A stretch of DNA of 54,968 nucleotides. Source: Halorientalis salina. Its GTDB lineage: Archaea; Halobacteriota; Halobacteria; Halobacteriales; Haloarculaceae. This document shows, in pieces, positions 1 to 54,968 of this stretch. The notes below the pieces were generated by a model. That model was not told the DNA's origin. It did no database searches and saw nothing but the letters and a program-made list of their open reading frames with translations. Position 1 is the stretch's first letter. Every line of letters begins with the position of its first letter. Both the position numbers and the translations under genes were made by a program. The stretch is from positions 1 to 54,968 of the forward strand of contig NZ_SOSC01000016.1 of assembly GCF_005049285.1 (NCBI RefSeq), in the 5' to 3' direction.

Positions 1-106
1 CGTAGCGGGTGTAGTTGTAGGCCTGACGATGGATGTTGATGTGGCGTTTGAGTTCTGCCGCTACCTCGCTGTTTGGGCGGGCGCGGTAGCGGTGTGTGTA
101 TTCCAT
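1..106 (-). CDS. tnpB: IS200/IS605-type TnpB, N-terminal fragment cut by the window edge
   Basis: The minus strand opens with ATG at 106-104 and encodes about 35 residues (MEYTHRYRARPNSEVAAELK and onward, through a HRQAYNYTRY stretch) before the window ends. A short basic start leading into a helix with Q-A-Y-N-Y is typical of the N-terminus of haloarchaeal OrfB/TnpB RNA-guided endonucleases. The rest of the gene, including the RuvC and zinc-ribbon parts, lies outside the window, so its integrity is unknown. It is a different subtype from the TnpB at 9520-10866. Confidence 0.6.
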   Translation of the reverse strand, partial: MEYTHRYRARPNSEVAAELKRHINIHRQAYNYTRY

Positions 107-180
107 CGCCGTACCCTGATTACACACTGACAGAAACTTAATTGTTTGCACTGCGTACGGTAAAAATTGGGTGAAGTGAG

Positions 181-1116
181 CTACTGTTTGATCTGGGCGT
201 TGATGACCGAGAGGGCGTCGGCCTGTTGATTGCCCAGGAACACGAGGAGGTCGTCCAGCGTAACGATCCCCTGCAGGGTGTCGTCTTCGTCCACTATCGG
301 CAGTCGGCGGATTTCTGACTCACTGAGTTTATCGAGTACCTCGAAGACCGTCATTTCCGTCGACCCGACGATAATATCTCCGGTGAGGACCTCCTCGACG
401 TTCTTTTCGGCGATGTCGGGTTTCCCTTCCAGTGCAAGTGCCACTTTTCGGTCGGTGACCACATCGATCGGTGTTTGTCCGTCGTCGTCGAGGATGACGA
501 CACAGCCCACGTTGTTCTCCGCCATACTGCTGACGATCGTTCTGATCGGCGTATCGGCCTGTGCCGTCACGACGTCGGTTTCGATGACCTCCTCGACTTT
601 CGCCGGTTTGAATGTGGGCTGAGCCATCCCGGTTCTGGCTGGTTGTCTCTGTTGCTGTAGCCCACCCTGCTGCATCTGTTGTTGGGCTTGTTGTTGACCA
701 GCCGTTGGTCGTGACCGCCCGCCAGGTTGCTGCCCTGTCTGTGGTTGCCGGGTAGCGGTCCCCTGGGGTGTCGATGGAGCCTGCATGCCACCCGAACGCT
801 GTTGCTGTGGCTGGCTCCGTGGTTGTTGGCCCTGCGCTTGCGGCTGTTGCCCGCCTGTGGGTTGCTGTTGGCCCTGTGGTTGGCCCCTCTGTGGCTGCTG
901 TTGTTGTCCCTGTGGCTGCTGTTGTCCCTGTGGCTGCTGTTGTCCCTGTGGCATCTGCAATTGCTGCTGGTGCAATCGGGACTGTCCCTGTTGGGGTCGC
1001 TGCTGTGGTTGTTGCTGTGTGGGTTGCTCCTGTGGTTGCCCACCTCGTGATTGCTGGGTGCCAGTTCCGCTCTGCTGTCGCTCCCAAGGTTCGTTGGGAT
1101 TGTTCTGGTGACTCAT
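181..1116 (-). CDS. CBS-domain pair protein with a long Gln/Pro/Gly-rich N-terminus
   Basis: I start this 311-residue protein at ATG 1116 (MSHQNNPNEP...), because the upstream in-frame extension is basic and uncharacteristic. About the first 170 residues are low-complexity Q/P/G sequence, with tandem GQQQPQ-type units and almost no acidic residues, which is unusual for a haloarchaeon. The last ~130 residues form a pair of CBS motifs: VIETDVVTAQADTPI...GCVVILDDDG...VVTDRKV, then DIIVGSTEMTVFEVLDKL...RRLPIVDEDD...GIVTLDDLL. CBS pairs bind adenosyl ligands and act as regulatory modules. The Q-rich arm is probably disordered and might mediate self-association; that is inference. No neighbour suggests a target. 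Confidence 0.85.
   Translation of the reverse strand: MSHQNNPNEPWERQQSGTGTQQSRGGQPQEQPTQQQPQQRPQQGQSRLHQQQLQMPQGQQQPQGQQQPQGQQQQPQRGQPQGQQQPTGGQQPQAQGQQPRSQPQQQRSGGMQAPSTPQGTATRQPQTGQQPGGRSRPTAGQQQAQQQMQQGGLQQQRQPARTGMAQPTFKPAKVEEVIETDVVTAQADTPIRTIVSSMAENNVGCVVILDDDGQTPIDVVTDRKVALALEGKPDIAEKNVEEVLTGDIIVGSTEMTVFEVLDKLSESEIRRLPIVDEDDTLQGIVTLDDLLVFLGNQQADALSVINAQIKQ
890..957. repeat. 18-bp tandem repeat inside the Q-rich coding region
   Basis: About three near-identical copies of an 18-bp unit (TGTCCCTGTGGCTGCTGT on the plus strand) lie head to tail. On the coding (minus) strand they give repeated Q-Q-Q-P-Q-G. Such in-frame repeats can change copy number by slippage and so alter the length of the Q-rich arm. 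Confidence 0.75.
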
Positions 1117-1295
1117 TATACCAGTTGGCCGGCGTGTGGCGCGCGACCAACCGACTAATGGTACCACGAACCTGTTGATAAAACCTGATACCCCTCCAGA
1201 TCACGACAAGAGACTTGTCGCTCTCTTTGATTAGTCCCGATTTTTCACGACGAACCTAATCACTTTGGGCCAACCCTCAAGCAGACGAGCGATGT

Positions 1296-1541
1296 ATGAT
1301 AGTCGAGATGCCAACCTGTCCCGGTTGCTGCGAACGGGTACCACACGTCAAACTCCCCGTCCACGAGCAGTTCTGTGAGTCCGTCGTCGGTGAGGCTCCG
1401 ACCGGGCCGTCCGTCTACGAGTACTTCGACGCGCGGATACAGAACGTGGAGCGCCGTCTCGAAACGCGGATTTCGCTGCTCGAAGCGTCGGTTTCGTCGT
1501 CTGCGGACGAGACGGCTCCGTATTCGCCAGACCCTCGGTGA
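1296..1541 (+). CDS. Small C2HC zinc-finger-like protein
   Basis: An 81-residue acidic protein. The N-terminus carries C-P-G-C-C followed by H-V-K-L-P-V-H-E-Q-F-C, a spacing compatible with one zinc-finger knuckle (two Cys, then His and Cys about 14-18 residues on). After it comes a helix rich in E/R/L (residues ~45-65), likely a coiled coil. An internal ATG at 1308 directly before the finger (MPTCPGC) is an equally plausible start. Its 3' end converges on the gene ending at 1603. Function unknown; DNA or protein binding is the obvious guess. Confidence 0.6.
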   Translation: MIVEMPTCPGCCERVPHVKLPVHEQFCESVVGEAPTGPSVYEYFDARIQNVERRLETRISLLEASVSSSADETAPYSPDPR

Positions 1542-1602
1542 CAACCGCAATCAGGGTGTCGCCGAGAGTCTGAACGACCCGCTTCGTCGTTGCGCGGGTG
1601 AT

Positions 1603-2193
1603 CTACCCGTCGCGCGGTTGCGGATCAGATAGCGGATAGTCCAGGCTGTTCGGATACGGTCCCGCTTCGGTCGTATCGAGCGTGAGAGCGATCGTAAACC
1701 GGTCGAGCCCGACTTCGAGACTGCTGAACAGGAGAAGTTCGACGATCTCGTCCGTCGCGAACTCCGCGCGGAGGTCGTCGAAGAACGCGTCCGTGATCCG
1801 ATGCGGGTCGGTCGAGAGGTAATCCGCGAGCTTGACCGCGAGAAACTCGCGGTGGGTGAGCGCCGTCTCGTCGATATCGTCGCCGAGTACCGCTTCCTCT
1901 TTCGGAGCCACGTCCTCGCGCACGTCCACTGTCCGTACCGTCCCACAGTACGCACACTCGTGGCACTTCGCGACCCTGAGACGCACCAGTTCCAGCAACG
2001 CCGAGTCGATGGTTTCTGACTGGGGAAACGCCCCCAGTGTCTCGACCAGGCGTTTGAAAACCGTCGGTTCATGCGCCATCGCGCCGAAGAACGCGGCGTC
2101 TTCGTACCACTCGGTCGTCGCCTCGCGAAGCAGTTCGTTCACGTCCTCGTCGTGAGACTCCCCTGGCTCGACGATTGGAATACGATCCGGCAT
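1603..2193 (-). CDS. Carboxymuconolactone decarboxylase / AhpD-like protein
   Basis: A 196-residue protein from ATG 2193. The centre has the CMD/AhpD signature: a helix ELVRLRVAKC, then CHECAYC (Cys at about 77, 80 and 83), where C80 and C83 form the redox-type C-x-x-C. Family members act as peroxiredoxin-partner disulfide reductases or as decarboxylases. The histidine that usually follows the second Cys is not at its expected place (GTVRT here), so catalytic competence as an AhpD is uncertain. The C-terminal half (FFDDLRAEFATDEIVELLL) is the usual CMD helical bundle. It is read in the same direction as the gene ending at 2255, 61 bp upstream. Confidence 0.8.
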   Translation of the reverse strand: MPDRIPIVEPGESHDEDVNELLREATTEWYEDAAFFGAMAHEPTVFKRLVETLGAFPQSETIDSALLELVRLRVAKCHECAYCGTVRTVDVREDVAPKEEAVLGDDIDETALTHREFLAVKLADYLSTDPHRITDAFFDDLRAEFATDEIVELLLFSSLEVGLDRFTIALTLDTTEAGPYPNSLDYPLSDPQPRDG

Positions 2194-2254
2194 GTGTGTG
2201 AGTACCACAGTACGACGTTCACGGCGATAAGGTTTTGTCGACGTTCCTGTGCGT

Positions 2255-2935
2255 CTATTGGTAGCGACCGGACGTATCACCACGAGTCAAATACAGCCGA
2301 TACTCCAGCGCATCGGGATCGGGGCCCTTCACTTCCGTTGTGACCTTCTCGAAACCGCCGGTGGGCAGATTTCCTGTCGTCTCAGTATCGGAGAGACGAT
2401 CCGCGATTCGCTGGACGCGGGCCGCCTCGTCGGCTGGCGATGTCAACACGACGCTGTCGAGGTCGGACTGGGTATCCAACGAATCGGTGAGTGTGGCCGC
2501 GACGTCTTCGACGCTCTCCGTCGGGGACACGGGCTTTCGAAGATACGTCGTCCCCTCGAACTGGATGGTCTCTGGTTGGGTTTCCCCGTCTGCGTCGCTG
2601 GCCTCTCGTTCCGATAGTGCTGATTGTACTGCGTCGTACAGTCCGGTGACACGAGGTGCCATCGTCTCCAGCCAGTCGTCGAGTCGATCGTCGGGGCGCA
2701 GACGGAGGCGGTATCGCTCGTCACCGAACGAGTCGAGCAAGCCATACGCGACGAGGGTATCGAGGGACTGCCGCAACTCTCGATCATCGATCTCTCGCCC
2801 GGTGTTATCACCCTGAGAGCTCTGGATTCCTCTGACATCGTCGATCGTGAACTCCCGTGTCCCGACCGATTCCCAGATTCGCAGGTATCGTTCGATGTGT
2901 TTCGATAGTCCAGGCAGGGTCGATTCTGCGCTCAT
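2255..2935 (-). CDS. Haloarchaeal protein with an N-terminal winged-helix-like region
   Basis: 226 residues from ATG 2935 (MSAESTLPGLSKHIERYLRI). Residues ~10-85 look like a winged helix: FTIDDVRGIQ, then DRELRQSLDTLVAYGLLDSFGDERYRLR, the usual recognition helix plus wing. The rest is acidic, with a region around TTYLRKPVSPTESVEDVAATL and a predicted helical stretch EAARVQRIADRL, and matches no family I can name. It is divergent from the formamidase gene at 3111, with 175 bp between their starts, so it could regulate that gene; this is positional inference only. Confidence 0.6.
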   Translation of the reverse strand: MSAESTLPGLSKHIERYLRIWESVGTREFTIDDVRGIQSSQGDNTGREIDDRELRQSLDTLVAYGLLDSFGDERYRLRLRPDDRLDDWLETMAPRVTGLYDAVQSALSEREASDADGETQPETIQFEGTTYLRKPVSPTESVEDVAATLTDSLDTQSDLDSVVLTSPADEAARVQRIADRLSDTETTGNLPTGGFEKVTTEVKGPDPDALEYRLYLTRGDTSGRYQ

Positions 2936-3110
2936 CGTCTCCGGAAGTTCGGGGACTAAACTGTTAAACGTACTGTCAGATATGTGACTTAGAGCACGAA
3001 CGTTCGGATCCTGAAGGCTATTGTAAAGCAGACTGCAACCGATCCGCACGCATCCCACTTCTCGTATCAATTAACTATACGTTTCTCCTTGTGGTGTGGT
3101 GCCTTGTATT

Positions 3111-4373
3111 ATGCCAGAGACCGTTTTCGAGGTCGATGTCGATAGCTCGGTAGAGGAACAACCCGATCCGATCGTCAATCGGTGGCATCCCGACATTCCA
3201 CCGGTCGAAACCGTTCAGCCGGGGGATAAGTTCCGTGTGGAGTGTCTCGACTGGACGGGTGACCAGGTCGTAAACGACGATAGCGCGAACGACATTCGTG
3301 ACATGGACCTCGAGCCGAACCACCACCTGAGTGGGCCGATCGGGGTCGACGGCGCGGAGCCAGGGGACGTACTGGTCGTGGATATCCTCGATCTGGGTCC
3401 GTTCCCCGAAAACGAGTGGGGCTTCAACGGGATCTTCGAACTGGACAACGGTGGCGGGTTCCTCACCGACCACTTCCCCGAGGCGCGAAAATCCATCTGG
3501 GATCTTGACGGCGTCTACGCGAGTTCTCGCCACATCCCGGACGTCCGCTTTGCCGGACTCTCACACCCCGGGATCGTGGGTACGGCTCCGTCACACGATC
3601 TTCTGGAGGAATGGAACGACCGCGAACAGGCCCTCATCGACCGCGGTCCGGAAGACGAGACGGCCATCAACCACGAGACCCACGAGGACGAACCGCCGCT
3701 GGCGCTCCCGCCGGAACCGGAAGACGTCATGCTCGGTGACATGGACGATGACGATGTCGAGGAGGCCGCCCAGAAGGCCGCTCGGACGATCCCGCCGCGC
3801 GAGAACGCGGGCAACTGTGACATCAAGAACCTGAGTCGCGGGTCTCGCGTCTACCTCCCGGTGTTCGTCGAGGGTGCGAACCTGATCACGGGCGACCTGC
3901 ACTTCTCGCAGGGCGACGGGGAGATCACGTTCTGTGGAGCCATCGAAATGGCTGGCTTCATCGACCTGAAAGTCGACGTCATCAAAAACGGGATGGAGAA
4001 GATGGGGACCGATTACCCCCTGTTCACGCCCGGCAACGTCGAACCACAGTTCTCGGAGTACGTCGTCTTCGAGGGCTACTCCGTCGACGAGGACGGCACC
4101 CAGCACTACAAGAACGCCAACGTCGGGATGCGCCGCGCCTGCCTCGACGCCATCGACTACCTGTCGAACTTCGGGTACACGCGCGAGCAGGCCTACCAGA
4201 TCCTCAGTTGTGCCCCTGTCGAGAGCCGGATCGCCGGCATCGTCGATCTCCCGAACACCTGCGTTACCGTGTCCGTCCCCGAGGAGGTCTTCGAGTTCGA
4301 CATCAACCCCGACGGACTCGCCGAGGAAACCGCTCCGAGCGAGGACAGAGGCGACCTCGCGAAGCCGTCCTGA
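3111..4373 (+). CDS. fmdA: Formamidase/acetamidase family amidohydrolase, copy 1
   Basis: 420 residues from ATG 3111 (MPETVFEVDVDS). The full-length FmdA/AmdA fold is present: N-terminal RWHPDIPPVETVQPGDKFRVECLDW, LSGPIGVDGAEPGDVLVVDIL, GFNGIF, and the conserved core SRHIPDVRFAG..HPGIVGTAPS, RENAGNCDIKNLSRGSRVYL, LHFSQGDGEITFCGAIEMAG and the C-terminal YTREQAYQILS. These enzymes are cytoplasmic metal-dependent amidases that hydrolyse formamide (or acetamide) to formate (acetate) and ammonia. A TATA-like TTAACTATA lies about 35 bp upstream. A close paralog is at 10910-12178. An amide channel (6246) and a formate dehydrogenase (12365) nearby fit formamide use. Whether formamide or acetamide is preferred cannot be read from the sequence. 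Confidence 0.92.
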   Translation: MPETVFEVDVDSSVEEQPDPIVNRWHPDIPPVETVQPGDKFRVECLDWTGDQVVNDDSANDIRDMDLEPNHHLSGPIGVDGAEPGDVLVVDILDLGPFPENEWGFNGIFELDNGGGFLTDHFPEARKSIWDLDGVYASSRHIPDVRFAGLSHPGIVGTAPSHDLLEEWNDREQALIDRGPEDETAINHETHEDEPPLALPPEPEDVMLGDMDDDDVEEAAQKAARTIPPRENAGNCDIKNLSRGSRVYLPVFVEGANLITGDLHFSQGDGEITFCGAIEMAGFIDLKVDVIKNGMEKMGTDYPLFTPGNVEPQFSEYVVFEGYSVDEDGTQHYKNANVGMRRACLDAIDYLSNFGYTREQAYQILSCAPVESRIAGIVDLPNTCVTVSVPEEVFEFDINPDGLAEETAPSEDRGDLAKPS

Positions 4374-4421
4374 GACTCAAATCGCTATTTTTGCGTCGCG
4401 CCGAGACGACACTTGCTGCCG

Positions 4422-6116
4422 TCAGTGGCCGATCGTCCAGGGGTAGCCCTCGCCGCTGCCTTCGAGGCCGCCGTGACCGTGATCGTGGTCGTGTCCGTCG
4501 TCGTGACCGTGTGCTGTCTCCTCGGCGGAACTCGCTGGAAGCATGTCGTCGATACCGAGGAGCAAGGTTGCCGCGTCGGTTGCACTCGGTATCGCGTGTC
4601 GTTTGACACTGGCAGGTTCGACCACACCGCGGTCGACCATGTCCCCCATCTCGCCCGTGACTACGTCGAGGCCGGACCGCCACTCGTCTCGATGGTGTCG
4701 ATTCCGGAGTTCGACGAGCGTGTCGATGGGATCGAGTCCGGCACTCGTGGCAAGGGTGCGCGGAATGACCTCCAGCGCATCCGCGAACGCGGAGACTGCG
4801 AGTTGCTCGCGGCCCGCGATTCCGTCGGCGGTCTCCCTGAGCGAACTAGCGGCGGCGACCTCGATCGCACCACCGCCGGGGACGACGGCGGCCTCTTCGA
4901 CGGCGAGTGTCACGTCGTCGAGACAGTTCTCGACGAGTCGCTTCGTCTCCGCGATGACGTGCTCGGTTCCGCCGCGAAAGACCAGCGAGCGCTGTTCGGC
5001 GGTCGAACAGTCCCCGACGACGACGAGGTCGGTCCCGGCGATTGTTCGGCGCTCGATCTCCCCTGCTCGGCCGACGTGGTTTGGGGTGAGCTCGTCGACG
5101 CGCATGACCATCTCGGCCCCCGTCGCACGGGCGAGTTTGTGCATCTCGTCCTGTCGGGTCCGCTCGACTGCGATTATGTCTTTTTCGGCGAGTCTCGCCA
5201 GAACCTCGTCGTCGATCGACTTCTGGCAGAAGACGACGTCGGCACCGGCGTCGGCGATGCCACTTGCCTGTCCCTCGTACACGTCCGATTCGTAGTCGGA
5301 AATCTCGTCGAGTTGCTGGGGGTTCTCGACGGAGACGTGCGTGATCGCGTCCGCCTTCTCGACGGTGAGTTGATCGTCGACCAGTGCCACCCTCGCGTCT
5401 TCGATCCGTCGCGGCAGGTCGATGTCGAGCGGTGCGAGCGTCGTCGACGACGCGTCCATGTCGATCGCGAGGCCGTCGACGAGCTTCGAGTCCGTCGGCG
5501 ACCCCCCAGGGACGGTCGTCCGAGTGATCCGCCGGCGCTCGACGGTCCCGTTTCGCTCGACTGCCTGCGCCGCGTCGACGACGAGTTCGAGCAGTGCTTG
5601 GGCCTCCTCGTCGGTCCATTTCCCGGTGACTGCCGTGCTTGCGATGCTCAACAGTAGTTCGGTGTCCGTCGGGTCGACCGGGACCGTGTGCGAATCGATT
5701 GCCGTGAGCGCGTGCTCGACGGCGAGCCTGTAGCCCGTCTCGATGGTCGTCGGGTAGAGGCCATCTTCGAGGAGATCCGCTGCTTCAGCGAGGAGTTCCC
5801 CCGCGAGGAGTACCGCTGATGTCGTCCCGTCCCCGATGCGGTTTTGCTGGCCCTCGGCGACCTGTACCAGTGCCCGAGCGGCCGGATGTTCGATGTCCAT
5901 CCGGTCGAGAATGCTGGCCCCATCGTTGGTCACCACGACTTTTCCGGCCTCGCCGACGAGCATCTTGTCCATTCCCCGCGGTCCCAGCGTCGATTTGACC
6001 GTGTCCGCGAGCACCTTTCCCGCAGTGATGTTCGTTTCGCGAACGTCGCGACCCTGGAACCGTTCACTCCCCTCACCGAGTATTCCGGTGAGCGATCCCT
6101 GAGCAGACTGTGTCAT
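4422..6116 (-). CDS. ths: Thermosome (group II chaperonin) subunit, divergent, with a His-rich C-terminus
   Basis: 564 residues from ATG 6116 (MTQSAQGSLTGILGEGSERF). Group II chaperonin motifs are intact: LGPRGMDKML (44-53), NDGA (64-67), GDGTTS (95-100) for ATP binding, and VVPGGGAIE near the C-terminal equatorial part. It would build a hexadecameric ATP-driven folding chamber in the cytoplasm. Compared with ordinary haloarchaeal subunits (roughly 520-560 residues) it looks divergent. The tail lacks the usual Gly-Gly-Met ending and instead carries six histidines between 536 and 548 in an H-G/D-H pattern before ending YPWTIGH. The tail could bind Ni, Co or Zn or project into the chamber. It faces copy 1 of the formamidase tail to tail. 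Confidence 0.95.
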   Translation of the reverse strand: MTQSAQGSLTGILGEGSERFQGRDVRETNITAGKVLADTVKSTLGPRGMDKMLVGEAGKVVVTNDGASILDRMDIEHPAARALVQVAEGQQNRIGDGTTSAVLLAGELLAEAADLLEDGLYPTTIETGYRLAVEHALTAIDSHTVPVDPTDTELLLSIASTAVTGKWTDEEAQALLELVVDAAQAVERNGTVERRRITRTTVPGGSPTDSKLVDGLAIDMDASSTTLAPLDIDLPRRIEDARVALVDDQLTVEKADAITHVSVENPQQLDEISDYESDVYEGQASGIADAGADVVFCQKSIDDEVLARLAEKDIIAVERTRQDEMHKLARATGAEMVMRVDELTPNHVGRAGEIERRTIAGTDLVVVGDCSTAEQRSLVFRGGTEHVIAETKRLVENCLDDVTLAVEEAAVVPGGGAIEVAAASSLRETADGIAGREQLAVSAFADALEVIPRTLATSAGLDPIDTLVELRNRHHRDEWRSGLDVVTGEMGDMVDRGVVEPASVKRHAIPSATDAATLLLGIDDMLPASSAEETAHGHDDGHDHDHGHGGLEGSGEGYPWTIGH

Positions 6117-6245
6117 GATAGCGTACCTCTCGAAAAGAGTCCATGCAGATCCACAAAGCGTTGTCGCGACTTCTCGGTCAGTATGTATGATCTGCCTGAT
6201 GACCGGGGCGGCGAGTGCCTTTCCTGTTTCAATACGAGCGGCCAA

Positions 6246-6770
6246 TCACGCCCATGGCCAGAATCCCGCAGCCATCATGTAGCCTGCAGCCCCAGTAGCG
6301 ATTCCGACGAGGGCTGTGTACCATGCGATCGGTTTCGTGTACTCCGTCTTCTGAATCCCGAGCATGAGCCAGAACGCCGCCCACAGGACAGCCCAGATCC
6401 ACCACAAACTCGCGAGACCGACGTCTCCGAGTTGCCATACTAACCAGCCCGTCGGAATCGCGAGGAACGTCACCATGATGCAGTACCAGCCGAACGCTCG
6501 TTGGTCGGCTTCGCTGCGCCATGCATTTACTCCGACCCACAGATACGTGAACGAGAACAACAGTACTCCGGCGGCGTTGAACGGCGTTCCCTCGGAGGCA
6601 TCTCCACCGAAGGCCCACCAGAGGGCGATGAGCAGCAAGAGCCCTCCCACCAAGGAATTCAAAACCGCGACGTCCCTGTCGGATCCGATACCCAGTAGCC
6701 ATACCCCGTTCACGACTAGCACCATCCCGACGAAGACGAGGCCCATTCCGAGCACTGTGTAGAGGGTCAT
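6246..6770 (-). CDS. amiS: AmiS/UreI-family amide or urea channel
   Basis: 174 residues from ATG 6770, almost entirely hydrophobic, with six or seven predicted membrane helices (VLGMGLVFVGMVLVVNGVWLL, LVGGLLLLIALWWAFGG, FNAAGVLLFSFTYLWVGVNAW, FGWYCIMVTFLAIPTGWLVW, LWWIWAVLWAAFWLMLGI, WYTALVGIATGAAGYMMAAG). Length and the aromatic-rich FSFTYLWVG and Y-W-T-A segments match the AmiS/UreI channels, which let short amides or urea cross the membrane passively. No urease genes are visible here, but two formamidases are, so I infer an amide (formamide/acetamide) substrate. The gene is upstream of and parallel to the thermosome gene, with a 130-bp gap. Confidence 0.85.
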   Translation of the reverse strand: MTLYTVLGMGLVFVGMVLVVNGVWLLGIGSDRDVAVLNSLVGGLLLLIALWWAFGGDASEGTPFNAAGVLLFSFTYLWVGVNAWRSEADQRAFGWYCIMVTFLAIPTGWLVWQLGDVGLASLWWIWAVLWAAFWLMLGIQKTEYTKPIAWYTALVGIATGAAGYMMAAGFWPWA

Positions 6771-6971
6771 GGTTATGTGCGGTGATACCGTATACCATAT
6801 CGTTTTCCGGGCAGAAATAGTTGATTTTCGTTTATATACGTGGAATACAGTTTATCGAATCGAACGTAGTTAGCAACCAATGGGTACCGACCGGTCTTGC
6901 CAGGGGACAATGCTTCCGTACGTTACTGAAACGGAAAACAGAGTGCGCACCTTCGGGTCGGGTGCGTGGAA

Positions 6972-7292
6972 TTACTGATCGTCTCGACGGATCACGGCGA
7001 CGGACGGTTTCACCGACACGATCCGGCCGCTGTACGTTTCGTCGCGCCACGTCAAGACCACGGCCATGCCCTCGATACTACTGTGGGCGCGGTCCCCGAG
7101 ATCCGACGGCCACAACTGACCGCCGCGACTGCGGGCGACTGTCAGTCGGTCCTGCTCGACCGTCAGGTGTTTCGGCACGAACCAGTGCGACCAGGTCGGC
7201 TTCTCCGGATCGGTGTCGTCGATGACCGTCAGGCGAACCTGATCGTTACTGACGACCTGTTTCGCCGTTGTCGTCGTTACGCCGCCTGACAT
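6972..7292 (-). CDS. Small conserved-looking protein of unknown function
   Basis: 106 residues from ATG 7292. It is predicted to be mainly beta-strand (QVRLTVIDDTD, WSHWFVPKHLTVEQDRLTV, MAVVLTWRDETYSGRIVSVKPSVAVIRR) and soluble. I do not recognise a family. The region upstream of the start is AT-rich (ATCATATATCATACAATATC around 7310) and serves as a divergent promoter area with mobA at 7440. Confidence 0.55.
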   Translation of the reverse strand: MSGGVTTTTAKQVVSNDQVRLTVIDDTDPEKPTWSHWFVPKHLTVEQDRLTVARSRGGQLWPSDLGDRAHSSIEGMAVVLTWRDETYSGRIVSVKPSVAVIRRDDQ

Positions 7293-7439
7293 GCGTCCTC
7301 CCGTTCACTATCATATATCATACAATATCTCGTCAGGTCGGAAATAAAAAGATTACTACCTAGCCCTTCCCTGGATTTCGTATCGCCCTCACCACCGGTC
7401 GGTGAAACGTTTAGTGACGGGTGGCACGAACGTCAGTTC

Positions 7440-8060
7440 ATGCGAACTGGCGTCATCATCGCGGGGGGGTACTCGACGCGATTCGGTGCGGACGACAAAG
7501 CGGTCGCGGACTTGGCGGGGAAGCCGATGATTCGTCGCGTCGCTGACCGTCTCGTCGCGCCCGTCGACGAGATACTCGTGAACTGCCGACCGGCACAGCG
7601 CTCCGGCATCGAAGAGGCCCTCTTTGGTCTCGAACTCCCCATCCAATTCGCCGAGGACCCCGAACCTGATCAAGGTCCGATGGCGGGGATCATGACCGGA
7701 CTCGAAGCAGCCGACGGTGAGTACGCTGCGGTCGTGGCCTGTGACATGCCCTTCGTCAGTCCGGCGTTCGTCCGCTATCTGTTCGAGCGAGCGGACGGTC
7801 ACGACGCGGCGGTTCCACAGGTCGAAGACGAGTGGTTCCAGACGACGCAGGCGGTTTACCGCGCCGAGCCGATGGCAGCCGCGTGTGCCGAGGCGCTGGA
7901 ACGGGACGAGCACAAGATCATCGAACCGCTGTTTACCCTCGATTACGTCGTCGTCGACGAACGCGAGATCCGCACGCACGCTGACACTGATACGTTCCGG
8001 AACGTCAATACGCGAGCGGAATTGCGCGACGCCGCACAGGAATTCGGCGACAGCAAATAG
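7440..8060 (+). CDS. mobA: Molybdenum cofactor guanylyltransferase
   Basis: 206 residues from ATG 7440. The N-terminus has the nucleotidyltransferase signature IAGGYSTRFGADDKAV (G-x-S-x-R-x-G-x-D-K in this family), followed by LAGKPMIRRV, and a central metal-binding VACDMPFVSP. MobA transfers GMP from GTP to molybdopterin, making the guanine-dinucleotide cofactor that formate dehydrogenases of the DMSO-reductase family require. Such an enzyme is encoded at 12365-14482. It is nearly abutting and convergent with yqeC (8 bp). The protein has the usual ~200-residue length. Confidence 0.93.
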   Translation: MRTGVIIAGGYSTRFGADDKAVADLAGKPMIRRVADRLVAPVDEILVNCRPAQRSGIEEALFGLELPIQFAEDPEPDQGPMAGIMTGLEAADGEYAAVVACDMPFVSPAFVRYLFERADGHDAAVPQVEDEWFQTTQAVYRAEPMAAACAEALERDEHKIIEPLFTLDYVVVDEREIRTHADTDTFRNVNTRAELRDAAQEFGDSK

Positions 8061-8068
8061 CGGGATCC

Positions 8069-8791
8069 CTATTCTAACGTGGCAACAAGCGGGTTTTCCG
8101 CGATCATCCGTGTGAGGGCGACGCGGTCGACCCGTCGGTTGTCGAGGATTTCGCCTGCGATCCGTCGGGCGATGGTCTCGTCGGTATCGTCGTCGACTTT
8201 GTTTATGACGGGTACGACCGTCGCCTCCTCTGGGACGGCCTTCAGTCCGCCATCGGGACTTGTCAGCACGTCGGCGACGTGTTTGGGGCGGATCCGCTCA
8301 CCCGGTGAGAGCCCGGTGAGCGCGGCGACGCGCTCGACGCGATGGACGTACTGGTCGGTGAGTGGCTTCCCGACCACGTGGGCGCTGACGATCGGAAGCA
8401 CCGTCTCAGTATTAGCGGGAATACGCGGTTCCGAGTCGTTTGGAGCCTTGAACTCGCGTGTTCTTGCGCCATCGGCTTTGACCAAGACCGAATCGGCGAG
8501 ACCGGTTTCGGCGATATGACCGACTGTCTCCGTGTCGTACCCGAGATACCTGTCGGACTCCCGCTCCGGGACGAGCCCGAGCGGCCACCCCCCAGCAGCC
8601 TCCAGAGCCCCGACTGGATCCTGCGTCACTGTCACCTCCGACACCTGAGCGTCGAATATTGGGATGCGTACGGTGCCAGTGACAACTGCGCGGTCGAGTT
8701 GGCCGGCGAGTTGCCAGAGGGTGGATTTCTTCCCGCCGGCACCGACGACGCAGACGAGTCCCTCGGCCGCGAGCGCGTCGACCAGTTCCAT
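8069..8791 (-). CDS. yqeC: YqeC-like accessory protein (selenium/molybdenum hydroxylase maturation)
   Basis: 240 residues from ATG 8791 (MELVDALAAEG); a GTG at 8830 would add 13 residues. A P-loop-like VVGAGGKKSTL (residues ~15-25) sits at the N-terminus, then VLVKADGARTREFKAP and INKVDDDTDE, the set of motifs seen in the YqeC family. YqeC proteins are known by genomic association with selenium-dependent molybdenum hydroxylases; their reaction is not settled. Here it adjoins mobA and lies near a formate dehydrogenase and an AOR homolog, which supports a role in molybdenum/tungsten enzyme maturation. Confidence 0.85.
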   Translation of the reverse strand: MELVDALAAEGLVCVVGAGGKKSTLWQLAGQLDRAVVTGTVRIPIFDAQVSEVTVTQDPVGALEAAGGWPLGLVPERESDRYLGYDTETVGHIAETGLADSVLVKADGARTREFKAPNDSEPRIPANTETVLPIVSAHVVGKPLTDQYVHRVERVAALTGLSPGERIRPKHVADVLTSPDGGLKAVPEEATVVPVINKVDDDTDETIARRIAGEILDNRRVDRVALTRMIAENPLVATLE

Positions 8792-8905
8792 AGCAGGAGT
8801 ATGGACCCACGCCGCCAAGTCTTCACCCACCAGTGAATCGATCTGACCTCTCAGTGCCGAGACCGTTCCGAAACGTTACCCCTGTGTTCGTGGACGCTAC
8901 TGGGG

Positions 8906-9250
8906 ATGTCCGAGAACGACACAGACGTCGCGAAAGCGGCGGCCCAGTTCCACGAGGAGATTCCCCATCGATTCCAGGTGTCGCTGACCATGTCGATGGA
9001 GACGCGCGATGCGTTGCGAGCAGTACGCGATGCGATCAACGAGGAGTGTCCCGAGCGGGTGTTTACCACCGACGACGTGGTTCGATTCGCGCTTCAGGGG
9101 ACAGCCCGATATCACGCCCTCGCATCGAACGGGCGTCCGGATTCGGTCGAAGCCGACGAGGATGTGTTTCTGCCACTCTCGGCAGTCGTTCGGGAGGCGC
9201 TCGAAGCGAACGTGAACGACGGCAACTCGGCCACCAAGCCGAGTGGATGA
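8906..9250 (+). CDS. Small acidic protein, possible ribbon-helix-helix-like regulator
   Basis: 114 residues from ATG 8906. A beta-like segment RFQVSLTMSMETRDALRAVRDAI precedes helices TTDDVVRFALQGTARYHAL, a layout resembling a small DNA-binding RHH/CopG-type core flanked by acidic tails. I cannot name a family. It is divergent from yqeC, with 114 bp between their starts, and lies immediately before the TnpB element. The proteins encoded at 22906 and 30455 have a broadly similar plan (short strand, then DALxxLxD-type helix and a GL-rich helix). Confidence 0.55.
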   Translation: MSENDTDVAKAAAQFHEEIPHRFQVSLTMSMETRDALRAVRDAINEECPERVFTTDDVVRFALQGTARYHALASNGRPDSVEADEDVFLPLSAVVREALEANVNDGNSATKPSG

Positions 9251-9340
9251 CGAGTCGTCCGTGAAACCGACGGCTCGTGGGTGGGCGGAGGCTCCTACCT
9301 GTAACAGCGAGAGAGTCCCCCCTTCCCGCGAGGGACGAGC

Positions 9341-9364
9341 GTTCCGACACACTGCTGTCGGAAC
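9341..9364. repeat. Perfect 9-bp inverted repeat upstream of tnpB
   Basis: GTTCCGACA (9341-9349), a 6-nt loop CACTGC, then TGTCGGAAC (9356-9364). It sits about 160 bp upstream of the tnpB start. IS200/IS605 elements carry subterminal hairpins that are recognised as single strands at the left end, so this is the best candidate for the left-end structure. The exact transposon boundary cannot be fixed without an empty site. Confidence 0.6.
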
Positions 9365-9519
9365 CTAGGACTGAGCAGGCTGGGTGTGAATCGCGTAAGC
9401 TCCTGTGAGAAACCGCCGCATCACTGCCGATCGTGAGTCTCCACCACCCGTCGCGAGTTCTACTTTCACTGCGGGTGGCTGCCCTTTGATACACGCCGCG
9501 TTGAACGGGAAACTGTCCG

Positions 9520-10866
9520 ATGAAACGCTCCAACACGTTCGCCGTGCGTCCGCTCTCCGAAACGGGAGAGCAGGTGCTACGGGACCTGTTGGACGCGTCC
9601 GCCGCGCTCTGGAACGAAGTCAACTACCAACGCCTCATGCGGTACAATGACGAAGACGGCTTCGAAGGTGACGTGTGGGACGCCGACACCGGTCACCTCG
9701 AAGGCAAGTACAAAGGCAATCTTGGTGCGTCCACCGCCCAACAGGTGATCCGCAAGAACAGCGAAGCGTGGCGCGGATTCTTCCGAAACAAGGACAAGTA
9801 TTACGACGAGCCGAACACGTCGGTCACGGACCACCCCAACCCGCCGGGGTTCCGCGGCAACGAAGATGAAGGCCGCGTTCTCAAGACCGTCATTCGCAAC
9901 ACATCCTACACCGTCGAATGGGGCGACCGTTCCCGGCTCGAGATACTGGTCGGGAGCGAATTGAAGGACCGATACGACCACACCGGACGACTCCGCCTGG
10001 AGATCGCCGGCGACCCGAACTGGCCCGAGTACGACAAACAGGGCCGCCTTGATCTGTGGTACGACGAGACTGACAGCACCTTCAGAGCTTCGCAGCCCGT
10101 GACTATTACTGATGCACGGGACACTCCACTGGCCGACCACAAGGCCGCTCTGGACATCGGTGCGAACAACCTCGTCGCCTGCACCACCACGACCGGCGAG
10201 CAATACCTGTACGAAGGCCGGCAGTTGTTCAAACGTTTCCGTGAGACGACGCGGGAAATCGCCCGGTTGCAGGCCAAATTACCGGAAGACCAAGACAGCA
10301 GCGAGCGCATCCGATGCTTGTACCGGAAGCGGACTCGACGTCGCGATCATGCCCAAGAAGCGTTGTGTCGCGATCTACTGGAACGCTTGTACACCGAAGG
10401 TGTCGATACGGTGTACGTCGGTGGGTTGACCGACGTGCTTGATACGCACTGGTCTGTTGAGACGAACGCCAAGACGCACAACTTCTGGGCGTTCCTGCAG
10501 TTCACGAAGCGATTGATGTGTACCGCCGAGGAATACGGCATCTCGGTCGAAGTCCGGTCGGAAGCGTGGACCACCCAAGAGTGCCCACATTGCGGGTCGA
10601 CAGACCGAACGACACGGCATCAGGACACACTCACCTGTCCGTGTGGATTCGAGGGTCACGCCGATCTCACGGCATCGGAGACGTTCCTAGAGCGGCACAC
10701 CGAGAAGGCAGTCAGGCGGATGGCACCGCCCGTGCGGTTCGAGTGGGACAACCACGACTGGTTGGTGTCACCACGCTCTCACGAAAGTCCCAAAGAACGG
10801 CGCACAGACCCGAGTACTGTCCACCACAGCGGGAATGTTGCCTCCGGCGAGTCCCGAAGCGGCTGA
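9520..10866 (+). CDS. tnpB: TnpB RNA-guided endonuclease, atypical RuvC-II
   Basis: 448 residues from ATG 9520. A long N-terminal recognition part is followed by Ruv[10 protein letters not shown] (Asp212), a segment YVGGL at 299-303 where RuvC-II normally has a Glu (x-x-E-D/N-L), a zinc ribbon CPHC...CPCG (Cys355, 358, 373, 375), and Ruv[12 protein letters not shown] (Asp382). TnpB is a transposon-encoded nuclease guided by an omega RNA made from the element's 3' end. The RuvC-II Glu is missing at its usual position; an alternative acidic residue such as Glu348 just before the ribbon might replace it, or the protein may be nuclease-inactive. The C-terminal ~45 residues beyond the ribbon overlap the presumed guide-RNA-coding part. 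Confidence 0.93.
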
Positions 10867-10883
10867 GACTCCCACGGAGGAAA

Positions 10884-10903
10884 CCGCGCCCTTCAGGGCG
10901 CGG
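10884..10903 (+). ncRNA. Right-end hairpin and probable 3' part of the omega RNA
   Basis: CCGCGCCC (10884-10891), loop TTCA, GGGCGCGG (10896-10903), then GAGGATGT. A GC-rich hairpin directly after tnpB and just inside the right end is the standard position of the omega (reRNA) scaffold, with the guide being the sequence immediately beyond the element. Here that guide would be read from the last bases of the formamidase gene, antisense to it (starting about 10911: TAGTGGATCGTCGGTGATCG). The 5' extent of the RNA is not determined. Confidence 0.55.
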
Positions 10904-10909
10904 AGGATG

Positions 10910-12178
10910 TCATAGTGGATCGTCGGTGATCGCAACCTGCCCGCGGTCCCGGGACTGGTCGAGCCCGTCGGGACTGACGTCGAACTCGAACACGTCCTTG
11001 GGTACCGCGAGGGTCGAACACGCGTTCGGGATGTCGACCACCCCGCTCTGTCGTCCCTCGACCGGGACCGTCCCGAGGATCATGTACGCCTGTTCGCGGG
11101 TGTAGCCGAACTTCTCTAGGTAGTCGATGGCTCGCAGACAGGCCTGGCGGTACGCGACGTGGGAATCGATGTAGTGTTGCTCGCCCTCCTCGTCGACGGA
11201 GTAGCCCTCGAAGACGACGTAGTCGCTGAAGTCCGGGCCGCGATGCCCGGGCTCGAAGATCGGATGCGAAATCCCGTGTTTGTCCATCCCGTCCTTGACG
11301 AGTTCGAATTTCAGGTCGACGTACCCGGCCATCTCGATGGCCCCGCAGAACGTGATCTCCCCGTCGCCCTGCGAGGCGTGCAGGTCTCCGATACCGAACT
11401 TCGCGCCCTCGACGAACACCGGGAAGTAAATGGTCGAGCCGAGCGAGAGGTCCTTGATGTCGCAGTTGCCACCGTGTTCCCGCGGTGGCACGGTCCGCGC
11501 CCCTTCTTCGGCGATCCGGTCCGCTTCGTCGCCACTCGCCTCGCCCGGCTGTGCGCCTTCGGGCGTCGGGGGCGACGCGACCGGCGGTTCCGATTCGCCC
11601 GTCGGGTGATCCGGGATCGAACTCGGGTCTTCCTCGTGTTGCTCGATGAGTTTTGCCTCGCGCTGAGTCCACTCTTCCAGGAGGTCCTGGGAGGGTGCCG
11701 TCCCGATGAGCCCGGGATGGATCTTCCCCTCGTAGTACACGTCCGGGATGTGCCGCGAGGAGACGTAGGTTCCGTCGAGATCCCAGATCGATTTTGCGGC
11801 GTCGGGGAAGTGATCGGTCAGGAACCCGCCACCGTTTTGCTGTGAGAAGATGCCGTTGAACCCGAACTCCCACCGGTCGTTCAGCGCCCCGATGTCCAGT
11901 AGCGTGACCTTCAGCAGGTCCCCGGGTTCGGCGTTCGACACCTCCACCGGACCGCTCAGGTAGTGAACCTGATTCAGGTCGACGTCGCGCACCTCGTTGG
12001 CGTTGTCGTTGTCCTGTATCTGTCCGCCCGTCCAGTCGAGACATTCGAGCCGGACCGTATCACCTGGCTCGGCGGTGACGACCGATTCGATCTCCGGATG
12101 CCATCGATTGAACGGGTTCGCCCCCGGCTGTTCGTCCGGCGGGCTGTCCACGTCTACTTCGAAGTGTACTTCGGGCAT
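10910..12178 (-). CDS. fmdA: Formamidase/acetamidase family amidohydrolase, copy 2
   Basis: 422 residues from ATG 12178 (MPEVHFEVDVDSPP). It shares the complete core with copy 1: LSGPVEVSNAEPGDLLKV, SRHIPDVYYEGKIHPGLIGTAPS, REHGGNCDIKDLSLGSTIYFPVF, LHASQGDGEITFCGAIEMAGY and YTREQAYMILG. The two diverge most in the acidic linker of residues ~180-225 and in the C-terminus. Same predicted reaction: formamide or acetamide to acid plus ammonia. The stop codon TGA (10912-10910) touches the right end of a TnpB element, so the native 3' flank has been replaced or displaced. It is downstream of and parallel to the formate dehydrogenase gene, with a 186-bp gap that leaves room for its own promoter. Confidence 0.92.
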   Translation of the reverse strand: MPEVHFEVDVDSPPDEQPGANPFNRWHPEIESVVTAEPGDTVRLECLDWTGGQIQDNDNANEVRDVDLNQVHYLSGPVEVSNAEPGDLLKVTLLDIGALNDRWEFGFNGIFSQQNGGGFLTDHFPDAAKSIWDLDGTYVSSRHIPDVYYEGKIHPGLIGTAPSQDLLEEWTQREAKLIEQHEEDPSSIPDHPTGESEPPVASPPTPEGAQPGEASGDEADRIAEEGARTVPPREHGGNCDIKDLSLGSTIYFPVFVEGAKFGIGDLHASQGDGEITFCGAIEMAGYVDLKFELVKDGMDKHGISHPIFEPGHRGPDFSDYVVFEGYSVDEEGEQHYIDSHVAYRQACLRAIDYLEKFGYTREQAYMILGTVPVEGRQSGVVDIPNACSTLAVPKDVFEFDVSPDGLDQSRDRGQVAITDDPL

Positions 12179-12364
12179 TGGTATCCTGGGCTGGAGTGCC
12201 CAAGAAAGACGATTCCACGAACGAACCATTAAACACTATGAAAGATTATTAAGGTTAGGTACGGTATCGGTCAAACAGTTTGCACTCCCGATTTCGACAG
12301 CCGTGTCGAAAAACGGCAATTCGACCGCCGAGCCGTCGGCGTATCCCGCCGGGGCGGGCCCGGC

Positions 12365-14482
12365 TTAGTCGTCTGCGCCGGCTTCGGATTGACTGGGTTC
12401 GATACCGACCTCGATCTCGGCGGCCGCAGCCTTGTACTCCGGAATTTTCGCGCGTTCGTCGAGCACGTCGTTCGTGAGCACGTTCGCGGAGGCGGCCGCG
12501 AAGTGCGGTGTCGTCCAGACGACGCCTTCCTTGATGTCGTCGGTGACGTGCGCGGTGAGCGTGATTTCGCCGCGACGCGATTTGAGGGTTACCTCGTCCT
12601 CGTCCTCGACGCCGTAGCGCTCGGCGTCCGCCGGGTGGATGTCGACGAAGTTCTCGGGATGCTGGCGGTTCAGCGTTGGCGACCGGGTGCTCATCGTTCC
12701 GGTGTTGTAGTGCTCGATGAGTCGCGCCGTCGTGAGGACGAGCGGGTACTCCTCGTCGGGCACCTCGGCCGGCGGCTGGTGACTCACGCCTTCGATGTGT
12801 CCCAGGCCGCTGGGCGTGGTGAACTCGTCCTCGTAGAGGTACGGGTCGCCCTCGTCGCCGAGTTCGTAGCAGGGCCAGTGCAGCCCTTCCTCGCCGAGCA
12901 GGTCGTAGGTCATCCCGTGGTAGCTGGGACACACCTGCCGCAGTTCCTCGAACACCGCTTCGGGCTCGGAGAAGTCGAACCCCGCGTCTTCACCGAACAG
13001 ACGAGTGCCCACCTCGGCGACGATGTCGAGGTCGTGTCTGGTGTTCTCGTGGACCTTCTCGACGGGGCGCATCAACTGGACGCGGCGGTCGGTGTTGGTG
13101 ACCGTGCCGCCGCGTTCGGCCCACGACGTCGCCGGCAGGACCACGTCGGCCAACTCAGCCGTCTCGGTCAGGAAGATGTCCTGTGCGACCATGAACTCGA
13201 GCTTCTGGAGTCGCTCGGCGACTTCGGTGGCATCGGGTTCGCTCATCACGGGGTTTTCGCCCATGACGTACAACCCGTGGACGGTGTCACCAGCCGCCAT
13301 CGAGATCTCGACGTTGGTCAGCCCCGGTTCCGGCGGGATCTCGAAGCCCCACACCTCTTCGACGGAGCGGCGCGCGGCGTCGTCGTCCACGTTCTGGTAG
13401 CCCGGCAGGACGTTCGGCATCGCGCCGACGTCACAGGTGCCCTGGACGTTGTTCTGGCCACGAAGCGGGTTGACGCCCGTGCCGGGGCGGCCGAGGTTCC
13501 CCGTCATGAGTGCCAGGTTGATTTCGTTCTGCACGTTGTCGACGCCGCAACTGTGCTGGCTCATCCCCATCCCGGTGAAGATGGCCGCGTTCTCCGCCGT
13601 GGCGTACTTTTCGGCGGCGTCCTCGATGTCTGCCAGCGGGACGCCGCAGGTCTCCGCCGCCTCCTCCTTGTCGAAGCCTTCGAGCGTCGCTTTCAGGTCC
13701 TCGAACCCTTCCGTGCGCTGCTCGATGAACTCCTCGTCGACCCAGTCGTTCTCCAGGACGGTTTTGAGGACGATATTGAGCAGCGGGATGTCCGTCCCGG
13801 GCTTCACCTGGAGGTGCATGTGGCGCTCGGTTCCCTCGATGTCGAACGACTCGGTCGTCTTGTTCGCGTGCGGGTCGACCTGGATGACCGTTGCCCCGTC
13901 GATGACTGCCTGGCGGAAGTGCTGGCTGTTCGCGATCGGGTGCTGTTCGGCCGGGTTGGCACCCTGTATCCAGAACACGTCGGCCTTCGCCCCCAGGTCC
14001 TCCATGCTGTTGGTCATCGCGCCGGCGCCGAGGCTTCGACGCAGGGCCCACACCGTCGAGGCGTGACACATCCGGGTGCAGTTGTCGACGTTGTTGGTCC
14101 CGTATCGACGAGCGAGTTTCTGAAAGAGGTAGTTCTCCTCGTTCATGATCTTCGAGGAGCCGAAAAAGCCCATCGCTTCCGGCCCGTGTTCCTCGCGTAT
14201 CCGACCGAGTTCGTCGACGACGCGCCCGAGCGCCTCGTCCCAGGTGGCCTCACGGAACTCCCCGTCCTCTTTGATGAGCGGATCGGTCAACCTGTCCTCG
14301 TGGTCGACGACCTCTGTCGCTGCGCCGCCTTTGATACAGATCCGTCCCTCGTTGACCGGGGCGTCACCCCACGGCATGAATCGCATGTCTCCCGGCTCCT
14401 CGCCCGGTTTGACCTGAATCCCACAGCCGACGCCGCAGTACGGACAGATCGTCTTGACTGGATCTTGGTTTTTCTCTGACAT
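12365..14482 (-). CDS. fdhA: Molybdopterin-dependent formate dehydrogenase, catalytic subunit
   Basis: 705 residues from ATG 14482. An N-terminal [4Fe-4S] motif CPYCGVGC...RICIKGG uses Cys13, 16, 20 and 49. The metal ligand is a cysteine at 139 in CTRMCHAST, followed by the His140 that is typical of formate dehydrogenases (a Cys, not selenocysteine, enzyme). Further family motifs are GANPAEQHPI, GMGMSQHSCGVDNV, LRGQNNVQGTCDVGAMP and the C-terminal cofactor-cap domain LTTARLIEHYNTGTMSTRSP. It oxidises formate to CO2 in the cytoplasm. No ferredoxin-like, diaphorase or membrane subunit lies beside it, so the electron acceptor is unknown. It is divergent from the gene at 14658. Confidence 0.93.
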   Translation of the reverse strand: MSEKNQDPVKTICPYCGVGCGIQVKPGEEPGDMRFMPWGDAPVNEGRICIKGGAATEVVDHEDRLTDPLIKEDGEFREATWDEALGRVVDELGRIREEHGPEAMGFFGSSKIMNEENYLFQKLARRYGTNNVDNCTRMCHASTVWALRRSLGAGAMTNSMEDLGAKADVFWIQGANPAEQHPIANSQHFRQAVIDGATVIQVDPHANKTTESFDIEGTERHMHLQVKPGTDIPLLNIVLKTVLENDWVDEEFIEQRTEGFEDLKATLEGFDKEEAAETCGVPLADIEDAAEKYATAENAAIFTGMGMSQHSCGVDNVQNEINLALMTGNLGRPGTGVNPLRGQNNVQGTCDVGAMPNVLPGYQNVDDDAARRSVEEVWGFEIPPEPGLTNVEISMAAGDTVHGLYVMGENPVMSEPDATEVAERLQKLEFMVAQDIFLTETAELADVVLPATSWAERGGTVTNTDRRVQLMRPVEKVHENTRHDLDIVAEVGTRLFGEDAGFDFSEPEAVFEELRQVCPSYHGMTYDLLGEEGLHWPCYELGDEGDPYLYEDEFTTPSGLGHIEGVSHQPPAEVPDEEYPLVLTTARLIEHYNTGTMSTRSPTLNRQHPENFVDIHPADAERYGVEDEDEVTLKSRRGEITLTAHVTDDIKEGVVWTTPHFAAASANVLTNDVLDERAKIPEYKAAAAEIEVGIEPSQSEAGADD

Positions 14483-14657
14483 AGTTTTCCCCGGGGATGT
14501 CGCGGGTTCGCCCGCAACGTGTACTCGAAAAAGCCACCGCACGAGTATGAGTGTTTTTAACAAACACGGTAACCTTCCGGATCGAATATCCGTTTCCCAC
14601 GCTGGAACTCCCGAATCCGGCACAAAGCACAGGGAGGCAGGGGCGGTAGAGAGCCGT

Positions 14658-15236
14658 ATGGACCTGACTCGTTCGATCGTGACATCCCGGGCGGCGGAAT
14701 ACAGGGAGGAAGAACCGCTCTACTCCGTCGAGCATGAGGCCCTCGACGTGTTCCCCGCGATGTTCTCGGAGGGACGGTTCGGCTGGCGTGATGCGGAATG
14801 GGTCGTACGCTGGTACTACCGGCGGTTCCTCGGCGAGTTTCCCCACGACGAGCGACAGGCCGTCGAGGACCGGTTCGGTGACAACGACTTCGAGACCGTC
14901 CGCAGTGTGATCGACGCGACCGTTGCGGCCGACGATCCGACCGCGAAGGTGGAACGACTAACCGACCTCGAAGGCGTCGACGTTCCGGTCGCATCGGCGT
15001 TTCTCATGTTCATCGATCCCGAATCGTTCGTCGTCGTCGGTGAACGCGAGTGGACGGTGTTGTTCCGGGCCGACGAGCTGGAGCGTCCCTTCCCCGACCC
15101 GCCGTCGGGTTCGGAGTACGTGACCTATCTCGATACCTGTCGGCAGTTGGCTGACCGTTTCGACTGTGACCTCTGGACGCTGTACATGGCTCTCTGGCGG
15201 TCGTGGACGGTCGAATACGCCGAAGCTACTCGGTGA
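14658..15236 (+). CDS. Protein with a helix-hairpin-helix-like segment, function unknown
   Basis: 192 residues from ATG 14658 (MDLTRSIVTSRAAEYREEE). The stretch LEGVDVPVASAFLMFIDPESFVVVGEREW resembles the hairpin and following helices of HhH-GPD-like proteins (usually GVGPxxASAxLxFxxPxxYPVxDxR), but the catalytic Lys/Asp of base-excision glycosylases are not evident. Flanking segments are Trp/Tyr-rich helices (DAEWVVRWYYRRFLGEF, CDLWTLYMALWRSW). Its stop is 6 bp from the end of the AOR-like gene on the other strand. I do not assign a function. Confidence 0.65.
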   Translation: MDLTRSIVTSRAAEYREEEPLYSVEHEALDVFPAMFSEGRFGWRDAEWVVRWYYRRFLGEFPHDERQAVEDRFGDNDFETVRSVIDATVAADDPTAKVERLTDLEGVDVPVASAFLMFIDPESFVVVGEREWTVLFRADELERPFPDPPSGSEYVTYLDTCRQLADRFDCDLWTLYMALWRSWTVEYAEATR

Positions 15237-15242
15237 CAACGG

Positions 15243-17018
15243 TCACGAGCCGCTATCGTCCGCACCGACGGGCGTGTCGTCGTCGACGACCGCCAGAAGG
15301 TCGAGCCGGTCCAGCGTCCCAGTGGTGGGACGCCCTGCTTCGTCCCACCTGCGGGCGTCGTAGTAGGCTTCCAGCATCGCTTCGAAGGTAGCGGGATCGA
15401 TCCCCCGCTCGTTGGAGTGCCTGTCGCCGACCGCTTCGGTGAACACGGCCGGCAGTTCGTCGTCCGCCCGGCTGAATCCCTCTCGGAGGTTGAACAGTCG
15501 CGTCAGGTTCCAGATGCGCTCACCGACTCGCTGGAGGTCCGCCGGCACTGGTGCTCCCACTGCCCGGAGCCACTCCTCGCCCAGATCGTCGAGCACCGAG
15601 CCCAGGAAATCGTCGGCGACGAGACTCCAGAGGACCGAACTGGTGTCCTGTTCGACGATCACGGCCGTCGCGGCACGGGCTGGATTCCAGGCCCCGGAAT
15701 CCAGCGGCTCGCGCTCGATCGGCCGACTTCGGCGGTGGCAGGCTCCTCGGTCGCTCGTCGCGTAGGCCAGCGCCATGCTGGCGGCCGCACGGGGATCGTA
15801 GGACGGAACCTCCATCCCCTTCACCGTGGGAATCCGATCCTCGACGCCCAGAGTGGCTGCGGCTGCTTCGACGCCGAGCGCAAGACTTTCTCCGAGTTCC
15901 GTTCGACGGGTCGCGATCTCCTCTAGTAGCTCTCGGACAGCGGCGGTGTCTCCGAACGAGAGATCCCGATCCAACACACCTTCCTGACTCGCCAGGACGG
16001 CCAGGGCCACGGCGTTGCCGGCGCTGATTACGTCTATCCCGGCGCGATCACACGCCTCGCCGAGCGCTACGACAGCGTCGAACTCGTCGATCCCGAGCGT
16101 CGCGCCGAGCGTCATCTGTGTTCCACCCCGAGGCACGGTTTCGCCCTCCGCTGTCCGTATCTTGAACCCGCCGGGAACTGCATCGGTGTTCCGCTCGCGG
16201 TCGGTAGCGGCGTCACGGGCGGTTTCGATTCCGATGTCGTCCGTCCCGTCGAACTGCCGTTCCTGCCACCCGCGAGTGGCCAGGCCTCCCACCTCGTTGG
16301 CGAAATCGGCTGATTCGAGGGTCTCGCTCGCGGCTTGCCAGCGGCCGACAGGAGCTTTGGCGAACCGCTCGGCGCAGGCCTCGCGGAGGTCCCCCAGTCC
16401 GGACGGTGACTCGCCACGAGCCACGACCGCTTTCAGGTATTTGCTTCCCATGACTGCCCCGGCCCCACCCCGACCCGCGTGGTGGTCGCCGCCGTCGGTC
16501 GCGATCGTTGCATATCGGACTCGGTGTTCCCCCGCGGGGCCGATACAGGCGACCGCGGCGTCGGGGAAGCGCTCACACGTTTCCACAGTGTCCTCTCCCC
16601 AGAGATCGCTGACTGACTCGACCCGGACCGCACCGTCTTCGACGACGATGGACACGGGTTCGTCGGCACTGCCAGTGACCAGCAGCCCCATGTGCTCGCC
16701 CAGCGCGCCAGCGAGTGCTCCGGGGAAGGTCCCACCGGCGTACGAATCGAGGAAGGTTCCGGTGAGTGGCGACTTCGTGATCGCCGCGTATCGCTGTTCG
16801 CCCGGTAGATACCCAGTCAGTGGACCGAGCATGAACAACAGCACGTTCTCCGGTCCCAGCGGATCGGTTCCCGCATCGAGTTCCTCGTAGAGATATCTCG
16901 CACCGAGGCCCTTGCCACCGACGAACTGTCGCTGCCATCCCTCCGGAATGGGCTCGCTTTCGGACGTCCGCGCTCGGAGATCGACTCGCACGAGTCGACT
17001 GGGTGTCGACCGTCGCAT
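15243..17018 (-). CDS. aor: Aldehyde:ferredoxin oxidoreductase homolog lacking Fe-S cysteines
   Basis: 591 residues from ATG 17018. AOR features are clear: N-terminal FVGGKGLGARYLYEEL, LGPLTGYLPGEQRYAAITKSPLTG, DSYAGGTFPGAL, and GRGGAGAVMGSKYLKAVVARG (~183-202), which contribute to the bis-pterin tungsten site. Normally four Cys bind a [4Fe-4S] cluster: C-x2-C-x3-C near residue 288 and one near 494. Here the first region (~272-286) reads TDRERNTDAVPGGFK and the second reads VEQDTSSVLWSL, both cysteine-free. The five cysteines elsewhere do not form the motif. The protein may be cluster-free and use a different electron route, or may have lost catalysis. It converges with the HhH-like gene and is divergent from the alcohol dehydrogenase. 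Confidence 0.88.
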   Translation of the reverse strand: MRRSTPSRLVRVDLRARTSESEPIPEGWQRQFVGGKGLGARYLYEELDAGTDPLGPENVLLFMLGPLTGYLPGEQRYAAITKSPLTGTFLDSYAGGTFPGALAGALGEHMGLLVTGSADEPVSIVVEDGAVRVESVSDLWGEDTVETCERFPDAAVACIGPAGEHRVRYATIATDGGDHHAGRGGAGAVMGSKYLKAVVARGESPSGLGDLREACAERFAKAPVGRWQAASETLESADFANEVGGLATRGWQERQFDGTDDIGIETARDAATDRERNTDAVPGGFKIRTAEGETVPRGGTQMTLGATLGIDEFDAVVALGEACDRAGIDVISAGNAVALAVLASQEGVLDRDLSFGDTAAVRELLEEIATRRTELGESLALGVEAAAATLGVEDRIPTVKGMEVPSYDPRAAASMALAYATSDRGACHRRSRPIEREPLDSGAWNPARAATAVIVEQDTSSVLWSLVADDFLGSVLDDLGEEWLRAVGAPVPADLQRVGERIWNLTRLFNLREGFSRADDELPAVFTEAVGDRHSNERGIDPATFEAMLEAYYDARRWDEAGRPTTGTLDRLDLLAVVDDDTPVGADDSGS

Positions 17019-17113
17019 CTAGCCGACTCAGTGCGGTAGTAGGGAAAAACCTGTCTCAGGTCGGTTCACTGGCAATTCGCCGCCGTACGGACGACCCCTT
17101 GGCCCCTCTATAT

Positions 17114-17132
17114 GTAACAATTAATCAGTTAC
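17114..17132. promoter_or_regulatory. Inverted repeat in the aor/alcohol-dehydrogenase divergent promoter region
   Basis: GTAAC (17114-17118), nine AT-rich bases, GTTAC (17128-17132), next to a TATA-like TCTATATGTAA starting at 17107 and 45 bp before the alcohol dehydrogenase start. The symmetry and position suggest an operator for a dimeric regulator. The half-site is short, so this is tentative. Confidence 0.35.
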
Positions 17133-17176
17133 GAATATGGCGCTGAACGTGGACCCTTCTAGTGGATTGATACCAA

Positions 17177-18343
17177 ATGTCTATGAACGCTGTCGTTTAT
17201 CAGGGAGAAAAGGACGTTTCAGTAGAGGAAGTGGAAGAACCGGAAATCCAACACCCCAGTGACGTAATTATCGACATCTCCACGACGGCCATCTGCGGGT
17301 CGGACCTGCACATGTACGAAGGTCGGACTGACGCCGACCCCGGACTCGTCTTCGGGCACGAGAACATGGGGACGGTCGAGGAGGCCGGCGAGGGCGTTAC
17401 TACCCTCGAGGAGGGCGACCGCGTGGTCGCGCCGTTCAACGTCGCCTGCGGGTTCTGTCAGAACTGCGAGGAGGGAAAAACGGGATTCTGTACCAACGTC
17501 AATCCCGGGTTCGCGGGCGGCGCGTACGGATACGTCGCGATGGGGCCCTATACGGGTGGACAGGCCGAGCGCCTCCGCATTCCCTTCGCGGATTTCAACG
17601 CGCTCAAACTCCCGCCGGGCGACGAACACGAGGACGCGTTCGCGATGCTGGCTGACATCTTCCCGACGGGCTGGCACGGTACGGAGCTGGCGAACCTCCA
17701 GCCCGGTGAGTCCGTTGCGGTCTACGGTGCCGGACCGGTCGGGCTGATGGCGGCCTACAGCGCGGACATCAAGGGGGCGTCCGAGATATACGTCGTCGAC
17801 CGCGTCGAGAGCCGACTGGAGATGGCCGAAGACCACGCCGATGCGACGACCATCAACTTCGAGGAGGGCGATCCGGTCGAGCAGATCAAGGACGAACACG
17901 GTGGCGGCGTCGACAAGGGCATCGACGCGGTCGGATACCAGGCGATCGATCCTGACACCGATCCCGGGGACGACGCCTACGACCCTGCCCGTGAGAACCC
18001 CGCGGTCGTTCTGAACCAACTCATCCAGACTGTTCGTCCGACGGGCGAACTCGGCATCCCCGGCCTGTACGTTCCGTCCGACCCTGGCGCGCCCAGCGAG
18101 ATGGCAGCCCAGGGCCGGCTTGGAATCGACTTCGGGAAACTGTTCGAGAAAGGGATCAAACTCGGTACCGGCCAGTGTAACGTCAAGAAGTACAACCGCT
18201 ATCTCCGCGATCTCATCATCGAGGGCCGTGCCGATCCCAGTTTCGTCGTGACCCACCGCGTCGGGCTCGACGAGGCCCCCGAGATGTACGAAAAGTTCGA
18301 CAATCGCGAGGAGGGTGTGGTGAAAGTCCTCCTCGAACCGTAG
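17177..18343 (+). CDS. Zinc alcohol dehydrogenase, glutathione-independent formaldehyde dehydrogenase type
   Basis: 388 residues from ATG 17177 (MSMNAVVYQGEKDV; ATG 17183 is also possible). Catalytic zinc ligands appear in CGSDLHMYEG and FGHENMG; structural-zinc cysteines are in CGFCQNCEEGKTGFC; the NAD site is VYGAGPVGLMAAYSADIKGA. The long insert after the Rossmann fold (GVDKGIDAVGYQAIDPDTDP...NQLIQTVRPTGELGIPGLYVPSDPGAP) is characteristic of the glutathione-independent formaldehyde dehydrogenase/dismutase branch. Such enzymes turn formaldehyde into formate using bound NAD. Next to a formate dehydrogenase this fits an aldehyde-to-CO2 route; the substrate itself is inferred. Confidence 0.9.
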   Translation: MSMNAVVYQGEKDVSVEEVEEPEIQHPSDVIIDISTTAICGSDLHMYEGRTDADPGLVFGHENMGTVEEAGEGVTTLEEGDRVVAPFNVACGFCQNCEEGKTGFCTNVNPGFAGGAYGYVAMGPYTGGQAERLRIPFADFNALKLPPGDEHEDAFAMLADIFPTGWHGTELANLQPGESVAVYGAGPVGLMAAYSADIKGASEIYVVDRVESRLEMAEDHADATTINFEEGDPVEQIKDEHGGGVDKGIDAVGYQAIDPDTDPGDDAYDPARENPAVVLNQLIQTVRPTGELGIPGLYVPSDPGAPSEMAAQGRLGIDFGKLFEKGIKLGTGQCNVKKYNRYLRDLIIEGRADPSFVVTHRVGLDEAPEMYEKFDNREEGVVKVLLEP

Positions 18344-18385
18344 CGAAAGCACGTGCTGACCGACGCCAACGGGTGCGAGCCGCTC

Positions 18386-18556
18386 TCAGGCCTGCACCCA
18401 CGCGTTGGGATGCTCGTCTCGGAGGTGATCGTGGTACGATGACACCATCGCTGCGTAGGACTGTTCGATCACGTACCAATCGCAGTGCTCACAGCGACCA
18501 GTCAATGGACCGCTCGTATGCCGTTCGGCCTGTGCCGAGTCGGTGGATTGATGCAT
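18386..18556 (-). CDS. Short C-x2-C...H-x-H zinc-finger protein (56 residues)
   Basis: ATG at 18556-18554, TGA at 18388-18386. After a 20-residue polar lead the protein reads RCEHCDWY...SYHDHLRDEHPNAW, giving ligands C22, C25, H42 or H44, and H49, a one-finger layout common in tiny haloarchaeal proteins. It lies between the alcohol dehydrogenase (43 bp away, convergent) and the divergent HTH_10 regulator. It is probably a nucleic-acid- or protein-binding accessory. Confidence 0.7.
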   Translation of the reverse strand: MHQSTDSAQAERHTSGPLTGRCEHCDWYVIEQSYAAMVSSYHDHLRDEHPNAWVQA

Positions 18557-18712
18557 TATCCCTTTCTCGACAGGTGAGACGTATTAGGGTACCGGTCACC
18601 TCTCGAACCAGTGGGATACTGTCGACGGCTCGGTGCCAGGCCATCGAACTCCTGTTCGTCCGGCAACACGTCCCGCCAAGCCGGTTTTCGTTGCTCACCG
18701 CGTTTCCCTCCT

Positions 18713-19384
18713 ATGAGCGTCATCACTGAGTTCACGATTCCCGCGGATGCGTTTGCGTTACAGCGGACGTTCGAGGCCGTCCCGGACGTGACAATCGAGA
18801 TCGAGCGGTTGGCCACGCACAGCCGTGAGTGGATCATGCCCTTTCTCTGGGCGACCTCTGATGACCTCGACAGCGTCGAGCGAGCACTCCGCTCCGACCC
18901 CTCTATCGATGAACTCGAAGCGATAGGGGCCGACGGCAGTATCGGTCAGTTCAAAGTTCAGTGGGTCGAGGACTTCCAGACGTTGATCGATCAGATCGTC
19001 AATCAACACGCCATCATCCAGGAAGCCGAGGCGGCACACGGCGTGTGGTCTCTCAAACTCAAATTCGTCGATCAGGACGCGGTCAGCGAGTTCCAGACGT
19101 ACTTCCACGAACGGGAGTACCAATTCGAGTTACAACGGCTCTACGAGGCGACTGCGCCGAAAGAACGCGAGTACGAGCTATCGCACGAGCAATACGAAGT
19201 CCTCGTGACGGCTCTGGAACTGGGCTACTTCTCGATCCCTCGCGACGCCCAGATCGGTGACCTGGCGAACGAACTCGGTATCTCGACCGACGCCGTTTCC
19301 CAACGGCTGCGCCGAGCGATGACTAATCTCACTAGCAACACGCTGACGATATCGACACCTGAATCCGCGAACGATATGGATTAA
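18713..19384 (+). CDS. Bat-like HTH_10 transcriptional regulator
   Basis: 223 residues from ATG 18713 (MSVITEFTIPADAFAL). The N-terminal ~155 residues are the regulator domain found with bacterio-opsin-activator-type proteins (ALQRTFEAVPDVTIEIERLATHS). The C-terminus is a textbook HTH_10: YELSHEQYEVLVTALELGYFSIPRDAQIGDLANELGISTDAVSQRLRRAMTNL, with the recognition helix around STDAVSQRLRR. These are haloarchaeal DNA-binding regulators, mostly of unknown signal. The gene is near the alcohol dehydrogenase and is a candidate regulator for it. Confidence 0.9.
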   Translation: MSVITEFTIPADAFALQRTFEAVPDVTIEIERLATHSREWIMPFLWATSDDLDSVERALRSDPSIDELEAIGADGSIGQFKVQWVEDFQTLIDQIVNQHAIIQEAEAAHGVWSLKLKFVDQDAVSEFQTYFHEREYQFELQRLYEATAPKEREYELSHEQYEVLVTALELGYFSIPRDAQIGDLANELGISTDAVSQRLRRAMTNLTSNTLTISTPESANDMD

Positions 19385-19464
19385 CGTCCCACTAGCCATT
19401 TCTATATAAGGGACTTTGAATTCAAAGCGGGCGATGTATCCTTCCCCGACTCGTTCCCCAATCT

Positions 19465-19827
19465 GTGAGTAATCAAGAGACGACTGAACCGACGGCTTCT
19501 GCGTCCCTCGACACTCTTTACGACCTGTTGGCCAACCAACGCCGTCGGTACGCTATCTCTTGTCTCCAGGATCACGGCTCTATAGCACTCCCCGACCTCG
19601 CCGACGAAGTCGTCTGTTACGAGAACGACGCGCCGATAACCGAGATTCCCGAAAAAGAAGTCCTGCGGGTTTACTCGACGCTCTGGCACGCACACATCCC
19701 GAAACTGGCCGAGGCCGGCGTTGTCGAGTACGACCAGGAACAGGACATCGTCACGCTTGGAGGGAACGCCGATCAAGTCGACTCACTCCCCCTGACGAAC
19801 GGGCCAGAGGGCGAGGATTCTGGATAA
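19465..19827 (+). CDS. DUF7344-type winged-helix protein
   Basis: 120 residues from GTG 19465 (MSNQETTEPTASASLDTLYD). It has the haloarchaeal small winged-helix pattern: LYDLLANQRRRYAISCLQDHG, IALPDLADEVV, then KEVLRVYSTLWHAHIPKLAEAGVVEYDQEQDIVTLG, where HIPKLAEAGVV leads into the wing. A TATA-like TATATAA (19403-19409) lies 56 bp upstream, allowing a short leader. It is the last gene before the long AT-rich gap and the integrase. Confidence 0.8.
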   Translation: MSNQETTEPTASASLDTLYDLLANQRRRYAISCLQDHGSIALPDLADEVVCYENDAPITEIPEKEVLRVYSTLWHAHIPKLAEAGVVEYDQEQDIVTLGGNADQVDSLPLTNGPEGEDSG

Positions 19828-19989
19828 AACCCGCGAGCTCGTCTCGGGTCGGTTCAGACAGGCTCCGAACGACCGTCGTGTACGCTCTCCGATTCGTGTT
19901 TGATTCGCGTCAATCCTGACCTGAATAGATATAGCTATATATAGTTTATAACTGTGGGGCATATTATTTGACACTTCGTTTGTTGTGTG

Positions 19990-20008
19990 GTTGTCTACAT
20001 TGGACAAC
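19990..20008. promoter_or_regulatory. Inverted repeat upstream of the integrase gene
   Basis: GTTGTC (19990-19995), seven bases, GACAAC (20003-20008), embedded in a wider imperfect palindrome (TTGTTGTGTGG to the left, CGCACCACAA to the right). It is about 105 bp upstream of the integrase start and follows an AT-rich stretch (ATAGCTATATATAG near 19930). It may be an operator or a recombinase arm site. Confidence 0.4.
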
Positions 20009-20111
20009 AACGCACCACAAATACTAAGCAATCGGAGAGATATACGCTACCCAGTGAATGTAGCAGGCTTGAAACCACCCGTCAACGCGGGGATTGGGGT
20101 GTTGTCGTTCG

Positions 20112-21389
20112 ATGGCTGAGTATGCACAGTTCGAGGCAGTTGATGACTTCCTCGAATTCTACCGTGCCGAAATCGTTCCGGCGCTCCGCCAAGACGAGTC
20201 GCTGGACATCGACCCTGGCACTGAAACCCCGCCATATCGCTGGCTCAAGGGGAACTATTCGGGGTTCGTCGAGCGGCTCCGCAGAGACCACGGTCTGTCT
20301 CCTGGGGAGTTCTATGCGGAAACCGATCTTCCACCAGAACCGTCGGGTGACGGTGATTCGCGCTGGCAACTCGACCACGAACCGACAGTGATGGCACTGC
20401 AGGGCTATATTGACGAACTCGAACGTGATCGTGATCGAGCGGCATCGACGATCAAATCTCGTCGGTCTCGATTGCGAACGTACGCCCGGACGTACGCACG
20501 CGAACACGATTCGGCTGATCTCCTGTCCCCCTTACTGGACGAGCAACAGAAGCCGGCCGAGATTCAACGAGCCAAGGCGGTTTTCAGGGTTCTCGACGAC
20601 GAACTCGGGACGCTGGGATCCAAGCGGAAGTACGTCTCCGTCGTGAAAAACTGGTATACGTTTCTGGAAGAGACCGGTCGTGCGCTGTACAACCCAGCGG
20701 CGAACCTTCGCAAACGCTTCGGCTGGGATCGGGAACCGGTCTACGACCATCCCGCGATAACACGTGCGGATCTGGAGTCGATGCTCGCTGTCGCGGACAC
20801 TGACGAACGGTATCTACTGCTCGCCCTCGCTGGCTTGGGACTTCGACCGGTCGAGGCCTGTGAACTCCACGTCGATCAGTTGGTACTCGAACCCGACGGT
20901 TCCGAGGGGACCGTTCCGTACATCGAATTCGAGGCCGGAGAACGAAAGAACGCCAGACGCGTTCGGAACACGGTCGAAATTCTCGTCGGGGTTTCGGCCA
21001 TCGAAGCCCGTCGAGACCAACTCGCCAGGGAGCACGGAGACGTGGGGTATCTCTTTCCCTCACCGACTCTCGACGACCATCCGATTACGACCCAAACCGC
21101 CAGGCGATGGTTCCGATCCCTCGGTGATCGTGCGGACGTAACCATCGATGGCGAGCCACCGAAGCCGAAAATGGGTCGCCGTACCTGGTACCGAATCTAT
21201 CGCCAGCAACGACCACGAATCGACGCCGATACGGCTGCTGTCGCCGCATCACAGGGTTCCCGTGACGAGAGTGTGTCGGAACAAAACTATCTCGACGAAC
21301 GCACCCGTCGGCAGGCGAGAGCTGAGGCCATGCGAGATCACGTCCAGGACGAACTCGCTGCTATCTTCGACGATTATCTTCCGCCATGA
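20112..21389 (+). CDS. int: Tyrosine recombinase/integrase (XerC/D-like fold)
   Basis: 425 residues from ATG 20112 (MAEYAQFEAVDDFLEFYRAE). The core-binding SAM-like domain spans ~90-200 (STIKSRRSRLRTYARTYARE...KYVSVVKNWYTFLEETGR). The catalytic domain follows: Arg245 in LRPVEACEL, a candidate Lys279 in GERKNARRVR, an Arg cluster GRRTWYRIYRQ (356-365) in place of the usual H-x-x-R, and the nucleophile Tyr393 in EQNYLDE. It would integrate or excise the surrounding element. The start upstream at 20094 is less likely because its added residues are not acidic. Confidence 0.85.
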   Translation: MAEYAQFEAVDDFLEFYRAEIVPALRQDESLDIDPGTETPPYRWLKGNYSGFVERLRRDHGLSPGEFYAETDLPPEPSGDGDSRWQLDHEPTVMALQGYIDELERDRDRAASTIKSRRSRLRTYARTYAREHDSADLLSPLLDEQQKPAEIQRAKAVFRVLDDELGTLGSKRKYVSVVKNWYTFLEETGRALYNPAANLRKRFGWDREPVYDHPAITRADLESMLAVADTDERYLLLALAGLGLRPVEACELHVDQLVLEPDGSEGTVPYIEFEAGERKNARRVRNTVEILVGVSAIEARRDQLAREHGDVGYLFPSPTLDDHPITTQTARRWFRSLGDRADVTIDGEPPKPKMGRRTWYRIYRQQRPRIDADTAAVAASQGSRDESVSEQNYLDERTRRQARAEAMRDHVQDELAAIFDDYLPP

Positions 21390-21541
21390 CGTCCCGAGAT
21401 AGTCCGTAGGTCGCCACTCCGTGAACTACCTGTGGCTCACACCGGGACTCAAATTGGCCCCACAGTATACCCCGCTGACCAGCTCTCTTATTACCTAAAT
21501 CAATCGATGGATTGACCCTGGGCTCTGTTTTGCGTTCATAC

Positions 21542-21652
21542 ATGGGAGACGATAGCACCGATGAATCCTCGGGGAACGAGGACGGTGACAAAACGAGTAC
21601 CGCGGACAAAATACTGGATTTGGCCGTGGAAGTAGTGGATTTCTTGTTTTAG
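21542..21652 (+). CDS. Possible 36-residue acidic protein
   Basis: ATG 21542 to TAG 21652. The first half is very acidic (MGDDSTDESSGNEDGDKTST) and the second half is an amphipathic/hydrophobic helix ending ILDLAVEVVDFLF. The composition is characteristic of haloarchaeal coding DNA, and the helix could associate with the membrane. It lies between the integrase and the iterons. It is too short for strong support. Confidence 0.4.
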   Translation: MGDDSTDESSGNEDGDKTSTADKILDLAVEVVDFLF

Positions 21653-21760
21653 TATCGCCATATGGTCATCTGAAAAACACGTCTGAGATCCGCTAACGCG
21701 TTATTGATATATTTCTCTTATTTCTTCTCGCGTTCGTCTCGCTTTCGTGTTGTACATACA

Positions 21761-21812
21761 TTCATTAACAATATTCACTAGTTGTGTTCATCAATAATGT
21801 TCACTGGTGTCT
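21761..21812 (+). repeat. Iteron block 1: four 13-bp repeats
   Basis: TTCA starts recur at 21761, 21774, 21787 and 21800, exactly 13 bp apart. Units: TTCATTAACAATA, TTCACTAGTTGTG, TTCATCAATAATG, TTCACTGGTGTCT. The block lies about 220-270 bp upstream of parA. Regular iterons next to a partition gene usually mark a centromere (parS) or a replication origin. Confidence 0.8.
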
Positions 21813-21902
21813 CTACCTCGTGTACCCACTGTACTGTCGGTCTGAATCTTGAATGTAATTACAGCGACAGCTTGAACTCAATGTGCGGATCCATAAGAAG
21901 CA

Positions 21903-21989
21903 TTCATTGAGTGTGTTCATTGATATTGTTCATTAGTTGTGTTCGCTACGTGTGTTCATGGTGTTCATTAACTACACTCATTAATGATT
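21903..21989 (+). repeat. Iteron block 2: seven repeat starts, mostly 13-bp phased
   Basis: Starts at 21903, 21916, 21929, 21942 and 21955 are 13 bp apart. The next starts 9 bp later at 21964 and the last (CTCATTAATGATT) 13 bp after that at 21977. The consensus with block 1 is about TTCATTARTTGTG. The block ends about 45 bp before the parA start, so protein bound here could also control the parA promoter. Confidence 0.82.
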
Positions 21990-22033
21990 GTGTCTGACGA
22001 AGTTTCAAGGTGGATGCAGTTCATGAAGCGAGT

Positions 22034-22909
22034 ATGTTAGCGTACTCGACATACAGCGAGGCTGGTGGCGTCGGCAAGACCTCGACTGCGGCGAACCTCG
22101 CCGTCGCACACGCTCGGGCCGGTCTCAAGCCGCTCGTCGTCCCGCTGGATCCTCAGGACGGAGACCTCTCTCGCCTGTTCGGCGTCGACGATCAGCGGAC
22201 CGAGTCCGTCGATAACCTGGTTCGACACATGATTCGCAGGCCGAACGGCGATTTCGATGACCTCGTTCGAACGGTCGAGGGTGTCGATATCGTTCCGGAA
22301 CACAACATGCTCTCGGATCTCGCGGAGTATCTCCAGCGCGAGAAGGACCAGGCGGAGGCGATGGGTGAGGCGTTCGGAATGCACGCCCAACTCCTCAGAG
22401 TGCTTCGCGAAGCCGGCGTTCCCGACGAGTACGACGTCCTCATCTGTGATCCGCCGGCGACGGAAGGGCCGCACCTGTACAACGCGATTCATGCGACGCG
22501 ATCGTTGGTCATCCCGGTCGAGCCAAGCGCCAAAGGGCGAGCTGCCGTCGAAGGACTGGAACTGCTCGTGAGCGGCCTCCAGGAACAACTCGATGTCGAA
22601 GTCGGCGTACTCGCGGCTGTTCCAGTCGGGTTCAAGGATACACGAGACCAGCGAACGATTCTCGACGAGATTGACTACCCCATTCCGGAGATCATCGGCG
22701 AACGCGCGTCCCTGATGGAAGGATGCTGGATGAAGCAGTGTTCGGCGTTTCGGTACGTCAGTGAGTTCCGCGACCGCCAGCGAGATTACGAACTCGAAAC
22801 GCTCGCCCAGTTCGACCGCATCGCACGCCATCTGGAGCAGGAGGTGGGGCTAGAAGCGCCGAATCCGCCCGAGCCTGGCGATCTCGACCACGAGGTGCTC
22901 TCGGCATGA
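22034..22909 (+). CDS. parA: ParA-type partition ATPase
   Basis: 291 residues from ATG 22034 (MLAYSTYSEAGGVGKTSTAA). Walker A GGVGKTS (11-17), a switch-like PLDPQDGDLSRL (37-48), Walker B DVLICDPPATEGP, and a C-terminal region VGVLAAVPVGFKDTRDQRTIL typical of Soj/ParA. The signature Lys that precedes GG in most ParA proteins (K-G-G-x-G-K-T) is Ala here. ParA dimers use ATP to position plasmids or chromosomes on the nucleoid. The gene is preceded by two iteron blocks and overlaps the next gene by 4 bp (ATGA), a normal partition-operon layout. Confidence 0.9.
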   Translation: MLAYSTYSEAGGVGKTSTAANLAVAHARAGLKPLVVPLDPQDGDLSRLFGVDDQRTESVDNLVRHMIRRPNGDFDDLVRTVEGVDIVPEHNMLSDLAEYLQREKDQAEAMGEAFGMHAQLLRVLREAGVPDEYDVLICDPPATEGPHLYNAIHATRSLVIPVEPSAKGRAAVEGLELLVSGLQEQLDVEVGVLAAVPVGFKDTRDQRTILDEIDYPIPEIIGERASLMEGCWMKQCSAFRYVSEFRDRQRDYELETLAQFDRIARHLEQEVGLEAPNPPEPGDLDHEVLSA

Positions 22910-23310
22910 CCGGCATGAAAGAAGGTGCCGGCGAGGATCCCTTCGCATCGGATTCCACTCCCTCAGGGTCAGAGACGGACGAAACGGAGGCGAAAGCGGA
23001 TACCGAAACGTCCGCGACCTCGACTACGGAGTCGGGAGAGCAACAGTCCGGCCAGCAACGCTCACTCCAGATACCGTATAAATACCGCCGTGACGGTGTA
23101 CAGGACGGCCGTGAACGTGTCCCGCTGTTTCTCAAACCGGACACGAAAAGCGCAGAGCGTGATGCGCTTCGAGAACTGGAGGATCGATTCGACGAGAACG
23201 TCTCCCTGACCGACCTTCGCGAAGGACTCATGAAAGCCGGTCTCGAACATCTCGACGAAGTTTCGGCGCAATTAGAGGAGTGGGGATACGGAATGACGTT
23301 TGACGAGTGA
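22906..23310 (+). CDS. Small ParA-partner protein, possible centromere-binding factor
   Basis: 134 residues; ATG overlaps the parA stop. The first ~65 residues are acidic, Ser/Thr-rich and probably disordered. The C-terminal half has a short strand RERVPLFLKP followed by helices ERDALRELEDRF, VSLTDLREGLMKAGLEHLDEVSAQLEEW. A disordered arm plus a small DNA-binding core is what non-ParB partition partners often look like, and its position after parA supports a role binding the 13-bp iterons. No family is recognised from sequence alone. Confidence 0.65.
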   Translation: MTGMKEGAGEDPFASDSTPSGSETDETEAKADTETSATSTTESGEQQSGQQRSLQIPYKYRRDGVQDGRERVPLFLKPDTKSAERDALRELEDRFDENVSLTDLREGLMKAGLEHLDEVSAQLEEWGYGMTFDE

Positions 23311-23319
23311 CTCGATATT

Positions 23320-23466
23320 CTACGTGGCTTCCCGGAACGAGTATTTTGTGTGGCGCTCATCAATCTCGATGTCGCCCTCGATTCCCTCAGTAGTATGACC
23401 GTTCCAAATATCATCGAACGGAAGCACGAGAGAACGCGCTTTCTCGGGTGATTGATCAACGGACAA
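23320..23466 (-). CDS. Possible small protein or gene remnant without an ATG
   Basis: The minus-strand frame from TTG 23466 to TAG 23320 gives 48 residues with haloarchaeal composition (SPEKARSLVLPFDDIWNGHT, then EGIEGDIEIDERHTKYSFRE). No ATG or GTG is available before an upstream stop, so either TTG is used or this is the 3' remnant of a longer gene. It would end tail to tail with the ParA-partner gene, 9 bp away. Confidence 0.35.
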   Translation of the reverse strand: MSVDQSPEKARSLVLPFDDIWNGHTTEGIEGDIEIDERHTKYSFREAT

Positions 23467-23541
23467 TCACACTTGAATTGTATCTCGCTATATGGCGAAA
23501 GATCGGCTCTTACTGGGGCCCCTGCAGTAACAGCTGTGACA

Positions 23542-24069
23542 TCACGTACTTGCGAAGGGGAACCACGGTTCATCCGGGCCGTGTTCGATAGCCGACTCTT
23601 CAGAGCAATCAGTACAGTCGGTTGCGGTTCGCTCCACTTCGGTGAGCATGTTCCATAGCGATGGACTAGTCGGTGGTGACTCGACGATTAGTCCGTCCTG
23701 GAACCGATTGGGAACCGTCAGAAGCCGGGGTTCGGGACGGTCTCCGATGTCGGATGGGGGAACGAGCGCTGTTTTGAGGATGGTGTACCAATAGTCGTCG
23801 TCCTCGACTGCTATCGTGTCGACGGAAGGCTGCAAACAACTCCCCGCTGGAAGCTTCAGTGTCTCGGTCGATCGGAAGACGGTGAACCGAGTGCCACACT
23901 GTGCGGGGGTAAGAACCAATGGATAGTCTTCGAGCGGCTGGTCGACTGTCGTCTCATCGATTGCCAACACCCACCCACGTGTGACAGGGCCGTCAGTCGT
24001 GTCGATGGAACGCTCTGGAGTGAGGACGTCGTCGATCGGCGTCGGGTCAACGGTTGAGTCGGTGTACAT
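23542..24069 (-). CDS. Hypothetical protein, soluble, unknown
   Basis: 175 residues from ATG 24069 (MYTDSTVDPTPIDDVLTPER). The frame stays open a further 76 codons upstream, but that part is basic and unlike haloarchaeal protein. The body has strands such as GWVLAIDETTVDQPLEDYPLVLTPAQCGTRFTVF and helices near the end; four cysteines include a C-x2-C (DCTDC) near the C-terminus. No family is recognised. It stands alone on the minus strand inside the element. Confidence 0.55.
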   Translation of the reverse strand: MYTDSTVDPTPIDDVLTPERSIDTTDGPVTRGWVLAIDETTVDQPLEDYPLVLTPAQCGTRFTVFRSTETLKLPAGSCLQPSVDTIAVEDDDYWYTILKTALVPPSDIGDRPEPRLLTVPNRFQDGLIVESPPTSPSLWNMLTEVERTATDCTDCSEESAIEHGPDEPWFPFAST

Positions 24070-24385
24070 TGGTACGAAGGACGCAGGGTTCGAGGGTCCA
24101 GGGCAGATTCGGCGTGGTCCGCGAAGGAACTGGTATCCCTGAACCCACCAGGACCATGGCTCACTGGACGTGCCAATGAGCGAACTGAGCGTGTGACGGC
24201 TGACTGAGACTCGTCGTGACGCGGTCCCGGTACCTGTTGACACGAGCCAGTGAGTAAAAACCGTTTTTCTGCAAACATGAAACGTAGTTATTGACAATCT
24301 CCAAATAGTCGTGGGCCGCTATCTAACCGGGAGATGGGACACGATTCGACTATGAATTGTCTTTGAAACACCGATACGTGGACGT

Positions 24386-24401
24386 GTTCTAATTATGTAG
24401 T
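24386..24401 (+). repeat. Dispersed motif, copy 1
   Basis: GTTCTAATTATGTAGT. It matches copies at 24811-24826 and 29978-29993 with one to three mismatches. No gene starts within 300 bp in either direction. Confidence 0.5.
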
Positions 24402-24810
24402 CCAGGATCTGGTATTACGTGTTCTCGGCGTCCCTGTCTCATACCGGGGTTCGAACCAATTTCGCTGTGTTATACAATCCGAACGGAACAGTACCTCACG
24501 GCTTCGTGTCACCTCCCGACTCACCTACTGCATCGTCGAGGTGTACGGGACGGACACGGAGCTGTTGAAAGCGACATATCCACTGTCAGAGCCCGCGGAT
24601 CGGTAGTCCCGACTCGAACGGTCCGCGTGCCGACGAGCCAGTCACGAATTCAATAATTATGTTATCTCAGACGCCGGTGTAATACTCCAATCCGTCGGGA
24701 CGTAAACTACCGGCACACGCAATCGGATTCCCGCGACGGTGACCGGTTTCTCGCAACCGAGTCACGAGGGAACAAGATAGTACCACTATGATTATAATAT
24801 TTTAATACAT

Positions 24811-24826
24811 GTTCTAATCATGTACT
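24811..24826 (+). repeat. Dispersed motif, copy 2
   Basis: GTTCTAATCATGTACT. It is preceded by ATGATTA at 24788-24794, which pairs with TAATCAT at 24815-24821 to form a longer inverted repeat spanning an AT-rich core. Confidence 0.5.
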
Positions 24827-25152
24827 GAATCGCGAAATTACTGCGATGTCGGCTACATCAAAATTGTTCGTATTGGTATAATACTGGGATTCAGTCCAAC
24901 TATCATGTTTACAGAAAAACGTATTTTATCTAGCATCGAGAAGCAGTAGTTGCCAGGGTCGGCACTGACCACTTCACCGATCAGTGCCCGTTGATCGAAT
25001 ATCAGTTCGATCGCTGTTCGAAGAACGATCCTGGTGTAAGGTGAAACACGGTCCGAACGACTGGGAATGGCGACTATCCATCACGCCATGCAGGTCGGGG
25101 CGTCACCAAACGACCCCATCCATCTCTCGGACGCCCTCAGGACAGCCAGGTA

Positions 25153-25178
25153 TCCACGACTGAAACCGTGGATTTCAG
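25153..25178. ncRNA. Two mutually exclusive hairpins, possible structured RNA
   Basis: ATCCACG (25153-25159) pairs with CGTGGAT (25167-25173), while CTGAAA (25160-25165) pairs with TTTCAG (25173-25178). The two stems overlap, so only one can form at a time. Such a switch-like arrangement in a gene-free region could belong to a small RNA or an attenuator. No promoter is assigned. Confidence 0.3.
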
Positions 25179-25411
25179 CGCTGTTACCGGTGTGAAGATA
25201 TCCGGCCCGTAGCTACTATCCCGGCAGTTGAGCGGCGCGGACTATCAACTATGAATATCGGTCCGACAGCCACAGCCCATCAAATACCCCATCAAATCGA
25301 TTCCAAACATTTCAGTTATCATTAGAAATATTCAGGTGTGCTTGGTGAGAAGTATCAACAAACAGTCGATCCACTGCCGTCCGAATGTGGCATCGAGTAC
25401 GCGCTATAACT

Positions 25412-25705
25412 ATGAACGAAGATCATACACTCTCAGCTCACGGCGGACGCGTAGACAGTACTCTAACTGTCGAGATGGCCAAACGCGATCGGGCAGTCAA
25501 CACCGAGGTGTATACGGCTGCGGATGAGCTCCGGGTCGAGGTCACTACGGAACTCGACGACGGAACATTGGCGGTCAACACGTTCCAGTTTTTCATAGTT
25601 CGGGGTGAAGACACCGTGATCCCGAAATCCGAGATCGCCGATAAGTTCCGACTCGTCGTGGCTGCAACACTCCGCGATCAAGGGTACGACCTCGCGTTGC
25701 AGTGA
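25412..25705 (+). CDS. Small hypothetical protein of the element
   Basis: 97 residues from ATG 25412 (MNEDHTLSAHGGRVDSTLTV). It is acidic, with alternating strands (LRVEVTTELDDGTLAVNTFQFFIVRGEDTVIP) and a C-terminal helix IADKFRLVVAATLRDQGYDLAL. No zinc ligands or membrane segments. No family is recognised. A TATA-like CGCTATAAC lies only about 10 bp before the ATG, so the functional promoter is probably further upstream. Confidence 0.6.
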   Translation: MNEDHTLSAHGGRVDSTLTVEMAKRDRAVNTEVYTAADELRVEVTTELDDGTLAVNTFQFFIVRGEDTVIPKSEIADKFRLVVAATLRDQGYDLALQ

Positions 25706-26181
25706 TGGATCGATGCTGTTCAGGGACAGTCACCCGACCAAATCTCGGACACGGCCAGTACCGATCCATTTGCGTCTTCATTGAACGCTCTCGAAACGAG
25801 GGCGAATCCCTGTTTCGCTGAACTACCGATTCTCAGAGACCATTTTCGATATCGATTGCCCTGTCGAGTGTGGATTGTACCTAGGGCATTCAATCACCTG
25901 TCTGTAATCGTATATAACTGCTACCTGGACTCCTTCGTTCGGAGACACCTAACTATGTAGATGATACAGTAGAATTATAGGACAGGTGGTGAACCCGACC
26001 GCCGAAGTAATTCGAGTCTGTTGGATATGGGGGTTTGCGATCGCGTTTGCTCTGAGTCTCGATGGAACTGATCCCACTATAGATTACCGCTACGTAGTGT
26101 TTCACCTCGACTATCTTAACGCTATAATCCCCACACGTAGCGATGGTATGGAGGTGAAAAGTAGGGGCTCCGGTGTAGTAA

Positions 26182-26200
26182 CATAATTATTATAATTATG
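26182..26200. promoter_or_regulatory. 19-bp palindrome, candidate operator
   Basis: CATAATTAT, one base, ATAATTATG: a perfect 9-bp inverted repeat. It shares the AATTATG half with the dispersed motif seen at 24386, 24653 and 29978. It is about 175 bp upstream of the zinc-ribbon gene pair. Confidence 0.45.
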
Positions 26201-26360
26201 GCTGAAATGTATGCTGTATCTATGGGTTGTATATGTTTGTGTATTGTGAGAAAATAGATTGCTGGCTGAGACAATAGATGGTAACTATACTCATAGTCAG
26301 GTTGATTATCTCGACCGATAATTGATAGAATCCCGATTCAGCGGGTACAACGAGCCGCCG

Positions 26361-26365
26361 GGAGG
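26361..26365 (+). promoter_or_regulatory. Shine-Dalgarno site for the zinc-ribbon operon
   Basis: GGAGG with 9 bases before ATG 26375. A clear ribosome binding site is uncommon for first genes in haloarchaea, where leaderless transcripts prevail. It implies a leader on this transcript and supports the chosen start. Confidence 0.6.
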
Positions 26366-26374
26366 AACGCAATC

Positions 26375-26725
26375 ATGCAATGTGTAGCGTGTGGACATCA
26401 GAGTTCATACAACAGGGCCGTGGTGGATACAGTCGACGATACCGAAATCGGTGTGCTCTGCCCGAACTGCGAGCGCAAACAGTTCGGGCAAGCACTCGAA
26501 ACGGGTGACTGGATCGACGAGGTTTGCGTGTTGTGTAACCGCGATGGATATTACGCGCTGCCGGAGTGGCGGGCATATGTCGTCGAGGTCGATGGCAAAC
26601 GGGTGTCGCGATCGGAGTACTCGATGGAGCCACCTAGTCCATATCTGTGTGACCTCCATTACGACCAGCTCACGGAATCAGCACCCGCCGATGCAGAGCA
26701 AGTACCACACTCCCCGGAAACATGA
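26375..26725 (+). CDS. Zinc-ribbon protein, first of a tandem pair
   Basis: 116 residues from ATG 26375. Three Cys pairs or clusters are present: MQCVACGHQ, VLCPNCERKQ and VCVLCNRDGYYALPEW, then YLCDLHYDQL, enough for two zinc sites. The order (C-x2-C, C-x2-C, C-x2-C, C-x2-H) is repeated in the next gene. It overlaps that gene by 4 bp (ATGA), so the two are co-translated. DNA or protein binding is likely; no specific function is known to me. Confidence 0.75.
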   Translation: MQCVACGHQSSYNRAVVDTVDDTEIGVLCPNCERKQFGQALETGDWIDEVCVLCNRDGYYALPEWRAYVVEVDGKRVSRSEYSMEPPSPYLCDLHYDQLTESAPADAEQVPHSPET

Positions 26726-27081
26726 AATGCATCTCGTGTGGTCTCGAAGCAGGCTTTACGAGACTCATCGTCCACGTCGAAACCGGAAACAAGCAGGGAA
26801 GTTTGTGCTCGAATTGTGAATCGAAGCTCACGCGGTTAGCGTTGAACGGGGACGCTGGCGACGACGAGACGAACCATCGCTGTCTCGAGTGTGGCAAAGC
26901 CGGCGTCTTCGCGGTACCCGAAATGCAACTTTCCATCGTCGACGACGAGCACGGGGACAAGATCAATTACGAGTACGAGATCGAAGACACGACGCCACAG
27001 CTGTGTACAGCACATCTCGAATCGCTGCTCCAGGCACCGCGGGGCGTCGACCCGTTGAACATGCTGGAAGACAAAATCTAG
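26722..27081 (+). CDS. Zinc-ribbon protein, second of a tandem pair
   Basis: 119 residues, start overlapping the preceding stop. Same layout as its neighbour: MKCISCGLEAG, LCSNCESKLT, CLECGKAGVFAVPEMQ, then QLCTAHLESLL. The two proteins align along their length with matching Cys positions but clearly different residues between, so they are an old tandem duplication rather than a recent copy. They may form a heterodimer. Confidence 0.75.
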   Translation: MKCISCGLEAGFTRLIVHVETGNKQGSLCSNCESKLTRLALNGDAGDDETNHRCLECGKAGVFAVPEMQLSIVDDEHGDKINYEYEIEDTTPQLCTAHLESLLQAPRGVDPLNMLEDKI

Positions 27082-27233
27082 TGGGCCAATCAGCGAGTAC
27101 TTCTGATAGATGCGGTCCAATCCGGACGTATTGATCTCATTTACCGACTGCCGCGAACTCACCCACTGCCGTTTCGATACGCGTATTGATCGATACCCGC
27201 TGTACCGGGCGACCGCGAGTGATCGCCACTCAT

Positions 27234-27683
27234 TCAGGCCTTTTCGGGGTGATCTGCGGTGAAATCCCGCCAGAAGTTGAGTAACCAGTAGCCCAGCGCG
27301 GTTCCGATCAGGCCCGCCGCCAGGAAGTACACCAGCAGTTCTGACCCGAACACTCGTCCCGGAAACCGAAACGCGTAGATGACTCCTTCGACGGTGAGTG
27401 AGATCAGGACGAGCCCGACGAGCGAGATGCCGACTGCACCGAACATTGCCGTCGTCCCGTCTGCTTCGTATCTCACGAGTCCGAACATGGCAGCCACGAA
27501 TACCGTAGCCATGCCGAGAATATAGAACGGTAACCGAGTCTGGACATCTGCGACAGTGCCCGTCGAGAGGCCCAGCAAACCGACGAAGCACGCGGTGAGA
27601 ACGAGGGAACTACCCACGATAAACCCGGCTGTCTGTCTCGCGAACTCACCGCGCAACAGCGAGACCATACCGAATTCACTCAC
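27234..27683 (-). CDS. Four-helix integral membrane protein
   Basis: 149 residues from ATG 27683. Four hydrophobic segments: FIVGSSLVLTACFVGLLGL, LPFYILGMATVFVAAMFGLV, AMFGAVGISLVGLVLISLTV, and ELLVYFLAAGLIGTALGYWLL, with a short charged C-terminus (RDFTADHPEKA). No family motif is recognised. It is divergent from the HerA-like ATPase gene, 109 bp apart, so the two share a promoter region and may act together. Confidence 0.65.
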   Translation of the reverse strand: MSEFGMVSLLRGEFARQTAGFIVGSSLVLTACFVGLLGLSTGTVADVQTRLPFYILGMATVFVAAMFGLVRYEADGTTAMFGAVGISLVGLVLISLTVEGVIYAFRFPGRVFGSELLVYFLAAGLIGTALGYWLLNFWRDFTADHPEKA

Positions 27684-27792
27684 TTTCCGCGCAAAAATCT
27701 ACTGGCGGTGACGTGATCGAAATAGAGATGTTTTCTTTGATTGGTGATACTGGTCAGAAGACATATAGCCGAATCGTGGATAGAACTATGCG

Positions 27793-29073
27793 ATGCCAAC
27801 CGCTCCGTCCGAGATCACGGTCACCGTCGATGGCGGGACGCTTCCCGTCGTCGACCTGCTGACGGGGCGAGGGTTCATTACTGGCAAATCGGGGAGCGGG
27901 AAGTCAGTGACGGCGAGCGTCATCGCCGAGGAGTTGCTCGACCACGACCTCAGCTTCCTCATTGTCGATACCGACGGTGAATACTACGGACTCAAAGAAC
28001 AGTACGAAGTCCTCCACGTCGGTGCAGACACCACCTGTGACGTTCAAGTCGGTGCCGAGCACGCTCCGCTACTGGCCGAGTTGGCGCTCGAAGATGACGT
28101 TCCGGTGATCCTCGATGTCTCTGGATATCTCGACGAGGACGAGCGAACGGCGTTGCTCGAACGTGTCGTCCGCGAACTGTTCACCCGGGAAAAGCGGGTC
28201 CAGAACCCGTTCCTCCTCATCGTCGAGGAGATACACGAATACCTCCCGGAATCCGGTGGGCTCGACGAGTTCGGGAAGCGATTGTTGCAGATCGCAAAGC
28301 GTGGGCGCAAACGGGGGCTCGGACTCTGTGGCATCTCGCAGCGGCCTGCTGCCGTCGACAAGGATTTCATCACGCAGTGCAACTGGATCGTCTGGCATCG
28401 CCTGACGTGGAACAACGATACGGACGTCGTCAGGCGGATACTCGATTCCGACGCGGCGACGACGGTCGAGAATCTGGAAAACGGGGAAGCGCTCCTGATG
28501 ACAGACTGGGACGAACGAGTCAGGCGAGTCAAATTCCGAATGCGGGAAACCGTCGACGTCGGTACCACCCCTGACTTTTCGAATCCGACCGAACCGGATC
28601 TGCGGCCCGTCGATCCGTCGATCGTCCAGCGTCTGAACGACGTCGGAACCCACACATCGGCGGATACCGTCGCGCGAGAGGAGCGCACTGACGAAGCAGC
28701 GACAGCCACCCAAAACGGCGAGAGCGAGCCCACGACCACGAGTTCGGTGGCGGCCGATGACGAGTCGTCGACGGAGCGAAACCCACCCTACTCGTCTCGG
28801 TCGGGGTCAGGAGCGGCGACGGTTCAACGGGACAATCTCCTCCTGGAACTGGGCGATATGATGGTGTACCTATTTGGTCTCATCCGGACCCGGAGTATTC
28901 ACCTCTGCACCTATTGTTGGCGGGAGTTCCGCCTCGCATTCGCATTCGCCGGAGAGATACTGACGAATTCGATCGGAGTCTTCGCTGATCGAGACGACAC
29001 CTGGCTGAGTTATCTCGTCGGACTGCTCTTTCTACTCGCGGTTCTGAGTGTGTTTTTCTGGGTTCTGCTCTAG
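27793..29073 (+). CDS. Membrane-anchored HerA/VirB4-like P-loop ATPase
   Basis: 426 residues from ATG 27793. N-terminal strand DGGTLPVVDLLTGRGFITGKSGSGKS with Walker A at 31-38, then SFLIVDTDGEYYGL, and Walker B FLLIVEEIHEYLPE at ~140-153, followed by AKRGRKRGLGLCGISQRPAAVDKDFITQCNWIVWHRL, the arginine-rich and sensor region typical of HerA/DUF87 ATPases. An acidic Ser/Thr-rich linker (~280-345) leads to a C-terminal hydrophobic helix (YLVGLLFLLAVLSVFFWVLL), which would anchor the protein in the membrane. HerA relatives pump DNA in repair, conjugation and viral packaging. Two membrane proteins flank it on the other strand. Confidence 0.88.
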   Translation: MPTAPSEITVTVDGGTLPVVDLLTGRGFITGKSGSGKSVTASVIAEELLDHDLSFLIVDTDGEYYGLKEQYEVLHVGADTTCDVQVGAEHAPLLAELALEDDVPVILDVSGYLDEDERTALLERVVRELFTREKRVQNPFLLIVEEIHEYLPESGGLDEFGKRLLQIAKRGRKRGLGLCGISQRPAAVDKDFITQCNWIVWHRLTWNNDTDVVRRILDSDAATTVENLENGEALLMTDWDERVRRVKFRMRETVDVGTTPDFSNPTEPDLRPVDPSIVQRLNDVGTHTSADTVAREERTDEAATATQNGESEPTTTSSVAADDESSTERNPPYSSRSGSGAATVQRDNLLLELGDMMVYLFGLIRTRSIHLCTYCWREFRLAFAFAGEILTNSIGVFADRDDTWLSYLVGLLFLLAVLSVFFWVLL

Positions 29074-29089
29074 ATTCATCTGGAGGCTC

Positions 29090-29734
29090 TCAGTCCGAAG
29101 CCCGTCCAGAGAGCCGACGCGTTCGGATGAAGAGATAGATCGGACCAGTGATTCCGGACGAGACGACACACCCAACGACCAGTAGGCCGACCACGTAGGC
29201 GAGCGTCCCAGACAACGTGCCTGACGGGAGGCCGACGAAGGCCGTCTGAATCGCACTGACCGCAACGCCACCCGAAAGTACGTATTGCCAGGGGTTCGGC
29301 TGCCAGTCGCGCTCGGCCGCCTGGTGCCCCTTCGCGTCGTTATACAGCAAGATCGTCCCGAACACAGCGAACAGGAAAAACGACCAGTACAGGCCGACGA
29401 CGATGGCCCACGAGATCGACGTCCCGAATCCCTGAAAGACCGATAACTTGTCGACTACCAGAGCCAGGACTCCGAGAACGGTCGGGGCATACAACAGCCA
29501 CAGCGGACCGTCACCGAACAATGACGACGGACCCCGGTTCCCTGATTCGGTGATTTCGACGTCATCAGCTGAGTACGGGGACCGGTCGGAGATACCCACC
29601 TGAAGGACGTCGTCGTCCAGTTGCAACTCGATGACACCGTCCCACCGTGCGGTCGTCAGTTCCCATTCCCCACCTTGATCATCGATCTGGATTCGCCCCA
29701 TCCCGGTCACCTCCTCGCCTCGAGGGACGCTCAT
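29090..29734 (-). CDS. Membrane protein with a soluble N-terminal domain
   Basis: 214 residues from ATG 29734; a start at 29701 (MGRIQIDD) would remove 11 residues. The first ~75 residues are soluble and strand-rich (RIQIDDQGGEWELTTARWDGVIELQLDDDVLQVGI). Then come four hydrophobic helices (LWLLYAPTVLGVLALVVDKL, WAIVVGLYWSFFLFAVFGTILL, YVLSGGVAVSAIQTAFVGL, LAYVVGLLVVGCVVSSGIT...) and a basic tail RTRRLSGRASD. It ends 17 bp from the HerA-like gene, convergent. No family is recognised. Confidence 0.65.
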   Translation of the reverse strand: MSVPRGEEVTGMGRIQIDDQGGEWELTTARWDGVIELQLDDDVLQVGISDRSPYSADDVEITESGNRGPSSLFGDGPLWLLYAPTVLGVLALVVDKLSVFQGFGTSISWAIVVGLYWSFFLFAVFGTILLYNDAKGHQAAERDWQPNPWQYVLSGGVAVSAIQTAFVGLPSGTLSGTLAYVVGLLVVGCVVSSGITGPIYLFIRTRRLSGRASD

Positions 29735-30454
29735 TGCATTTGAACGGTCCGAATCCTATCTGTTTCGAGTCCGTGTGGTCTACTTTCATTGGTTCTCCGT
29801 GTTCGACGGTACAGCCCTGGCTCGGCGGTGATGCCTCTCACGCCGGGAAACACTTTTCAATCAGCGGAGAGAAGAACGAGATGTTCCACCAACCCGTTCT
29901 TCCGGTAACTGTCGTGTTCCTAGCTACAGGTACGGAGACACCCCACGGAAATTAAAATTATGCTATGATTAGAATACGTTCTAATTATGAAGTGATTTAG
30001 GGTGTCGGGACGGCGGAAAACCGACCGAAGAGACCAGAATACTGGTCTATCGGGGATCCCACCCAGGATGTATATTGGGTGCGTTCTCACCAATCGTATA
30101 ATATTCCAGACTAGACTGGTGGACCGAGTGAACGCGAAGGACTCGTCCGGTTTCGTGGAACTGTATCCGCTGAAAGACCAATCTCAATAGATAAGGAATC
30201 TGCCATAGTTTCGGATTGGGGGTATCGATGATCGCAGTCCTGGACATATGCGGAGACGTTGTCTTACGCGGACAACCGGGATCCGTCTGCTAATTCCCCT
30301 CACATTTCAACGACAATTAGATAGCAATTGTCTGACGAATCTTTTTGAGACATGCGCACAGATAGAGTTAGACCCACAGAGCCATGTTATGCTTTCACGT
30401 GGTCCCGGTTCGACGAGATCAAAACCGTTCCGATGCAATTCGGATGATCTCAAC
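29735..30454. other. Intergenic gap, about 720 bp
   Basis: No gene I can support on either strand. It contains the third copy of the dispersed motif, where the motif is half of the inverted repeat at 29968-29985, and an AT-rich stretch around 30085-30115 and 30300-30345 that may hold the promoter of the gene at 30455. Confidence 0.5.
29968..29985. promoter_or_regulatory. 7-bp inverted repeat overlapping motif copy 3
   Basis: ATTAGAA (29968-29974), TACG, TTCTAAT (29979-29985), running into TATG. The right arm is the start of GTTCTAATTATGAAGT (29978-29993), the third copy of the motif at 24386 and 24811. This symmetry suggests that a dimeric protein binds it. Confidence 0.45.
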
Positions 30455-30835
30455 ATGAGCGGACCCTCGTCATCCAGACGGCCGAACGACGGTGAGACGC
30501 CGAAAATCAGGACCGACACGCGAGACGCTGGCGATGACCATCCATCACTGATTCGATCACACGGCGAAAACCCACGTGTGAAACACGTTCAGAAGGAGTG
30601 GGAGCACCGCAATCTATACGTTCCGGAAGAGCTCGACGAGGCCCTCGAATCCGTCCGGTCCGATATGGCGGACTGTATCAGGCAGGAACTCGACGGTGAA
30701 ATGGCTGTCACCCGCCATTTCTACCCAGTGATGATCCATCTCGGGTTGGCGGAGATCGCGAAACTCTCGTCGGTGGAGTTCGCGGAACGGGTCGATCAGA
30801 TACCGGGTGTCGACTCCGACGAGTTTTCGGAGTGA
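30455..30835 (+). CDS. Small acidic protein resembling the ParA partner in plan
   Basis: 126 residues from ATG 30455 (MSGPSSSRRPNDGETPK). A disordered N-terminus of ~45 residues is followed by EWEHRNLYVPEELDEALESVRSDM, then VTRHFYPVMIHLGLAEIAKLSSVEFAERV. Short strand, DEAL-type helix and a GL-containing helix recall the product at 22906 and suggest a related DNA-binding core, but identity is too low by eye to prove it. It stands alone within the element's right part. Confidence 0.6.
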   Translation: MSGPSSSRRPNDGETPKIRTDTRDAGDDHPSLIRSHGENPRVKHVQKEWEHRNLYVPEELDEALESVRSDMADCIRQELDGEMAVTRHFYPVMIHLGLAEIAKLSSVEFAERVDQIPGVDSDEFSE

Positions 30836-30948
30836 GTAATGGAGCGACAGGGGCCCGCGAACAGGCGGAACTCACGTTGAACGAGTCGAATTTGCCGGAT
30901 CGGGGCTGTACAAGGGCTGTGAACGGTGTCTTACGCGACGCGACTCCG

Positions 30949-31194
30949 TTATTCGCCTGACATCACGACGGATTCTAACAATTCGACTGTGACCGTCGTC
31001 TGACATCGAGGACACGCGAAGGAAACCTCCATGTACATCGCTCCGTCCGTCGTGGACCCGATGTTCTCCAGGGAGAACTCACTGTCTTCGATCGATGTTG
31101 CCAGCGTCGAATATGCGAAGCTGTGGTCACATGGAAGTGTGAAAGGGGCGTCCACAACGTCCACATCGTTTTCGTGTGCTGGCACGACTGACAT
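30949..31194 (-). CDS. Small Cys/His protein
   Basis: 81 residues from ATG 31194. Possible zinc ligands are LPCDHSF near residue 22 and ACPRCQTTVTVEL near 62 (C-x2-C). The remainder is acidic with short strands (YMEVSFACPRC). It is typical of small haloarchaeal zinc-binding proteins with no assigned role. It is the last gene before the pirin gene and may mark the element's right edge. Confidence 0.6.
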   Translation of the reverse strand: MSVVPAHENDVDVVDAPFTLPCDHSFAYSTLATSIEDSEFSLENIGSTTDGAMYMEVSFACPRCQTTVTVELLESVVMSGE

Positions 31195-31384
31195 TACTAT
31201 CTATTCACTGGGAAAGTAAGTTTTATTGAGAATAATCAGATAGGTGTCTGACATTAAATTCGGCTGCATACGAGTAGTAATAATACCCAAAGGATGATAC
31301 GGTGCTACAGTTGTCCCGACTGCTTGATGCTGTTTCCGACCGGAATCCGTCCCGGACTCTTCGCTGGTCCTCGAAAGCAGCTAC

Positions 31385-32155
31385 TCAGCGGCCGATCGTC
31401 CCTTGGCGGGTGATCGGGGCGTCGGGATTGATGCTGAAGGCAACGAGGGTCGAGTCGTCCGTGGCCGTCACGGGCACGTCGCCAGCATCCGTCACGAGAC
31501 CGCTTTCTGTATATCCCAGCTCGGCTTCTCCTTCGCCAGCCGTCACAGCGCCGTCGAAGACGTAAAAATAGGTGTCCCAGCCGGGTCTGGAGGGTAGGCT
31601 GACGGTCGCGCCGGCGTCGAGCCGACAGTCATAGAAATACACGTCGTTGCGGACGTGTAGTGGAGCATCGCCGTCCTCGGGTCCGAAGAGGGTGCGCCAC
31701 TCGTTGGGGTTTGCGTCGGGAATCGGTTCGTGCTGGATGTCGGGGTCGAGATCGAGACTGTGTGGCCGGACGAATATCTGCAGCATCCGCAGCGGTGGGT
31801 CCTCTGCGAGCGTCTCCTCGGCGTGCCAGAAGCCGCTGCCGGCGTTCATGACCATCACGTGGTCCGAATCCGTGACCAGCTCGTTCCCCTGGCGGTCGTC
31901 GTGGCGCATCACACCGTCGGGAACCCAGGAGATGATCTCCTCGTTGCGGTGCTGATGCATCCGAATCAGCGTTCCCGGATCCATGAACGACTCGACGACC
32001 GTTGCCAGCGGGCCGTAGCCGTGATCGTCGTGGCCCGGAACGAGCCGGCCAGGGAAGTTGAAGTGCATTCGAAACTTGCCCTGATATTGTGAGATCTCCG
32101 TCCGCGGGGCCGTGTGGATGTGTGACTGCGCTTGCGACGACGGAGAGTTGTCCAT
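31385..32155 (-). CDS. Pirin-family cupin protein
   Basis: 256 residues from ATG 32155. The N-terminal cupin has PGTLIRMHQHRNEEIISWVPDGVMRHDD and GSGFWHAEET, supplying metal ligands H67, H69, H111 and E113. These match the pirin/quercetinase site (two His close together, then His and Glu). The C-terminal cupin is present (WDTYFYVFDGAV). Pirins are iron-binding proteins, some with quercetin 2,3-dioxygenase activity and others acting as redox sensors. No operon partner is evident. Confidence 0.9.
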   Translation of the reverse strand: MDNSPSSQAQSHIHTAPRTEISQYQGKFRMHFNFPGRLVPGHDDHGYGPLATVVESFMDPGTLIRMHQHRNEEIISWVPDGVMRHDDRQGNELVTDSDHVMVMNAGSGFWHAEETLAEDPPLRMLQIFVRPHSLDLDPDIQHEPIPDANPNEWRTLFGPEDGDAPLHVRNDVYFYDCRLDAGATVSLPSRPGWDTYFYVFDGAVTAGEGEAELGYTESGLVTDAGDVPVTATDDSTLVAFSINPDAPITRQGTIGR

Positions 32156-32288
32156 TACGTCCGGATAAGGTATCAGGAGTTATATGAATTCTGTAGCGGG
32201 GGAGCCACAGACCTGAGGGCAGAACACGTCCCAGATCGCACACCAGTCGCTCTCGTTGGGACAGTCCTGCCACAGATCGTGGACGTGA

Positions 32289-32501
32289 TCAGTTTCGGAA
32301 CGAAAGCGATCCGTCGCTCTGTTGGGTCAGATCCCCACGGTCGCGGGTCGAATCGATCAGTGTCCCACACTCGGGACACTCGTACCGAAGCGAGTCGGAA
32401 CGGATCTGAATGGTCCAGTCGCCGTTTATGAGATTAGCGTGGTTGCAGCCGGTACAGTAGAGCGTCGCCTTTCGGGCCGGTAGAGACTTAGAGGGAGACA
32501 T
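32289..32501 (-). CDS. Small zinc-ribbon protein
   Basis: 70 residues from ATG 32501. Ribbon ligands YCTGCNHA and YECPECGTLI (two C-x2-C pairs 24 residues apart) frame a strand GDWTIQIRSDSLR. This is a common haloarchaeal mini-protein architecture. The function is unknown. It is on the same strand as pirin and upstream of it, but 133 bp apart. Confidence 0.7.
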   Translation of the reverse strand: MSPSKSLPARKATLYCTGCNHANLINGDWTIQIRSDSLRYECPECGTLIDSTRDRGDLTQQSDGSLSFRN

Positions 32502-32614
32502 CCTTACATCTTTATTACGTAGAGTTATATAGTTGTCGTCCGCTGCTTCACCAGTTGCGAACGAGCGACCAGTCCACGGAGGCGGCCGTACTGGCCCCGA
32601 TAGCGGGCGTTACC

Positions 32615-33232
32615 TCAAGAGACGCGAAAGACACGAACAGTGTCTCGATCGGTCGGCTCGCACAGCAACTGGGCGAGCCCGAGATCGGAGAACACGCGCT
32701 TCCACTCCCGGAAGTACAGCGGGAAGTCGTCGTTGACGACCGTCTTCGTTTCCCCCGTCCGGCCACGCTGTGGACTGTTCCCTTCGTTTTCGGCAGTAAT
32801 GAGGAGATCACTCGTGATACGCGTGAGTTCTTCGAAGACCCACTCGTTTTCGGGCGGCACGTGCTGGAGCGTTTCGACGGAGTAGACGACGTCGAACGCG
32901 TCGTCAGCGAACTCGGGAACGATATCCTCGATAGCGCCGGTGTGGAACGTCCCCGTCTCGGCGAGTCCCGGATAGTGTGAGGCCATCACGTCGAAAGAGT
33001 CGTCGTTGATATCGATCCCGGTGAGGTTCTCGAAGCCGTTGTCCCGGAGGTGGGCCAGGTGGCGGCCCGAACTACAGCCGACTTCGAGGATCGCGGCCTC
33101 CTCGCTGGCGTAGTACGAGAGGACGGTCGCGAGCGTGTCGCTCACCTCGTTGGGCCCGATCTCGGCGTAGTACGCGGGCGAGTACTGGCCGGAGCGCTCG
33201 GCCCACTCGGTGTGTGTGTCGTCAGGGTCCAT
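32615..33232 (-). CDS. Class I SAM-dependent methyltransferase
   Basis: 205 residues from ATG 33232 (MDPDDTHTEWAERSGQYSP; ATG 33241 adds MLG). Motif I AAILEVGCSSGRHLAHL binds SAM, motif II GIDINDDSFDVM supplies the ribose-binding acid, and FDVVYSVETLQHVP is motif IV. The enzyme would transfer a methyl group to a small molecule or macromolecule that cannot be told from sequence. It is divergent from the DUF2250-type gene, 82 bp between starts. Confidence 0.88.
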   Translation of the reverse strand: MDPDDTHTEWAERSGQYSPAYYAEIGPNEVSDTLATVLSYYASEEAAILEVGCSSGRHLAHLRDNGFENLTGIDINDDSFDVMASHYPGLAETGTFHTGAIEDIVPEFADDAFDVVYSVETLQHVPPENEWVFEELTRITSDLLITAENEGNSPQRGRTGETKTVVNDDFPLYFREWKRVFSDLGLAQLLCEPTDRDTVRVFRVS

Positions 33233-33314
33233 ACCGAGCATATCGTCGTGAAGACAATAAGGCCGATCGATACGCGATGGGTTCAAACGGCCATCGCTAT
33301 TATCGGCCCCCAAG

Positions 33315-34178
33315 ATGGTATCCGAGGCCGAAATCGAGCGCCTTCGACGGGAGGCAGATACCATCATGACTCGCATCCAGGCGGTCGACGATGCTCTCGA
33401 ACGGGCCCGCAACGAAACCGGCGACCACTGGGAAGCCGGTGAACTCGACCTGACCCTACGGACGCCTCAGGGCGAGGACATCGACCTCGAACTCGACCTC
33501 GATGCGGACGCGGCGACGAACGCCCAAACACGCTACGAGCGCGCGAAAGAACTCGAATCCCAGCTCGAACAGAAACAGGCTGTCGTCGGACAGTTGGCAC
33601 CGCTACCCGCCGATCCAGTCGCGTATCTCGTGCTCTATCACCTCGATACCGTCGAGGGAAACTACCCGCGGTCGATGGCCGGGCACCTCGATGCAGAGCG
33701 GAGCCAGGTCGAAGCGTTGTGTGAGGAGATGGAGTCCACGGGGTTGCTCGAACGGGTCGAATCGGGGACCGTCAAACAGCGTCGCGTGAAGGCGAAAAAG
33801 GCCGATGAAGTCCGGCAACACCACACGTATTATCGACTCTCACGGGAGGGTGATCACCTACTCCGGTTTCTGGACGACGATGAAGGCAAACTGAACGTCC
33901 TCCGGCATCTGCCGGACGGCAGGACCATCGCACAGCGACTGGCGCGCGGCGGTCCCGACTATCCGCGAATGACTGCCGAGGAACTGGGGATGGAGTTCGA
34001 GTACGTGCGACATCTCTATCGTACGCTGCGACGCACCGGCCTCGTTACCGTCTACGAGGGAAGTACGATCAAGGGCAGCGAACGAAAGTTGAAACCCAAA
34101 GACGAGACACATCGCAAACACACCTACTACGTTACTACGTCGACGGCCGATCGATTGTTACGGGAGTTCGACGACTGA
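33315..34178 (+). CDS. DUF2250-type winged-helix protein with a coiled-coil start
   Basis: 287 residues from ATG 33315. Residues 1-95 contain helices rich in E/R/A/Q, with a coiled coil near 66-85 (QTRYERAKELESQLEQKQAVV). A winged helix follows: PVAYLVLYHLDTVEGNYPRSMAGHLDAERSQVEALCEEMESTGLLERV, then a second HTH-like unit (MTAEELGMEFEYVRHLYRTLRRTGLVTVYEG). Both end in H-H-T-Y-Y or K-H-T-Y-Y wing strands, indicating an internal duplication. It is a probable DNA-binding regulator, and the adjacent LLM oxidoreductase is a possible target. Confidence 0.75.
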   Translation: MVSEAEIERLRREADTIMTRIQAVDDALERARNETGDHWEAGELDLTLRTPQGEDIDLELDLDADAATNAQTRYERAKELESQLEQKQAVVGQLAPLPADPVAYLVLYHLDTVEGNYPRSMAGHLDAERSQVEALCEEMESTGLLERVESGTVKQRRVKAKKADEVRQHHTYYRLSREGDHLLRFLDDDEGKLNVLRHLPDGRTIAQRLARGGPDYPRMTAEELGMEFEYVRHLYRTLRRTGLVTVYEGSTIKGSERKLKPKDETHRKHTYYVTTSTADRLLREFDD

Positions 34179-34219
34179 ACGGGGGTACTTCCAAGTACGA
34201 GCCGGATGGAGTCCTGAAC

Positions 34220-35236
34220 ATGCCAACAGGTGCCAAACTCGATACGACGCTCCCGATGAGTACGTTTCCCTCGATGGACGCCGCCATCGAGTTCGCACAG
34301 GACGCCGAAGACGTCGGCTACAGTTTCATCTCGATGTCCGAGGTGACGGGGTACAACGCGGTTGCAGTACAGGGCGCGCTTGCGAGACAGACCACAGAGA
34401 TCGGTATCACGAACGACGTTATCTCCCCGTACGGTCGGTCGCCGGCACTCCTCGGCCAGACGGCCGCCACTGTCCAGCAGCTCTCCGGCGGGCGCTATCG
34501 AATGGGGCTGGGTGCCTCCTCGCCGCCGCTGGCCGAGCAGTGGCACGGCCGCGAGTTCGACCGCCCGCTCCGGACGCTCCGTGAGGCCATCGAGATAATC
34601 AACATGATCCTCGCCGGCGAGCGCGCGGACTACTCGGGCGAGATCTTCGATCTCGGGGGCCTCAACCCCGAGTTCGACGCGATCGAACCCAAACCGGGCA
34701 TCGACATCGCCGCGCTCGGTCCAAAGTCCGTCGAAATGACCGGTCGCTTTGCCGACGGCTGGGTGCCACAACTGTTCACGCCGGACGGGCTCCGGGACCG
34801 TCTCGAAGACCTCGAACGGGGTGCCGAACTCGGCGACCGCTCGCTCGACGACCTCCGGGTGACGCCGACCTTCCGCTGCTGTGCGCTGGAGGACCGCGAG
34901 CGCGCTCGCACGCTCGCCCGCGACCAGCTGGTGTTCATGCTGGCTGCCTACGGCCCGTTCTATCGGGAATCGGTTGCCAGGCAGGGCTGGGAGGAGGTGA
35001 CGTCGGAGATTCACCAGCGCTGGGAGGACGGTGATAAAGAGGGCGCTCGCGACGCCCTCCCGGACGAACTGATGGACGACCTCGTCGGTGCCGGTCGGCC
35101 CGAGGAAGTCCGGGAACGCATCAGGAAGTTCACTGACATCGACGCCGTCGATGCCGTCCGAATCTCCTTTTCACACGGCCAGTCCGTCGAGGAACTCGAA
35201 CAGACCAGGGACGCGCTCGCACCGGAAAACTGGTAG
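34220..35236 (+). CDS. F420-dependent LLM-class oxidoreductase
   Basis: 338 residues from ATG 34220. A luciferase-like TIM barrel is seen: AQDAEDVGYSFISMSEVTGYNA, TTEIGITNDVISPYGRSPALLGQTAATVQQLSGGRYRMGLGASSPPLAEQWHG, and AALGPKSVEMTGRFADGWVPQLFTP. It matches the haloarchaeal LLM group that binds coenzyme F420. It would transfer hydride between F420 and an organic substrate. A flavin monooxygenase gene follows 99 bp downstream on the same strand, so the two may act on the same compound. Confidence 0.88.
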   Translation: MPTGAKLDTTLPMSTFPSMDAAIEFAQDAEDVGYSFISMSEVTGYNAVAVQGALARQTTEIGITNDVISPYGRSPALLGQTAATVQQLSGGRYRMGLGASSPPLAEQWHGREFDRPLRTLREAIEIINMILAGERADYSGEIFDLGGLNPEFDAIEPKPGIDIAALGPKSVEMTGRFADGWVPQLFTPDGLRDRLEDLERGAELGDRSLDDLRVTPTFRCCALEDRERARTLARDQLVFMLAAYGPFYRESVARQGWEEVTSEIHQRWEDGDKEGARDALPDELMDDLVGAGRPEEVRERIRKFTDIDAVDAVRISFSHGQSVEELEQTRDALAPENW

Positions 35237-35335
35237 CAACCCGATTCCGCGTTCGACCGTCACTGATATACAGCCGATAGTCTGGTGGGGTATTTTTAAC
35301 CGGGGCCGTCCCTATGCTTGAGGCAGTGATTCAGC

Positions 35336-37006
35336 GTGTCTGACATAGACACACATACTGAGGGGGGTACTGGGTCCGCCGACGTCGACGCAGTCGTTAT
35401 CGGAGCGGGGTTCTCGGGGCTCTACATGCTGCACCGCCTGCGGGAACTGGGCCTCTCCGTTCGTGTCTTCGAGAAGGGTGACGGTGTCGGCGGGACCTGG
35501 TACTGGAACCGCTATCCCGGCGCGCGCTGTGACAGCGAGAGCCACATTTACTGTTACTCGTTTGCCGAGGAACTGCACGAGGACTGGGAGTGGAGCGAAC
35601 GCTACCCTGAACAACCCGAAATCCTCGCGTACCTCCAGTTCGTCGCCGACCGGTTGGACCTCCGCCGCGACATCGAGTTCGAGACTGAGGTCACGTCGGC
35701 GACGTACGACGAGTCATCGAGCACCTGGACAGTCGAAACGGCGGACGGCGAACGCGTCTCCACTCGCTTTTTCATCACTGCGGTCGGCTGTCTCTCGAAG
35801 CCCTTCCGCCCCGATTTCGACGGGCTGGACGATTTCGAGGGCGAGTGGTACCACACGGCCCGATGGCCCGACGAGGAGATCGATTTCGGCGACGACCACG
35901 TCGGCGTCATCGGTACTGGCTCGACCGGTATCCAGTTCATCTCCGAGGTCGGCGGGCGCGCCGATCACCTGACCGTCTTCCAGCGGACGCCGAACTACGC
36001 GGTCCCCGCCAGGAACCGACCGCTCGGCGACGAGGAGTACGCGGACATCCGGGCGAACTACGACGACATCTGGGAGCGAGCGCGGGACTCCCGGCTCGGG
36101 ATGCCGTTCGACTGGGAGCAACACACCGCGTTCAACCTCTCTGATGAGGAAATCGAGGAGGTTCTCGAAGAGCGCTGGCAGCAGGGCGGCTTCCGATTTC
36201 TCCACGCCTTCGAGCCCGGGTACATTCTGTCGAACGCCGAGATCAACGAGACGATCTCCGAGTTCATTCGCGAGAAGATCCGCGAGAAGGTGGACGACCC
36301 GGAGACGGCCGAGAAACTCGTCCCCACCGACCATCCCTACGGCTCGAAACGCCCGCCGATGGATTACAACGACTACTACGGGACGTACAACCGCGACGAC
36401 GTGACGCTCGTCGACGTCGACGAGGCGCCCATCGAGGCGTTCACGCCCGATGGTATCCGGACGGCCGACGACCACTACGACCTCGATACCGTCGTCTTCG
36501 CGACGGGATTCGACGCGATGACCGGCGCGCTTCTGGCGATCGATATCGAAGGCAGGGACGGCCAGACGCTCGAAGCGAAGTGGGAAGCCGGACCGCGAAC
36601 CTATCTCGGCCTCGGAATTCACGGCTTCCCGAACCTGTTCACCATCACTGGGCCGCAGAGTCCCTCGGTCCTCACCAACATGCCGATGGCCATCGAACAG
36701 CACGTCGAGTGGATCGCCGACTGCATCGCCTACATGGACGAGCAGGGGTACGACCGCATCGAGGCGACCGAGGACGCAGAAACCCAGTGGGTCCAGAACA
36801 CGAACATGCTGGCCGAAAACATGCTGTTCTCGGAAGCCAAGTCCTGGTACCGCGGCGCGAACGTCCCCGGGAAAACCCAGGTCTTCACGCCGTTCCCCGG
36901 TGGCCTCGACAATTACCGAGAGATCTGTGACCGAGTCGCGGGTGACGATTACGACGGCTTCGAACTCGACCGGGTCGACGACGCACCGACGGTCGAGGGT
37001 CGCTGA
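35336..37006 (+). CDS. Flavin-containing Baeyer-Villiger-type monooxygenase
   Basis: 556 residues from GTG 35336. FAD-binding GAGFSG (23-28) with GTWYWNRYPGARCD, the Baeyer-Villiger fingerprint F168-x-G-x3-H-x3-W-P178 (FEGEWYHTARWP), and NADPH-binding GTGSTG (193-198), in standard order. Such enzymes insert one oxygen atom next to a ketone carbonyl using NADPH and O2, giving an ester or lactone. Length is normal for the family. Ketone substrate unknown; pairing with an F420 oxidoreductase suggests a small degradative unit. Confidence 0.92.
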   Translation: MSDIDTHTEGGTGSADVDAVVIGAGFSGLYMLHRLRELGLSVRVFEKGDGVGGTWYWNRYPGARCDSESHIYCYSFAEELHEDWEWSERYPEQPEILAYLQFVADRLDLRRDIEFETEVTSATYDESSSTWTVETADGERVSTRFFITAVGCLSKPFRPDFDGLDDFEGEWYHTARWPDEEIDFGDDHVGVIGTGSTGIQFISEVGGRADHLTVFQRTPNYAVPARNRPLGDEEYADIRANYDDIWERARDSRLGMPFDWEQHTAFNLSDEEIEEVLEERWQQGGFRFLHAFEPGYILSNAEINETISEFIREKIREKVDDPETAEKLVPTDHPYGSKRPPMDYNDYYGTYNRDDVTLVDVDEAPIEAFTPDGIRTADDHYDLDTVVFATGFDAMTGALLAIDIEGRDGQTLEAKWEAGPRTYLGLGIHGFPNLFTITGPQSPSVLTNMPMAIEQHVEWIADCIAYMDEQGYDRIEATEDAETQWVQNTNMLAENMLFSEAKSWYRGANVPGKTQVFTPFPGGLDNYREICDRVAGDDYDGFELDRVDDAPTVEGR

Positions 37007-37060
37007 CACGACCACCAAGTCACGAAAGCGGGAGTCGACGTGTCGCACGACCGCAGGAAG

Positions 37061-37936
37061 TCAGACCACTCCGGCACCCACGACGAGGAACCCGACACCG
37101 ACGAGACCGATGGCTGCCGCCACCCCGTAGGCCAATTTGTAACTGCCGAGGTCCGACACGAGCGCGTCCTCGGACTGATCCGAGACGATCATCGACCCGT
37201 CCCCGTCCGCTGGGGGCGTAATTACCACGTCGTCGGGACCTAACGGATACGTCGCGTCGGCCGTCGCCTCGGCGTTCCCGAGGAGGTATATCTCCGCGCC
37301 GGGTTCGATCGTCTGCTCGTAGTACCGACGTTCGCCGTGTTTGTTCCCGATATCGACGATGTTCGTGATCGAATCAGTCTGTTCGGAGATGCCGGTCTCT
37401 CCCTCGACGAACTCGGCGATCCGTTCCGGCGGGTCCGCGTCGGGCGGCACCGTCGTTTCCACGGGGAAGCGGTCGAACGAACAGTAGACGTCTTCGACCG
37501 TGACGCCGCTCGCGACCAGTCGGTCGAAATCGACGGGGCCCAGACTGAGTTCGGTTCTGCCCGCGTCCTCGCCGACGACGCGGTCGTCGATATCGACCTG
37601 AACTTCGCCAGTTCCGTCGTCGATGACGAAGGGTTTCGCGTACACACCCGAGGCGCGCGTCTCCCACATATCGGTGTTGCCGCGCTCGTCCCACTCGTCG
37701 ATTTCCCACGCGGAGAGGACGGACTCCTCGTCCCTGATCGGCGACTGAAACGGCTCCTCGCATTTGACCCGGCCCTTGAGCTCGACGAGTCCCTCGTCGT
37801 CGATGGACCGGACATCGGTCGTTGGCGTCTTCGCGACGAGGGAGTGACGACGCTGCTGTCGCCAGCCCAATCGACCGACGAGACCCGCGATTACGAGCGT
37901 GACGAGGCCAACGCCGAGCGCGCCGATACTGACCAT
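37061..37936 (-). CDS. GIDE-domain membrane protein
   Basis: 291 residues from ATG 37936 (MVSIGALGVGLVTLVIAGLV). An N-terminal membrane helix, a soluble part with VELKGRVKCEEPFQSPIRDEESVLSAWEIDEW and GDGTGEVQVDID-like strands, the motif RRYYEQTIEPGAEIYLLGNAEA, and a C-terminal membrane helix (LAYGVAAAIGLVGVGFLVVGAGVV). This is the layout of GIDE/BAM domains, known from mitochondrial MULAN-type ligases; here there is no RING. The archaeal role is unknown. Its long upstream frame is not acidic, so I reject an earlier start. Confidence 0.82.
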   Translation of the reverse strand: MVSIGALGVGLVTLVIAGLVGRLGWRQQRRHSLVAKTPTTDVRSIDDEGLVELKGRVKCEEPFQSPIRDEESVLSAWEIDEWDERGNTDMWETRASGVYAKPFVIDDGTGEVQVDIDDRVVGEDAGRTELSLGPVDFDRLVASGVTVEDVYCSFDRFPVETTVPPDADPPERIAEFVEGETGISEQTDSITNIVDIGNKHGERRYYEQTIEPGAEIYLLGNAEATADATYPLGPDDVVITPPADGDGSMIVSDQSEDALVSDLGSYKLAYGVAAAIGLVGVGFLVVGAGVV

Positions 37937-38122
37937 ACGAACTATTGACAGATTTGGCCGAACGGATACATAAATCGAGGGGACACGGACCTCGAAGCCC
38001 CGCTGGCTTCCGTCGCGCCTGCCCGGGGAACGACGACATGACATTTATAAGTTGGCCACGGCTTCCGGGTCTGAACCTCGCGGTTCCGTTTTATCCGAGA
38101 CCGGGCACGAGTTGGTAGTGCA

Positions 38123-39283
38123 ATGGTTCCCGACAACCTCCGTGCTGCCCTGATTGCAGTCACGTTCGGCGCGCTGGTCGTCGCCTCCGGTGTTACCGGA
38201 GCGGCCGCGATGACCGACCAGTCGCCGACTGCGGAACAGCCCGAAGAACAGACAGAGAGCACGTCTTCTGATGCGGACGAACAGACAGATTCGCCGTCTC
38301 CCGACGGTGAGGAAGTGATCGAAACGTTCGAAGAACGCGTCTCGTCACTCGATACGCTCGTGATGGCCTACGAGACGAACGTGACGATGAACGACAACCG
38401 GACGATGACAACCCTACAGGAGATGTGGGTGGACTACGAGAACGATCGCATCCGGACTGAGACCGAAACCGATCGGACCGAGACGATCACCGTCCGCAAC
38501 GAGAGCAAGACGGTGACCTACGACGTGGAAAACAATCAGGTGAACCGGTTCGACAACACCGGCGACACTGGGCCGAAGACGATGGTTGACCGAATGCTCA
38601 ACAACAGCGAACTCTCGTACGACGGCCGCGAGCGTCTGGACGGTGAGCAGACCTATCGGCTGGAGGTGACCCCCACGAACACGGATGGGATGGACGGGTC
38701 CGTCGACGCGACCGTCTGGCTCGACACGGATACCTACTTCCCGACGAAGATGGCCACAAACATCGACAGCGGCGAGTCAGAATACGAGATGACCGCTCAG
38801 TTCCGGAACGTCACGCTGAACGAATCGATTCCGGACGATCGGTTCACTGTCGACATCCCCGATGACGCCGAGGAACCGGACCACTCCATGCCGAACCGGA
38901 GCACCTACGACTCGCTGTCGGCCCTCCAGGACAACACGAACCGATCGGTCCCCGACCCGGACGTGCCTGACGCCTACAACTTCGATCGAGGAGACGTCAT
39001 CGACGGTGACGACTACCACGCGATTACGCTTCGGTACACCAATGGAGACGGCGAGTCCCTCCACGTCGCCACACGCTCCGCGACGGGCTTCAACTACAGT
39101 GACAGCGAGCAGTTCGATGCAGTCGATGTCGGGAATCAGACCGGCTACTACACGGACTACGAGTACAATGGCAACACGACGTCCATCCTCGTGCTCGACT
39201 GTGCGGACAATTCCTACAGTCTCTCCGGTCGACTCTCGAAAGAAGAGATCATCGACATCGGCGAATCGCTCGACTGCGAGTGA
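38123..39283 (+). CDS. Secreted LolA-like lipoprotein-carrier-fold protein
   Basis: 386 residues from ATG 38123. A Sec signal peptide (LRAALIAVTFGALVVASGVTGAAA) is followed by an acidic Ser/Thr linker. The LolA-like beta half-barrel then begins: FEERVSSLDTLVMAYETNVTM, EMWVDYENDRIRTETE, DGEQTYRLEVTP, TVWLDTDTYFPTKM, and VTLNESIPDDRFTVDIPDDAE. A second, C-terminal domain (HAITLRYTNGDGESLHVATR... SILVLDCADNSYSLSGRLSKEE) resembles DUF4367-like sporulation/anti-sigma modules. It is exported and probably cell-surface associated; ligand unknown. Confidence 0.8.
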   Translation: MVPDNLRAALIAVTFGALVVASGVTGAAAMTDQSPTAEQPEEQTESTSSDADEQTDSPSPDGEEVIETFEERVSSLDTLVMAYETNVTMNDNRTMTTLQEMWVDYENDRIRTETETDRTETITVRNESKTVTYDVENNQVNRFDNTGDTGPKTMVDRMLNNSELSYDGRERLDGEQTYRLEVTPTNTDGMDGSVDATVWLDTDTYFPTKMATNIDSGESEYEMTAQFRNVTLNESIPDDRFTVDIPDDAEEPDHSMPNRSTYDSLSALQDNTNRSVPDPDVPDAYNFDRGDVIDGDDYHAITLRYTNGDGESLHVATRSATGFNYSDSEQFDAVDVGNQTGYYTDYEYNGNTTSILVLDCADNSYSLSGRLSKEEIIDIGESLDCE

Positions 39284-39332
39284 CCACGCCGTGACCCGAT
39301 CTGACCTGCCGTAACGAGTATCAGCGAACTGC

Positions 39333-39340
39333 TTTTTTTT
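39333..39340 (+). terminator. Oligo-T terminator after the LolA-like gene
   Basis: A run of eight T lies 50 bp after the stop codon at 39283, with no strong hairpin. Archaeal transcription commonly ends at such T-runs. Confidence 0.55.
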
Positions 39341-39398
39341 ACGGCGACACTGGTGACGCCAAAGCGATTTATCCATCCCCCTATACAACGTCACTAAC

Positions 39399-41621
39399 AT
39401 GAGCGGATCCGAGCGTGATAGTGACGTTCTCATGCGGGACGAGATGCTCGAACGGGTCTCCGACGCGGTCGTCGTTCTCGATTCTGACTTCCAGTGTCTC
39501 ACCTGTAACGAACGAGCCGAAGGGCTCCTCGGGACTGACGCCGACGATATCGTCGGGAGCCACGTCTGGACCGTCTTTCCGGACATGGTCGGCACCGAGG
39601 CCCAGCGGAAAATCGAGGCGACGATGGAATCGGGCCAACAGGAGACCTGTGAACGGTACGACGACGATATCGACCGCTGGTTCGAGGTCCGCGTCTATCC
39701 CGACGAGGACGGTGTCTCCCTGTTCTTCACCGATATTACCGAACGGAGAGAGCGAGAACTGGAAGTCGACCGATACGAGCGGATTCTCGGGCATCTCCCC
39801 GTCGCCATCGAGCGAGCGACGACCGGTGATGACGACGAGTTCACGTACGTCACTGAGGGGCTGGTCGAGTTGGTCGGTGCCGAATCGACAGATGCGCTCC
39901 TGGATCACAGGCCATCCGAACTGTACGCGAACGCGGACGAACGCGAGGCGCTCGTCGAGTCACTGGCTGCGACCGGGCAAGTGTCGGATCGACCGATCGA
40001 ATTCGAGACCCTTGCCGGAGATACCTTCGAGGGTACAATCACTGCGAGCCGCGAGGAAATCAGCGGTGGGGAGTACTACGTTACCATCTTCGAGAGCGGG
40101 ACGGACGAACGGGAACACGAACAGGGTCTCGCGAGGGCCGACGCGATGTTCCGGAACGCACAGGACGCGATATTTTTCGTCGACGTCGACGCCGGCGCGG
40201 AGACCTTCGTCTTCGAGCGGGCGAATCCGGCCTACGAGGACCAGACGGGACTGTCGACGGAGGATATCCGTGGGGAAACGGCCGGAGAAATCCTCGGCGA
40301 CGACGCCGGCGAGACGCTCGTATCGCGGTTTCGCGAGTGCGTGACGACGCAGGAACCCGTCGAGTGCGAACTCGAACTCCCTGTTCCGGACGACGAGTCG
40401 TCGTGGTCGATTCGAATTGCTCCGGTGGTCGTCGATGGTGAGGTCGTCCAACTCGTCGGTTCCGGGCGTGACGTGACGGACCGCAAGGCACGTGATCGGG
40501 ACCTCGCGCGCTACGAAACATTCGTCGAGATCGCGACCGAGTTCGTCACGGTCGTCGACGCCGAGAAGACCGTGGAGTACGTGAGTCCGGCGGCTACGCA
40601 GGTCGTCGGCCACGAACCGGACGACATCGTCGGGTCGTCGCTCCTCGAACACGTCCATCCCGACGACCGGGAAGGGGTGGAAACGGAGATCGGGAAACTG
40701 CTTGGTAGTCCATCGAAGACGGTGACGTGTACCTACCGGTTACAACAGGCCGACGGGTCGTGGGCGACCGTCGAATCCAGGGGAGTCAACCGGTTGGACG
40801 CCGACGCGATCGGGGGGCTCGTCTTCGTTACGCGGGACGTCACCGAGCAAACGGACCGCGAGCAGACGCTCGAACAGGTCCGACAGCGGTTCGAACTGGC
40901 CGTCGAGGGCGCGACTATCAGCACCTGGGACTGGGACCGGGAGGCCGACGAAATCGTCTTCAACGACGAGTGGACCAACATGGTCGGACTGGCGAGCGAG
41001 GTTCCCGAATTCGATTTCGACATCTGGGCGGACGTGATCCACCCCGACGACGTGGACGACGCGAGGGCCGCACTGAATGCCCACCTCGACGGCGAGACCG
41101 AGCGGTACGACCAGGAAGTCCGGATGCGGACCGAGGACGGGGACTGGCAGTGGGTTCGGACGATCGGAACAGTGGTCGACCGCGACGCGAGCGGGACCGC
41201 CACCCGAGCGACGGGGCTTCATATCGACATCGACGAGCGCAAACACGTCCAGCAGGGCCTCTCGGAGACGACGAACACGCTCGAAGCCGTCATCAAAGCC
41301 TCGCCGAACGCAATCGTCATCGTCGACCCAGCCGGCGAGGTCGTACTCTGGAACCGTGCGGCAGAGCGACTCTTCGGTTGGGAGAAAGACGAGGTCCTCG
41401 GCGAACCCGTCCCGTTCATCCCCGAGAACAAACCCTCGAAGTTCGAACCGGTCATCGGCCAACTCAACAGCGGCGAAACCATCCAGACCGTCAAGACCCG
41501 ACGACAGACCAAATCCGGCGAACTCCGCGACGTGCGACTCTCCTCGACGCGGATCGACGGCGAGGACGAGATCGTCGGCTATCTCGGCATCTTCCAGGAC
41601 CTGCGCGCTTCCCAGTCCTGA
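39399..41621 (+). CDS. Six-PAS protein without a kinase domain
   Basis: 740 residues from ATG 39399. I see six PAS/PAC units in series, at about 10-115, 120-225, 232-345, 350-475, 480-610 and 615-738. Each ends in a signature such as FFTDITERRER, GSGRDVTDRK, VTRDVTEQTDRE, LHIDIDERKH or GIFQDLRASQS. No histidine kinase H-box, ATPase, GAF-linked HTH_10 or other output is present, and the protein stops right after the last PAS. No membrane helices, so it is a cytosolic sensor. It may act by protein contact with a separate kinase or regulator. The T-run at 39333 separates it from the upstream gene. Confidence 0.9.
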   Translation: MSGSERDSDVLMRDEMLERVSDAVVVLDSDFQCLTCNERAEGLLGTDADDIVGSHVWTVFPDMVGTEAQRKIEATMESGQQETCERYDDDIDRWFEVRVYPDEDGVSLFFTDITERRERELEVDRYERILGHLPVAIERATTGDDDEFTYVTEGLVELVGAESTDALLDHRPSELYANADEREALVESLAATGQVSDRPIEFETLAGDTFEGTITASREEISGGEYYVTIFESGTDEREHEQGLARADAMFRNAQDAIFFVDVDAGAETFVFERANPAYEDQTGLSTEDIRGETAGEILGDDAGETLVSRFRECVTTQEPVECELELPVPDDESSWSIRIAPVVVDGEVVQLVGSGRDVTDRKARDRDLARYETFVEIATEFVTVVDAEKTVEYVSPAATQVVGHEPDDIVGSSLLEHVHPDDREGVETEIGKLLGSPSKTVTCTYRLQQADGSWATVESRGVNRLDADAIGGLVFVTRDVTEQTDREQTLEQVRQRFELAVEGATISTWDWDREADEIVFNDEWTNMVGLASEVPEFDFDIWADVIHPDDVDDARAALNAHLDGETERYDQEVRMRTEDGDWQWVRTIGTVVDRDASGTATRATGLHIDIDERKHVQQGLSETTNTLEAVIKASPNAIVIVDPAGEVVLWNRAAERLFGWEKDEVLGEPVPFIPENKPSKFEPVIGQLNSGETIQTVKTRRQTKSGELRDVRLSSTRIDGEDEIVGYLGIFQDLRASQS

Positions 41622-41755
41622 GACGCTGCTGCGAGTGGTCGGTCGGTACGGTCACATTTCGACACCGAATCCTTCTTTTACGGTCTCTCTGCCGCCGAAG
41701 AACTACCGCGATTCCTGTCACTGTGCCGTTAGCTACCGTATAATTTCGGAAGGCG

Positions 41756-41763
41756 TTTATTAA
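41756..41763 (+). promoter_or_regulatory. TATA box of the thiBPQ operon
   Basis: TTTATTAA centred about 25 bp before ATG 41784, with purines (GGAAGG) just upstream as a possible BRE. The spacing implies a leaderless mRNA. I see no thi-box-like riboswitch in the 162-bp intergenic region. Confidence 0.6.
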
Positions 41764-41783
41764 CTCGGTGTAACAACCCGGTA

Positions 41784-42836
41784 ATGAGACGACGACGATT
41801 CCTGCAACAAGCCGGGGCTGGCGTCGGCGCGGCGACGTTCCTGGCGGGGTGTAACACCGCACCGACTGGCGATGACACGCTCACGATCGCGACGTATTCG
41901 TCGTTCACTGGCGAAGACACGGCTGGTGCGTGGCTGAAGTCGGCGTTCGAGGAGGAACACTCGGACGCAACTGTGGAGTTCACCACGCCCGAAAACGGCT
42001 TCAACCAGTTCATCCAGCGGAAACAACAGGGTGCGCCTATCGGTGCCGACATGTATGTCGGACTGAACACCGGCGAACTCGTCCGAGCCGACGAACAACT
42101 CGACGAGGACCTGTTCCGTTCCTTCGAGGGAACTATCGAAGGGAGCGAGGGGGTCAAGGAGAGCCTCCGTATCGACCCCGACGGTCGCGTGCTCCCCTAC
42201 GACACCGGGTACATCTCGCTGGTGTACGACGAGGACGAGGTCGAGAATCCCGGCTCGTTCGACGCGTTGCTGGAACCCGAATACGAGGACGCGCTCATCA
42301 CGCAGAACGCCCAGCAATCGGATCCCGGACGCGCGTTCCTGTTGTGGTCGATCCACGAGCAGGGGCCCGACAGTTATCTCGATTACTGGGAGGGACTGCT
42401 GGACAACGGCGTTCAGGTCATCTCCGACTGGGAACCGGCCTATCAGGCCTATACGAACGAGGAAGCGCCGATGGTCGTCTCCTACTCGACCGATCAGGTG
42501 TTCTATCACGGTCCCGACGTGGATATGTCCAGACATCAGGTCGGCTTCCTCAACGATCAGGGCTACGCGAACCCGGAGGCAATGGGCGTGTTCGCAGACA
42601 CCGACCAGTCGGAACTGGCGCGGCAGTTCATGGAGTTCGTCCTCTCGGAGCGTGCACAGGCCGAAATCGCGGTCCGAAACGTCCAGTTCCCGGCCATTGA
42701 GGGCGTCACGCCGAGCGAGGAGTTCGACGAGTACGCGCTCGAACCGCCGAACCCCGTGACGTTCACGTACGACGAACTGGTCGGTAACGTTGGGACGTGG
42801 ATCGACGACTGGGCGCAACTCGTCGCGAGCAACTGA
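41784..42836 (+). CDS. thiB: Thiamine-type ABC transporter substrate-binding lipoprotein
   Basis: 350 residues from ATG 41784. A twin-arginine start RRRRFLQ and lipobox LAGC (Cys23) indicate Tat export and lipid anchoring. The mature part is a periplasmic-binding-like fold of the ThiB group: LTIATYSSFTGEDTAGAWLKSAFEEE, GADMYVGLNTGELVRAD, LPYDTGYISLVYDEDEV, MVVSYSTDQVFYHG. It delivers thiamine (or its phosphates) to the permease. The stop overlaps the permease start (TGATG), so the genes are translationally coupled. Confidence 0.85.
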   Translation: MRRRRFLQQAGAGVGAATFLAGCNTAPTGDDTLTIATYSSFTGEDTAGAWLKSAFEEEHSDATVEFTTPENGFNQFIQRKQQGAPIGADMYVGLNTGELVRADEQLDEDLFRSFEGTIEGSEGVKESLRIDPDGRVLPYDTGYISLVYDEDEVENPGSFDALLEPEYEDALITQNAQQSDPGRAFLLWSIHEQGPDSYLDYWEGLLDNGVQVISDWEPAYQAYTNEEAPMVVSYSTDQVFYHGPDVDMSRHQVGFLNDQGYANPEAMGVFADTDQSELARQFMEFVLSERAQAEIAVRNVQFPAIEGVTPSEEFDEYALEPPNPVTFTYDELVGNVGTWIDDWAQLVASN

Positions 42837-44629
42837 TGAACGAACGGCGGTGGGCGGAACGGCTGGCGATTCCCCTCGGATTCGTCCTGACGGTCGCGGT
42901 GCTTGCCGTCGTGTTCTACTATCCGGTCTGGAGCGTGTTCAGTCAGGCAGTTTGGAGCGACGGCGGTCCAACGCTGGCACCGCTGCTGGACGTGCTCACC
43001 GACCCGTTCTACACCGGCGTGGCGCACTATCTCTTTACAGACCCTCTTGCTGTTCCGGGCGGAATCGCGACGTGGCTGCAGGCCGGTATGCCGGCAGTCG
43101 AACTCGGGCTGTTCGGATTCACGGCCTACCAGGCGCTGTTATCGACCGTCGCTAGCGTCGCGCTGGGGCTCCCGGGCGCGTATTTGCTGGCTCGCTACGA
43201 GTTTACGGGCCGGGAGACACTGCGGTCGCTGACCATCCTTCCCTTCGTCCTGCCCTCGATCATGGTCGCCGTGGGGTTCGTCGCCATGTTCGGCAGCCAG
43301 GGGTTCCTGAACGACGTGCTCGGACTGCTTGGACTGGGGTCGATCGAGATACTGTATACGCTCGAAATCATCGTCCTCGCGCACGCCTTCTACAACGCGC
43401 CGCTCGTGACGCGACTCGTGGCCGCCGCCTGGGAGTCCGTCGACGTTCGTCGCGTCGAGACTGCTCGTGCGATGGGTGCCTCTCGGATGCGAGCGTTCCG
43501 TGACGTAGTCCTCCCAGAGCTCTTACCGTCACTGCTGACCGCGGCGCTGCTCACGTTCATCTTCACGTTCATGTCGTTCCCCATCGTGCTCGCGCTGGGA
43601 GGCCTCCGATTGGCGACGGTCGAGGTGTGGATCTTCGCCCGCGTCCAGAGTCTCGCGCTGGCTGAGGCGGCGACGCTGGCGACCATCGAGACGGTCCTAT
43701 CGCTGCTGCTGCTGTACGTCTATCTCCGCTACGAGGACCGACAATCGTCTGCCAGTAGCGGGGGCACACCGCTGGCGAGACGCCCATTCCTGGTGGGTTG
43801 GAACACGCTCACTGATTTGCGCCGGATCGGGCTCCTGACCTACGGCGTCGTCGCGCTCGCCGTGTTCGTCGGACCACTGTTGAGTCTGGTCGTCGAGAGC
43901 GTCACCGGGCCGAACGGGGCTTTCACGACGGCGTATTACGAGTTCCTCCTGTCCCGGCAGACAGCGACAGCGTCGGGAACGACCAGGCCCCTTCCCGCGA
44001 TCATCAACTCACTGGTCTTCGGCGTCGGGACGCTCCTGCTCGCGATGCCGATGGGAATCGTCGTCGCCGTCGTCGCGACGCGAGACCTCCCGGGCAGTCG
44101 ACTCGCGGAGGCAGTCCTGACCGCACCACTCGCAGTCAGCGGTGTCGTCCTGGGAATCGGACTCCTCCAGACACTCGTCTTCGGAACGGTCCTGTTCGGC
44201 CACCGATTCACGGTCCTCGGCCCGGTGGCGATCGTCCTCGCACATGCGATCGCGGCGTACCCGTTCGTTACCCGAAACGTCGCGCCAGCGCTGGGGAGTC
44301 TCGACGACCGACTCGTCGATGCGGCCCGGTCGCTGGGTGCGACCCGTACCCGGGTCATGCTCGACGTGGAACTGCCGCTGATCGGGGCCGCAGTGACGGC
44401 CGGAGCCGCCTTCGCCTTCGCCATCAGCGTCGGCGAGTTCGACTCGACGGTGTTGCTCGCGAGCAACGTCGACAGTTACACGATGCCGGTGGCCCTGGAA
44501 CGATACATCGGGAACCGATCACTCGGGCCGAGTCTCGGCCCCGCGACCGCGATGGCTACCGTCCTGCTCGCGATCACGGCCGCCAGTTTCGTCGTTATCG
44601 ACCGCATGGGCGGGCGGTGGGACCTGTGA
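42836..44629 (+). CDS. thiP: Thiamine-type ABC transporter permease, duplicated
   Basis: 597 residues from ATG 42836. About twelve membrane helices in two homologous halves, each with an EAA-type loop: ARAMGASRMRAFRDVVLPEL (first) and ARSLGATRTRVMLDVELPLI (second). The fused two-domain permease is the ThiP pattern. It forms the membrane channel with the lipoprotein upstream and the ATPase downstream. The stop overlaps the next start (GTGA). Confidence 0.87.
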   Translation: MNERRWAERLAIPLGFVLTVAVLAVVFYYPVWSVFSQAVWSDGGPTLAPLLDVLTDPFYTGVAHYLFTDPLAVPGGIATWLQAGMPAVELGLFGFTAYQALLSTVASVALGLPGAYLLARYEFTGRETLRSLTILPFVLPSIMVAVGFVAMFGSQGFLNDVLGLLGLGSIEILYTLEIIVLAHAFYNAPLVTRLVAAAWESVDVRRVETARAMGASRMRAFRDVVLPELLPSLLTAALLTFIFTFMSFPIVLALGGLRLATVEVWIFARVQSLALAEAATLATIETVLSLLLLYVYLRYEDRQSSASSGGTPLARRPFLVGWNTLTDLRRIGLLTYGVVALAVFVGPLLSLVVESVTGPNGAFTTAYYEFLLSRQTATASGTTRPLPAIINSLVFGVGTLLLAMPMGIVVAVVATRDLPGSRLAEAVLTAPLAVSGVVLGIGLLQTLVFGTVLFGHRFTVLGPVAIVLAHAIAAYPFVTRNVAPALGSLDDRLVDAARSLGATRTRVMLDVELPLIGAAVTAGAAFAFAISVGEFDSTVLLASNVDSYTMPVALERYIGNRSLGPSLGPATAMATVLLAITAASFVVIDRMGGRWDL

Positions 44630-45711
44630 CTGACACGGCTGATGCCGTCGACCGTACCCCTTCCGATGAGTCGGGTGTCGAACTCGATGGCATCTCCGTC
44701 GCGTTCGACGGCGTCACGGCGCTGGACGATATTTCCCTCTCGGTTGCTGAGGGCGAGTTCTTCACGCTCGTCGGCCCCTCGGGCTGTGGCAAGACGACGA
44801 CTCTGCGGGCCATTGCGGGGTTCGAACCGCCGACTGAGGGTACTATCCGTATTGGCGGTCGCTCGGTTGAAGGGGTCCCGCCCGAAGAGCGGGACATCGG
44901 GATCGTCTTCCAGAACTACGCGCTGTTCCCGAACATGACGGTCCGGGAAAACGTGGGCTACGGGCTGCGGTTTCGGGACTCGCCAGGCGACCAGTCACCG
45001 GCGGCCCGTATCGACGAACTCCTCGATCTGGTTGATATGGAGGGGATGGGCGACCGCGATCCGACGGAACTCTCGGGCGGACAACAGCAACGGGTCGCAC
45101 TCGCTCGCGCTCTGGCTCCCGGCCCAGAGGTCCTCCTGCTGGACGAACCCCTGTCCGCGCTCGACGCGCAACTCCGAGAACGTCTTCGCGTCACCGTCCG
45201 GGACATCCAGCAGGAACTCGGGATAACGACTGTCTACGTCACACACGACCAGGCAGAGGCGCTTGCGATTTCCGATCGCGTCGCCGTCATGTCCGACGGT
45301 CGACTCGAACAGGTTGGAACGCCCGAGGCCATCTACCGGGAGCCTGCCTCGCGGTTCGTCGCGACGTTCATCGGCGACAACAACCTCTTCGAGGGCACTG
45401 TGACCGATACTGCCCCTCCCCGCGCCACGATCGACGGCCAGCCGTTCCTGCTTCCAGCTGGCTCCGAGGTGTCGGCCGGGGAATCCGTGACGCTCACGGT
45501 CAGGCCAGAAGCCATCGAACTCGGAGACGGGGATGCGACGCTCACGGTGACCGTCGACAACGTCGAGTTCCTCGGCGACGCGTATCGCCTCCACTGCGAC
45601 TGGCAGGGGCAGTCGATACTCGTGAAGACGTCGGCCTGGACACAGACTGACGACGCGGTGGAACTCGGGATCGATCGCGATGACGTTCGAATCATTCTAG
45701 ATTCCGATTGA
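44626..45711 (+). CDS. thiQ: Thiamine-type ABC transporter ATPase
   Basis: 361 residues from GTG 44626, overlapping the permease stop. Walker A GPSGCGKT (50-57), Q-loop VFQNYALFP, signature LSGGQ (149-153), Walker B VLLLDEP (169-175), H-loop VTHDQ. A C-terminal TOBE-like domain (VTLTVRPEAIELGDG) makes it longer than bacterial ThiQ and closer to Fe3+/spermidine-type ATPases. The substrate of the whole operon is inferred from the binding protein and fused permease; iron or another small ligand cannot be fully excluded. Confidence 0.88.
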   Translation: MTDTADAVDRTPSDESGVELDGISVAFDGVTALDDISLSVAEGEFFTLVGPSGCGKTTTLRAIAGFEPPTEGTIRIGGRSVEGVPPEERDIGIVFQNYALFPNMTVRENVGYGLRFRDSPGDQSPAARIDELLDLVDMEGMGDRDPTELSGGQQQRVALARALAPGPEVLLLDEPLSALDAQLRERLRVTVRDIQQELGITTVYVTHDQAEALAISDRVAVMSDGRLEQVGTPEAIYREPASRFVATFIGDNNLFEGTVTDTAPPRATIDGQPFLLPAGSEVSAGESVTLTVRPEAIELGDGDATLTVTVDNVEFLGDAYRLHCDWQGQSILVKTSAWTQTDDAVELGIDRDDVRIILDSD

Positions 45712-45774
45712 GTAGCCGATTTTCTCAATGCCAATGGCCAGACTGCATACGCACAGGATATTGCCGGAGCGATT

Positions 45775-46791
45775 TCAGTCATCGTCTTCAGACAGGTTGA
45801 GTTCCGCAACGAGGCGTGCAGTAATGATCTGTTCGAGCATGTCGAGCAACTGCGCGTCGTCGGACGTGTAGTCAGCAACGATGCCGAGCGGGATTTCACC
45901 GCCAGCGACATCGTGATGACCGCCACCACTCCCGACATCTTCGAACGCATCATTCAGTACGTTCCCAACGTGTACTCGTGGATCTGGCGACCGAGCGCTA
46001 ACATGAATAGCATCGTCGACGATTCCAAACACGATTGCGGTTTGAACGCCTTCGAGTCTCACGAGATAGTCAACGGCTTGGGGGAGTGCATCCCGTTCGC
46101 TCGTGCGGCCGAGATGAGAGATGAGTACCGCATCGATCGCCTTTCGATTGTCGATAGCAGATGAGATCGCGTCGAGGGTTCCCCCGGTAATTGAGGGCGT
46201 CGATAGCTGCCGGAGCATCTCCTGGTCCGCGTACTCATGGAGATGCCCTGCTGCATCATATTCTTCGGGGGTCGCTCCGCGGAGGAAATCGAGGGTATCC
46301 GAACGGATGGCAAACAGGAGTGCCGTCGCAAGATCCGTATCGAGTTCGATATCGAAGGCCCGCACGTACTCCGTCAGAATCGTCGCAGCTGCCCCCACCT
46401 CCTCGCGATGATCGACGAACCGGGCGTCAACATCCTTGGCAGGGTGATGGTCGATCACGATATCTACGTTCGTGTCCGAGGGAACCCGGTTGTTCTCGCC
46501 CGGGATTGAGTGGTCGACGAATGCGAGTAACGAGTCCGGTTGACGGTTCTGGATAGCTTCGACATCGAACGGTTGGAGGTCAATATCGAGTAGATTGACG
46601 AACGCCCGGTTTTGCTGGTGGGAAATATCGCCGCTGTAGAGTATGTGCCGGTTATCGATGCCAGCCGCAGCCGCGATCCGACCCAATGCGAGCGCGCTTG
46701 CCAGACAATCCGGATCGGGGTTATTGTGGCACACGATGTTGATCTCGCTACCCTCACCGAGAAGTTCATCAAGCTGTTGCGGCGAACTCAT
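45775..46791 (-). CDS. DHH-family phosphoesterase (NrnA/RecJ-like)
   Basis: 338 residues from ATG 46791. Motif I NIVCHNNPDPDCLASALAL (the usual H-x-D-x-D-A reads N-N-P-D-P-D-C here), motif II FVDHS, motif III VIDHHP (DHH), and a C-terminal DHHA1 domain with GSGGGHHDVAGG. These enzymes degrade short oligonucleotides or pAp using Mn2+. In motif I a His-Asn pair stands at the usual His-x-Asp-x-Asp. The gene converges with thiQ, 63 bp apart, and is the last backbone-like gene before the gene-poor region. Confidence 0.88.
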   Translation of the reverse strand: MSSPQQLDELLGEGSEINIVCHNNPDPDCLASALALGRIAAAAGIDNRHILYSGDISHQQNRAFVNLLDIDLQPFDVEAIQNRQPDSLLAFVDHSIPGENNRVPSDTNVDIVIDHHPAKDVDARFVDHREEVGAAATILTEYVRAFDIELDTDLATALLFAIRSDTLDFLRGATPEEYDAAGHLHEYADQEMLRQLSTPSITGGTLDAISSAIDNRKAIDAVLISHLGRTSERDALPQAVDYLVRLEGVQTAIVFGIVDDAIHVSARSPDPRVHVGNVLNDAFEDVGSGGGHHDVAGGEIPLGIVADYTSDDAQLLDMLEQIITARLVAELNLSEDDD

Positions 46792-47957
46792 TCTCTGAAT
46801 CCTATGCTTTCTATACAGTTAGGCGTACAGGACTCTCCTAATCGTCGGGGAGTTAAATGGAATCTCGTCGGTGTTGAGTCGAATCTACGAGGACGAGAAG
46901 GACCCCTGAAATCGGCAGTTCTCACGACTGGATATCACGCGACTGCTCGCGACTTGGCTCTCACTGACCCCAGTCGAAGAGGATCGCTGACTGGGTCCAG
47001 TTGCGAATCTACGCACCCACTTCCATCACTAGTACCAACCGAATGTGCTCTTCCTCATGCCGACGTAGCCAATATCAAATACAATATGGTATAACATCGA
47101 GTTGTAGTCGAGACAACGGAACTGGACTGTTCCAATTGGGCCAATGGCCCGCTGGCATGCCAACAATAGTAATCAATATAACAATAATCAAAAATGGGCA
47201 TGTTTACTCGGAAAATCGCAAGACAATAGCCATCTAGATAGGTATCTAGGGCACATTTTCGGATCTAGGGCACTCCGAACCGCAAGAGGCAACCCGATTT
47301 TCATCAATCTAGTGCACCGCTTTATCTTGCCCTCCACTATCGGCACCCGAATCAGATCTGATTCACCGAAAATCATCAGGTTGCATACCATCGTGCACGG
47401 CGATTTTCGAGCCGATCTGCGCTCCACTGGGTGCCCCACTCCGCCCGAGAACATGCCTGCAAAATGTGTCTGCAATCCGGGACATGAACCGGCGTGGAAG
47501 GCGTACAGCCGTCGGTGCTACAGCAGTGGTGACAGTCCACGTGATCATCACGCTCCTCCATCGATGTATCTCGACAGGGGGTCGGCCATGTTTCTCCAAG
47601 CTCGTGGGGAGTCCCGTTCGACCTTATTCGCATCATCACTGATAGTGACGAGTCCAATCTCGTGCTCCCGATGACAGCGATGACGTCGACATCGACCGCG
47701 ACCGGGAGATCTGATCGGAAAAACCAGTGAGCAAACTACTGAACGAGCCATAGAAAACCCTCTCCTGCAGTTCGATGAGTGATCAATCCAGAGCGTTCAG
47801 ATACCGATGCGAATTCTAATTTACTAGAATATTGTCAGAATTAACGTGCAAGACTTAGAGGGTGAAGTCAGCACGCCAGACTCAATTAAACAAACTGTGC
47901 GAAACATGACCTGATATTCCCCCGAATTTTAAACTGATCCGATGTATTAGGCCAGCT
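46792..47957. other. Long intergenic region containing repeat copy A
   Basis: About 1.17 kb without a gene I can support. Frames are open by chance, but their products lack haloarchaeal composition. It contains AT-rich stretches (47085-47200, 47815-47900) and the first copy of a ~180-bp sequence that recurs at 48974. Confidence 0.55.
47293..47471 (+). repeat. Diverged direct repeat, copy A
   Basis: Aligns with 48974-49150. Shared blocks: CCCGATTTT, GTGCA, CTTTATCTTGCCC (47320), GAAAATCAT (47368), CGATTTTCGAG (47401), TGGG-GCCC and GTGTCT (47466). From 47320 to 47411 it is collinear with copy B without a gap; later blocks are offset by 2 bp. Confidence 0.7.
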
Positions 47958-48482
47958 GTGTACTGCTCAGAATGCGGGACCGATGCAGGTAATGCATCGT
48001 TTTGCCCTGACTGTGGTGAGGAACTGGACCAAAGCGGTTCAGTCGAAACTGATACTGAGGAATCAGTCACAGCCCCCCCGACAGAGGACGGCATCAACTG
48101 GGGCCATGCCGGAAAGGCGGGATTGATCGGGCTGTTGCCGGCGTTTGGTGCTTACATGCTGATTTCGCTGGCGAACGCCGGTGGGCCAGTCGGCGTGGCT
48201 TTTTTAATCGGGATTGGCGTTTTCGGCTACCTGCTGTATAAACAACCGACAACGAAAGCAATGTTCGGAGGCGCGTTTTACTGGCTGGCAATCGAGATGC
48301 TCCTTTCACCACTGGTCATGATCATTTACACGTTCACTTTCGCCTCTTCGCAGACCTCCAGTGATGCGGGAGCGGCTGGGGCAGCCCTCGGTGGCGGAGC
48401 ATTGACGATCATGGCGTTCGTCGTCGGACTACCGCTTGGCATCGTGTTTTATCTGCTGTCCGGTCGGTTGACGCCCGAATGA
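47958..48482 (+). CDS. Zinc-ribbon membrane protein
   Basis: 174 residues from GTG 47958. A zinc-ribbon YCSECGTDAGNASFCPDCGEEL at residues 2-22, an acidic linker, then four hydrophobic helices (AGLIGLLPAFGAYMLISLA, VGVAFLIGIGVFGYLLY, AMFGGAFYWLAIEMLLSPLVMIIYTF, GALTIMAFVVGLPLGIVFYLLSG). Ribbon-plus-membrane proteins are frequent in haloarchaea, with unknown roles. It lies between the two copies of the ~180-bp non-coding repeat. Confidence 0.7.
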   Translation: MYCSECGTDAGNASFCPDCGEELDQSGSVETDTEESVTAPPTEDGINWGHAGKAGLIGLLPAFGAYMLISLANAGGPVGVAFLIGIGVFGYLLYKQPTTKAMFGGAFYWLAIEMLLSPLVMIIYTFTFASSQTSSDAGAAGAALGGGALTIMAFVVGLPLGIVFYLLSGRLTPE

Positions 48483-49329
48483 AAAAGAAGCGCTGTTACT
48501 CGCGGCAGATGTACTGACCGGATCAGACATCCCTGATTCTCGATGTGCGACGTGCTGCATACGCGCGCTACATCTTGCACGGCTTTCAGAAAACATACGA
48601 AGGTTGTTAGGATTCTTAGAGATCAGTAGGCAGGTTGACTGAGCAATCCACACCGACGGTCCACGGCACAGCTACACCGGACTCATCACCGTGTATCTAG
48701 ACTGTTCCTGTACACCCATCACCAGCAGACATCGCTCGCAAACGAGCCATGCCAATCATCTAGTTTGCTTACAATAACTCACTCCGTTGTGCGTGGGTAC
48801 TGGCGTTGCCCGGGCGAAGCCGATCGACACCCGACAGCGCGAATCAATCCATTCGTCATCTAATATTTACTATAGACCATTATAGAAATTCGATAATCGC
48901 AGGACTGCAGCCGTCTGCAGCGTGATCTGCTACACAATCTGTAGCGTGCTGCACATCGAATCGCCGGACTGCGCCCGATTTTTCACGCTGTGCAGCACCT
49001 CTTTATCTTGCCCCACGAAAACTGGCCCTGAAACCGCGTCTCTCAGCTGAAAATCATAACTTTGCGGTCATTCGCTCGCGCCGATTTTCGAGTCGTCCAG
49101 CGTGGCCTGGGGCCCACCACTATCGACCCGCTTCCACCGGAGAAGTGTCTACTCTACGACACAGCGTCAGTGAGCGAGGAGATCACACCAAGCGGAGCCA
49201 CAGCTAGCCGTGCCACCCCTGTTCGCGAGCACATCGCCACGGTGTGACGCAGACTCGATCACACCAACTGGAGTGTATCCCCCACCCTCGACGTGCTCAA
49301 CACCTGCGCAAAAAAGGGGTGCAGGACGT
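48483..49329. other. Intergenic region containing repeat copy B
   Basis: About 850 bp without a credible gene. The left part is unremarkable. From 48900 it is rich in CTGCAG/TGCAG words, includes an inverted repeat GTGCTGCAC (48946-48954) / GTGCAGCAC (48990-48998), and then the second copy of the ~180-bp repeat. Confidence 0.55.
48974..49150 (+). repeat. Diverged direct repeat, copy B
   Basis: Matches 47293-47471: CTTTATCTTGCCC at 49001, GAAAATCAT at 49049 and CGATTTTCGAG at 49082 have the same spacing (48 and 81 bp) as in copy A; GTGTCT follows at 49145. It is followed by the 3' end of the TFB gene on the other strand. Confidence 0.7.
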
Positions 49330-50394
49330 CTATTCGAGGGTGATCGTCGCGTTGGGCTGGAGCACGGCGTTCGGATCGTCGCTTCCGTGCTGGTCCACGT
49401 AGGCGTCGTACAGCCGGGGATTGTACTGGTCGAGCTTACTCACCGACAGCTCGACTACCGGGTTGGCCGCGTCGACGACGGCCTGGCGCGTCCACTGCTT
49501 GCCGTCGGTCAGGCGATCGGCCGTGTAGACCGCGACCGCTGCCATTGTGAGCCGGGGCGTCCCGGAGCCAATCTGCTCGTCGTCGGCGATCGCGAGCAGG
49601 TGCCGGGCCAGCCGCCACGTCCGGACGGCCGTCCCGCCGTCGCCGGCGTCGAGCCCGTCGAGGACGGTCGTGACGACGTCCTGCCGGACGGGCGGCACGT
49701 CCAGCCCCAATTCGACGCGGAGCTTTCTCGCGGCCGCACAGAGGCGTTCGTGATTCGTTTTGGCGAACTTGGCGACCGTCTCGGGGTCGTGAGAGAACCC
49801 AGCATCGCGGATCGCAAGCAGGACCGCTCCCGCCGCGAGCGACTCCCAGGCCATGTGGCCGCCAGGGAGGCGTTCGTCCTTGGCCTGGCGCATCCACCGG
49901 GCGGCTTCGATCGCGACGACCTCGGGCAGACTGAGTGCACTCCTGAGCAACTGGATGTCGTAGCAAACGTCGTCGAGGCGCTTCGACCGGTGGCGATTGC
50001 CGTTGTAGGCGAAGCGCCGGTGTTTGGTCAGCATCCGGTTGAGCTGTTTGGCGCGCGTCGTCGAGGGGGCACAGCTGTCGATGTCCGAGTGCCAGAACGT
50101 CGAACCGATGGACTTGCCCTCGCGAAGCGGGTTCGTCGGTTCGGCCTGGAACTCCGTGCCGGCTTTCGCGCCGGTTTCCGCGAGCGTCGGCTCGCGTTCG
50201 AGGTACTCCTGGGCGACGATCAGGCCACACTCCTGGCAGAACGACACCTCCTCGTCCGACACGAGGAGCGCATCACAGTCCGGGCACGCCGACCGGTGTG
50301 TCGGATCACGCTTGACCGTAACCGGCTTGGCTGGCTGCTGGTTAGAGATCTGTTCGTCCGAAACCGTTTTTTCCGAGAAGGTAGAACGAGACAT
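49330..50394 (-). CDS. tfb: Divergent transcription factor B (TFB) paralog
   Basis: 354 residues from ATG 50394 (MSRSTFSEKTVSDEQ). N-terminal zinc ribbon Cys37, 40, 53, 56 (ACPDC...FCQECGLIV), a B-finger-like region (GTEFQAEPTNPLREGKSIGSTFWHSD), then two cyclin-like repeats (about 120-215 and 235-330). TFB bridges TBP at the promoter and RNA polymerase. Haloarchaea carry many TFBs that set alternative programmes. This one diverges from the consensus in the linker (the usual GTxIG reads KSIGSTFW) and sits in accessory DNA, so it may serve a mobile element. Confidence 0.9.
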   Translation of the reverse strand: MSRSTFSEKTVSDEQISNQQPAKPVTVKRDPTHRSACPDCDALLVSDEEVSFCQECGLIVAQEYLEREPTLAETGAKAGTEFQAEPTNPLREGKSIGSTFWHSDIDSCAPSTTRAKQLNRMLTKHRRFAYNGNRHRSKRLDDVCYDIQLLRSALSLPEVVAIEAARWMRQAKDERLPGGHMAWESLAAGAVLLAIRDAGFSHDPETVAKFAKTNHERLCAAARKLRVELGLDVPPVRQDVVTTVLDGLDAGDGGTAVRTWRLARHLLAIADDEQIGSGTPRLTMAAVAVYTADRLTDGKQWTRQAVVDAANPVVELSVSKLDQYNPRLYDAYVDQHGSDDPNAVLQPNATITLE

Positions 50395-51457
50395 TGCTTT
50401 CACACCTGGGGCGCTCACCGCGCCTCGCTTCCAGTCCTCGCGAGCCACGGCTGTCGCCCCACGCCCCGCCCGGCGGCCGACTGCACGTCGCAACCGACCA
50501 ACCGCCGGCGTCGCGACCTGCCCCGGACGGGCCATCCCCGTCTATGATCTGGTCGAAGACCAAGGGAGCGCCGGCGACGCGCCCGTGTCGGCGCGAACGC
50601 GGTCGATTTCCACTGCGAACGGTGCGAGGCCGACCGGCAAGGGAGGCCTCGAAAGCGAACGGTGAGCGGGGCGAGACGCGACCGGTGCGAGGCCGAACAG
50701 AGGGAGGCCTCGGAAGCCGAGCGGCTTGCCGCGAGGCAGGGAGCGTCTCGAAATGCGAGCGGGGAGCAACTCGACCCGCGAGCAAAGCGAACCGTGAGCA
50801 GAGTGAGCACCGGAAATCGCGACCCGGGTTCGGGGCGAAAACAAGCCCAAGCCGGCGCGACTGCCGTGAGCACGTAGGTGTTCCGTCAGGCCGACCCGCT
50901 CGCGGGTTGAGCGGGCGGCCCTGAGCGCCCGGCACGACGAAGTCACATGGGATGGAATCTGCGCGCCGCGAGGCGGGCGCATCGCGGTCGATGTCCGCCG
51001 CGAACGCAGTGAGCAACGGACATCGTGACAGCCGCGAGCGCCCCCGCAGCAACGCGTCGGATGGAATCCCATGTGGGGCAGTCGCGCCCGGCAGCCCGGA
51101 CCGGCTCTGCCGCGTCCCGGCAGCCCCCGCGCAGGCTCGCCATCGGCGAGCGGGGGCGCGTATCCGAGCACCCACGGCGCGCAGGAACCGGGGCACCTAC
51201 GAGCTCACAGATTACTCCTCACGACGCGAGTCGCGCGGCTGGCCCGTACCGCGCGACCGAGCACCGGGTGGGACCCGCGCCGCCTGGCCGGCGCGGGAGG
51301 ACCCCGGCGCGCAGTCCGCGCGCCTGAGTGCTCGCGGTCCGTGCGCGTGACTCCGACGCGTGCGCGAGTTGTCAGGTTGTGTGAAGGCGCGCGGATCGCG
51401 AGGTTCCGAGAGACTCACGGGATCGCCCAGCGTCTCTCAGTGGTTCTAGTCATAGCC
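50395..51457. repeat. GC-rich low-complexity non-coding region
   Basis: Over 1 kb with very high GC and no believable protein. Between ~50600 and 50780 it has a degenerate ~62-bp tandem repeat: GGTGCGAGGCCGA at 50621 and 50684, GGGAGGCCTCG at 50641 and 50702. Further on it contains GCGAGC/GTGAGC-type words, and large inverted repeats around 50990-51035 (GATGTCCG / CGGACATC). It separates the TFB gene from the toxin-type genes. Confidence 0.6.
50944..50953. repeat. Left arm of a 10-bp inverted repeat (right arm 51066-51075)
   Basis: CACATGGGAT here and ATCCCATGTG at 51066-51075, 112 bp apart, each associated with GGATGGAAT. The pair may be the ends of a tiny non-autonomous insertion or a decayed element. 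Confidence 0.4.
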
Positions 51458-51607
51458 ATGGTCCAGATGGCCCACGGGCGGGCCTGGCGGACTGTGAGGG
51501 CAGCGCTCTCACGGAGTGTTGTTCTAGGACTCCGGATTGGTCTCTTGATTCGTGATGCATACGTCTGTCCCGAGGGTCGGCGCACACTCATCGATGCGGA
51601 AGAGTAA
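51458..51607 (+). CDS. Possible 49-residue basic protein
   Basis: ATG 51458 to TAA 51607. Starts MVQMAHGRAWRTVRAALSRS and ends with CPEGRRTLIDAEE. The first half is encoded by the 34-bp direct repeat whose second copy (52984) gives MAHGRAWRTVRAGRTG and then a stop. It could be a real small gene that was partly duplicated, or the repeat could be non-coding. Composition is basic, unlike its surroundings. Confidence 0.3.
   Translation: MVQMAHGRAWRTVRAALSRSVVLGLRIGLLIRDAYVCPEGRRTLIDAEE
51463..51496 (+). repeat. 34-bp direct repeat, left copy
   Basis: Begins CCAGATGGCCCACGGG and ends GGCGGACTGTG; identical to 52984-53017. The two copies enclose the winged-helix/PIN gene pair, start-to-start distance 1521 bp. 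Confidence 0.85.
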
Positions 51608-51696
51608 CCGAGGCATCGGATTCACGAGCCTTCGCTACCGCCACGCACTCGGGCGTGGAGCCCGCGTCAGCTAGAGTTCGTAATACCCCATATCGG

Positions 51697-52227
51697 TCAC
51701 GTAATCTCCTTAATTAACTCGAATCCATTTTTGAACTGGATACGGTCCACAAATCCGTGTGCCGCCAGGGCGGCGACGACACCCTCTCCAGCATCAACGT
51801 CCGTCGTCACGATGCAGACGTACCTGGCATCCCCGTTATCGAGATGGGTCGCTGCGACGGCCGCGAGCGCGGTATCAGCCTTCTCGATGTCGTCTTCGTC
51901 TCGATTCGACGAGCGAGCGATGTATCCACGAACGGTGTCCATGACCTTCGAGACCGTACTGTTCGTATAGTCCGGTTCATCAGCGACTGTCACCCACCCA
52001 TCGGTGATTGCGCTGTTGATTGGCATCTGCCCCGGTGTGCTCCGATCGGGCGCACCGCCGAGTTCGTCGTAGACCCGCTGTGGGATGACGAACGTGGTGT
52101 CGTTTCGCTGCGCGAACTGCTTCAGTGCGGTGTATTTGTTGTTCTGCTGACGACCACAAGCGATGAACAATCCTGTATCTGCGACCCACACGACGGTCTC
52201 GTGAGACGGGTCGAGCGACTCACTCAT
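51697..52227 (-). CDS. PIN-like domain protein, putative toxin
   Basis: 176 residues from ATG 52227. N-terminal strand VVWVADTGLFIACGR places a catalytic Asp in the PIN position; an acidic residue follows in VIPQRVYDELGG, then DDIEKADTALAAVAATH (Asp/Glu cluster) and a C-terminal VCIVTTDVDAGEG with the last Asp. PIN proteins are metal-dependent RNases and often toxins. The start is 11 bp from the end of the winged-helix gene, so they form an operon with the regulator first. Confidence 0.78.
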   Translation of the reverse strand: MSESLDPSHETVVWVADTGLFIACGRQQNNKYTALKQFAQRNDTTFVIPQRVYDELGGAPDRSTPGQMPINSAITDGWVTVADEPDYTNSTVSKVMDTVRGYIARSSNRDEDDIEKADTALAAVAATHLDNGDARYVCIVTTDVDAGEGVVAALAAHGFVDRIQFKNGFELIKEIT

Positions 52228-52238
52228 CTGTCCGCCCG

Positions 52239-52820
52239 TTAGTCCTCCGCTGGCGGCTGGCCCCGGGCACTCCTGATCTCCTCGAAGTACGGATCGATAT
52301 CTCGCATGTCGTGGACGACTGCTCGCAGGGCTTGCAACACTGCAATGGCGAATGCAGGCTGGAGGTCGAGTTCCCTCGCTGCGACTCGTTCAGACATTGC
52401 TCCGTCAGTGTACGGTATCGCGTACGTGAGCGCGGCGGCGAGTTTTCCGAGGCCATGCCTGTCGATCAGGAGATCTAGGTCTTGATCCCGCGGGGAGCGT
52501 CCGAACGCATCGATGAGCGTAGGCGTGACCGTGTACTCGTCGCCGTCGAGATCTGCCGTCAGCGTGATCGGGACTGCCGAATACGTGTGCGTTTTCTGCG
52601 TGTCGTCCCGGGTGAGGACACCAAGGTCAACGAGTGTTGCCGTGTCCGAATACGCGGTCGTCCGGGGCAACTCTAACTCGTCGACGAGATCGTCGATGGT
52701 GACGTCGCCGGCTCGAAGCACGAACGTATAGAGACGTGCCAGTCGGGGCTCTTCGAGCAGGTGGGCAACCGAGAGGAGTCCATTGATCGCCCGCTCGGGA
52801 TCACCAGCGGTTTTCGACAT
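52239..52820 (-). CDS. DUF7437-like winged-helix regulator, putative antitoxin
   Basis: 193 residues from ATG 52820 (MSKTAGDPERAINGLLSVAH; ATG 52829 adds three residues). Winged helix at ~25-90: EEPRLARLYTFVLRAGDVTIDDLVDELELPRTTAYSDTATLVDLGVLTRDDTQKTHTYSAVP. The C-terminal half is helical (ALTYAIPYTDGAMSERVAARELDLQPAFAIAVLQALRAVVHDM). Its start lies on a palindrome (52822-52842), the usual arrangement for self-repression. The gene precedes a PIN-like gene. Confidence 0.82.
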   Translation of the reverse strand: MSKTAGDPERAINGLLSVAHLLEEPRLARLYTFVLRAGDVTIDDLVDELELPRTTAYSDTATLVDLGVLTRDDTQKTHTYSAVPITLTADLDGDEYTVTPTLIDAFGRSPRDQDLDLLIDRHGLGKLAAALTYAIPYTDGAMSERVAARELDLQPAFAIAVLQALRAVVHDMRDIDPYFEEIRSARGQPPAED

Positions 52821-52821
52821 A

Positions 52822-52842
52822 CAATACATAATTCGTGTATTG
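52822..52842. promoter_or_regulatory. Operator palindrome at the winged-helix/PIN promoter
   Basis: CAATACA (52822-52828), seven bases, TGTATTG (52836-52842), directly upstream of the winged-helix start and next to a TATA-like GGATTATTATCC (reverse strand, about 52843-52854). Binding here would block the basal machinery on a leaderless promoter. Confidence 0.65.
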
Positions 52843-52983
52843 GATAATAATCCTTGGGAGGGATCCCGGCGACACAGCACGCTCTCAGTCTCCCGTTGAT
52901 AACTGTCCGCTGTCGGGTAACGTGCGGCGAGTTCCGATACCAACGTAATCACCAAGCGTCGCGCTTCGAAGCGTCGCCATTCG

Positions 52984-53017
52984 CCAGATGGCCCACGGGC
53001 GGGCCTGGCGGACTGTG
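52984..53017 (+). repeat. 34-bp direct repeat, right copy
   Basis: Identical to 51463-51496. It is followed by CGGGCGGGTCGCACGG, where the left copy continues AGGGCAGCGCTCTCACGG; both share ...GGGC-G...CACGG, so homology may continue in decayed form for about 15 more bases. Confidence 0.85.
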
Positions 53018-53117
53018 CGGGCGGGTCGCACGGGGTGAGGAAACTAGCAGACGAAGCCAGGCTCAGCTGACGGTACGAAAGTATAATTGACAGAGGTAGC
53101 TATGTGTGAATAAGACG

Positions 53118-53240
53118 ATGGCGTTGGAGAACATCCCCACGGTCGAGGAACTGGCCGAAACGACTGGCCAGTCGAAAGAGCAACTCCAGAAGGACCGTGC
53201 GGCGGCTTCGAAGATGGCTCGTGGGTCTGACGACGAGTAA
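53118..53240 (+). CDS. 40-residue acidic protein
   Basis: ATG 53118 to TAA 53240: starts MALENIPTVEELAETTGQSK and continues EQLQKDRAAASKMARGSDDE. Composition is strongly haloarchaeal, and TVEELAETTGQSKEQL resembles a small helix-turn-helix or antitoxin tail. It lies between two toxin-antitoxin-like loci and could be an antitoxin fragment or a separate mini-protein. Confidence 0.5.
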   Translation: MALENIPTVEELAETTGQSKEQLQKDRAAASKMARGSDDE

Positions 53241-53391
53241 GAGCGCACTTTTTCATGGGGAGTTCAGGGTCGACGAACACGATCGATCAACTACTGGGTC
53301 ACACATCTGGACCAACTGAACCAGTCCCGACCCGGGATCTTACCCGTGCCCGATCCTCTGCATACATCGTCCACGGCAATTTCAACGAACT

Positions 53392-53887
53392 CTAATCACA
53401 GACACATTCGTGGGACAGCCCGGCGAGAGTGATGATCTGTGAATGAATCTCGGTTGCGAGTTCCAGCATTGCCGTCGCTCGTTCACGAGTGGCCTTCCCT
53501 GTCTGGTAGTACGTCTGCGCTCGGTTCTCCGCCCAGAGATCGACGAATCGAGACGCGACATCGTCGCTAAGAAATCCAACGTCGGCACTCCGGTTGATCG
53601 CAGTTGTATGCGATTGTGGGGGATTCGACGGGTCCTGATACCCCTCTTGAATCAACCAGAAGAGAAGCGTCTTCTCGATGGACGTGAATGCCGCCTCGAT
53701 GACGAGGGTGTAGTAGCCATCGGTGAGCAGGCGGTCGGCCCCTAATAGCGACCGGCATCCCTTCCGGAGGTGGACGAAACTTGCATCCGAAACATCTAGC
53801 CCCTGTTTCCTGCTCCTGCCCACCGCGCCGGAACGCCTCCTCCGCAGTGGAGAGCAACGGTTCGATGTCGTCGAGCGTGAGCGGCAT
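53392..53887 (-). pseudogene. HEPN-like protein gene with a frameshift
   Basis: The reading frame starts at ATG 53887 (MPLTLDDIEPLLSTAEEAFR) and then continues in another frame. The join is near a run of four G on the coding strand (CCCC at 53800-53803 on the plus strand). Removing one G links the parts into about 164 residues: ...EETG-LDVSDASFVHLRKGC...LLTDGYYTLVIEAAFTSIEKTLLFWLIQEGYQ...SRFVDLWAENRAQTYYQTGKATRERATAMLELATEIHSQIITLAG. The helical pattern with ENRAQTYYQTG (R-x3-YY) resembles HEPN RNases. It follows the MNT gene by 3 bp. It may be a real mutation, a sequencing error or a programmed shift. Confidence 0.68.
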
Positions 53888-53890
53888 CTG

Positions 53891-54574
53891 TTACGCACCA
53901 TCCTGTTCGGCTTCGTAGACGGTGTCTCGGACGACCTGAAGCGTTTCCGACTGTTCCAAGACGATCCCGCCATCAAATATCTCTGTCAATTTCTGCCCAT
54001 GTGACTCGGCGGACGCCGGCGTCTCAACGAGAACCTCGAACTGATAGCGGTCACCGTCAAACGTCTGCTCAGAGAGACTCTGACCGACCTGTGACCCGAG
54101 ACGGCGGCCGTAGGTTGCGTCGCCGTCGACAATCACGAGGAGGTCGATGTCACTGCGTCTGTCGGCTGCGCCCCGGGCGACGCTCCCGAAGAGGACAACG
54201 CCGATCAGTTCGGTTACCTTCTCGGACTCGGCAATCTGGGTTGTGAGTTCGTCGAGAAATGCTCGAACTGGCTTGCGGAACTCCTGCTGTGGAATCGCAA
54301 AGACCGGATCCGGCCGTTCGATATGCTCCTGATCGATACGAATGCGGGCTGGTTTGCCCGCCGTGACGTGGAGCACTCCAAGTTGTGTGAGAAGGTCGAC
54401 AGCACGCGACACTGAGGAGACATCCGCACCGGTAATCCGCGCCAGCTCACGCTGCGTGAATTCCTCGAACGGGTGATTCATAAGATGATGGAGAATATCC
54501 TGCATCGCCTGGTATCGGAAGACTCGCTCCTCGGGGAACGGAAAGTCGAGTCGTACGGCTGCCTGACTTTGCAT
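53891..54574 (-). CDS. Winged helix fused to an MNT-type nucleotidyltransferase
   Basis: 227 residues from ATG 54574. Winged helix at ~20-80 (RYQAMQDILHHLMNHPFEEFTQRELARITGADVSSVSRAVDLLTQLGVLHV), then a minimal nucleotidyltransferase with GS at 130-131 (LFGSVARGAADRRSDIDLLVI) and D142-I-D144 as metal ligands. In MNT/HEPN toxin-antitoxin systems the MNT enzyme adds nucleotides to the HEPN RNase to silence it. Here a winged helix is fused on, so one protein can also act as the repressor. The HEPN-like partner follows 3 bp downstream but is frameshifted. Confidence 0.87.
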   Translation of the reverse strand: MQSQAAVRLDFPFPEERVFRYQAMQDILHHLMNHPFEEFTQRELARITGADVSSVSRAVDLLTQLGVLHVTAGKPARIRIDQEHIERPDPVFAIPQQEFRKPVRAFLDELTTQIAESEKVTELIGVVLFGSVARGAADRRSDIDLLVIVDGDATYGRRLGSQVGQSLSEQTFDGDRYQFEVLVETPASAESHGQKLTEIFDGGIVLEQSETLQVVRDTVYEAEQDGA

Positions 54575-54587
54575 GATACGAGTGTAG

Positions 54588-54602
54588 TTGCATAATGTGC
54601 AA
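54588..54602. promoter_or_regulatory. Palindrome in the MNT promoter
   Basis: TTGCA, five bases TAATG, TGCAA, 14 bp upstream of the MNT start. The AT-rich centre overlaps the TATA-like region, and the encoded winged helix is a natural candidate to bind it. Confidence 0.5.
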
Positions 54603-54690
54603 AAGTCTTCGGGTCGGTCTGGACGCTACGAAGTTCCCCTCAATCCAATAATCAATAGAGACCACAGTCTTAGCTGATTGGGCGAGAAGC

Positions 54691-54740
54691 CTCCGTCCTC
54701 AAGGAGCGAACCGCAGTCGCGGTGAGCGAGTAGGGAGGAG
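54691..54740. repeat. Left-end hairpin of the next TnpB element
   Basis: Outer arms CTCC.../...GGAG and an inner perfect stem ACCGC (54710-54714), AGTC, GCGGT (54719-54723), about 70-115 bp before the tnpB start at 54809. Such a structure is expected at the left end of IS200/IS605 elements. Confidence 0.5.
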
Positions 54741-54808
54741 ATGAATCGCCCCGCGAAGCTGGGCGCATACTTTTACTTTCCTGCACCTGGATAACCCATG
54801 TACGGCGC

Positions 54809-54968
54809 ATGGATTACGTGCTCAAATACCGGCTCTTGCCCACCACATCGCAGCGCGAGCAGTTGGACTGGGTACGTGATACCGTGCGACAGGTGTATAA
54901 TCACGCCCTCCACCGGTTCAACCGTCTTCCTGACTCGGCTGGCACGGTCACGCAGCGAGTACGGAAAG
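54809..54968 (+). CDS. tnpB: IS200/IS605-type TnpB, N-terminal fragment cut by the window edge
   Basis: ATG 54809; 53 residues visible (MDYVLKYRLLPTTSQREQLD, then WVRDTVRQVYNHALHRFNRL). The short strand with basic residues, then T-x2-Q-x2-Q-L-D and V-R-Q-x-Y-N-H-A, is the N-terminal wedge pattern of haloarchaeal TnpB. The catalytic part lies outside the window. It differs from both other TnpB proteins here. Confidence 0.85.
   Translation, partial: MDYVLKYRLLPTTSQREQLDWVRDTVRQVYNHALHRFNRLPDSAGTVTQRVRK

Follow-up and report, generated by a model that had tools for sequence, protein, structure and literature searches.

What a member of the aldehyde ferredoxin oxidoreductase (AOR) family could do without the cysteines that hold its [4Fe-4S] cluster is the question raised by a gene of Halorientalis salina, found in a contig of 54,968 nucleotides that was analysed over its whole length and is called here the window. 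A preliminary description of this DNA had placed an AOR homolog at 15243-17018. The position proved to be right; the strand, which the description did not give, is the minus strand. The reading frame is intact (591 aa from the ATG, full-length AOR fold), which rules out a broken gene. The features of the locus are presented in Table 1.

Table 1. Features of the focal gene and its neighbours in the window.
Feature	Coordinates	Strand	Basis
Second FmdA formamidase	3096..4373	+	NF045496
MobA-like guanylyltransferase	7440..8060	+	TIGR02665, 103 bits (below the cut-off of 152)
YqeC	8069..8830	-	TIGR03172, over cut-off
FmdA formamidase (formamide to formate)	10910..12229	-	NF045496
FdhA, formate dehydrogenase alpha	12365..14623	-	over TIGR01591 cut-off
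F10, conserved companion of cytoplasmic FdhA; start codon chosen from family alignment	14658..15236	+	8-oxoguanine-glycosylase-like fold
Focal gene, cluster-free AOR/WOR-fold protein, 591 aa	15243..17018	-	ORF, translation, Pfam, AF2 model, PDB matches
Second motif for pterin and cluster, originally DxxGLC and here WSLVADDF (residues 464-471; D489 to W, C494 to D)	15606..15629	-	alignment
Former CxxCxxxC loop, residues about 273-298, Cys-free, modelled as two short strands; its end is PRG replacing PEY(E)	16125..16202	-	alignment and model
Zinc-dependent alcohol dehydrogenase; best match glutathione-independent formaldehyde dehydrogenase (below cut-off)	17177..18343	+	

The Pfam scan of the focal protein gave AFOR_C (277.6 bits) and AFOR_N (221.2 bits), both far over the cut-off, and these two domains, like the fold, are those of the AOR/WOR large subunit. 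The AlphaFold2 model (pLDDT 95.0) was superposed on 1B25, 9MQX and 1AOR with Z values of 49.1, 48.6 and 47.7, respectively, over 569-578 aligned residues, and the top four PDB matches (Z 47.2 to 49.1) were all of the AOR/FOR type. Solved AOR/FOR structures were also found in the sequence search, 9Q1T being matched by sequence only. Among the matches listed, ten plasmid copies with 57-65% identity are named 'aldehyde ferredoxin oxidoreductase C-terminal domain-containing ...'. Viral contigs were scanned for relatives as well; none was found and a viral origin was rejected.

Residues of the cluster and of the active site

All residues are numbered according to Pyrococcus furiosus AOR. The residue-by-residue analysis covered 110 rows of the clade described below, a part of its 181 strong matches; for residue counts, six truncated or frameshifted rows (L112, L114, L128, L018, L019 and L020) and two repeats were removed, which left 102 rows, 87 of them distinct. 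In the alignment of the focal protein with P. furiosus AOR, the columns of C288, C291, C295 and C494 hold T, V, a gap and D. Cysteine is absent from the four ligand columns, and from the whole 278-300 loop, in all 110 rows (fragments and repeats included), so that both places are cysteine-free as the preliminary description had stated. Replacement cysteines at the cluster site were ruled out: the loop has none, and a lone Cys near 488-490, seen in 28 of the 110 rows, lies off the ligand columns.

Such a loss is at odds with what has been published on the family. The cluster cysteines were reported to be conserved in 99% of AOR/WOR members in the part of PMC10413684 available to us, and the cofactor sites to vary very little (PMC13328260, section 5). 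The accessible sections of that June 2026 family survey treat the large subunit as cluster-bearing and mention no cluster-free clade, and the portions of the open-licence literature available to us contain no description of one. Class I WOR, a single WorL with one [4Fe-4S] cluster linked to ferredoxin (PMC13328260, section 7), differs from the focal protein in the cluster itself.

The changes extend to the active site. E313, H448, Y427 and T243 are placed in the aldehyde mechanism, E313 being the proposed proton acceptor, and the equivalents of D489 and C494 contact the pterin, according to the accessible parts of PMC12096430 and PMC10413684. We took the second-shell residues from section 5 of PMC13328260 and the pterin contacts from the available part of PMC10413684, with the numbering converted here. 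Among the 87 distinct rows, T243 (86), Y427 (86) and H448 (87) are kept, and E313 is replaced by A, G or S in every row, which leaves the second-shell set incomplete and, given the role of E313 in the literature, argues against ordinary aldehyde oxidation. E311 is changed to R in 86 rows, and Y312 to G in all 87. As for the pterin contacts, R76 (85) and G95 (87) are kept and D338 largely so (D in 72, N in 15), whereas R182, D489 and C494 are replaced by H, W and D, respectively, in 87/87 rows; D343 is retained throughout (87). The tungstopterin parts, said in the preliminary description to be preserved, are therefore preserved at R76, G95, T243, Y427, H448 and D343 (85-87/87), and the statement does not hold for D489, E313 and E311. 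Compared with P. furiosus AOR/FOR and the WOR family (PF02730/PF01314; 1AOR, 1B25, 9MQX), the focal protein has the whole fold and these six residues in common, and differs in the missing cluster ligands, in the absence of E311/Y312/E313, in the change of D489 to W and in its linkage to formate dehydrogenases (FDHs).

Conservation within the clade reaches 97% or more in 130 of the 591 columns. Among those that are new with respect to cluster-bearing AORs are E245, R311, G312, R449, W489 and D494, which adjoin known site residues, with E245 near T243 and R449 beside H448. In 22 close pairs of the clade, dN/dS has a median of 0.13 and a maximum of 0.32. The site was rebuilt under purifying selection and has not decayed; a bound W-bis-MPT is a candidate property of the rebuilt site.

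Distribution and phylogeny of the cluster-free clade

Matches to the focal protein at E 1e-60 were found in 216 of 392 genomes of Halobacteriales, in 60 of 95 genera. With a cut-off chosen in this analysis (E 1e-150), 181 of these genomes have a strong match; the other 35 have weak or split copies or other paralogs, a judgement based on reading some of the weak matches. A tree was computed from 27 clade rows and 20 others after removal of the trait columns, by a quick search with no bootstrap and with the root drawn at the midpoint; in it, the clade forms one side of a branch with an SH-aLRT value of 100. The cluster trait changes once on this tree and the clade adjoins a cluster-bearing haloarchaeal sister clade, which points to a single loss. 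The suggested alignment and tree thus revealed a loss shared by a monophyletic haloarchaeal clade, and a lone degenerate case was rejected.

All four cysteines are present in four sister rows, in 15 other AORs and in 32 further AORs; one other AOR (L022) shows S at column 288 in one alignment and all four cysteines in a second one. The 32 further AORs comprise the 30 best-scoring loci from 80 other genomes of the phylum and two bacterial plasmid copies, and no cluster-free member was found among them. The sister clade, exemplified by plasmid pNMAG01 of Natrialba magadii, is 41 to 45% identical to the focal clade and shares with it the changes of N93 to Y, R182 to H and mostly A183 to H, and an aromatic residue at 489; unlike the focal clade, it keeps the four cysteines and the EYE motif. 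The sister clade commonly has D at 495 as well. At sister loci L113, L115, L116 and L117, D489 is already replaced by an aromatic residue and R-A at 182-183 by H-H, and the pterin site may therefore have changed before the cluster was lost. These results support the new AOR subclass proposed in the preliminary description, i.e. a widespread and well conserved haloarchaeal relative of AOR that has neither the cluster nor the catalytic glutamate.

Linkage to formate dehydrogenases and absence of FdhD

In the window, the focal gene has F10 and FdhA as neighbours, and two formamidases, a MobA-like gene and YqeC are located close by. An IS605 OrfB/TnpB-like transposase gene (9520-10866, plus strand) is located within the formate dehydrogenase region. 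The two formamidases occur in the window together with a thermosome, and this set, a formamide/formate island, recurs on a Halomicrococcus plasmid, there with CrcB and AmiS/UreI. Plasmids annotated at NCBI bear out the linkage to FDHs: the order is AOR, fmdA, hypothetical, fdhF on the plasmid of Halomicrococcus gelatinilyticus, and AOR, two hypotheticals, NuoF-like, fdhF on Haloterrigena turkmenica pHTUR02.

Neighbouring genes at the other loci were picked by ORF length and acidity, so that some may be missed. FdhA-family genes were present in 40 of 62 focal loci, or in 39 of 61 distinct ones, as L014 and L077 are one place. When 47 loci were cut evenly at about 7 kb, FdhA was found in 26, FdhA or its FlpD/Fer4 companion in 32, YqeC in 15, a TorD/NarJ-like gene in 15, a MobA-like gene in 13 and a relative of the alcohol dehydrogenase in five. 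The FdhA genes linked to the focal gene have four architectures (cytoplasmic, two Tat types and an NAD type), and R-x-C-H, which we take to be an FdhA signature, is kept in 40 of 40 linked FdhA. For the NAD type and the third type (the other Tat type), FdhA and the focal gene are at most 10 kb apart in 17 of the 24 genomes with both places listed. In contrast to the focal clade, none of the four sister loci read has an FdhA-family neighbour, and neither does the locus of N. magadii pNMAG01. No electron-transfer or cluster small subunit recurs in a fixed manner beside the focal gene at the loci read; Class V WOR, by contrast, has a cluster small subunit with a Tat signal (PMC13328260, accessible sections).

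The same association was observed across genomes, in raw counts that ignore kinship. For the focal gene and FdhA, the best two to three candidates per genome were scored, and counted absences are consequently upper bounds. At least one FdhA of the four architectures is present in 178 of the 181 strong-match genomes, and none was shown in G089, G265 (partial match only) and G313. Cytoplasmic FdhA, defined in this analysis by a best E of at most 1e-250, was found in 110/181 genomes with strong matches, 19/35 with weak ones and 23/176 with none; the respective numbers for Tat type 2 were 82/181, 7/35 (weak or fragment) and 2/176. Among the 29 strong-match genomes with neither of these two types, 23 have a long NAD-type FdhA (G102 in two pieces) and three the other Tat type. 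In 20 no-match controls, taken not at random but as the first listed genomes of the same genus and family, a full NAD type was found once (G043), the third type never, and the cytoplasmic type in G051.

The association has exceptions, which count against a helper of FDHs. No FDH-type marker out of six was found within 7 kb at 13 of the 47 evenly cut loci, and 23 of the 152 genomes with cytoplasmic FdhA (nine genera; an upper bound) have no focal match at E 1e-60, so the focal protein seems not to be strictly required for every FdhA. At 12 FdhA loci of these genomes no AOR remnant was seen; MobA-like genes are present at eight of them, YqeC at seven and F10 at seven. Locus L165 has the order YqeC, MobA-like, F10, FdhA, alcohol dehydrogenase, which is that of L068 minus the AOR between the last two. 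Because these genes are retained, YqeC or F10 could replace FdhD just as well.

It is important to mention that this chaperone has no match in these organisms. Certain haloarchaea grow by oxidising formate (PMC5437934, PMC6176080, in the parts consulted), and the accessible text of PMC6239281 describes FdhD as essential for all three FDHs of Escherichia coli and FdhD-like proteins as binding bis-MGD. The FdhD profile PF02634 matched none of the 392 genomes of Halobacteriales, though many carry FdhA; in a sample of the phylum it matched 0 of 15 haloarchaea versus 75 of 85 others, and in a control set 8 of 14. The focal protein is no member of the FdhD family either, since its Pfam scan gave AFOR_N and AFOR_C only.

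YqeC is familiar from selenium-dependent molybdenum hydroxylases, and in many haloarchaea it accompanies MobA-like and FdhA genes, including at loci that lack the AOR. Its deletion gave no clear phenotype in the selenium pathway of another organism (PMC11448449, available part). The fold of the unannotated F10 is closest to 8-oxoguanine DNA glycosylases (Z 13.3, rmsd 3.7, 176 aligned residues; Foldseek E 3e-3). The lysine at its helix-hairpin-helix position, a position that we presume from the Ogg enzymes, is absent in 16 of 16 members; F10 is seemingly a second inactivated enzyme at the same locus and perhaps binds the guanine of MGD.

Possible functions of the focal protein

The target of a factor common to FDHs of the Tat-signal, cytoplasmic and NAD types should be what these share, the catalytic subunit and its cofactor. 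In AOR the pocket accommodates bis-MPT, and bis-MPT forms the core of bis-MGD; the two arguments together lead to the proposal that the AOR fold was repurposed to hold or hand over the bis-pterin cofactor for FDHs. We consider the chances of this proposal to be about evenly balanced, and the focal protein is probably a helper of FDHs and not an aldehyde oxidase. In this proposal, a haloarchaeal AOR/WOR paralog lost the cluster and the aldehyde-oxidising residues once, while its fold and a large part of the pterin pocket were retained, and would have been redirected to work with FDHs. The protein would bind a bis-molybdopterin-type W or Mo cofactor (a precursor or the core of bis-MGD) and either hold it or, acting with MobA and YqeC, deliver it to several types of FdhA apoprotein, and would in this way fill part of the gap left by FdhD. 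From the gene linkage we infer a maturation factor that would bind bis-MGD or its precursor and be needed for FDH activity. The loss of one pterin aspartate, D489, is counted against this reading and keeps cofactor binding a prediction. FdhD/FdsC offers a proposed analogy only, as one factor for several FDH types with a bis-pterin ligand, and belongs to an unrelated family. The same fold family as that of the focal protein includes E. coli YdhV (Class V WOR), whose physiological role is likewise unassigned; its relative CsWOR41 had no aldehyde activity (PMC13328260, accessible sections).

The focal gene may alternatively act in salvage or only under certain conditions, or code for an enzyme. 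The main rival of the cofactor helper is a cluster-free W/Mo-bis-pterin enzyme: its metal site would exchange electrons or oxygen with a soluble partner without an intermediary, as is possible in cluster-free enzymes of the DMSO reductase type, or would perform non-redox C1 chemistry. The new Arg residues at 311 and 449 would then make the aldehyde pocket an anion (formate-like) site. Such an enzyme is favoured by the retained T243, Y427 and H448, by the Arg and Glu residues newly conserved at the site and by the formamidase and formaldehyde-dehydrogenase-like neighbours. We regard it as rather unlikely, because the proposed proton acceptor E313 is lost in 87/87 rows (role as in the available parts of PMC12096430 and PMC10413684) and the presence of the gene with Tat-signal, NAD-type and cytoplasmic FDHs alike is more easily explained by a role with the cofactor than by a single pathway step.

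The losses of the cluster, the glutamate and D489 could likewise indicate a pseudoenzyme free of cofactor, whose role would be structural or regulatory, with FdhA or a DUF7124 paralog as partner. DUF7124 is the next gene in 25 of the 62 focal loci, a close coupling, and at 19 of these 25 (L008, L014, L017 and similar) it starts at or just before the end of the focal gene. A DUF7124 copy is, however, present in 62 of 62 genomes searched, with and without the focal gene, and was for this reason rejected as a strictly co-occurring marker; the copy at the focal loci is nevertheless a divergent second paralog. The conservation of R76, G95, T243, Y427, H448 and D343 in 85 to 87 of 87 rows also speaks against an empty pocket, and we hold this alternative to be improbable.

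An aldehyde oxidoreductase with another electron acceptor, as the preliminary description had suggested, would explain the preserved fold and several second-shell residues, but is very improbable: neither the catalytic glutamate nor the EYE motif survives in any of the 87 rows compared, the loss of the cluster was accompanied by that of one pterin aspartate, no fixed electron-transfer subunit was found at the loci read, and the gene follows four FDH types with different predicted locations and partners. The non-catalytic role that the same description offered, or a non-canonical one, fits better, and the link to FDHs gives it a direction. A decaying gene, to which some split or fragmented copies might point, is hardly credible given a dN/dS of 0.13, the 130 highly conserved columns and the broad presence of the gene.

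Returning to the cofactor helper, a far-reaching version of it would be that Haloarchaea swapped FdhD for an AOR-fold chaperone that assembles the bis-pterin cofactor or inserts it into several FDH types, aided by YqeC and the glycosylase-fold, possibly guanine-binding F10; we find this version doubtful, and YqeC or F10 may be the true substitute for FdhD. A conserved clade that breaks both conservation rules of AOR/WOR shows a redox enzyme turned to another use. With haloarchaeal growth on formate and no FdhD match in 392 genomes, the supply of cofactor to FDHs becomes a testable question, and the focal gene, YqeC and F10 are concrete candidates for supplying active cofactor to haloarchaeal FDHs.
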